Of a stretch of DNA of 39,151 nucleotides, positions 1-39,151 are shown one piece after another; position 1 is the first letter of the stretch; every line of letters starts with the position of its first letter. Source of the stretch: Chloroflexaceae bacterium (lineage in GTDB: Bacteria > Chloroflexota > Chloroflexia > Chloroflexales > Chloroflexaceae); contig JAAUTZ010000020.1 in the NCBI GenBank assembly GCA_012031225.1, forward strand, positions 1 through 39,151, given 5' to 3'. The notes under the pieces are model-generated. The model ran no database searches. It saw nothing but the letters and a program-made list of their open reading frames with translations, and was not told the DNA's origin. The translations under genes and the position numbers were made by a program.

Positions 1-2585
1 GTGTTCGTGGGCGTGGGATCAGCCGTCGGCGTGTTCGTCGGGGTCCCGTGTTCGTCGGGGTCCCCGTGTTCGTCGGGGTCGGAGTGAACACCGTCGCACT
101 GTCGCTATCGTTGGTGGCAACCGATACATTGCCTGCGGCATCTGTTGCCACCCCCGCTGCAATGCGGATCTGCAAACTCCCGCCACCGTTAATATCACTC
201 ACCAGCACCTCTGGCGAGCTACTCGTGCCATTCAACACACTCACTGTGCCAGTGGCAGTGCCCGTGCCAATCAAGGTTACATCAGCCACCGTTAGCGTAA
301 TCGTCAGCGCATTGGTGACGTTATCGGTGATACTGATCGGGAAGGTCACAGGATTTGTGCTAGTGGTACCCGGAAGCGGCGCAGCAATGGTGACACTAGG
401 CGGGGTGTTATCTATCGTATACGCTTCAGACGCAACAGGCAGCCCACGAATTGGGAGCGAGGCATCAAGATCAGTAATGAGCACCGCTTGCAGCGTGCCA
501 TCGCCCGTAACATCACTTGCCGTCAGGGTATATTGCGTATCGCTCCCACTCAAGCTAGCCAACGTAGCAGTGGCTGTGCCCGTACCCAACAGTTGAAAAT
601 CACTCAAGCTCAAGCCGGACAAGCTCTGGCTGAAGGTGATCGCCCACGTAACCGTCACGGCTTTGGTCGGGTCAGGAGCGGTGCGGGTGAAGCCCAGCAC
701 ATCGGCAATCGGATCATTGGTGAGAAAAAAGGAAGGTATGCCGCCGGAAGTGATGCCGCGTGCCCGTGCCCGCACCACATAGGTTCCAGCAAGGTTGCCC
801 GCTTTCAGGCTTGCCGTAGCTTGCCCGTCGCTCCCGATAGTCGCTAGTGTGGTAGGCGGGGCACTGCTTGGGCCCGTGTTGGGGCCAATAAACGACACGC
901 GCCCGCCCGTCACAGGCTGCCCTGCCAGCAGGGCCGTTACGGTGACGAAGAGCGGATCGGGAAACGGATCGTCAAAGAAGGCGGACTGCCCACTGCCCCC
1001 ACCGCTCTCAATGTTGAAGCCCTGCGCCTCATACGCCCCCAGATCCGTGATCGTATTGAAGCGACGCGGTAGATCAACCAGATCAATGTCTATGCTAGTT
1101 GCGCTGTTATCGCCAGTATCAATCGCAACCGAGCCGGGCAGCAGCCGATAGTCACCGGTAGTCGTGGGGGCACTCGTTGCACTGATTGGATTGGCAAACA
1201 GTGGGTTAACAAGTGGGTCAGTCCCATCCAGATTGCCCGTCCCCACGCCAGTCAAGTCAAAGTCTTGCACCAGCGTGTGGGCATAGCTCACCATCGGGGA
1301 ACCAAGGTCAGTCACTTGGGGATCATTCGCTTGGCTATCATTGCCCCAGATCAGCGTATTCGTATACGCTACCGTACCTGAGTTATTCCGGACTCCGCCG
1401 CCATTGCCTTCAGCGTAGTTACCCACAATCGTCGCATTGATCAATGTCGCCGCGCTATTGTTGTGGGCAACCCCCCCCCCCATTGCCCAGCGTGGCATTT
1501 CCGGCAACGAGCAGGTTGGTATACTGGGGCGAGCCGCCATTGTTGGAGATCCCGCCGCCGCCCGACTCTGCGGTGTTGCTGATGACGGTGGTATTGATAT
1601 AGATCTGGCTACCACTATTGTTGTAGATCCCGCCGCCCGTCGTGGCGTGATTCGAGTGTATGGTCACATAAGAAAAGAAGTTACTGCCGCCATTGTTGAA
1701 GATTGCCCCGCCGGGCGCATTGGCTGTGTTGCCGATCAAGGTCACATTGGTAAAAGCGTAGGTCGTGGACGTGCCTTGATTGAGGACACCACCACCGCCG
1801 TTCTCAGCCGTATTGTAGGCAATCAATATATCGGTAAAGCTCGGATTGCCGACGAAGTTGCGGATCCCGCCGCCCGTTCCGGCGGTGCGGTTGTAGGTGA
1901 CATCTACATCAGCCAAGCTCACGTTGCTAATGCTATTGTATATCCCACCCCCACCACTCACGGCAGAGTTGTAGGTGATGATGAGGTTGCTCAATTGGGC
2001 AAAGCTACTGCCGCCAGTGTAAATGCCGCCACCGATGTCACGGGACAAATCACTGCCACTAGCATTGCCCGCCGTGATGGTAAACCCATCGAGGATTGTT
2101 GAAACGGAATTGGCATTACTGGTGACAACGTGATAGGCATTATCGGCAATATTGCCGAAATCAGGCGTATCGTTCTGCTCCAAATCCCCGCTCAAGATCG
2201 TCACATTGGCGGCACTATCACGTTCACCAAGCGTCACTTCCGTACCCACAAAGCCGCCATACACGGCAACCCCGCTTTTCAAAGCAAAGGTGGCATCACG
2301 CGGATCGCTAGGGAGAACTACTAGTCCTTCGTTGGGGTAGTAGGTTCCCGCCGCCACCCAGATCTGTGCGCCCGCTTCGGCAACAGTCAAGGCCCGTTGC
2401 AACGTGCGGAACGCCTTCCCCCACGCGACACCGGTATTGCTATCATCACCCGCCAGAGCAACATAATAGACCACGCCAATCTGGGCGGCAGCAGGTGCAG
2501 GCGGTAACAGTATGCCCGCCCCAGCCCCTACCAGTGCCAGACCAACGCAGAGCCAACGCAAGAGATGCAGATTGAGTTGTCGCAT
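1..2585 (-). CDS. Secreted right-handed beta-helix protein, frameshifted, 3' end beyond window
   Basis: The start at 2585 gives a clear signal peptide (about 35 residues, MRQLNLHLL..., ending PAAAQ) and follows an AAGGGA ribosome binding site. The mature part has repeated Gly-Gly-Gly-Ile/Asn-rich turns typical of parallel beta-helices. The frame stops at 1455 just after a run of 11 G (plus-strand C, 1471-1481). With one G removed, the frame continues with the same beta-helix pattern, then a segment resembling a choice-of-anchor Q domain (DYRLLPGSVAIDTGD, around 1140), two beta-sandwich modules, and a Thr/Pro/Asn-rich linker running off the window. A second one-base slip is likely near 45. It is presumably exported and cell-surface associated; its ligand is unknown. 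Either the gene is phase-variable, or broken, or the run length was miscalled. Confidence 0.75.
31..80 (-). repeat. Short tandem repeat encoding a Thr-Pro-Thr-Asn linker
   Basis: Three copies of gtgttcgtcggggtc plus C bases occur at 31-47, 48-65 and 66-80. The first unit is 17 bases and the second 18; the missing C shifts the minus-strand frame from Thr/Pro/Asn to an Arg-rich sequence. The repeat codes for the extended linker typical of Chloroflexota surface proteins. Confidence 0.7.
1471..1481 (-). repeat. G11 homopolymer inside the beta-helix gene
   Basis: Eleven consecutive C on the plus strand (G on the coding strand). With 11 the frame hits a stop a few codons later; with 10 it continues as beta-helix sequence. 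Such tracts are classic sites of slipped-strand mispairing and also of sequencing miscalls. Confidence 0.85.
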
Positions 2586-2643
2586 GGTGTATTCCCTTAT
2601 TGATTGAGGCTCCCTACAATTGCCGTAGATCAAACGCCTTATC

Positions 2644-2672
2644 AGTATAGGCGAGGATATTCGCATTGTCTA
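2644..2672 (-). promoter_or_regulatory. Probable sigma-70-type promoter of the beta-helix gene
   Basis: On the minus strand there is TAGACA (2672-2667), a 17-base spacer, and TATACT (2649-2644). It lies about 60 bases upstream of the start codon at 2585. Match to consensus is seen in the sequence; activity is inferred. Confidence 0.5.
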
Positions 2673-2729
2673 GTGGGCAAAGTCATATGCAACCACCCGC
2701 TCCCCGCTCGCACCGTGCCCGGCAAGGCG

Positions 2730-2738
2730 TGGTATACT
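2730..2738 (+). promoter_or_regulatory. Possible extended -10 element upstream of ppk1
   Basis: TGGTATACT fits an extended -10 (TGn-TATACT), without a convincing -35. It lies about 115 bases before the chosen ppk1 start. Confidence 0.3.
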
Positions 2739-2853
2739 TGTCCCGTAAGCAACGATCTCACCCAATACAGGCAACAACTGGTTACAACGGTTATCTCGAT
2801 GTTACGGCTATGCTGATGTGGATACCAAGATAGACACCAGAGAGAAGGAGCCT

Positions 2854-5010
2854 ATGCCCACGCCGACCTTGAACCGCAGTACCTTTCATGCTTGCGCCCG
2901 CCCATCCAGCCCTAGTGCCCGCTACGTGAGCCGCGAATTGAGCTGGATTGACTTCAACCAGCGCGTACTCGAAGAAGCCTGCGATGAGCGCAACCCACTC
3001 CTCGAGCGCATCAAGTTTCTGTCTATTTTTGCTTCCAACCTTGATGAGTTCTTTATGATCCGGGTCAGCGGGATCAAGCAGCAGATTGAAGCCAATGTGC
3101 GGTCACTCTCAATTGATAGCCAAACCCCCGCCGAAACGCTCGCCGCAATCCGTCGGGCCCTGCTGCCGATCATCGCCCGCAAACGCGACCTGCTGATGGA
3201 CACCTTGATCCCCGCGCTTGATACAGCCGGCATTCACATCCTCAATTACGATCAACTCACGCCCGAGCAGCGCGACGTGATACAGGAGTATTTCGAGCAG
3301 TACGTCTTTCCGGTGCTGACCCCGCTTGCCTTTGATCCCGGCAATCACCCCGGCCACCCCTTCCCGCACATCTCCAACCTCAGCCTCAGCCTCGCCGTAG
3401 AGGTGCGCGGCGACGAAGGCTCGCTGTTTGCGCGGGTCAAAGTTCCCGAAGTGCTACCCCGTCTGGTGCAAGTGCCGAGTGCCATTCCGGCCACAAGCGA
3501 CGTGCCCACCGAGCGGCATAGCTCCTATGTCTGGATTGAGCAGATCATTGCGGCACACCTACCCACCCTTTTTCCGGGCTACGATATTGAAGAAGTGCAT
3601 CCGTTCCGCGTGATCCGCGATGCCGACATCGAGATCGAAGAGGACGAAGCCGATGACCTGCTCCAGACGATTGAGCAGAGCATCCGCCAACGCCGCTTTG
3701 GGGACGTGGTGCAGCTGGCTGTCGAAGCGGGCATGCCCGCACACATCCTTGATCTGCTGCTCCGCAACCTCAAGCTCACCGCCGATGATGTCTACAGCGT
3801 GCGGGGACCATTGGGACTAAGCGATATGATGAGCCTGATGGGCGTAGATCGCCCCGACCTGAAGGATACGCCGATCTTTCCGGGGGTTCCCGCGATTTTG
3901 CAGAGCGCACCCGATATGTTTGCCGCCATTCGCCAACAAGACATTCTGCTGCACCACCCCTACGATACCTTTGCCCCCGTCGTCAACTTCATCCAATCTG
4001 CCGCCGATGATCCCCACGTCCTCGCAATCAAGCAGACGCTCTACCGCGTCGGGCGCAATTCGCCTATCGTCGCCGCCCTGATGCACGCCCGCGAACAAGG
4101 CAAGCAAGTAACGGTGCTCGTGGAACTGAAAGCCCGCTTCGATGAGGAGAACAACATCACATGGGCCCGCGCCCTCGAACACGCAGGCGTGCATGTGGTG
4201 TACGGCTTGCCGGGCTTGAAGGTGCATGCCAAAGTCGCCCTTGTTGTCCGCAAAGAAGGCGACCAGATCATGCGCTACCTGCATCTCGGCACCGGCAACT
4301 ACAACGCCTCTACGGCCCGCCTCTACACCGATACCGGCTTGTTGACCTGCAACCCGCAGATGGGCGCGGATGTCTCGGAGCTATTTAATGTCCTGACGGG
4401 CTACAGCCGCCAGCGCAGCTACCGCAAACTGCTGGTTGCCCCCGTCACCCTGCGCGACGGTCTCGCCGCACTGATCCGGCGTGAGATTGCGTTGCATCAG
4501 CAGCACGGCAATGGGCATTTGATCTTCAAGTGCAATTCCTTGATTGATCCGGGCATGATTGACCTACTCTACGAAGCATCCCAAGCCGGCGTACAAGTGA
4601 ACTTGATTATTCGCGGCATGTGCTGCCTCCGCGCTGGCGTGCCAGAGCTGAGTGAGAACATCCGCGTGCGGAGCATCATCGGCCCTTTCCTTGAGCATCA
4701 CCGTATCTACTACTTCCACAACAATGGGCACGAGGAGATCTATATGGGCAGTGCCGACCTGATGCAGCGCAACCTTGATCGGCGCGTGGAAGTCGTGTTC
4801 CCGCTCCAAGACCCGATGCTGTTGCGCTTTGTGCGCGACGTGATGCTGGATCACTACCTCCACGATAACTACCGCGCCCGCGAACTCCAGCCCGATGGCG
4901 AGAACCTGCGCCTGCACCCAGCTAGCCCCGCCGAACGGATTGATAGCCAAGTGATCGAGATGGGCGCACACAATCTGCCGATCAATCCGGCAGGCAACGT
5001 GGGCCACTAG
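2854..5010 (+). CDS. ppk1: Polyphosphate kinase 1
   Basis: A 718-residue protein that reversibly transfers the ATP gamma phosphate to inorganic polyphosphate. The N-terminal motif RELSWIDFNQRVLEEA, the segment LASNLDEFF-like (ASNLDEFFMIRVSG) and the phospholipase-D-like C-terminal half are typical. The autophosphorylated histidine is H458 in GLKVHAK, and the second active-site histidine is H615 in FLEHHRIYYF; HLGTGNYN lies between them. The length suits the family (about 690-720). An open frame reaches back to a GTG at 2818, but the ATG at 2854 follows AGAAGGAG directly and is preferred. It is followed 83 bases later by a metal-exporting ATPase on the same strand; polyphosphate and metal export both serve metal tolerance, which makes co-expression plausible but unproven. 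Confidence 0.97.
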   Translation: MPTPTLNRSTFHACARPSSPSARYVSRELSWIDFNQRVLEEACDERNPLLERIKFLSIFASNLDEFFMIRVSGIKQQIEANVRSLSIDSQTPAETLAAIRRALLPIIARKRDLLMDTLIPALDTAGIHILNYDQLTPEQRDVIQEYFEQYVFPVLTPLAFDPGNHPGHPFPHISNLSLSLAVEVRGDEGSLFARVKVPEVLPRLVQVPSAIPATSDVPTERHSSYVWIEQIIAAHLPTLFPGYDIEEVHPFRVIRDADIEIEEDEADDLLQTIEQSIRQRRFGDVVQLAVEAGMPAHILDLLLRNLKLTADDVYSVRGPLGLSDMMSLMGVDRPDLKDTPIFPGVPAILQSAPDMFAAIRQQDILLHHPYDTFAPVVNFIQSAADDPHVLAIKQTLYRVGRNSPIVAALMHAREQGKQVTVLVELKARFDEENNITWARALEHAGVHVVYGLPGLKVHAKVALVVRKEGDQIMRYLHLGTGNYNASTARLYTDTGLLTCNPQMGADVSELFNVLTGYSRQRSYRKLLVAPVTLRDGLAALIRREIALHQQHGNGHLIFKCNSLIDPGMIDLLYEASQAGVQVNLIIRGMCCLRAGVPELSENIRVRSIIGPFLEHHRIYYFHNNGHEEIYMGSADLMQRNLDRRVEVVFPLQDPMLLRFVRDVMLDHYLHDNYRARELQPDGENLRLHPASPAERIDSQVIEMGAHNLPINPAGNVGH

Positions 5011-5093
5011 CAGCAGCATTGACGCACAGCGTGGCGGCGCAGCAGCGCACCTGCACCGCCGCGCTGCGCCTGAGGGGTAAGGAACAGAGCGGT

Positions 5094-7427
5094 ATGACGA
5101 ATATCACCCGTCACGCCTTCACGGTGCGTGGCATGGACTGTGCCAGCTGTGCCCGCACGATTGAGCAGGGCGTGCAGAGCATGCCCGGCGTGGCTACCTG
5201 CGAGCTACACTTCACCAGCGAGAAACTGTATGTGACCGGCAATGTAGACCCCGCCCGCGTGCAAGAGCGTGTGCGTGCGCTCGGCTACACCATCACCGAT
5301 CTGGCTACCGCTGCACCAGCCGCACCAACAGCCCCGCCCGCGCACTCATTCTGGGCGTTTCTATGGCAGCGCACCAACACCCGCTTTGCCCTGCTCGGCG
5401 CAATCCTGATCCTGCCCAGCATCATCCTCCACGAACTGCTTGGTTATGAACATCACCTGCTCGACGTGAGCGCACTAGCGGCCCTACTCTGCGCTGGCAC
5501 GCCTATCGCCCACAGTGCGTGGCGTGCGCTGTGGCACAATCGGGCGATCACGATCAATCTGCTGATGACGCTGGCTGCACTCGGCGCAGTGCTGATCGGA
5601 GCCTACACCGAAGCCGGCATGGTGATTGTTCTCTTTGCGCTCGGCGAAGCCCTAGAGGGCTATACAGGCAACCGCGCCCGCGCTTCGATCCAGAGCCTGC
5701 TGGCCGTGATGCCCAGCACAGCAACCCTGCTGCGTCCCGCCGCGCCTGCCGCTCCACCCCCCGCCGATGACAACTGCGCCGAGCCATGCACGGACAAATG
5801 CAGCAGTACCTGCGGCGCAACGTGCAGCCCGTCTGCATCCCCGCACGAGCGCGAAGTTCCGATTGCCGCGCTCCACATCGGCGACGTAATCCTTGTGCGC
5901 CCCGGTGAACGGATTCCAATGGATGGGCGCATCGTGGCGGGGGCATCCAGCGTAGATCAGGCTCCGATCACGGGCGAAAGCCGGATGCTGGAGAAAGCGA
6001 GCGGCGATACCGTTTTTGCCAGCAGCATCAATGGAGCCGGTGCATTGGAGATTAAAGTCACCCACCTTGCCGCCGATAATACCATCAGCCGCGTGATCCG
6101 CATGGTGGAGGAAGCCCACGAACAACGCGCCCCAACCCAGCGGTTCATAGATCGGTTTGCCCACTCTTACACGCCGCTTGTTGTTGGCCTTGCCATCCTG
6201 ATCGCGAGCGGGCCGCCCCTGCTGCTCGGCCAACCCTTCTGGAATACCCCCACTGGCGAACAAGGCTGGTTCTATCGGGCGTTGGCGTTGCTGGTGATAG
6301 CGTGCCCGTGTGCGCTCGTGATTAGCACCCCAGTGAGCCTTGTGAGTGCGATCAGCAACGCGGCCCGGCGCGGGGTGCTGTTCAAGGGTGGTATCCATCT
6401 CGAAACGCTCAACCGCGTGCAGGCAATCGCGTTTGACAAAACCGGCACGCTCACGCTTGGGAAGCCTACCGTGATCCAGACCTACGCCCCCAGTTGCCCC
6501 GCACCGCGCCTCCTCACGACAGCCGAAGCGTGCCCCGCATGTGATGACCTCTTGGCCCTTGCTAGCTCTGTTGAGCAGCGGAGCGAACATCCATTGGGGC
6601 GGGCGATTGTTGCCGCCGCCCATGAACGCGGCTTGCACATGCGCTATCCATCCGCGACACAGGTCACGGCCCTCGTCGGGCGCGGCGTAAGTGGTGACGT
6701 GCAGGGGCAGCAGGTGTTGCTGGGCAGCCACCGCACATTCGAGCAGCAGCCGATCCTGCACCCGCCGGCACAGTGCGCTGCGGCCCATGCTGATGCTGCC
6801 GCCGGCTACACGCCCGTGTTGGTGAGTGTGGATCAATCCTATCGTGGAACAATCACGCTGGCCGATACGGTGCGTCCGAGCAGTGCCGCCGCGCTGGCCG
6901 CGCTGAGGCAGACGGGGATCGCACATCTGGTGATGCTGACCGGCGATAATCGCCACACCGCCGCGCAGATTGGCGCAGCTGTAGGGATTACAGAAATTCA
7001 CGCCGAGCTGCTGCCAGAAGCCAAAGTAGCACAGCTACGTAGCTTGCAAGCACAGTATGGCCCTGTGGCGATGGTTGGCGATGGTATCAACGATGCGCCG
7101 GCCCTCGCCGCCGCCGATGTCAGCATTGCGCTCAGCGGGCAAGCGGGCGGCACGGCACAGGCGATGGAGACCGCCGACGTGGTGCTGATGCGCGACGATC
7201 TGCATCTGTTGCCCTTTGCTGTGCGCCTGAGCCACGCCACCATGCAGACGATCCACGCCAATATTGTATTTGCGCTTGGCTCCAAGCTGATCTTCTTGAT
7301 CCTCGTGTTGCTTGGTATGGGCAGCTTGTGGCTGGCGGTCTTAGCCGATATGGGTGCATCCATTCTTGTGACGCTCTATGGAATGCGTTTACTTACGTGG
7401 CAGCCACGCACATTAGTACAGGAATAA
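5094..7427 (+). CDS. Heavy-metal translocating P1B-type ATPase (Zn/Cd/Pb-like)
   Basis: A 777-residue ATP-driven metal exporter of the cytoplasmic membrane. In order it shows an N-terminal heavy-metal domain with GMDCASC (residues 13-19), membrane helices, an actuator domain with the TGES phosphatase loop, the transport motif CPC (404-406), the phosphorylated Asp in DKTGT (D448), the SEHP nucleotide-domain motif and the hinge GDGINDAPA (from 662). CPC with C-terminal helices lacking Cu-type residues and the overall ZntA/CadA similarity point to Zn, Cd or Pb. An unusual Cys-rich insert with five cysteines lies near residues 225-245, before the actuator domain. The start at 5094 follows AAGGA; an upstream ATG at 5019 has no such site. 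The FUSC-like gene begins 4 bases after its stop. Confidence 0.93.
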   Translation: MTNITRHAFTVRGMDCASCARTIEQGVQSMPGVATCELHFTSEKLYVTGNVDPARVQERVRALGYTITDLATAAPAAPTAPPAHSFWAFLWQRTNTRFALLGAILILPSIILHELLGYEHHLLDVSALAALLCAGTPIAHSAWRALWHNRAITINLLMTLAALGAVLIGAYTEAGMVIVLFALGEALEGYTGNRARASIQSLLAVMPSTATLLRPAAPAAPPPADDNCAEPCTDKCSSTCGATCSPSASPHEREVPIAALHIGDVILVRPGERIPMDGRIVAGASSVDQAPITGESRMLEKASGDTVFASSINGAGALEIKVTHLAADNTISRVIRMVEEAHEQRAPTQRFIDRFAHSYTPLVVGLAILIASGPPLLLGQPFWNTPTGEQGWFYRALALLVIACPCALVISTPVSLVSAISNAARRGVLFKGGIHLETLNRVQAIAFDKTGTLTLGKPTVIQTYAPSCPAPRLLTTAEACPACDDLLALASSVEQRSEHPLGRAIVAAAHERGLHMRYPSATQVTALVGRGVSGDVQGQQVLLGSHRTFEQQPILHPPAQCAAAHADAAAGYTPVLVSVDQSYRGTITLADTVRPSSAAALAALRQTGIAHLVMLTGDNRHTAAQIGAAVGITEIHAELLPEAKVAQLRSLQAQYGPVAMVGDGINDAPALAAADVSIALSGQAGGTAQAMETADVVLMRDDLHLLPFAVRLSHATMQTIHANIVFALGSKLIFLILVLLGMGSLWLAVLADMGASILVTLYGMRLLTWQPRTLVQE

Positions 7428-7431
7428 TACC

Positions 7432-8469
7432 GTGTACGTTCTTCACGACTTCAATTGGCATGCCTTCAGCCCCAAGCGGGGAGTCACCACCGCGCTCGTT
7501 GTCGTCCTGATGCTGGGGCTAGGCGTACTATTCGGTGGCTTGGGCATCGTGATCACCTATAGCGCACTCCTGACCTTGATTGCCACCCTCGACTGGGAGC
7601 ATACCGCCCGTGCGCCCGTTGCCAGTGCCTTTGCAATCGGCGGTGCGTTGCTGTCCTTAGTCGCCACGTTGGTGGTAGTCTTCGACCAAATCTGGTTTAC
7701 CGTAGCCTTCGTGTTTCTGATCACATGGGTATGCGGCTTCCTGTTTGCGGCTGGCGCACCCGCTGCCCAAACTGGACTCCAGATCAATGTATGGCTACTC
7801 ATCGTGCTATCCGTCTCAGATCGGCTCACCCTCGGCGAAATGGCACTCGGCTTCCTATTTGGCAGTGGCGTGGTGGCGACGGTGTTGTGGCTGCTGCGTG
7901 GCCGGATCGCACCTGACCCGGAGGGCCCCATCCGGCTCCGTGGTGAAACTCCGTTCAACGCAACCGGCACGGCTATCCAGCGTGAACTCTCGCCACAATC
8001 GCCTGTGCTGCACTTTGCCTTTCTGCGGGCGGTGGCGGTTGCCCTCGCCTACTGGATCGGCACGGTCTTCTTTGCGGCGCACCCCTTTTGGGCCGCGATT
8101 GCCACACTGGTCATCATCCGCCCAGTCCTCGATCAGACACTGGTGCGCGGGCTGGCCCGCAGCACTGGTACACTGGTGGGCGCAGTGCTAGGGGTGTGGC
8201 TCTTTACGCTGATCAATGTCCCGCTCCTGCAACTGGCAATGATTGCCGTGATCGCCTTTGGCATGGGCGCAACGCTGGGCATCAACTATGCCATCTTCAC
8301 CAGCTTTCTCACACTAGCCCTGATCTGGTTCACTGGCTTGATCGGCGGCGATCTTTTGACGACGGGGCAGGAGCGTATCCTCGAAACGATCATCGGCTTG
8401 GGCTTAGCCCTCGCCGCGGTGATCCTGTTGCAGGTCTATACCCCCAAGCCGCCCCCTGCCAATCAGTAA
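7432..8469 (+). CDS. FUSC-like integral membrane protein
   Basis: A 345-residue protein with a GTG start, almost abutting the ATPase gene, so likely in the same transcript. It has two hydrophobic blocks of about five or six helices each, split by a polar segment around residues 155-190 (RGRIAPDPEGP...). The C-terminal block (HPFWAAIATLVIIRP, followed by Gly-rich helices with conserved Arg) resembles the FUSC / aromatic acid exporter-like membrane domain. Proteins of this type are proposed transporters; the substrate is not evident here. The large cytoplasmic part of YccS-type proteins is absent. Confidence 0.7.
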   Translation: MYVLHDFNWHAFSPKRGVTTALVVVLMLGLGVLFGGLGIVITYSALLTLIATLDWEHTARAPVASAFAIGGALLSLVATLVVVFDQIWFTVAFVFLITWVCGFLFAAGAPAAQTGLQINVWLLIVLSVSDRLTLGEMALGFLFGSGVVATVLWLLRGRIAPDPEGPIRLRGETPFNATGTAIQRELSPQSPVLHFAFLRAVAVALAYWIGTVFFAAHPFWAAIATLVIIRPVLDQTLVRGLARSTGTLVGAVLGVWLFTLINVPLLQLAMIAVIAFGMGATLGINYAIFTSFLTLALIWFTGLIGGDLLTTGQERILETIIGLGLALAAVILLQVYTPKPPPANQ

Positions 8470-8496
8470 GCACAGGGGTGAGGTTGCCCCGCCCGC

Positions 8497-9168
8497 TCAC
8501 TCGCTCAGCACGCTCCGCGCCAGTGCCAGCACGCGCACCTCGCGCACCCCTGCTGCGTGCAACACCTCCGCACACGCATGCGCTGTTGCGCCAGTGGTCA
8601 GCACATCATCCAGCAGCACCACCCGCGCTGGGGCCGCCGCTACGCCGCGCCACACAAAGGCCGCGTGCATATTCGTTTGGCGTTGCCACATGTTCAGCCC
8701 CACCTGCGAGGGTGTATCGCGCAGACGTGCCAACTGTCCGGTTAATAGGGGAATATTGGTACGATCTGCTAGCACGCGCCCAAGCAGTGCGCTTTGATTG
8801 AAACCGCGCTGCCGTAGGCGGTGCGTGTGCAGTGGCACGGGAATAATCGCATCCGCAGGCATGGGCTGTTCATGCAGATACGCCGTGAGCAGGGCCCCAA
8901 GCGGAAGCGCCATCCGTCGTTGCCCTTCGTATTTCAGCGCATGCACCGCTTGCCGTAGCGCGCCCTGATAGGTGTAGACGACGCGCACCTCGCGCAGGTA
9001 GGGCGGCACGGGCACGGGCAGCGAGAGCAACACCTGCGCCGGATAGCGCGGCAACTGTGCAGCACACGCCCTGCACAGCAAGGCTCCCACGCGCCGACAG
9101 CCAATGCAGCGATCTGGGAACAACAAGCCCAATAAATTATCCGTGAGCTGTTGCAGTGCGCCTGCCAC
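8497..9168 (-). CDS. comF: ComF family phosphoribosyltransferase-like protein
   Basis: A 223-residue protein. Near the N-terminus it has a zinc-finger-like pair of Cys motifs (CIGC and CRAC). Near the C-terminus it has the PRPP-binding loop VVLLDDVLTTGAT, typical of the type I phosphoribosyltransferase fold. In competent bacteria ComF helps process incoming single-stranded DNA; in many others its role is unclear. The GTG at 9168 is chosen because GGGGAGGT lies just before it and it begins 13 bases after the beta-glucosidase stop; an ATG at 9210 would overlap that gene. It is likely cotranscribed with the glucosidase gene. Confidence 0.85.
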   Translation of the reverse strand: MAGALQQLTDNLLGLLFPDRCIGCRRVGALLCRACAAQLPRYPAQVLLSLPVPVPPYLREVRVVYTYQGALRQAVHALKYEGQRRMALPLGALLTAYLHEQPMPADAIIPVPLHTHRLRQRGFNQSALLGRVLADRTNIPLLTGQLARLRDTPSQVGLNMWQRQTNMHAAFVWRGVAAAPARVVLLDDVLTTGATAHACAEVLHAAGVREVRVLALARSVLSE

Positions 9169-9181
9169 CCCTACCTCCCCG

Positions 9182-10639
<1,458 letters not shown>

Positions 10640-12175
10640 TCAGGCGGCAGGCGGATCACTGCTGCGGTTGGAGCCGGGCACCCCTCCCGCCATGCCCGTA
10701 ATCGCCACACGGCTTGTTTCTGCGCCGAAGCCCCACGCCATCAGGGCGAGGTAATCGGCCCAGCCGTTTGCGCCAAAGACGGCATTCTTGGCATACAGTT
10801 CAGCAAAGCCACCCGCCGCCAGCAGCACCAGCACCACGCCATAGCCCAGCAAAAAGGCCAGCCACAGCCGCCATGTTGCTTGGCTGGCACTGCGCGACGG
10901 ATTGCTGCCCACGGCTCCCAGCAACGGCAACGGCGGTAGCTCGATGCCCTGTAGCGTCATCGCGGGTGCTTTGGGTGTTGCCATTGCTGCCCCGCCCACC
11001 TCAAACGACTCAGCATCCAGTGAGCGGGTGCGCCGCTCTTCCTGCTCAGCAAGCAGCACCTGCTCCAGCTGATCGCGTTGGGCAACCACTTTGGTGGCAA
11101 AGGCGGTATGCTGGTCTATCGCTTTTGCATCGAGCGGCAGCTTGTCATATTCGGCTTGCAGCGCACGCACCGCCGCCATCCACTGCTCCTGCGTCGCCGG
11201 ATCGGTCAATGTGCCCACCTGCGCCGCAAGCTGTTGCAGGGCGGTGCGCTGATCGAGGTAGCTCTGGGCAAGCTGTTGCGTTTGCGCCACCTGCTTGGCA
11301 AAATCAGCCACGCTGGATGCCTGCGGTGCGGTGCGTTCCAGTTCGGCAATCTGGTGCGTGAATTGCTCCTGCTTGGTGAATGGGCTTGCCGCAAGTGTCT
11401 CCCGTAGCGCATCCAGATGATCGAACTGCTGCTGCCACGCCTCGCGCTGCTTGCGCCACTGGGCATACATCCCCTCAGCGGTGGCAAGTGCGGTGCGGGC
11501 CGTGCCGAGATCGCGCCCATTCAAGGCCGCGGTCACATCGAAGATGTGTTCATTCAACGCGGCGCGGAACGGCTCCGGCATGGGCGGCTGGGTTGTCGGA
11601 TCGGTTGCAGCCACCAGCGGCTTGAGGCGGGCGGTGAGTTCATCGAGCGGCTGCACTTGGGCCCGGTAGGTCGTCAGCCCGATGCCCGCCACCAAGCCGC
11701 CTAGCAGAGCCAGCAGGGGCAGCCCCCACGTATGCTTGACGCGCACCGTGAGCGGGATCAGCAGCGTGCCCTGCGCGTGGCGCACCAGCAACTCGCCCGC
11801 AAATTCGCCGCCTGCTGCCCCGCGCAGATCAATCTGGACCACGCTGGAAACCAACGTGCCGCCCCCCCCGGATGTGCGCGGGACTGCCGCACTGTTGTCG
11901 AGCGTGACGCTGATCTGCTGCGCGGGGATCGCCCGCCCATCGCTAGCCCGCACCAGATCGGATGGTACTAGCTCTAGCCCATCCGCAGAGCCGGGCAACT
12001 GGATGCGGAGATTGCGGATAATCACCTCATTGTTGTAGGCATTGATCGTGATCTGCGCCGGGTTGACACTTGCCATATCTTGGGCCACCGCGGGCGATAG
12101 CCCAACCACGCCCAACCCTACGAAAAGAACTACCACCCCACCCCACCAGCCACACCATCGGAGTCTGTGCTGCAT
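10640..12175 (-). CDS. Membrane-anchored protein with extracytoplasmic beta domain and coiled coil
   Basis: A 511-residue protein without a recognised family. It has a signal peptide (ending PAVAQ), a beta-rich domain to about residue 145 with a Ser/Gly-rich loop, a first membrane helix (LPLLALLGGLVAGIGL), and a long Glu/Gln/Ala-rich helical region (about 175-400) likely to form coiled coils. Two C-terminal hydrophobic segments (WLAFLLGYGVVLVLLAAGGF and NGWADYLALMAWGFGAE) follow. The order suggests an outside sensor or binding domain coupled through the membrane to an inner helical stalk; this is inference. A perfect TATAAT at 12224-12219 lies 44 bases upstream. Confidence 0.7.
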   Translation of the reverse strand: MQHRLRWCGWWGGVVVLFVGLGVVGLSPAVAQDMASVNPAQITINAYNNEVIIRNLRIQLPGSADGLELVPSDLVRASDGRAIPAQQISVTLDNSAAVPRTSGGGGTLVSSVVQIDLRGAAGGEFAGELLVRHAQGTLLIPLTVRVKHTWGLPLLALLGGLVAGIGLTTYRAQVQPLDELTARLKPLVAATDPTTQPPMPEPFRAALNEHIFDVTAALNGRDLGTARTALATAEGMYAQWRKQREAWQQQFDHLDALRETLAASPFTKQEQFTHQIAELERTAPQASSVADFAKQVAQTQQLAQSYLDQRTALQQLAAQVGTLTDPATQEQWMAAVRALQAEYDKLPLDAKAIDQHTAFATKVVAQRDQLEQVLLAEQEERRTRSLDAESFEVGGAAMATPKAPAMTLQGIELPPLPLLGAVGSNPSRSASQATWRLWLAFLLGYGVVLVLLAAGGFAELYAKNAVFGANGWADYLALMAWGFGAETSRVAITGMAGGVPGSNRSSDPPAA

Positions 12176-12218
12176 GTTCGCCCCTGCCTATTCAACTTGG
12201 ATTCAAAATACCATCTCC

Positions 12219-12224
12219 ATTATA
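12219..12224 (-). promoter_or_regulatory. Possible -10 box of the coiled-coil membrane protein gene
   Basis: TATAAT on the minus strand, 44 bases before the start codon at 12175. A clear -35 is not seen. The 149-base divergent gap to the next gene (12176-12324) must also hold the promoter of the plus-strand lipoprotein gene; none is obvious. Confidence 0.35.
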
Positions 12225-12324
12225 GCGGAAGGTGCAAGCGAGAAATTTCATGGTACCATATTCTTTATACCTAATCACACCTGTTACAGCTACGTAACAT
12301 CTAATCAAGAACAAGGAAGAGCTT

Positions 12325-14316
12325 ATGCAACCCAAATTCTCCCTGATGGCCCGCCTGCTGATCGTCGCCCTTGTGCTGCCAATCATTGCGGCGTGCGGCG
12401 CGGCTCCGGCTGCCCCCGAAGTCATCCAAGAGACAGTCGTGGTCACGGCCGAACCGCAGATCGTGGTGGCCACACCAGAGCCGGGCGAAACGTCTACCGC
12501 CGATGCCGTCGCTGAGGCCGAAGCGGACACGGAGCAACCCGCCGCCGAAGGCACGCTGCCCTACACTACGCCGCACCCGATCCTCAGTGATGTGCGCGTG
12601 CGCCAAGCGATTGCCCACTGCACCAATCGCCTCGAACTGATTGAGTCGGTCTATCCCTATCTCTCGCCGGAGCAACAGGAAGGCTTGCTGATGGATACCT
12701 TCCTGACCAACGACCACTGGGCCTTTCCAACCGATGGGGCGGGCTTGACGCTCTATCCTTTCGATCCTGAGCGCGGCGATGAGCTATTGACCGACGCAGG
12801 CTGGGCGAGCAACGGCGCAGGTGAGCCACGCACCAACGGGGATGGCGAAAGCCTCTCGCTCAAGTTCCTCAGCACCGATGCCCAATTCCGCCAGACGTGG
12901 GCCGCCGTGATGGAACAGCAACTGCTGGAGAACTGCGGCATTCAGATCATCCGCACCCACGCGCCCGGCTCATTCGTCTTCGGGCAGAATAGCGGGCTGT
13001 CGCGGCGCGATTTTGAATTGGGCGCGTTTGCGTGGGTCGGTGATGCTGATCCGAAAGGGCGCACGCTGTATGCCTGCGATCAGATCCCCTTACCCACCAA
13101 CAATTGGGAAGGGCAGAACTACATGGGCTGGTGCAACGAGCGTGCGAGCCAAGCGATTATTGCCGCCAACAATGCGATTGACCGCGACGTGCGGGCGGAG
13201 CAATACATCATCGTGCAGGAGGAGTTCACCCGCGATATGGTCAGCCTGCCGCTGTTCAATCGGCTGGGTGTGGCTGCGGCTAGCACGCGCATTGAGAACT
13301 TCCGCCCCGATCCCACCGAATATGTCTTTGCCAATGCCTACGAGTGGCAGCTGACCGATGACGGCGATACGGTGGTGGTGGCGATGACTCAAGAGCCGGA
13401 AACCCTCTTCACCCTCGTCAACCCGCAGGCAACGGCGGTTAATATCACCTACCTACTTGGTGCAGCAGCAGCTACCAGCTACAGCTACGATTACCAACCG
13501 CTCGGCTTGACCCAGCTACCCACCCTCGACAATGGCGGCGCAGTCCTGAACGAAATTGAAGTCAGCGCAGGCGACATCGTGTGGGATACATCGGGCGCGG
13601 CGGTTGAGCTTGCGCCGGGGGTCGAGATCCAAACCGCCGCTGGTGAAACGATCACGTATGAATCTGGCCCTGTCCCAATGAACCAGCTGATTGTGACGTT
13701 TGAGCATGTTGAAGGGATCACATGGGAAGATGGCGAACCACGCAAGCAAGCCGACTATGAGCTTGGGAATCGGATCAGTTGCGATGAGACTTCCGGCGCA
13801 GTCACATATACGGTGTGCCAATCGCAGGAAGACGTTGAGTTCCTAAGCGACACGAGCTACCGCATCACCTACCTGCCCGGCGCACTCTGGTCGCTGTACT
13901 CGGTCTTCAGTATCGGCGTGTATCCTGCCCATCAGGTACTCGCAGATGGGCGCAACCTCGCCGATGTGCCGGCCAGCGAATGGGCCACGCTTGAGGAAGT
14001 GGCCGAACGCCCACTCAGCGATGGGCCCTACCGCGTCGTGAGTTGGGAGAAGGGCCAGCGCATGATCCTCGAAGCCAACCCCAACTTCTATCTGGGCGAG
14101 GTGCCGATCAAGAACTTGATCATCGAGTTCATTCCGAATGCCACCCAAGCCGTCGCACAGCTCCTCACTGGCGCAATTGATGTCATTCCCAATCAAGATC
14201 TGAGTGGGCCAGAGATCGAGACGGTGATCCAAGCGGCAGAGGAAGGTCAGATTCAGGCAGAGGTCATTCCTAGCCCAACGTGGGAGCATGTAGACTTCAA
14301 CCTGAACATTCGCTAG
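12325..14316 (+). CDS. Circularly permuted family-5 substrate-binding lipoprotein
   Basis: A 663-residue lipoprotein (lipobox LPIIAAC at about 18-24) after AAGGAAG. It belongs to the peptide/nickel (SBP_bac_5) family, but the halves are in swapped order. Residues 80-340 match the normal C-terminal half: LSDVRVRQAIAHC at 87-99, then YPFDPERGDELLTDAGW, then the final DMVSLPLFNR. Residues 349-663 match the normal N-terminal half: VVVAMTQEPETL, WEDGEPRKQADYE, GPYRVVSWEKGQRMILEANPNFY (from about 567), and DVIPNQDL. The protein ends at WEHVDFNLNIR, just where the family normally continues into the DVRVRQA segment. It would capture oligopeptides or similar solutes outside the cell. No permease or ATPase genes are adjacent. 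Confidence 0.9.
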   Translation: MQPKFSLMARLLIVALVLPIIAACGAAPAAPEVIQETVVVTAEPQIVVATPEPGETSTADAVAEAEADTEQPAAEGTLPYTTPHPILSDVRVRQAIAHCTNRLELIESVYPYLSPEQQEGLLMDTFLTNDHWAFPTDGAGLTLYPFDPERGDELLTDAGWASNGAGEPRTNGDGESLSLKFLSTDAQFRQTWAAVMEQQLLENCGIQIIRTHAPGSFVFGQNSGLSRRDFELGAFAWVGDADPKGRTLYACDQIPLPTNNWEGQNYMGWCNERASQAIIAANNAIDRDVRAEQYIIVQEEFTRDMVSLPLFNRLGVAAASTRIENFRPDPTEYVFANAYEWQLTDDGDTVVVAMTQEPETLFTLVNPQATAVNITYLLGAAAATSYSYDYQPLGLTQLPTLDNGGAVLNEIEVSAGDIVWDTSGAAVELAPGVEIQTAAGETITYESGPVPMNQLIVTFEHVEGITWEDGEPRKQADYELGNRISCDETSGAVTYTVCQSQEDVEFLSDTSYRITYLPGALWSLYSVFSIGVYPAHQVLADGRNLADVPASEWATLEEVAERPLSDGPYRVVSWEKGQRMILEANPNFYLGEVPIKNLIIEFIPNATQAVAQLLTGAIDVIPNQDLSGPEIETVIQAAEEGQIQAEVIPSPTWEHVDFNLNIR

Positions 14317-14322
14317 GGTAGC

Positions 14323-14404
14323 GGTGCAAGGTGTGCGGTGTCAGGGAGCGGCAAGCCGGGAGCGCATCCCCACCCCCGCCGCCTGATAGCTCGCACCTTG
14401 CACC
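14323..14404. repeat. Inverted repeat between the binding-protein gene and fabI
   Basis: Arms GGTGCAAGGTG (14323-14333) and CACCTTGCACC (14394-14404) are exact complements, 60 bases apart, with GGTGTCAGG inside. It may act as a terminator after the lipoprotein gene. It resembles the longer repeat at 38880-38959, suggesting a dispersed family. The right arm is next to a TGGTACACT extended -10-like element (14407-14415) ahead of fabI. Confidence 0.55.
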
Positions 14405-14472
14405 TGTGGTACACTACACGCGCAAGCAATGGTTTTTGAGATTTTCGGGCAGTATGGTGAAGGAGAACGGCA

Positions 14473-15264
14473 ATGGGTCTACTTAATGGCAAAAAAGCTC
14501 TGATTATGGGTGTCGCCAATGAAAACTCGATGGCGTGGGGGATTGCCCGCGCTCTGTACAATGAAGGCGCACAGCTTGGCTTTACCTACGTGGGCGAGGC
14601 TCTTGAACGGCGCGTGCGCCCACTCGCAGAGAGTGTTAGCTCACCCCTGATCGAGCAGTGCGATGTCGGCAGTGATGAACAGATCGAAGCCCTCATGGGG
14701 CGCGTGCGCGATGTGTTTGGGCAGATTGACATTCTGGTTCACTCCATCGCCTTTGCCAACCGCGATGAACTGAATGGCTCCTATCTGCGGACGACTCGCG
14801 AGGGCTTCCTCACGGCGATGGAGATCAGCGTCTACTCACTCACGGCCGTCGTCAAAGCTGCTGATGATCTGCTCACGCCCGGCGCATCCGTAGTTACCCT
14901 GACCTACCACGCCTCGCGCCAAGTAGTGCCCAACTACAATGTGATGGGTGTGGCCAAAGCTGCCCTCGAAGCGAGCGTGCGTTACCTCGCCGCCGACTTA
15001 GGCCCACGCGGCGTGCGGGTCAATGCGATCAGTGCGGGCCCAGTGCGAACCCTTGCCGCGAGTGGCATTGCTGGCTTCCGCGACTTGCACCGCCAATTCG
15101 CCGAGCGGGCCCCACTGCGCCGCAACGTCACGATTGAGGATGTGGGCAAAACGGCGCTCTGGCTGTGCAGCGACCTGTCATCAGCTGTGACGGGGGATGT
15201 GATCTATGTTGACTCCGGCGCACACATCATCGGGGTCAGTCCCTCCGATGCAATCCGCCAGTAG
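14473..15264 (+). CDS. fabI: Enoyl-[acyl-carrier-protein] reductase (NADH)
   Basis: A 263-residue short-chain dehydrogenase-fold enzyme that performs the last reduction in each fatty acid elongation cycle. Seen features are the FabI-type nucleotide loop GVANENSMAWGIA near the N-terminus and the catalytic set Tyr (TYHAS), Tyr and Lys (YNVMGVAK). SAGPVRTLAASGI follows, which is the substrate-lid region bound by FabI inhibitors. Length is typical (about 260). The ATG at 14473 follows GAAGGAG. The histidine phosphatase gene begins 41 bases after the stop. Confidence 0.97.
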   Translation: MGLLNGKKALIMGVANENSMAWGIARALYNEGAQLGFTYVGEALERRVRPLAESVSSPLIEQCDVGSDEQIEALMGRVRDVFGQIDILVHSIAFANRDELNGSYLRTTREGFLTAMEISVYSLTAVVKAADDLLTPGASVVTLTYHASRQVVPNYNVMGVAKAALEASVRYLAADLGPRGVRVNAISAGPVRTLAASGIAGFRDLHRQFAERAPLRRNVTIEDVGKTALWLCSDLSSAVTGDVIYVDSGAHIIGVSPSDAIRQ

Positions 15265-15305
15265 GCATGCCGCCGCGTACCAAGAGCTAGCGAGCCAACA
15301 CAAGA

Positions 15306-15944
15306 ATGATTGTGAAACAGCCGACGCGCCTGATCCTTGTGCGGCACGGGCAATCTATGGCAAACGCCGAACAGCGCGTGCAGGGGTGGGCCGATGATCC
15401 GCTCTCGCCGCTTGGCATGCAGCAAGCCACCCACTTGGCGGCGTGGCTCCGCCAGCACGATGCCGCGATAGATCAGCTCGTGAGTAGCCCCCTGCAACGG
15501 GCCCACCAAACCGCCATTATGCTGGGCGATGCACTGGGGCTAGCGGTGGAACGCCATAGCGGGCTACGCGAGTTTGGCTTGGGCTTGCTAGAGGATCAGC
15601 CCGAAGCGGTGCTGCAAGCCGCGCTGCAAGCGGGCGATATTGTCGAGACGCACGGAGCCGAAGCGATGCCCGTCTTTGCGGATCGGATCGTGACGGCTCT
15701 GCACGATATTCTTGATACGCACACAGGCAAAACGATCCTCGTGACGGCGCATCTTGGAGTCATCTCAACGGCATTGGCCCACTGGCTCGATCAGGATGTT
15801 GATGTGGCGTGGAGCAAATACGGGCGCATCCCGAATACGAGTATGACCGAGCTAGCCATCCATACCGAGTTTATGTTGGTGCAGCACGGAGCCATCCCGC
15901 ACCTGCCCGCGCATCTCATCCCAGAGTATGTGCGGCGGCGGTAG
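15306..15944 (+). CDS. Histidine phosphatase family protein (phosphoglycerate mutase-like)
   Basis: A 212-residue protein of the branch-2 histidine phosphatase type. The phosphoaccepting His is in LVRHGQSMAN (near residue 14). Conserved Arg in SSPLQRAHQTA and Glu in LREFGLG follow. The second His of the active site is in TAHLGVIS, where many relatives have SHG. The substrate (phosphosugar, cobalamin precursor or other) cannot be inferred. It probably shares a transcript with fabI. Confidence 0.88.
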   Translation: MIVKQPTRLILVRHGQSMANAEQRVQGWADDPLSPLGMQQATHLAAWLRQHDAAIDQLVSSPLQRAHQTAIMLGDALGLAVERHSGLREFGLGLLEDQPEAVLQAALQAGDIVETHGAEAMPVFADRIVTALHDILDTHTGKTILVTAHLGVISTALAHWLDQDVDVAWSKYGRIPNTSMTELAIHTEFMLVQHGAIPHLPAHLIPEYVRRR

Positions 15945-15972
15945 GGCCGCAGTGCTTTCCGCAGCCCCCTGC

Positions 15973-17184
15973 TCAGCCCCACGCCCGCCCCAGCCACGCT
16001 GCGTAGAAATCGGTGAAGCTGCCCGCAATGATACTGGCTCGCATCTCGCTCGTCAGCTTGAGCAGGAACGCAACATTGTGCAGGCTGACAAGGCGAATCC
16101 CGAATAGCTCCTTAGCGCGGAACAGGTAGTGGATATAGGCCCGTGAGTAGTGCTGGCAGGTGTAGCAATCGCACCACGCATCCAGTGGTGCATCATCCTC
16201 GCGCAGCGCGGCGTTGGTTACATTCAGCTTCCAGTTGCGCTCGCGGTCACGCACCAATGCCGTGCCGTGCCGCCCCAGCCGCGTCGGACTGACACAATCA
16301 AACATGTCTATGCCGCGTGCTGTACCCTCGATCAGATCATCCACGTCGCCTACACCCAGCAGGTGGCGGGCGCGGTTATCGGGCATATAGGGCACAGTCA
16401 TATCCACCACTTCGTACATCTGCGCTTTCGTTGCCCCCAGCGAACCACCGATACATAGCCCATCGAAAGGCATACTGCCGAGTAGCTCGGCACTCTCGCG
16501 GCGCAGATCGGGGAACACCCCCCCATGCACAATCCCGAAGAGCGCCTGACGCGGCGGCTGCGGGCCCGTGTGGGGCGAGTAACGCTGCTGGTGGTAGGTC
16601 AGGCAGCGTTGCTCCCACAGATGCGTGCGCTCGTGCATGCTGCGGGCGGTATACTCATAGCCCGCCCGAAAGGGGGGCAGTTCGTCGAAGCACAGGATAA
16701 TATCTGCACCGAGCTGGTGCTGGATCGCGATGCTGCGCTCCGGTGTAAACAGATGCTCAGAGCCATCTATATACGAACGAAAGAGTACCCCATCATCTGT
16801 CACCTTGACCATATTCGGCTTCAAATCGCCGTGCTGCGGGCGGCGGCCTTTGATCTCATCGGCAATCGCCCCATAGACGAGCGAGAACACTTGAAAGCCG
16901 CCACTATCCGTCAAGATTGGCCCATCCCAGTGCATAAAGCGGTGCAAGCCCCCACGCCGCGCAATCAACTCATGGCCCGGCAACAGGTAAAGATGGTAGG
17001 TGTTGCCCAGAATGATCTGCCCCCGATGCGCCCGCACCTCTTCGGGGCTGAGGGCTTTGACTGTGCCGCGCGTGCCGACGGGCATAAAGATCGGCGTTTC
17101 AACGCTGCCGTGCGCGGTACGCACCACCCCTGCCCGGGCTCGGCTCGCCGGGTCGCAGGCGACAATCTGGAAAAGGTCTGGCAT
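15973..17184 (-). CDS. tgt: tRNA-guanine transglycosylase
   Basis: A 403-residue enzyme that exchanges guanine 34 for a queuosine precursor in GUN tRNAs. It shows ETPIFMPVGTRGTVKAL near the N-terminus, the catalytic-site segment DSGGFQVFSL, GGSLGATK with the preceding GLCIGG, the nucleophile region FDCVSPTRLGRHG, and the zinc site CDCYTCQHYSRAYIHYL with the later His (SLHN). The frame is open upstream to 17292, but the ATG at 17184 begins where family members begin (MPDLFQIVACD); no strong ribosome binding site is visible. It is convergent with the phosphatase gene and divergent from the BMP lipoprotein gene. Confidence 0.95.
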   Translation of the reverse strand: MPDLFQIVACDPASRARAGVVRTAHGSVETPIFMPVGTRGTVKALSPEEVRAHRGQIILGNTYHLYLLPGHELIARRGGLHRFMHWDGPILTDSGGFQVFSLVYGAIADEIKGRRPQHGDLKPNMVKVTDDGVLFRSYIDGSEHLFTPERSIAIQHQLGADIILCFDELPPFRAGYEYTARSMHERTHLWEQRCLTYHQQRYSPHTGPQPPRQALFGIVHGGVFPDLRRESAELLGSMPFDGLCIGGSLGATKAQMYEVVDMTVPYMPDNRARHLLGVGDVDDLIEGTARGIDMFDCVSPTRLGRHGTALVRDRERNWKLNVTNAALREDDAPLDAWCDCYTCQHYSRAYIHYLFRAKELFGIRLVSLHNVAFLLKLTSEMRASIIAGSFTDFYAAWLGRAWG

Positions 17185-17238
17185 AGGATCGTATTTTCTA
17201 TCTGATGAAACGAAATCAAACCCTGTACGCTCTGCTGC

Positions 17239-17265
17239 TTGCCGAACGTGCAGTGTTAGTATACT
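17239..17265 (+). promoter_or_regulatory. Possible promoter of the tandem BMP lipoprotein gene
   Basis: TTGCCG (17239-17244), a short 15-base spacer and TATACT (17260-17265), about 97 bases before the start codon. The spacer is shorter than optimal, so this is tentative. Confidence 0.3.
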
Positions 17266-17361
17266 ATGAGTTGGTACTCGGCAAGACTCCATTTACAATA
17301 GAGCTAAACCGACGTTCCTGTGGAGAGATGGTTTGTTATTCGCTACCTGTAAGGAGGAAGT

Positions 17362-19575
17362 ATGAAAATACGCTCATTTGTATTGCTCGTTGTGCTTCTG
17401 CTGCCGCTGGTAGCAGCGTGTGGCGGTGGTGCAGCCCCTGCGCCCACACCTACCACCGAAGCCCCAGCCGCACCCGCCGCCACCGAAGCCCCAGCCGCCC
17501 CCGCCCCGCCCGCTAGCGGCACGGGCGATGCCACCGCCACCATTGATGGCGAGATCCGGCTCGGTCTCGTGACCGACATCGGGCGCGTCAATGATGGCAC
17601 ATTCAATCAATTCGCGCACGAAGGGGCAGTCAAAGTGTCCGAAGAATTCGGGCTAGAGTATCGCTTTATCGAAACCCAAAACCAAGCCGATTACCCCAAT
17701 AACCTTAGCACACTCGTAGATGAAGGCTTCAACGTGATTGTCACGGTGGGCTTCCTAATCGCCGATGCAACCTATGAGTATGCCCAAGAAAACCCAGATG
17801 TCGTCTTCATCGGGATTGACCAATCGTTCACAGGTGATCGGGCCCTGCCCAACCTTGTCGGCGTGCAGTTCCGCGAGGACGAAGGCGGCTTCTTGGCGGG
17901 TGCGCTGGCCGGGATGATGACCGAAACAGGCATCGTCGGGGTTGTCGGGGGGATTGACATTCCGCCCGTGAAACGCTTCCGCAACGCCTTCGACAACGCC
18001 ATAGCCTACATCAACCCGGATGCCACCTCGCTCGGCACGTACATCCCATCCTTCACCGATCCGGCGACTGGCGCAAGCACCGCCAATCAGTTCATCGGCG
18101 AAGGGGCCGATGTCATCATGGGTGCAGGTGGGCCTACCGGGAGTGGGGCAATTCGCGCCGCTGCCGAACAGGGCGTGTATGTGATTGGCGTGGATCAGGA
18201 CGAGTTCTTCACCACCTTTGGCGGCGGCACCACGCCCGGTGCAGATCGCCTGCTGACCAGTGCCACCAAGCGCGTAGATGTCGGCGTGTACGAAATGGTT
18301 AAAGATGTCGTGGACGGCGATTTTCAGGGCAACCGCGACTTCATCCTCAATGTGGCCAACGATGGCATTGGCTATGCGCCCTTCCACGGCACAGAGGATG
18401 AAATCCCTGCCGCCGCCAAAGCCCGCCTCGAAAGCATCCGCCAGATGCTCGCCGATGGCAGCCTGACAACGGGCGTTGATCCGGCAACTGGCGATCTTGA
18501 TCCGGCAACGATCCCCGCCCCCAATCCGTTCGATCCTGATGAAGAGCCTGCCGCCAGCACAGGCAGCACCGGACCTACCGCCGATGACCTCCGCATCGGG
18601 CTTGTCACCGACATCGGGCGCGTCAATGATGGCACGTTCAACCAATTCGCGCACGCGGGCGCAGTCAAAGCAGCCGACGAACTGGGCGTGGAGTATCGCT
18701 TCATCGAAACCCAGAACCAAGCCGACTATGCCGCCAATCTGGAAACCTTGCTCGAAGAAGACTTCAACGTGATCGTCACCGTTGGCTTCTTGATTGCGGA
18801 TGCCACCTATGCCGCTGCCGAAGCCAACCCAGAGGTCTTCTTCATCGGCGTAGATCAGGATTTCTCAGGAGATCGGGAACTGCCTAATCTGATCGGCGTA
18901 CAGTTCCGCGAAGATCAAGCAGGCTTCCTCGTTGGCACGCTGGCTGGCATGATGACCGAAACGGGCATCGTCGGCTTCATCGGCGGGATTGACATTCCGC
19001 CCGTGAAACGCTTCCGCGTCGGCTACGAAAACGGCGTGGCATTCATCAATCCAGATGCCCAAGTGCTGGGCACATACATCCCCTCCTTCACCGATCCGGC
19101 AGCAGGCGCAAGTGTCGCCAATCAGTTCATCGGCGAAGGCGCGGACATCATCTTCGGAGCCGGTGGGCCTACCGGCAGTGGCGCAATCAAAGCCGCCGCA
19201 GAGCAGGGCACATTCGTGATTGGCGTGGATCAGGATGAATACTTCACCACCTTTGGGGGAGGCACCTCGCCCGGCGCAAATCGGCTCATCAGCAGTGCCC
19301 TCAAGAGCGTTGACGTAGGCGTGTACAATCAGATCATCGCCATCGCCGACGGGAGCTTCACGGGCAATGGCAACTACATCCTGACGGTTGAGAATGGTGG
19401 GATCAGCTACGCGCCGTTCCACGATACTGAGGATGACATTCCGGCGGAAGTAGTGACCCGGTTGGAGGAGGTCAAAGCCACCCTTGCCGACGGATCCGTG
19501 ACAACGGGTGTTGATCCGGCAAGCGGCGATCTGGATGAGGCGACCATCCCTGAGCCACAGCCCTTCACCCGCTAG
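17362..19575 (+). CDS. Lipoprotein with two tandem BMP-family substrate-binding domains
   Basis: A 737-residue lipoprotein (lipobox LPLVAAC, then a Thr/Pro/Ala linker) preceded by AAGGAGG. Two complete BMP (PnrA/Med-like) domains follow one another with a 345-residue (1035-base) period: VTDIGRVNDGTFNQFAH begins at residue 70 and again at 415. Both copies keep the ligand-contact motifs GRVNDGTFNQ, GAGGPTGSGAI and IGVDQDE, and both end in TTGVDPA-GDLD. Typical BMP proteins are about 350-400 residues with one domain. Known members bind purine nucleosides for ABC import; the ligand here is not proven. The copies are very similar, so the duplication is relatively recent or homogenised. No ABC permease or ATPase gene is next to it. 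Confidence 0.95.
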   Translation: MKIRSFVLLVVLLLPLVAACGGGAAPAPTPTTEAPAAPAATEAPAAPAPPASGTGDATATIDGEIRLGLVTDIGRVNDGTFNQFAHEGAVKVSEEFGLEYRFIETQNQADYPNNLSTLVDEGFNVIVTVGFLIADATYEYAQENPDVVFIGIDQSFTGDRALPNLVGVQFREDEGGFLAGALAGMMTETGIVGVVGGIDIPPVKRFRNAFDNAIAYINPDATSLGTYIPSFTDPATGASTANQFIGEGADVIMGAGGPTGSGAIRAAAEQGVYVIGVDQDEFFTTFGGGTTPGADRLLTSATKRVDVGVYEMVKDVVDGDFQGNRDFILNVANDGIGYAPFHGTEDEIPAAAKARLESIRQMLADGSLTTGVDPATGDLDPATIPAPNPFDPDEEPAASTGSTGPTADDLRIGLVTDIGRVNDGTFNQFAHAGAVKAADELGVEYRFIETQNQADYAANLETLLEEDFNVIVTVGFLIADATYAAAEANPEVFFIGVDQDFSGDRELPNLIGVQFREDQAGFLVGTLAGMMTETGIVGFIGGIDIPPVKRFRVGYENGVAFINPDAQVLGTYIPSFTDPAAGASVANQFIGEGADIIFGAGGPTGSGAIKAAAEQGTFVIGVDQDEYFTTFGGGTSPGANRLISSALKSVDVGVYNQIIAIADGSFTGNGNYILTVENGGISYAPFHDTEDDIPAEVVTRLEEVKATLADGSVTTGVDPASGDLDEATIPEPQPFTR

Positions 19576-19601
19576 GGAATACGGCACAATTGCTATGCAC
19601 G

Positions 19602-19633
19602 CGGGGAGCGGGGGCTAAAAGCCCGGCTCCCCG
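19602..19633 (+). terminator. Hairpin terminator after the tandem BMP gene
   Basis: A GC-rich stem (CGGGGAGC...GGGCT paired with AGCCCGGCTCCCCG) with an A-rich loop lies 27 bases after the stop. There is no T-run behind it. Confidence 0.6.
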
Positions 19634-19692
19634 TAGAGTGCCAACACCGCACCGTATTTCTCCAAATCTCCCCAACGTTCTGCGTCAGAGTT

Positions 19693-19701
19693 TGTTATAA
19701 T
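19693..19701 (+). promoter_or_regulatory. Extended -10 promoter of dps
   Basis: TGTTATAAT (T19693-T19701): a TGn motif directly before a perfect TATAAT. No good -35 is present, as is common for extended -10 promoters. It predicts a leader of about 95 bases. Confidence 0.5.
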
Positions 19702-19801
19702 AGGTGAAGTGCAAACTATTGGAGGTCACGTCCACGCTGGCATCCTATTGGCTATTGGCATTGAAGCCAGAGCAATCATCCCCGAAAGGAACAAGAAATC
19801 T

Positions 19802-20287
19802 ATGCATACAAACATTGGATTGACGCAAGAACAGAGTGATGGTGTCCACACGATCCTGCGCCGTGTACTCGCCGATACCTATGTCCTGTATACCAAAACC
19901 CGCAACTACCACTGGAACGTCACCGGTATGCATTTCCAAACCTTGCACGATATGTTTGAGGAGCAGTACACCGCCCTCGAAACAGTGATTGACGATACCG
20001 CCGAACGCATTCGCGCCATTGGCCCCTATGCCATTGGCACGCTCGAAGAGTTCAGCGAATTCACCACCCTCAGCGAGCATCCCGGCAGCTATCCGAGTGC
20101 TACCACGATGGTGCAGAATCTCGTCACCGACTATGAGCAGATCATCCGCCAGCTGCGCGACGATGTAGATGCCTGTGCTGAGCAGTACCACGATCAAGGC
20201 ACCGCCGATTTCCTCACTGGCTTGATGGAACAAAACGAGAAGACCGCGTGGATGCTGCGGGCCCTTGCCACCGAAGTAGCCGCATAA
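19802..20287 (+). CDS. dps: Dps-type DNA-binding ferritin-like protein
   Basis: A 161-residue protein, the usual Dps size. Ferroxidase-site ligands are seen in NYHWNVTGMHF and LHDMFEEQY, followed by the helical segment AERIRAIG. Dps dodecamers oxidise and store iron using hydrogen peroxide and protect DNA in starvation. The frame is open back to 19709, but the ATG at 19802 begins where the family begins and follows AAAGGA at somewhat long spacing. It stands alone between two hairpins and has its own promoter-like element. Confidence 0.95.
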   Translation: MHTNIGLTQEQSDGVHTILRRVLADTYVLYTKTRNYHWNVTGMHFQTLHDMFEEQYTALETVIDDTAERIRAIGPYAIGTLEEFSEFTTLSEHPGSYPSATTMVQNLVTDYEQIIRQLRDDVDACAEQYHDQGTADFLTGLMEQNEKTAWMLRALATEVAA

Positions 20288-20330
20288 GATCCGCCGTACA
20301 TCGCCCCCATGCGACGGGGGACTGACGGAG

Positions 20331-20368
20331 CTGCATGGGTTGTGGATGCTGGAGGGCAACCCATGCAG
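20331..20368 (+). terminator. Strong hairpin downstream of dps
   Basis: Perfect 12-base arms CTGCATGGGTTG (20331-20342) and CAACCCATGCAG (20357-20368) with a 14-base loop. It lies 44 bases after the dps stop and 60 bases before the chimera gene. It could terminate dps transcription or be a leader structure for the next gene. Confidence 0.55.
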
Positions 20369-20428
20369 TTGGCCATGTAGCCCGAGACCCAGCCAACGAC
20401 ACACTGATACAATTCGCAAGGGAGAGGT

Positions 20429-23400
20429 ATGTTCATCGTTTCGTCTACTGCTGCGGCTGGTGCTGGCTCATTGCGCGAGGCACTCGCAACTGCCCCCGAT
20501 AATGCCACTATCCTGATTACCGTCAGTGGGACGATTACGCTCGATACACCGCTCATCTGTCAGCACAGCATTACCCTACAGGGGATGTCGCACGAGAGCC
20601 TGACAATCAGTGGCGCAACACAGGTGCGCATCTTCGAGATTGCAGCCCACGCTACGGTATCGCTGCACAGCCTGACATTGTGCGATGGCTATGCGGAGCA
20701 GGGCGGGGCAATCCTCAATCGGGGTACGCTCCACCTCAGCGATTGTGTCCTGCATCACAACGTCGCCGACGAGGGCGGCGCAATCGCCAATTTCGGCACC
20801 CTCCAGATGCAGCAGTGCCACCTGCACCACAATCACGCGGCGAGGAACACACGCGGGGGCGGGGCGATGGTAGCGATGCCAGAGAGTAGCACCACGATCA
20901 GCCAGAGCCACTTCTCAGCCAATTTCAGTGCGGGCTATGGTGGGGCCATCCTCAGCAATGCCACGCTCCAAATCAGCAGCACCACCTTCAGCACCAATCA
21001 GGCCCACCATAGCGGCGGCGCGATCCGCCAGCAGCAAGGCATCCTGCACCTCGAACGCTGCGCCTTGCACGCCAATCACGCCAGTGCCGGCGGTGCGCTC
21101 TGGCTGCAACCAAGCTGCACCGCAAGCCTCAACGAGAGCCTGTTTGAGCAGAACTACGCCGAGCGGTTGCCCGCCAGTACGTGGAACCACCCCAACGGCG
21201 GCGCGATCTGGAACAATGGCGGCAGTGTAGAGGTGCTCGGCTGTACCTTTGCGGGCAACCACGCCGAGCGCAACAGTGGGGCAATCCACACCCGCGATTT
21301 CCACCACTCCAGTAGCCTGCTGATCTGCAACAGCACCTTCAGCGCAAACTCTGCCGGACGCAGCGGCGGGGTCCTGTGCAACTACGGCAGCACCGAGATT
21401 ATCACCAGCACCCTTGTCCAGAACCATGCCCACCAAAACGGGGGCGGCATCGTCAATGGCGCACGCGGGCAGCTCCACCTATTCGGTACGATCCTTACTG
21501 ATAACCACGCCGCCCACAGCCAGAATGCGAGCGGCATCCTGACTTCACGCGGCTACAATCTGCTCGAGGCGGCTGACCCGCAAGGCTATACCCTCAAGGG
21601 TGAGCTTGACACCAACCTAAGCGGCGACCCCCAGCTTGGCAGCCTGCGTGATAACGGTGGCCCAACGCCGACGCTTGCGCCCAAGCCGACTAGTCCTGTA
21701 ATCAATGTGATCCCACCCCAAACGTGGGCAATGTCTACCGACCAACGCGGGCACGAACGCCCCTCAACCCATGCGTGGTGTGTCGGTGCGGTGCAGCTCA
21801 CCGCGCTCGAAGCCCCCCGCCTGCGTCTGCCTAACCCAACTGTATCGGACAGTGTGGCAGCCTCTGCTGCTTATTTAGGAGCCTCGCCTATGTTTGAGCC
21901 ATACCCGCGTGCGCTCGACCTGCCCCCCGCCAATCTTGCCCACGAGCTGCGCCAAGCTATCGAGCACGATGCGTTTCGGCTGATCTACCAGCCCGTGGTG
22001 CAGATCCACAGTGGGCAACCATTTGCTTTTACGACCTTCCTGCGCTGGGAGCACCCGAAGTGGGGCATCCTTATGCCTGAGGTGGTGCTAACACTGGCAC
22101 GAATGTACGGGATGTCGCGCCACGTTGATCATTGGGTGATGCAGCAGGTGGTGCAGCAAGCCGCAGCGTGGCAGCTGCACGGTGGCACCCCCCTGATCAG
22201 CTTTCACCTCGCGCCGGAGACGCTGCACGACGATAACATCATCCGCGAACTCGACCTGCTTTTTGCTACGCACGGTATATCCGGCTCGCAATTCCTGATC
22301 GAAGTCTCGGCCCCATTGCTGCCCACCGATCCCAACACACTGGAAACGATTGCAGCTGTGATGGCAGGCATTCAGCAACTCCTCTGTGGGGTTGCCCTCG
22401 ATCAGGTGAATGGCTCAACCCCGCTTGCCATCCTGCGCCGCCTCCCGCTGGATGCCCTGCTGCTTGACCGCACCTGTGTCAGCAATCTGCACAACGACCT
22501 GAATGCGGCAGCCGTGATTCAGACCCTGATCAGCTTCGCCCACAATCAAGGCATCCCGCCAATCATCACCGGCATCGAGCAATCCAGCCAACTCGAATGG
22601 CTGATGCTGCTCGGCTGCGAGTATGGGCAGGGCTATCATTTTGCACGCCCACTTGCCGCTGCCGAGCTACACCTTGACGCGGGCTATGGGCACGTTATTA
22701 CCGCCGCCCGCACCCTCTTTGCACCGTTTGAAGAGTTTGACACAACCCCGTTTGAGCTATTCGCCGATCCGTACATCGAGCAGCAGTCGTCGTCTGCCCC
22801 CATCATCACCCCGATTGGCAAAGGCTATATGGCTTCCCCTTTCCCGCGTGACCTGAGCGATAGCGATGCGGTGCTGATTGGGTATCGCCAAGAGATTGCC
22901 CAAGCCGCGCACTACCTCGATCACAACTTATCGGTGCTGATTACCTGCGATAAAGCTCTGGTCGAGCGGCTTGCCTACCACATCATCGAACACTCCGCCA
23001 AGACAGCCGTCTTTGCCGATGATCCCGTATCGCTCGATGAGGACGATACCAGCAACCGCGAAGCCCTTGCCGATCTGATTAGCAAGATGAAGCCCTCACA
23101 GGCTCTCGTGCTGCACCACCTCGATCTCGTCGTGGATAACCGCCCTGACTGGCCCCTGATTAACACCGCGCGCTCCTTAGTAGCCCTGTTCTACCGCAAG
23201 CAGCGCAACCCCCCAACCCTGCTGGCATTTGCCGATCCATCGCTGAATATCCCGCGTATCTTGCGCGAACGTTTCAACGTGCAACTCGAACTAGGTGGCA
23301 TTCACCGCGAAACGATCACGCAGCTGGTCACGTCCCGAGAACGGGATCGCTTTGATCGCTTCAGCGAGGGCGCACTGTTCAAACACGTTGCCGAGATGAA

Positions 23401-24400
23401 TGTGATTCAGTTTCGCACCGCCATGCGCTTCCTCGCCCAGAGCAGCATCGGCGTTGAGCCAAGCTACCGCCTGTTGCAACAGTTGCAGCCCTTCCGCCGC
23501 GACACACGCACCCAGATCGAAATCCCCGATGTCACCTTTGATGCGATTGGGGGCTATAACAATGTCAAGCAGCAGGTGTTCGAGGCGATTGAGTTGATCA
23601 CTGGGCGACCTGTACCCTACGCCCCTGATGGCACACCACTCTCGGCGCAGGCCCAGCAACTCCTCGCCGAAATCCTGCCGGAAACACCCGATGAGCGCGA
23701 ACTGCGCCGCAAGCTGGCTCCGCGTGGGCTGATCTTCTATGGCCCCCCCGGCACCGGCAAGACGCTGTTTGCCAAAGCCATTGCCAATGTGATGCAGGCA
23801 ACCTTCCAACTCATCAGTGGGCCTGAGATTATGTCCAAGTGGATTGGCGAGAGCGAGGGCAACTTGCGCCAGATCTTCGCCACCGCCCGCCGCAACGCGC
23901 CCGCCGTGATCCTGTTCGATGAGTTTGATAGCATTGCCGGCAAACGGAGCGGCTTCAACGATAGTGGCAGCCGCGAGATGAATGCCGTTGTATCGCAACT
24001 CCTGACCGAACTCGATGGCTTTCAAGAGGATCAAGAGATTCTTGTCATCGGCACAACCAACCGCCTCGATATGATTGACAAAGCCCTGCTGCGCCCCTCA
24101 CGGCTCCAACCGATTGCCATCGGGCTACCAGACAAAACCGCCCGCCGCCAGATCGCCGCTATCCATCTGGGCACATTTCAGGTGGAGCTGCCCAACGAGG
24201 AGTTGCTGGATATGCTTGCAGAGCGTACCGAAGGCTTCAGCGGCGATGAGGTGCGGGCAATCATTCAGGGGGTTGCACGGCGGGCCCGGCGCGGAGAGCC
24301 AGTGGATCGAGAGACCTTCTACACCCAGCTGGATCGCGTGCAGAAGTTCCACCAAGAACACCACCGCCTACGCCTCGATAATGAGGATATGGTGCATTAG
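20429..24400 (+). CDS. Beta-helix / degenerate EAL / AAA+ ATPase chimera
   Basis: A 1323-residue uninterrupted frame after GGGAGAGG. Residues 1-460 are a right-handed beta-helix with repeated GGAI/GGGI turns and a choice-of-anchor-like end, but no signal peptide. Residues 505-742 are an EAL fold whose catalytic motifs are lost (TFLRWEHP for EALLRW, ALDQVNGST for DDFGTG, LLDRT for KID), so c-di-GMP cleavage is unlikely. Residues 815-1000 look like an AAA+ half without a Walker A. Residues 1030-1323 are a Cdc48/VAT-like AAA+ module with Walker A GPPGTGKT (1105-1112), Walker B ILFDEF (D1164, E1165), sensor Asn in GTTNR and Arg-finger RPSR. It could be a cytoplasmic remodelling ATPase with binding and signal-sensing domains; this is inference. 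M488 at 21890 is a possible internal start. Confidence 0.9.
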   Translation: MFIVSSTAAAGAGSLREALATAPDNATILITVSGTITLDTPLICQHSITLQGMSHESLTISGATQVRIFEIAAHATVSLHSLTLCDGYAEQGGAILNRGTLHLSDCVLHHNVADEGGAIANFGTLQMQQCHLHHNHAARNTRGGGAMVAMPESSTTISQSHFSANFSAGYGGAILSNATLQISSTTFSTNQAHHSGGAIRQQQGILHLERCALHANHASAGGALWLQPSCTASLNESLFEQNYAERLPASTWNHPNGGAIWNNGGSVEVLGCTFAGNHAERNSGAIHTRDFHHSSSLLICNSTFSANSAGRSGGVLCNYGSTEIITSTLVQNHAHQNGGGIVNGARGQLHLFGTILTDNHAAHSQNASGILTSRGYNLLEAADPQGYTLKGELDTNLSGDPQLGSLRDNGGPTPTLAPKPTSPVINVIPPQTWAMSTDQRGHERPSTHAWCVGAVQLTALEAPRLRLPNPTVSDSVAASAAYLGASPMFEPYPRALDLPPANLAHELRQAIEHDAFRLIYQPVVQIHSGQPFAFTTFLRWEHPKWGILMPEVVLTLARMYGMSRHVDHWVMQQVVQQAAAWQLHGGTPLISFHLAPETLHDDNIIRELDLLFATHGISGSQFLIEVSAPLLPTDPNTLETIAAVMAGIQQLLCGVALDQVNGSTPLAILRRLPLDALLLDRTCVSNLHNDLNAAAVIQTLISFAHNQGIPPIITGIEQSSQLEWLMLLGCEYGQGYHFARPLAAAELHLDAGYGHVITAARTLFAPFEEFDTTPFELFADPYIEQQSSSAPIITPIGKGYMASPFPRDLSDSDAVLIGYRQEIAQAAHYLDHNLSVLITCDKALVERLAYHIIEHSAKTAVFADDPVSLDEDDTSNREALADLISKMKPSQALVLHHLDLVVDNRPDWPLINTARSLVALFYRKQRNPPTLLAFADPSLNIPRILRERFNVQLELGGIHRETITQLVTSRERDRFDRFSEGALFKHVAEMNVIQFRTAMRFLAQSSIGVEPSYRLLQQLQPFRRDTRTQIEIPDVTFDAIGGYNNVKQQVFEAIELITGRPVPYAPDGTPLSAQAQQLLAEILPETPDERELRRKLAPRGLIFYGPPGTGKTLFAKAIANVMQATFQLISGPEIMSKWIGESEGNLRQIFATARRNAPAVILFDEFDSIAGKRSGFNDSGSREMNAVVSQLLTELDGFQEDQEILVIGTTNRLDMIDKALLRPSRLQPIAIGLPDKTARRQIAAIHLGTFQVELPNEELLDMLAERTEGFSGDEVRAIIQGVARRARRGEPVDRETFYTQLDRVQKFHQEHHRLRLDNEDMVH
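21877..21892 (+). promoter_or_regulatory. Internal ribosome binding site and ATG at the beta-helix/EAL junction
   Basis: AGGAG (21877-21881), 8 bases, then an in-frame ATG (21890, residue 488). This is as good as most start sites in the window and lies exactly between the beta-helix and EAL domains. It could yield a separate EAL-AAA+ product of 836 residues. Confidence 0.5.
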
Positions 24401-24495
24401 GATCCGGTAAGGGACGGTAGCGTGAGCTTGCGGATGAGGTGCGCGTTATCATAAACCATGAGTAATCCACACAACAACGGGAAGAATGCGCTCGC

Positions 24496-26099
24496 ATGAC
24501 TGAACCTATGACTGACGCTACACTCGCCCACGCCGTTGCCCAACGGCGGACCTTTGCGATCATCTCGCACCCCGATGCAGGTAAAACGACGCTCACCGAG
24601 AAGCTCCTGCTCTATGCCGATGCCATTGATCTGGCCGGCGCGGTGCGTACCCGCAAACACCAACGCCACGCCACCTCAGACTGGATGGCAATGGAGCGTG
24701 AACGGGGTATCTCGATCACCTCAACCGTGCTGCAATTCAGCTTTCAAGAGCATCATTTCAACTTGCTCGATACGCCCGGACACCAAGACTTCAGCGAGGA
24801 TACCTATCGCACACTCATGGCTGTAGATAGCGCAGTGATGGTGCTGGATGTCGCTAAAGGCATCGAAGCCCAGACCCGCAAGCTATTTGAGGTATGTCGG
24901 TTACGCCAGATTCCGATCCTCACTTTTATCAACAAGCTCGACCACACCGGCATTGATCCGCTTGAGCTACTGGATGAGATTGAGCGCACGTTGCAGATCA
25001 GTGCCGTTCCGCTTAACTGGCCCATCGGCAACGGGAGCGACTTTCAGGGCGTGTACGATGTCACCCGCCACGAAGTGCTCCGCTTCACCCGTACCACGCA
25101 CGGGCAACACCGTGCCCCAGTACAAGTCACCGATATTACGGACCCGGCCCTGAGTACCCTGATCGGCGAAGCGGCAGCACAACGTCTGCGCGATGAGATT
25201 GACCTGCTCGCAGGGGCAGGCAGCACCTTCGATCTTGATGCGTTCCTCGCAGGCGCAATGACACCAGTCTTTTTGGCAGTGCGCTGAACAACTTCGGCGT
25301 TGAGCCGTTTCTGCACGCGCTGCAATATCTTGCCCCACCCCCCAACGCACGCCTCAGTGATCGCGGCTTGATTGACCCGATTGAGGAACCATTTTCGGGC
25401 TTCGTGTTCAAAATCCAAGCAAATATGGACCCCCTGCACCGCGACTGCATGGCGTTCATTCGGGTTTGCTCTGGGCGGTTCATCAAAGATATGCAGGTGT
25501 ATCACCCGCGCCTTGAGCGCACCATCAGGATGACTCGCCCGCACCGCGTCTTTGCCCGTGAACGCGAAACCGTGCAGGAAGCCGTGCCGGGCGATGTGAT
25601 CGGCGTAACTAATCCGGGCTTGTTTATGATTGGGGATACCTTGTGCAGTGGGCAGCCATTGCGCTATGATGCCATTCCGCGCTTCCCCCCAGAGAGCTTT
25701 GCGGTCTTACGCAACAACAACATTGCCCGCTACAAGCAATTTACCAAAGGGCTAGAGCAACTCGAAGCAGAAGGCGTGATCCAGATCCTCTACGAGGCGA
25801 CGAGCCTGCGACAGGAGCCAATCCTCGCGGCTGTTGGCGATCTCCAATTCGATGTCGTGCAAGCCCGCATGCATAGCGAATATGGCACCGAGACCACGCT
25901 CGAACGGCTGGCGTTTGTGTGTGCGCGGTGGGTGAACGGGACCCCGGCTGCACTAGCGCGCATGTACTTGCCTAGCCGGGTTGTAGCCGCCCGTGATCGG
26001 CACGGGGCCATGGTTGTTCTGTTCCCGTCCGAATGGGATCGGGAATACTGCATCCGCGAGAACCCCAATCTTGAGTTTACGGAGCGGGGCACGCTATAG
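24496..26099 (+). CDS. prfC: Peptide chain release factor 3, frameshifted as sequenced
   Basis: A translational GTPase that recycles release factors 1 and 2 after termination. The first part (24496-25287) has the P-loop [31 protein letters not shown], switch [10 protein letters not shown] and NKLD. The frame then stops because the segment near 25269-25273 has five T; with six T it reads [17 protein letters not shown] and runs on through [14 protein letters not shown] to 26099. The joined protein would be 534 residues, the normal RF3 length, and no other defect is visible. The break may be a read error or a real recent mutation, since RF3 is dispensable in several bacteria. The start codon has only a weak ribosome binding site. 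Confidence 0.9.
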
Positions 26100-26303
26100 C
26101 AAGGTGCGGCAGCGTCATACAAGCCATCCACACCACCCAACGCTGGCTCCCCCGCCCCGCTCCAGCAAGTGCAGGCTCCTGCTCGCGGGTCGTCAGGCGT
26201 TCGCTCGGCAGTTCCGGTTCACTGTGATTGCGCGAGTAAGGCGCGAGTTGGGTCGGTAACATCTGTAGGGCCCCTTTCCCATGCAAGGTTCAACGAGCTA
26301 GCT
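26100..26303. other. Convergent intergenic region without recognisable gene
   Basis: This stretch separates prfC from the oppositely oriented permease gene. No open frame with a start site, clear hairpin terminator or repeat was found by eye. Confidence 0.5.
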
Positions 26304-28817
26304 CTACTCATGCGCGAGCACCTCACGCACCGCGATGCGCGAGGCATTGCGGGCGGGCAGGTAGCTAGCAATGGCGGCGATGGCGAGTGAGAAGCCGAGC
26401 CACACCAGCACGCTCACCGCCGCGAAATCGAAATCCAACGGCATCGCAAACAGCATCATCCCCATGCTGTGGCTCATCCACGCACTCACGGGCAGCGCAA
26501 GGGCTGCCGCCAACAGCCACGCCAATCCGCCGATCAGCATCCCTTCGAGTAAGATGATGCGGAGGATCATCAAATCATCTGCGCCCACCGCCCGCATCAC
26601 GCCAATCTCACGCACCCGCTCAATCACATTCAGGCTCAGCGTGCCCGCCAGCCCTAGCCCACCAACTGCCGCAACCAGCACCGCCATGGCCAGCAGGCTC
26701 ACAATCATCACATTGATCACCTCGCGGTCATTGGCCTTCAGTTGTTCGGTTGTCTCACTATACAGCACCTCAATCCCGCGCTGCTTGAAAGCCTGCTCAA
26801 GCTGGATGCCGGCCAGCCGTTGCCCTTCTGCGCTGTGGTCGCTCGTAACCACGCGCAGGTAGCTGGCACGGTCAATCTCCCGCGCAATCTGCCCATAGTA
26901 GGGAAAGCTGACATACGCCCAGCGTGCCCCGCCAATCGTGGGAATGACCCCCACAATCGTCCAATCGTACTCACGCCCGTTCACTTCTAGTACCAGCGAT
27001 GACCCAACATCAAGATCTGGGTGTTCATCGAGCACCCCCATACTCACCACCAGCGCATTCTGATCATCCGGCAGCAGCCACCGTCCGCGTAGAATCTGCG
27101 GACTCATCGTGACCGTCTCAGGTGGGGTGGCAATCAGCGTCACCGTTTTGCTCTCGCTGCCATCCGCGAGGATGCGGCGCACACTGGCTTGCACCTGCCC
27201 TTCGGCGGCAACCACGCCGGGCACGCGCTGGGCGGTCTCCGCAAGGTAATCGGTGCGGTAACTGCGGGCCAGAAACACATGCACATCGTAGCCATACAGC
27301 GCGTCCATATAATTCTGGCTCGTGGTGAGCAGCGAGTCGCGCACACTGAAGACGGCGATAAACAAGGCTCCCCCCAGCGTCAGCGTGAGGAGCGTGCTAG
27401 CAAGGCGCAGTGTGCGTCGGAACGTGTTGCGGAGCGCAAGCAGTTCTGGGCGCGGCAGCACCGTAATCCGTTGCATCAGCCGATCCAGCCGCCCCTGCCC
27501 ATAGCTACCCGCCCCGCCGGCACTGCTCAGGGCGGCATGCACGGTGATGCGCGTGCCCTTCAGGATCGGCACAATCGCCGCAAGGAGCGGCACTAGCACG
27601 GCAACCCCGCCTTGCAGCAGGAACACCTGCGACGGAACCTGCACCTGCTCTACATCGAAGTTGATCAGATCGGCGAGAACCGCCACAAAGCCGCGTGTGC
27701 CCAGCAAGCCCAGCGGGATCGCTGGCACAAGGGCTAAGATGCCGAAGCACACCACCAGCACCAGATACATCAGCATAATCTGGCGGGCTTGTGCGCCGAT
27801 AGCTTTCATCACCCCGATCTGGCGCACCTGCTGCGAGAGGAGCGCACTAATCGTATTGGCAACCAGAAAGCCACTGAGCAAGATCGCCAGCACACTCATC
27901 ACACTCATCAGCGAGGTGAGCGTGAGGATCAAGAAGTTGAGCGGATGCTCACCCGGTATCGGCACTTGCGGGAATGACGGATCCAAGCCCGCCCGTTGCA
28001 GGCGGTTGTACACCTGCTGCGCGACGGCTTCATTGTGCTGGAGATCGTCGCCATTGGTGGCAACGTGCAACACGATCTGATTGAACTCGCGGGACTCACC
28101 GAGCCATACCGCCGTATCCAGATCAATGTAGGCGTAGATCGTGCCAATCAAGGGCGAAGGCCACTGGTGCAGATCGTGGGTGATGCCGTCTATCCGCAGG
28201 CTGCGCTGCTTGCCAGAAGGCAGCTCGATCAGCACCGTCGTGCCGATCTCCGCAGCTAGCATACCCACCCCCGAACGCTCGATCAAGATGCTGTGCTTGC
28301 GCGGGGCGGCGGCCCCCGCAACAGGGCTGAACTGGTTGACCCGCACGTTGGTGTAGTCATCCAGCGCGATGAACTGGATGTTGCGCCAATCTTCGCCAAC
28401 CCGTACCCGCGCATTAAAGACGCGCCGCCCATCTACTGCCGCGACTTCCGGCATCCGTTCGAGCGAATCGAGCAGGGCTTGGCTGAAGCCCGCCTTCGAG
28501 CTATCCGCCGTGCTGAGGCTGTAATCGGCATTGTAGCTGAGGACCCCACTGGAGACCGTGATGTGCGCTGGATTGGCTTGCTGGTAGATGCGCTGAAGTT
28601 CGGTGGAGAGAATGAACTGAGTGCCTGCAATCACGCCAACCGCAAACACACCAACGAAGATCGAGAGAACAACCAGCAGCGTGCGCGTGCGATTGCCCCA
28701 CAAGTCGGCGGCAATCTTCTTCCAGCGCGGCGCAAGCACGCCTGATCTTGCCGCTGGTGCAGCAGGCGCGGTGCGGGCAGCGGGCGGGATCGGTGGGACG
28801 GGGATGCGCCATTGCAT
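26304..28817 (-). CDS. MacB/FtsX-type ABC transporter permease, duplicated core
   Basis: An 837-residue membrane protein after GGAGG. It has an N-terminal helix (TLLVVLSIFVGVFAVGVI), an extracytoplasmic MacB-like domain, then a three-helix FtsX block near 295-420. A second helix (LASTLLTLTLGGALFIAVF), a second extracytoplasmic domain and a final FtsX block ending in PARNASRIAVREVLAHE follow. This two-module form is common for macrolide- or lipoprotein-type exporters in Gram-positive-like bacteria. The required LolD-like ATPase is not in the window. It lies 20 bases after the TetR gene and is likely controlled by it. Confidence 0.88.
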   Translation of the reverse strand: MQWRIPVPPIPPAARTAPAAPAARSGVLAPRWKKIAADLWGNRTRTLLVVLSIFVGVFAVGVIAGTQFILSTELQRIYQQANPAHITVSSGVLSYNADYSLSTADSSKAGFSQALLDSLERMPEVAAVDGRRVFNARVRVGEDWRNIQFIALDDYTNVRVNQFSPVAGAAAPRKHSILIERSGVGMLAAEIGTTVLIELPSGKQRSLRIDGITHDLHQWPSPLIGTIYAYIDLDTAVWLGESREFNQIVLHVATNGDDLQHNEAVAQQVYNRLQRAGLDPSFPQVPIPGEHPLNFLILTLTSLMSVMSVLAILLSGFLVANTISALLSQQVRQIGVMKAIGAQARQIMLMYLVLVVCFGILALVPAIPLGLLGTRGFVAVLADLINFDVEQVQVPSQVFLLQGGVAVLVPLLAAIVPILKGTRITVHAALSSAGGAGSYGQGRLDRLMQRITVLPRPELLALRNTFRRTLRLASTLLTLTLGGALFIAVFSVRDSLLTTSQNYMDALYGYDVHVFLARSYRTDYLAETAQRVPGVVAAEGQVQASVRRILADGSESKTVTLIATPPETVTMSPQILRGRWLLPDDQNALVVSMGVLDEHPDLDVGSSLVLEVNGREYDWTIVGVIPTIGGARWAYVSFPYYGQIAREIDRASYLRVVTSDHSAEGQRLAGIQLEQAFKQRGIEVLYSETTEQLKANDREVINVMIVSLLAMAVLVAAVGGLGLAGTLSLNVIERVREIGVMRAVGADDLMILRIILLEGMLIGGLAWLLAAALALPVSAWMSHSMGMMLFAMPLDFDFAAVSVLVWLGFSLAIAAIASYLPARNASRIAVREVLAHE

Positions 28818-28837
28818 AACATTAACCTCCTTGTACC

Positions 28838-29449
28838 TTATATTGGTGGTCTGTAACGGAACCCATCGAGCAGAAGCTGCACCGCCGCCCGAATGCGTTC
28901 GTTGAGCGGGAGCCGATACTCATCAATATGATCGCCTAGCACCAAGCCGTCAAGCATCGTGGCATAACACACATACATCACCTGCGGATCAAGCGGGCGG
29001 AACTCGCCCTGATCTATCCCTTGCTGAAAGATCGCTTCCATATATCGGCGGGCCGTGCTGTTGTAGTGCTGCAAGATTTGCCGCGCCCGTTCGTTGCGAG
29101 TTGCGAGGATGTAGTATTCAGCCAGTAGCGGGAGCAGCTGCATGGCTTGCACCTGCTCCAGCAGCAGCAGCGAGCGTTCGGTGTAGGCGATCAGCCGGGC
29201 ATATGCCGAACCATCGGTATGCACCAGATCGGCGAGCCAATCGAACTCAGGCGTAAACGTCTGATCTAACAGAGCCTCGATGATCGCCTCTTTGCTGCTG
29301 AAGTAGAGATAGAGCGTGCCTTTCGCAACCCCCGCCGCCTGCGCGATCTCATCCATACGGGCGGCGTGCAGTCCGTGTCGCGCAAAGACACTCGCGGCAG
29401 CAGTGAGGATGTGTCGGCGTTTCTCGGCATCAGGGCGGGCAATTGTCAT
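28838..29449 (-). CDS. TetR/AcrR family transcriptional regulator
   Basis: A 203-residue repressor. The N-terminal helix-turn-helix is RRHILTAAASVFARHG...MDEIAQAAGVAKGTLYLYFSSKEAIIEALL, strongly conserved. The C-terminal helical part should bind an inducer of unknown type. A palindromic operator at 29472-29495 lies 22 bases upstream of its start, overlapping the expected transcription start. This suggests repression of its own operon, which includes the ABC permease gene. It is divergent from the MarR gene. Confidence 0.95.
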   Translation of the reverse strand: MTIARPDAEKRRHILTAAASVFARHGLHAARMDEIAQAAGVAKGTLYLYFSSKEAIIEALLDQTFTPEFDWLADLVHTDGSAYARLIAYTERSLLLLEQVQAMQLLPLLAEYYILATRNERARQILQHYNSTARRYMEAIFQQGIDQGEFRPLDPQVMYVCYATMLDGLVLGDHIDEYRLPLNERIRAAVQLLLDGFRYRPPI

Positions 29450-29471
29450 ACGTTACCGGTTCTTCCTCATC

Positions 29472-29495
29472 GTATGACTGACCAGTCAGTCATAC
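29472..29495. promoter_or_regulatory. TetR-type palindromic operator
   Basis: Arms GTATGACTGAC and GTCAGTCATAC are exact inverse complements around CA. The size and the TGACTGAC/GTCAGTCA core fit known TetR-family operators. It begins 8 bases past the -10 box of the minus-strand promoter, so a bound repressor would block initiation. Confidence 0.8.
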
Positions 29496-29503
29496 CTGCT
29501 CCT

Positions 29504-29532
29504 AGTATACGCAGCGCGGCGGTGTTTGTCAA
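29504..29532 (-). promoter_or_regulatory. Sigma-70-type promoter of the TetR-permease operon
   Basis: On the minus strand, perfect TTGACA (29532-29527), 17-base spacer, TATACT (29509-29504). It is the best promoter match in the window and lies directly upstream of the operator. Confidence 0.75.
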
Positions 29533-29570
29533 GGGGCAAGCTCCGCCAGAAAAATCAGCCCATCGCCCTA

Positions 29571-29598
29571 TTGACACTCCTTCTACGCATGATATACT
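29571..29598 (+). promoter_or_regulatory. Sigma-70-type promoter of the MarR gene
   Basis: Perfect TTGACA (29571-29576), 16-base spacer, TATACT (29593-29598), about 40 bases ahead of the MarR start. It is divergent from the TetR promoter, with 38 bases between the two -35 boxes. Confidence 0.65.
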
Positions 29599-29637
29599 TC
29601 CATCGTTAGAACTATTTTAGCCATAAGATTGTTGACC

Positions 29638-30159
29638 ATGACACAACCAGAGAGTCTTTCGCAACCGCTAGGCGGCCCAAAGCTCACGCATCAGGATGAC
29701 CCGCCGCAGCTGGCAAACGACCGCCAGCTGGTGGCGTTGCTCAGCGACCTGATCATGATGCACATGGATGATACGGTGGGCGAGGTGCTGTATATGCTTG
29801 GGCAGCACAAACTCTCGATGCCGCAGCTCGTCACGCTCCATACGCTCTACCATCGCGGCGAGCTATCCGTCTCGGAGCTAGCGCACGAACTCCAGCTCTC
29901 GCTGGCTGCCACCAGCCACCTGATTGATCGGCTCGTGCGGCGGGGGATGCTCACCCGCCACGAGCATAGCACGGATCGCCGCCACAAGCAGGTGCGCGTA
30001 ACCGCGAGCGGAGCCGCACTAGTTGAAAGCCTTGTGCAATTGAAGACCCGTGCCCTCGCCCGTGAGGTGCAGTGTATGCCGCCTGACCTGCGGGTGCGCC
30101 TACGCCACCTGCTTGAAGAAGTCGCTGCGAGTGTGCGCCAAGCCGACAGCACACCCTAA
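29638..30159 (+). CDS. MarR family transcriptional regulator
   Basis: A 173-residue winged-helix protein: LSVSELAHELQLSLAATSHLIDRLVRRGMLTRHEHSTDRRHKQVRVTASG is split between recognition helix and wing, with the conserved DRR-K wing pattern. The flanking helices should form the dimer. The ATG at 29638 is preferred to a TTG at 29629, though neither has a strong ribosome binding site. It is followed after 118 bases by the RND pump gene and is the likely local regulator of that operon; its ligand is unknown. Confidence 0.93.
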   Translation: MTQPESLSQPLGGPKLTHQDDPPQLANDRQLVALLSDLIMMHMDDTVGEVLYMLGQHKLSMPQLVTLHTLYHRGELSVSELAHELQLSLAATSHLIDRLVRRGMLTRHEHSTDRRHKQVRVTASGAALVESLVQLKTRALAREVQCMPPDLRVRLRHLLEEVAASVRQADSTP

Positions 30160-30277
30160 CAAAACCCACCAACGCCGAAGTTGACCTGCCCACGCCGACG
30201 TGCGGCTGGCTTGAACGATGCCCAAAATATTCTGACAATCCTACGTAAAGCGTGGACAAACAGGGAGTATACCGGAA

Positions 30278-33200
30278 ATGAGTGAGCAACCAGATCAACA
30301 TCAACCCAGTAGTGATCCGAAACTCGACGGCATTTGGATTTCTGATACCGCGATTCGCCAGCCCGTGTTTGTCACCATGATTATGTTTGCGATTGTGGTA
30401 GTGGGCTTGTTGTCGTTCTTTACCATGCCCGTCAACCTGTTACCAGAGATCAACCCCCCCGTTATTAGCGTGGTGATTGGCTACCCCGGCGCAGGCCCGG
30501 AATCAGTTGCCGATCAGGTTGCCCGTCCATTTGAAGAAGCGATCTCCACCCTGAACGGTGTATCCAGCATCACCACCAACTCTTCTGAGGGGCGGATGGT
30601 GGCGATTGTCGAATTTGTGCAAGATCGTGATCCCGTCCAAGCCCTACAGGATGTGCGCGAGAAAGTATCGCAGGTACGCGGTACATTTCCATCTGAAATT
30701 GACGATCCAATCTTCAACCGCTTCGATCCCTCGCAAGCCCCGATCATCTCGCTCGCAGTTGTCGCGGATGACGACCTGAACCCGCAGGAGCTACGCGAAC
30801 TGATTGACGATGAGATTGTGCCGCGCCTGCAACGGGTGCAAGGGGTCGGCTCGATTGATGTAACGGGCGGCTTGGTGCGCCAGATCAACGTCCTGATGGA
30901 TTTGAACCGGCTCACCGCATTCCAGATTCTGCCCGCCCAGATCAGCCAAGCCATCGCCACCGCCAACAACAATCAAGGCTTGGGCAACATTGGCGTAGAT
31001 GGGGTGGATGTCAACCTGCGCACACCCAGCGTGATCCAGCAGCCGGATGATATTCTGCGCGTCGGGCTACCCGGCACCACCTACACCATCGGCGACGTAG
31101 CCCGCGTCGAAGACGGCTTCGATGATACCGATAGGTACACCCGCTTGAATGGAAATGATGCGATCCAAATTGACATTCGCAAACAGAGCGGCACGAATAC
31201 CGTCGCCGTAGCCGATGCCGTCTTCGAGGAGCTAGACCGCGCCTTTGGCGAGTTCCCGCAGCTCGCCTACAGCATCGTGCGCGATGATGCCGAGACGGTG
31301 CGCCTGAATGTGCGCGGCGCACTGGAAGAAATTATGTTTGCGATTGTCGGAGCCGTATTGGTGCTGTTCCTGTTCCTGCGCGATATTCGCAATACCCTCA
31401 CAATGGTGGCGGGCTTGCCAGTGATTATCATTGGCACATTTGCCGCGCTTGCCGCCTTCGACCAGACGATCAACATTCTCTCACTCCTCGCCCTCTCGAT
31501 CTCGGTTGGTCTCGTGATTGATGATGCGATTGTGGTGCGCGAGAATATCATCCGCCGCGTCGAGGCGGGCGAGCCGCCGCTGCTCGCGGCGAGTCGGGGC
31601 ACGGCGGAGGTGTCGCTCTCGGTGGTGGCAATGACCTTGACGATCATCGCCGTGTTTGTGCCTGTCACGTTCACCACCGGTGTGGTGGGGATCATCTTCG
31701 GGGCATTCGGCATCACCGTTGCGGCGGCCATGTTCATCTCGCTGTTTGAAGCCTTCACGCTCGCGCCGATGCTTTCATCCGTGCTGTTCAAAGGCAACCC
31801 CACCAAGCACGCCAAGCGCGAGCAGAAGCGCAACCACACGCCGGAGTTTGAGGATGAGCGCATCCCCGCTGATATGCGCGGCGAACACATTGATTGGATG
31901 GGGCGCACCTACGGGCGCATGCTCGCCTTCTCGCTGCGCCACCGCTTCGTCACGCTCAGTCTCGGTGTGTTGGTGATCTTCCTCACCATTAGCACCGCCC
32001 AGAATGTGAAGTTTGCCTTCTTCCCCAGCCAAGATGAACATCAATTCGGGATGGGCTTCACCCTGCCCCCCGGCACACCCCTCGAAATTACCAACCAGCT
32101 TGCCCGCGAAGCCGAGCAAATTCTGCTCCGCGACCCGGATGTGGAGGCGGTATTGGTGAACGTTGGCGGCACAGGCACAAGTGAGCAGGCAGAGTTTTTC
32201 GTCAAGCTGCACGAAGAAGCATCTACGGCTGAGGCGCAAGCCCGCCTGCGCCCGCAGCTGGCCCAGTTCCCCGATATGGTGATGAGCATCGCCAGCTTTC
32301 AAGGCACGAGCACCGATGTCACCAACCGCCCGCTCCAAGCCAAAATCCTCACGACGGGCAGCCTTGAGGAGATCATCCCCAGCGCGGAGGAAGCAGTTGC
32401 TCGCTTCCGCACCATCCCCGGCTTAGAGGATGTGGCGATGACCTACCGGCAAGGCAAGCCCGAAATCCAATTCCAGCTTGATCCTGCCCGCGCCGCCGAT
32501 TTCAACTTCTCCAACAGCGATCTGTCGCGCACCTTGCGGGCCCTGATTGATGGCGATAAAGCGGCAACCTACCGCGAGGATGGCAGCGATTATGATATTG
32601 TTGTGCGCCTGCAACCCGAAGACCGCAGCGACATCAACTCAGTCTCGACCTTGCGCGTGCCGATCAATGGGCAACTCGTGCCACTTGCCAATGTTGCCAC
32701 GCTGGCCCTTGCCGAAAGCCCAACCAGCCTGCGCCGCGAGGATCGGCAAGTTGCGATTATCATTGGCGGCAACAACTTCGGGCGCAACATCAACGAAGTC
32801 CAAGCCGATATGCAAGCCGTACTCGATGAGCTTGAGCTACCGCCCGGAACTGTCGTAGCATTCGGTGGCGACACCGCCGATCAGAGCGAGGGCTTTGCCA
32901 GCCTGCTGGTGGCGATGCTGCTCTCCGTCATCTTCGTCTATATGGTGCTGGCCTCGCAGTTCGGCTCCTTCTTCCAGCCCTTCGTGATTATGCTGGCCAT
33001 GCCACTCAGTTTTGTGGGAGCCTTTGCCGCCCTCAGCCTGACCCAAGTTGAGCTAACCATCTTCGGTATGGTCGGGATGATTATGCTGATGGGCTTGGTG
33101 GTGAAGAACTCGATCCTACTGGTGGATTTCTCCAACCGCCTGCTCAAAGCTGGCATCGAGAAAAACATCGCCATTCAGCTTGCCGGTGCGGTGCGCCTGC

Positions 33201-33748
33201 GCCCGATCCTGATGACCTCACTCACCCTGATACTCGGTGCAATGCCTTCGGCAATCGGGCTAGGCGATGGCGGCGAGGCACGGCGCGGGCTTGCGGTGGT
33301 GATTATCGGCGGCATGATTACGTCAACCTTGCTGACGCTGATCCTTGTGCCATCCGCCTACAGCCTGCTCGAATCGGCAACGCGCCGCGTGAATGGCTTC
33401 TGGCGTTGGGTTGGGCGGCGCGGGCAAGCAACCCAACCCGCCTTGTCACCCGCGCTTGCCACAGCCGGTGGCAATGGCACCCCAAGCACCCCAAGCCACG
33501 CCGAACCAGCCTACACCAACGGGCAGCCCGGCGGCAATGGTACGCACCACGCCCATCCACCAAGCAACGGCAGCGCACCAGTGCCAGCCGATAATGCCCC
33601 TGATAGCATGAGCAGCACTGCCAGTAATGCCGGCATTGCCAGCAATGGCAGCAATGGCACACCTAACGAGCCGCCCCCCGTTGTCACCACTGCGCCTGCG
33701 CCAAATGCAGGCCCAGCACAAAACCCAGATCAGCCGCATCAAGCGTGA
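30278..33748 (+). CDS. RND-family efflux transporter (AcrB/HAE1-like)
   Basis: A 1156-residue proton-driven exporter. It begins with ISDTAIRQPVFVTMIMFAIVVVGLLSF and has two repeats of one plus five helices with large porter loops. The proton-relay residues are D415/D416 in LVIDDAIVVREN and K943 in GLVVKNSILLVDF. RND pumps of this size normally end near residue 1030-1050; this one has an extra tail of about 125 residues (1030-1156) rich in Asn, Gly, Pro, Ser and His, low complexity and probably cytoplasmic. A lipoprotein adaptor gene follows. No TolC-like outer membrane channel gene is nearby, as expected if the cell has no outer membrane. Confidence 0.95.
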   Translation: MSEQPDQHQPSSDPKLDGIWISDTAIRQPVFVTMIMFAIVVVGLLSFFTMPVNLLPEINPPVISVVIGYPGAGPESVADQVARPFEEAISTLNGVSSITTNSSEGRMVAIVEFVQDRDPVQALQDVREKVSQVRGTFPSEIDDPIFNRFDPSQAPIISLAVVADDDLNPQELRELIDDEIVPRLQRVQGVGSIDVTGGLVRQINVLMDLNRLTAFQILPAQISQAIATANNNQGLGNIGVDGVDVNLRTPSVIQQPDDILRVGLPGTTYTIGDVARVEDGFDDTDRYTRLNGNDAIQIDIRKQSGTNTVAVADAVFEELDRAFGEFPQLAYSIVRDDAETVRLNVRGALEEIMFAIVGAVLVLFLFLRDIRNTLTMVAGLPVIIIGTFAALAAFDQTINILSLLALSISVGLVIDDAIVVRENIIRRVEAGEPPLLAASRGTAEVSLSVVAMTLTIIAVFVPVTFTTGVVGIIFGAFGITVAAAMFISLFEAFTLAPMLSSVLFKGNPTKHAKREQKRNHTPEFEDERIPADMRGEHIDWMGRTYGRMLAFSLRHRFVTLSLGVLVIFLTISTAQNVKFAFFPSQDEHQFGMGFTLPPGTPLEITNQLAREAEQILLRDPDVEAVLVNVGGTGTSEQAEFFVKLHEEASTAEAQARLRPQLAQFPDMVMSIASFQGTSTDVTNRPLQAKILTTGSLEEIIPSAEEAVARFRTIPGLEDVAMTYRQGKPEIQFQLDPARAADFNFSNSDLSRTLRALIDGDKAATYREDGSDYDIVVRLQPEDRSDINSVSTLRVPINGQLVPLANVATLALAESPTSLRREDRQVAIIIGGNNFGRNINEVQADMQAVLDELELPPGTVVAFGGDTADQSEGFASLLVAMLLSVIFVYMVLASQFGSFFQPFVIMLAMPLSFVGAFAALSLTQVELTIFGMVGMIMLMGLVVKNSILLVDFSNRLLKAGIEKNIAIQLAGAVRLRPILMTSLTLILGAMPSAIGLGDGGEARRGLAVVIIGGMITSTLLTLILVPSAYSLLESATRRVNGFWRWVGRRGQATQPALSPALATAGGNGTPSTPSHAEPAYTNGQPGGNGTHHAHPPSNGSAPVPADNAPDSMSSTASNAGIASNGSNGTPNEPPPVVTTAPAPNAGPAQNPDQPHQA

Positions 33749-33808
33749 AGTACGGATGTTGTGATTTTTAATGATTGAAGAAGCACCAACAGGAGTTCTT
33801 GTAGTCCT

Positions 33809-35593
33809 ATGAAACGCACGCACACCCTTTTGCACCTGTTCCAATCGCAGCCGATATATCGGCTGTTGCCCGCCCTGCTGGTCGTGCTGCTGCTAGCGGC
33901 GTGTAGCCAAAGCCCAGCCGCCCCCGCCGCAGACGTACCCGCCACAGACGTACCTGCCAGCGACACCCAGCCCACACTCGAGGTGATTGTGCCCCCACTC
34001 ACCCTGCCCACCGAAGCGGTGGCATTGCCCACACCCGATGTGAACCAGTTCACGCGCAGCAGCGAGATCATTGCCACAGGTGCAGTTGCCGCCGCGCAAG
34101 ATGCCGAACTGGTTTTCCAGATCAACGGCACGGTGGAGCAAGTGCTGGTTGAAGATGGCTCAAAGGTGCAGGTCGGTGATCTGCTCGCCGTGCTGGATGC
34201 CCGCGCCCTCGATCAAGCGGTGCGCGATGCCGAAGCCGCTATCGTCAGTGCCCAAGCTGATCTGGCGGGCTTGGATGAGCCGCCCACCAACGAAGCGAGC
34301 CGCGCCGCCCAAGCCCTCGTGGATCAGGCTGTCGCTAGCTACAACCAAGTCGTGAGTGCCGTATCGCCGCAGGATATTGCCGCCGCCCAAGCGGCCCTTG
34401 CGGAAGCCCAAGAGAACCTGAACCAACGCCTGCGTGGAGCCGATCCACTTGATATTCAAGCGGCCCAGAACCGTGTAGATCAGACGCAGGTGCAACTCCA
34501 GAGTACCCGCGATCAGCTCTCGCAAGCCAAGACCCAAGCCGAGCTTGCCATGCAGCAGGCGGCTGAGCAGGTCCGCATTGCCCAAACTGACTACAGTGCC
34601 GCCTTCTGGGATTGGCGGTATGTGGAGGACTACGGCCGCGCCCCACCGGAAAGTAGCGTCGGGGGTAGTGGGCCACCGCTCTCCGACTTCTCGCGCCAAG
34701 CCTATCGGGATCGGCTGACCCAAACCGAGATTGCCCTCAACACGGCGTATGCCAATCTCGAAGCCGCTGAGAAGCGCGTTGAGCAAGCTCGCCTCGATGA
34801 GATCAACGGCATTCGCGCCGGCGAGGAGCAAATCCGCAGTGCCGAAATTGCTCTCTCACAGGTGCTTGAACCGACCAAGCCCGATATTATTGCCCAAGCC
34901 CAAGCGCGGGTTGCCCAAGCTGAGGCTGCGCTGGTCCGCCTTGTAGGCCCTGAACGCCAAGCCCAGATTGCGATTGCCCAAGCACAGGTGGATAATGCCC
35001 GCGCCAATCTAGATCGGCTCAATGAGGCTCCGCGCAACTCCGATACGGTGCGGGCCCGCGCCAATATCGAACGCGCCCGCTCGAATCTGGAACGGGCCCT
35101 GCTCAACCGCGAGTATGCCAACCTGAAAGCTCCCTTTGCGGGCGAGGTCGCCCAAGTCAACATTGACGTAGGCGACTCCGCTCCAACCTCGAATATGGGT
35201 GGTGGTGCGATCCGGCTGGTAGATCTCAGCACGCTGTATGTCGAGCTGAACATCAACGATGTAGATATTGCGCGGGTCAGCTTGGGGCAGTCTGCCGTTG
35301 TCGTTGCCAATGCGCTACCCGGCCGCCAGTATTCCGGCAAGGTGGTGTTCATCTCGCCCACTGCCAACCAGATCGGCACCGTCACGAACTACCTCGTGAA
35401 GGTTGAGTTGGAGAGAAACGAACTGCCCCTGCGGGTCGGTATGGAAGTCACAGCAACGCTGCTCGATACGCCCGCTACGCCTACGCCACGCAGCAGCCGC
35501 ACAGCCACCCCCGAAGCGACGGCCACACTCGAAGCGGAGCCAGCAGCTACGCCTGATGCTGACCCCGCCCCAACCATACCCAGCGAGGAGTAG
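33809..35593 (+). CDS. RND pump periplasmic-type adaptor lipoprotein
   Basis: A 594-residue membrane fusion protein. It has a lipobox (VVLLLAACS, near residues 25-32), a Pro/Thr/Asp-rich linker, and the first half of the lipoyl domain (ELVFQINGTVEQVLVEDGSKVQVGDLLAVLD). A very long Ala/Gln-rich coiled-coil region follows (about 130-440), broken by a WDWRYVEDYGRAPPESS segment. Then come the second lipoyl half (YANLKAPFAGEVAQVNIDVGD), a beta-barrel domain, and a Thr/Pro tail. It would couple the pump to a target outside the membrane. The coiled coil is longer than in usual AcrA-type adaptors. It sits between pump and six-repeat protein genes. Confidence 0.92.
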   Translation: MKRTHTLLHLFQSQPIYRLLPALLVVLLLAACSQSPAAPAADVPATDVPASDTQPTLEVIVPPLTLPTEAVALPTPDVNQFTRSSEIIATGAVAAAQDAELVFQINGTVEQVLVEDGSKVQVGDLLAVLDARALDQAVRDAEAAIVSAQADLAGLDEPPTNEASRAAQALVDQAVASYNQVVSAVSPQDIAAAQAALAEAQENLNQRLRGADPLDIQAAQNRVDQTQVQLQSTRDQLSQAKTQAELAMQQAAEQVRIAQTDYSAAFWDWRYVEDYGRAPPESSVGGSGPPLSDFSRQAYRDRLTQTEIALNTAYANLEAAEKRVEQARLDEINGIRAGEEQIRSAEIALSQVLEPTKPDIIAQAQARVAQAEAALVRLVGPERQAQIAIAQAQVDNARANLDRLNEAPRNSDTVRARANIERARSNLERALLNREYANLKAPFAGEVAQVNIDVGDSAPTSNMGGGAIRLVDLSTLYVELNINDVDIARVSLGQSAVVVANALPGRQYSGKVVFISPTANQIGTVTNYLVKVELERNELPLRVGMEVTATLLDTPATPTPRSSRTATPEATATLEAEPAATPDADPAPTIPSEE

Positions 35594-35598
35594 GTGCT

Positions 35599-37539
35599 AT
35601 GCTGCGTCTATGGAGCCGCCCCGCCGCGCTACTGAGCGTGCTGCTGGTGAGCGTACTGCTCGGCACCGTCGCCCCATTCAACACAACCGCGCAGAGCCGC
35701 ATCCCTGAGCCTACGCCGGGCAGCAGCGTCACGCCCGCGCAAGGCGAGGTCGGCACAACGTTCACCTTTGCCTACGATGGCTGGGGCAGCAGCGAAGACT
35801 ACATCGCCTACTGGATCATCGGGCCCGGCACCCGTGAGCATTTCGAGGAAGGCCAGTTTGACAATCGCTTCGATAACGAGGGGCGCACCGTCTGGACATG
35901 GACAGCCCCCTCCGGCGTATGGAGCGGGACGTGGGTGATGTATGCTCGTGGCTTGCGAAGTAGCCTCGTCGTAGCGATCCCATTTGAGCTAACGGGCGAT
36001 GCCGTCACGATGGCTGTCGTAGCTGGGGTGACACCAGAAATCGGCACGGCGGGCACTCAGTTCCAATTCTTCACCGATGGCTGGCCCAAAGGCGATGTGA
36101 TTGATGCGTGGCTGATCCCGCCCGACGCACGCGATCCGGCGTGGCTAGGGCGACTCTACGGCGACCCGAATGCCGAAGGGCTAACGACATGGCAGTGGAC
36201 TGCGCCGCCCGATGTGTACGGTGGGGTGTGGACAATGCATGCGCGGGGCTACTACAGCCGCATCTACGTGCAGATCCCCTTCACGATTGACGCGCCGCTG
36301 CCGATCCCAGCCGGAGCCTACGCCACCCCCGACACGGTGCAGCCGGGCGATACCGTCAGCTTCTACGCCAGTGGCTTGCGCCCCAATGAAGAAGTGGCGT
36401 TCTGGGTCAATGCACCCGACAACAACACCCCGATTGCCGCCGGTGACGTTGCCGCGCTGTTCGCCGATCAACAGGGCGTGGCCCAATGGACGTGGCGCGT
36501 GCCCGGTGATGCGCGGGCGGGCGTATGGCAGATGACCGCACAGGGGCGGAGCAGCTTTGTGTTGCATCAGATCCCCTTCACCGTTGCTAGCGATGGCATT
36601 CCCATCAACCGCGACTACCTCAGCATCAGCCCGCCAGAGGGCTTAGGCGGCACGCGCTTCGAGGTGACGCTGAGCGGCTTTGAGCCGTTTGAGCAGGTGC
36701 AGTATTGGTTTAGCGATCCGACGGGTGCGCCACTGCGGGAGGGCGAAGTAACGACCCGCACCAATGCCAGTGGCATAGCGGTGTGGTATTGGGATAGCCC
36801 CGCCTATGCCATGCCCGGCGAATGGGCAGTCACCGCGATTGGCACGCGCCAACGCCTGATGGTGCAGGGCAAGCTCACAATCACGGGTACAACCGGTGCG
36901 GCGCCGGGCGCATCAGTCACGCCCGATGTTGCCCCCGTCGGCACGACCTTGAGCTTCGCCGCAGATGGCTTCACCCGCTACGAGCCGCTTTCGTGGTGGC
37001 TCACCGCACCGGATCGCAGCATCGTGCCCGGCATGGTCGAGCAACCCGCCAGTGCTACCGGCGTATATACATGGACGTGGACGATCCCGCCCGATGCCCA
37101 AGCCGGAACGTGGCAGATGATCTTGCTCGGCAGTGCGAGCCGCCGCGAGTACCGCATCCCTTTCACGGTGCTAGCGGGCGAACCAACCCCACCTAGCCCA
37201 TCCCCCGCTCCTGCCCCCACCCCTGAGCCTGCCCCGCCGAGCCGCCCCAGCGACACACCAAGCGGCACGGTTGCACCCGCAGTCGGCGCGGCGGGGGATA
37301 CGTTCAGCTTTCGCGTGGAAGGCTACCGCCCACGCACGATCATGACCTACTGGATCACTGCGCCCAACCGCCGGGTCTATCCGGCCGAAGCCACCATTGT
37401 GGTAGACAAACACGGCATCCTGACGTGGGAATGGACGGCTCCGGGTGATGCGGCGAGCGGCGTGTGGCAGGTCGCAGTCAAGCCCGCATCCACCCGCAAT
37501 AACGAGGGTACGCTCTATCTGGAGTTTACGGTGCAGTAG
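35599..37539 (+). CDS. Secreted protein with six repeated beta-sandwich-like domains
   Basis: A 646-residue protein with a signal peptide (LLSVLLVSVLLGTVAPF, ending about residue 32). It contains six repeats of about 95-110 residues. Each begins with a ...TP/AP...GT-F-F...G(W/F/Y) pattern, has a central YWI or WWL with TAP/APD, and ends W-W-(A/V)P...G-W-M/V...IPF/V. A Pro-rich hinge of about 30 residues separates repeats five and six. The family is not recognised. The gene starts 5 bases after the adaptor stop, with the ribosome binding site inside the end of that gene, so the product probably works with the pump at the cell surface. This is inference. Confidence 0.85.
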   Translation: MLRLWSRPAALLSVLLVSVLLGTVAPFNTTAQSRIPEPTPGSSVTPAQGEVGTTFTFAYDGWGSSEDYIAYWIIGPGTREHFEEGQFDNRFDNEGRTVWTWTAPSGVWSGTWVMYARGLRSSLVVAIPFELTGDAVTMAVVAGVTPEIGTAGTQFQFFTDGWPKGDVIDAWLIPPDARDPAWLGRLYGDPNAEGLTTWQWTAPPDVYGGVWTMHARGYYSRIYVQIPFTIDAPLPIPAGAYATPDTVQPGDTVSFYASGLRPNEEVAFWVNAPDNNTPIAAGDVAALFADQQGVAQWTWRVPGDARAGVWQMTAQGRSSFVLHQIPFTVASDGIPINRDYLSISPPEGLGGTRFEVTLSGFEPFEQVQYWFSDPTGAPLREGEVTTRTNASGIAVWYWDSPAYAMPGEWAVTAIGTRQRLMVQGKLTITGTTGAAPGASVTPDVAPVGTTLSFAADGFTRYEPLSWWLTAPDRSIVPGMVEQPASATGVYTWTWTIPPDAQAGTWQMILLGSASRREYRIPFTVLAGEPTPPSPSPAPAPTPEPAPPSRPSDTPSGTVAPAVGAAGDTFSFRVEGYRPRTIMTYWITAPNRRVYPAEATIVVDKHGILTWEWTAPGDAASGVWQVAVKPASTRNNEGTLYLEFTVQ

Positions 37540-37551
37540 GAGCTACATTCA

Positions 37552-37586
37552 GGCGGAACCCGCCCGATGACACGGGGGTATCCGCC
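37552..37586 (+). terminator. Hairpin after the RND operon
   Basis: A nested stem GGCGGA/TCCGCC enclosing CCCG/CGGG, 12 bases after the stop at 37539. There is no T-run; a role in termination is likely but unproven. Confidence 0.45.
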
Positions 37587-37694
37587 ACCTGCAACCTTTG
37601 GTCTGCTCGGTGCGTATAACCTATAGCATACCGCGTACCGATCCGTCGGACGCAGCACGGGCAATCATAGCATGGAGATGAAAGGGATTGAGCA

Positions 37695-38387
37695 TTGGCA
37701 GAACCATCACCTGAACTGCTTCAGCGGGCACGCACTGGCGATCAAGCTGCACTGACTGAACTCGTGCTGAGCCAGCAGCATTACGTCTTTAGCATTGCCA
37801 TGAGCGTGCTGAAGAACCCAGATGATGCGGCAGACTTGACACAGGAAGCCTTCATCCGGCTGCTGCGCTCGCTACACCAATATAATGGCGAAAGCCGCTT
37901 TACCACATGGCTCTACCGCCTCGTGGTCAATCTGTGCCGCGACGAATTGCGGCGACGCGGGCGGCAAGTGCCCATTCTGCACAGTGTTGTCACCGCCGAG
38001 AGCGACGAGTTCGACCCGCTTTCGCTGGTTGCTGATGATGATCGCTGGGTAGACCCGGCAGGCGTGAACGATACCCAAGAGACCCGCCGCCAAGTGCGGG
38101 CCGCCCTAGCCCAACTTGAAGAGCAGTATCGGCTCGTGCTAACCCTGTACTACTTTGAGGATATGAAATATACCGACATTGCGGACGTACTTGATATGCC
38201 CTTGAATACCGTCAAGAGCCACATCCGGCGTGGCAAAGAACGGCTCGCGGCGTTGCTCTCCGAGCAACACCCCAAACCCGACCTGCCCATCGTGCAGCAG
38301 CCCACCGCCCGCCCTGCCGCCGCACCGGTCGGCACGACGCGCTTTGCACCGTTCCGTATGCTTGGCTTGAAAGGGGGCACAGTATGA
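37695..38387 (+). CDS. ECF-like sigma-70 family RNA polymerase sigma factor
   Basis: A 230-residue factor with region 2 (YVFSIAMSVLKNPDDAADLTQEAFIRLLRSL, then FTTWLYRLVVNLCRDELRRR) and region 4 (LTLYYFEDMKYTDIADVLDMPLNTVKSHIRRGKERL). A stop codon lies two codons upstream, so TTG at 37695 is the likely start, preceded by GAAAGGGA. The C-terminus has a Pro/Ala-rich extension of about 40 residues beyond region 4. The next gene overlaps by four bases (ATGA), a common layout for sigma factor with its membrane regulator. Target genes cannot be read from the sequence. Confidence 0.93.
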   Translation: MAEPSPELLQRARTGDQAALTELVLSQQHYVFSIAMSVLKNPDDAADLTQEAFIRLLRSLHQYNGESRFTTWLYRLVVNLCRDELRRRGRQVPILHSVVTAESDEFDPLSLVADDDRWVDPAGVNDTQETRRQVRAALAQLEEQYRLVLTLYYFEDMKYTDIADVLDMPLNTVKSHIRRGKERLAALLSEQHPKPDLPIVQQPTARPAAAPVGTTRFAPFRMLGLKGGTV

Positions 38388-38887
38388 CCCAACTGCACCA
38401 CGAACAACCCAACCAGCAGCGCACCTCGCTCGAGCGGATCGTGCGTGAAGAACTCCGCTGGCAAGCCCCGCCCGATCTCACCGCATCCTTGCTCGCCATC
38501 GCGCAGCAGGCCAGCACCGGCACGCTCCCGCCACTTGCACCGCCCGTCTGGTATCGCCTGACGGTGCTGCTGCTCACGGCCCTGACAGTCGGGGTATCGG
38601 TGGGGATTGCATGGCACTTCTACGGCACACTGCTCACCACAACGGGCGTGCTAGCGTGGTGGAACCAGATCCACGCCACCCTCAATGCGGCGATCAGTGC
38701 GGGCTGGCACACCCTCTATACCACGTTCCCACTCAGCCAACAGGTGATCGAGAGCCTGCCCACCCTGCAAGCCTACCTCTCGTGGGTGCTGGCCGCCATT
38801 GTGCTATGGCTCGCCCTCGATGACCGCGCTGCCCCCCTTGCCCCCCCAACACCAACCCGCCCGCTAGGGCCGGTAGGCAGGTGCTAG
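38384..38887 (+). CDS. Membrane protein, possible anti-sigma factor
   Basis: A 167-residue protein whose ATG overlaps the sigma factor stop. The N-terminal 55 residues are polar (RTSLERIVREELRWQAPPDLTASLL) and could bind the sigma factor. Two membrane helices follow: WYRLTVLLLTALTVGVSVGIAW and LQAYLSWVLAAIVLWLAL. No zinc-type anti-sigma motif (His-x3-Cys-x2-Cys) is present. The assignment rests mainly on the coupling with the sigma gene. Confidence 0.65.
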   Translation: MTQLHHEQPNQQRTSLERIVREELRWQAPPDLTASLLAIAQQASTGTLPPLAPPVWYRLTVLLLTALTVGVSVGIAWHFYGTLLTTTGVLAWWNQIHATLNAAISAGWHTLYTTFPLSQQVIESLPTLQAYLSWVLAAIVLWLALDDRAAPLAPPTPTRPLGPVGRC

Positions 38888-38959
38888 GTGTCAGGTCTTA
38901 GGTGGCGGTGTTCACCGCGGATGCTACGCTCTTTCAGGCTTAACCTGACACCTAGCACC
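38880..38959. repeat. 17-base perfect inverted repeat
   Basis: Arms GGTGCTAGGTGTCAGGT (38880-38896) and ACCTGACACCTAGCACC (38943-38959) are exact complements, 46 bases apart. A partial third copy (CTGACACCT) is at 38966-38974. It follows the putative anti-sigma gene and may act in termination or be a dispersed repeat element. Confidence 0.75.
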
Positions 38960-39073
38960 GCGTATCTGACACCTGCTCACGGGTTCCGGCACGGCGGAAT
39001 CTGTGGTATGATTGAGGTATGTCCGTTAAGAAATGTTATCGTAATCATACAGAATCGAAGTAACGTAACTCCT

Positions 39074-39151
39074 GTGGAATACCAACCTGATCCCAAAAAT
39101 ATTGCCGGCGAAGGTGGCCAGATCAGCCACGTCGCCCCTGCTAGCACTGCC
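39074..39151 (+). CDS. Possible start of a gene running off the window
   Basis: A GTG at 39074 opens a frame of 26 codons to the window edge (VEYQPDPKNIAGEGG...). The same frame reaches back to an ATG at 39008. Upstream, TTCCGG, a 17-base spacer and TATGAT (39007-39012) could be a promoter. No ribosome binding site stands out and the product is not recognised. Confidence 0.25.
   Translation, partial: MEYQPDPKNIAGEGGQISHVAPASTA

Follow-up and report, generated by a model that had tools for sequence, protein, structure and literature searches.

A predicted inactive EAL domain and a beta-helix fused to an AAA+ ATPase related to those of conflict systems in Chloroflexaceae

The window analyzed here, a 39,151-nucleotide stretch of a Chloroflexaceae genome (contig JAAUTZ010000020.1), contains a single open frame that runs on the forward strand from an ATG at 20429 to a stop codon ending at 24400 and encodes a protein of 1323 amino acids (aa). 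A domain search of the full protein returned the EAL (aa 506-741) and AAA (aa 1101-1227) families of Pfam and the choice-of-anchor Q family of NCBIfam (aa 400-456). The features of the gene and its upstream flank are as follows:

19709..20287, forward strand: Dps/ferritin-like gene (PF00210), directly upstream of the fusion gene and also adjoining its EAL-D1-D2 relative in G011, a genome of another genus
20418..20427, forward strand: Shine-Dalgarno-like AAGGGAGAGG, just 5' of the fusion start codon; the equivalent in the same-genus genome G001 is AAGGAAG
20429..24400, forward strand: fusion gene; predicted order beta-helix, choice-of-anchor Q, inactive EAL, P-loop-less D1 module, active AAA+ D2
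20429..21613, forward strand: right-handed parallel beta-helix, aa 1 to ~395, beginning at the initiator Met (model, fold matches and motif spacing)
21626..21796, forward strand: choice-of-anchor Q domain, aa 400-456 (NCBIfam NF041518, E 1e-13)
21944..22651, forward strand: EAL domain, aa 506-741, predicted to be catalytically dead (PF00563, E 1.6e-52; fold matches to EAL structures)
22031..22045, forward strand: TTFLR replacing the ExLxR signature, aa 535-539 (alignment with EAL relatives)
22853..23515, forward strand: D1, conserved P-loop-less module, aa ~809-1029, a predicted inactive AAA domain common to ternary-system ATPases
23729..24109, forward strand: D2, putative active AAA+ core, aa 1101-1227 (PF00004, E 1.4e-41)
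23741..23764, forward strand: Walker A GPPGTGKT, aa 1105-1112, invariant in the family
23909..23929, forward strand: Walker B ILFDEFD, aa 1161-1167, with DEFD invariant in the family

The fusion gene is surrounded in the window by genes for polyphosphate kinase, TGT, Bmp-type binding proteins, Dps, RF3 and an efflux system. Upstream, one frame (17362-19575, forward strand) holds a tandem pair of Bmp/PnrA substrate-binding stretches; in G011, several tblastn pieces that overlap one another span the matching region. Downstream, a scan for promoters and terminators gave nothing beyond chance, and one base missing from a T run breaks RF3 (prfC) into two frames (24496-25287 and 25368-26099, forward strand). 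A programmed frameshift was rejected for this gene, because the run in G001 is one T longer and the gene is intact there; the window split is thus a recent single-base loss or an assembly error.

A sequence-only reading of the window had proposed a single-frame chimera of beta-helix, EAL and AAA+ parts, and comparison with G001 (an uncultured Chloroflexales of the same genus; contig CALCJV010000003.1, a separate assembly) established it as a genuine one-chain fusion. The G001 homologue is also 1323 aa long, with identical architecture, and it aligns over its full length with zero gaps and 90% identity; the neighboring genes, their order and the start region of the fusion gene are conserved as well. 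The dN/dS ratio between the two genomes was 0.14 overall and ranged by segment from 0.04 to 0.26, with values of 0.21 for the beta-helix, 0.22 for the EAL domain, 0.05 for D1 and 0.04 for D2. Purifying selection acts on every segment, most strongly on D1-D2 and more weakly on the N-terminal parts, and the EAL domain evolves fastest (82% identity, compared to 95-97% for D1-D2). The gap-free homologue and the dN/dS ratios together rule out a join of genes by assembly or indel error and indicate constraint on all parts. Nor are homologues always found as two genes, since G001 and G011 both carry fusions. The parts, and the ATPase as such, all belong to known kinds, but the combination of beta-helix, EAL and AAA+ is new, and our literature searches found no description of EAL-AAA+ fusions.

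The description of the N-terminal part as a secreted-type beta-helix lacking a signal peptide also held. Residues 1 to ~360 were modeled as repeated short strands in a solenoid (to aa 358), in a prediction that drew on two sequences only and had a pTM of 0.62 and low pLDDT. Among the Foldseek matches listed for this N-terminal model, most were right-handed beta-helix enzymes and tailspikes, three matches having E <= 1e-3, and GGA-type motifs recur in the region with a spacing of ~25 residues. The Met start lies at the beta-helix itself, and no signal peptide, transmembrane segment or hydrophobic leader was seen in the fusion protein. Elsewhere in the genome, a paralogue carries a signal-like leader ahead of the same beta-helix start motif, GSLRxA. 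The window protein thus shares with secreted choice-of-anchor Q proteins the beta-helix, the NF041518 domain and, through this paralogue, the GSLRxA start, yet it differs from them in having no signal peptide and in carrying cytoplasmic domains C-terminal to the beta-helix. On the reverse strand at one end of the window (2-2666), a beta-helix gene of the secreted type (ORF 1455-2666) seems to continue in another frame (ORF 2-1615), which suggests a second frame break in the contig.

The EAL domain is whole, and its Foldseek matches include the EAL domain of BifA (TM normalized by target, 0.89). The "c-di-GMP-type EAL fold" of the sequence-only reading was therefore sound as to the fold, but that reading had missed the loss of the active site. 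At six positions where active-looking relatives have E, N, E, D, K and E, the window protein has T535, H593, A628, Q659, L678 and T714; it retains R539, E625, D658, E717 and Q734. The metal and catalytic set of active EAL domains (E, N, E, D, D, K, E) is thus incomplete in the window protein, which in this respect departs from the c-di-GMP phosphodiesterases that it otherwise resembles in domain and fold. In the G011 domain, too, the N, second E, second D and EGxE glutamate are gone, so catalysis was probably lost before the window and G011 lineages split. With six sites lost and ExLxR replaced by TTFLR, turnover of c-di-GMP by the window EAL domain is very unlikely, judging from these residues, and binding of c-di-GMP is unlikely.

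The C-terminal D2 domain has the motifs expected of a working ATPase, with its sensor motif (GTTNR) and arginine motif (RPSRL) intact alongside Walker A and B and with a pore segment, KWIGESE, that we take to be Cdc48/katanin-like. Its closest solved structures are Cdc48, p97 and VAT. The best AAA models of NCBIfam were those of PAN and Cdc48, both far below their cut-offs (for CDC48, a score of 200 against a cut-off of 803), and PADLOC matches to IetA and TRIP13 were set aside as reflecting the common AAA domain only. The label "p97/Cdc48-like ATPase" consequently fits the catalytic domain D2, but not a protein with tandem active AAA domains: a single P-loop AAA domain follows a P-loop-less module, and Pfam found only one AAA stretch and no match to the Cdc48 N-domain in the fusion protein. 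The protein also differs from the FtsH protease with its C-terminal HEXXH zinc protease domain: no peptidase match was found, and the chain terminates soon after the AAA lid.

The P-loop-less module D1, ~220 residues between the EAL domain and D2 that the sequence-only reading had passed over, is 38-57% identical to its homologues outside the genus. Unlike the D1 domain of Cdc48-type proteins, it shows no detectable sequence similarity to AAA: profile-profile alignment to AAA domains fell short of significance and scored no better than reversed controls, a profile search of the PDB gave no match, and in the AF2 model the region is mostly below pLDDT 50, with only two sequences covering it. A profile search with D1 found D1-D2 relatives in 10 of the 41 family genomes. 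No others turned up among 158 class genomes or a sample of 400 phylum genomes, nor did any in viral contigs or plasmids. In seven of the ten genomes the D1-D2 frames lack EAL, a short N-terminal region taking its place, and are ~550-730 aa long. At seven of the eight EAL-less loci the adjacent gene encodes a MoxR protein scoring ~246-251 bits to bpMoxR (PF20030), whereas most of the remaining MoxR-type matches in these genomes score ~44-50 bits; at the eighth (G013) the MoxR gene is on a different contig and the ATPase is close to a contig end. In G016, G024 and G006 the ATPase contig also carries genes for fvmX2 or fvmX7 ("FtsH ternary system domain"), and effector genes of the CHAT or EAD2 type lie near the ATPase in G013 and G024. 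In the G006 ternary system, the genes for MoxR and the D1-D2 ATPase flank one of the PD-(D/E)XK family (PF13366; L059:10929-11429).

This arrangement recalls the ATPase ("FtsH") component by which Kaur et al. (2020, PMC7159879) define the FtsH-vWA-MoxR ternary conflict systems and which has an inactive first AAA domain without P-loop and Walker B, an active second one and sometimes an extra N-terminal domain found only there. By sequence, the window D1-D2 region is homologous to the ATPases encoded beside ternary-type MoxR in related Chloroflexales, being 50-55% identical to homologues in such clusters and 67% identical to the EAL-bearing form of G011, and it has the same order of a P-loop-less D1 followed by one active, classical AAA+ domain. 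The prediction that D1 is an inactive AAA domain draws on the description by Kaur et al., the homology and the gene context. Unlike the ternary-system component, however, the window protein has no MoxR, vWA or fvm genes next to it, and the short N-terminal region has been swapped for an EAL domain (G011) or for a beta-helix and EAL (window). Searches of the window genome, G001 and G011 found no high-scoring bpMoxR or fvmX2, but only ordinary MoxR matches of ~44-50 bits; this counts for less in G001 and G011, which are 86-88% complete. The window ATPase thus stands alone, outside the predicted immune gene clusters in which ATPases like it otherwise occur.

In G011 the EAL-D1-D2 protein has no beta-helix, and its gene adjoins the same Dps and Bmp genes; on the opposite flank (L053:3-1769 and 2121-3180), where the window has RF3, the genes look like those for hydrogenase maturation (HypA/HypB/HypF-like, by eye only). 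A tree with Cdc48 and FtsH outgroups placed the three EAL-bearing proteins in one clade (97/100), so that the EAL domain most likely joined D1-D2 once. With Cdc48 as the only outgroup, the EAL-bearing branch was unresolved and the eight EAL-less proteins grouped weakly (82/78). A phylum search with fvmX2 for outgroup ternary systems gave one match over the cut-off, from the same family. By these trees the EAL form may have arisen from the ternary form or the reverse, and the beta-helix may be either a later gain in the window genus or a loss in G011.

AAA+ proteins of the D2 type act as hexamers that thread or remodel their clients. The explanation that we favor, with some reserve, is that the fusion protein is a cytoplasmic hexameric remodeler, derived from or sister to a conflict-system ATPase, in which the N-terminus has been replaced by the inactive EAL domain and the beta-helix as binding surfaces. 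In such an assembly, D2 would hydrolyze ATP and pull on or remodel bound proteins, D1 would form a non-hydrolyzing ring, and the EAL domain and beta-helix would project on the D1 side and recruit the client. Candidate clients are invader proteins, met by inactive decoy domains, or surface and filament functions to be regulated, both of which are possible. The earlier proposal of a cytoplasmic remodeler with the beta-helix as a binding surface is reasonable for a single-chain fusion that appears cytoplasmic by sequence and has a seemingly intact AAA+ motor. Its further element, control by an EAL sensor domain, fared worse: the loss of the six sites and of ExLxR leaves direct control of the fusion protein by c-di-GMP unsupported.

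It is nonetheless conceivable, if doubtful, that the degenerate EAL domain is a c-di-GMP-binding switch that turns the ATPase on or off, much as FimX acts on a pilus ATPase and PopA in ClpXP-dependent degradation. Degenerate EAL domains can serve as receptors, as in FimX and LapD, and like these the window protein carries a non-catalytic EAL domain in a multidomain chain; the G011 relative keeps an intact ExLxR (EVLVR), and the window protein itself retains R539, E625, D658, E717 and Q734. Several further EAL proteins are encoded in the genome, some with intact sites, so c-di-GMP signaling is likely present. However, ExLxR is broken in both the window (TTFLR) and G001 (TTLLR), and according to a review this motif determines whether inactive EAL domains bind c-di-GMP; CsrD/MshH, with an altered motif, is listed there as non-binding (PMC10333796). 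The loss of six EAL sites and the fast evolution of the domain relative to D1-D2 also speak against a gate. The EAL domain is joined directly to AAA+ rather than to the GGDEF or membrane parts of FimX/LapD-type receptors. By analogy with CsrD or YdiV, the EAL domain of the window genus probably serves as a protein-binding scaffold and not to sense c-di-GMP; that of G011 could at best be a c-di-GMP receptor.

Another reading, which we also rate as improbable, is a special case of the favored remodeler with the client named: a solitary anti-invader ATPase, in which cellular systems supplied the models for two decoys, the inactive EAL domain and the beta-helix without a signal peptide. These would bind invader proteins that target the active versions, and the AAA+ motor would then extract or disassemble the captured proteins. 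The D1-D2 relatives are linked to conflict systems, the genome encodes both intact-site EAL proteins and the beta-helix paralogue with a signal-like leader, and decoy domains fit the published logic of related systems (Kaur et al.). Yet the gene has housekeeping neighbors (TGT, Dps, RF3) and is not part of a defense island, it has no MoxR/vWA partners, and its place beside Dps is kept across two genera, unlike most mobile defense genes. We rate as similarly improbable the suggestion that the protein is a one-protein offshoot of a multi-gene conflict system, in which a surface-type beta-helix and a catalytically dead version of a second-messenger enzyme serve as bait on an AAA+ disassembly motor. 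Finally, although frame breaks do occur elsewhere in the contig, as in RF3 directly downstream, an assembly artefact or a decaying fusion of two or three genes is extremely improbable given the gap-free 1323-aa homologue in a separate assembly, the low dN/dS, the conserved start region and the EAL-D1-D2 fusion of a third genome (G011).

The cytoplasmic remodeler that we favor places a conflict-system ATPase family outside its gene cluster, with differing N-terminal recognition domains. It also predicts that the EAL domain of G011 may bind c-di-GMP and that of the window protein should not. The living relatives form a series, from a short N-terminal region to a dead EAL domain and to a dead EAL domain with a beta-helix, that bears on how AAA+ machines are re-targeted.
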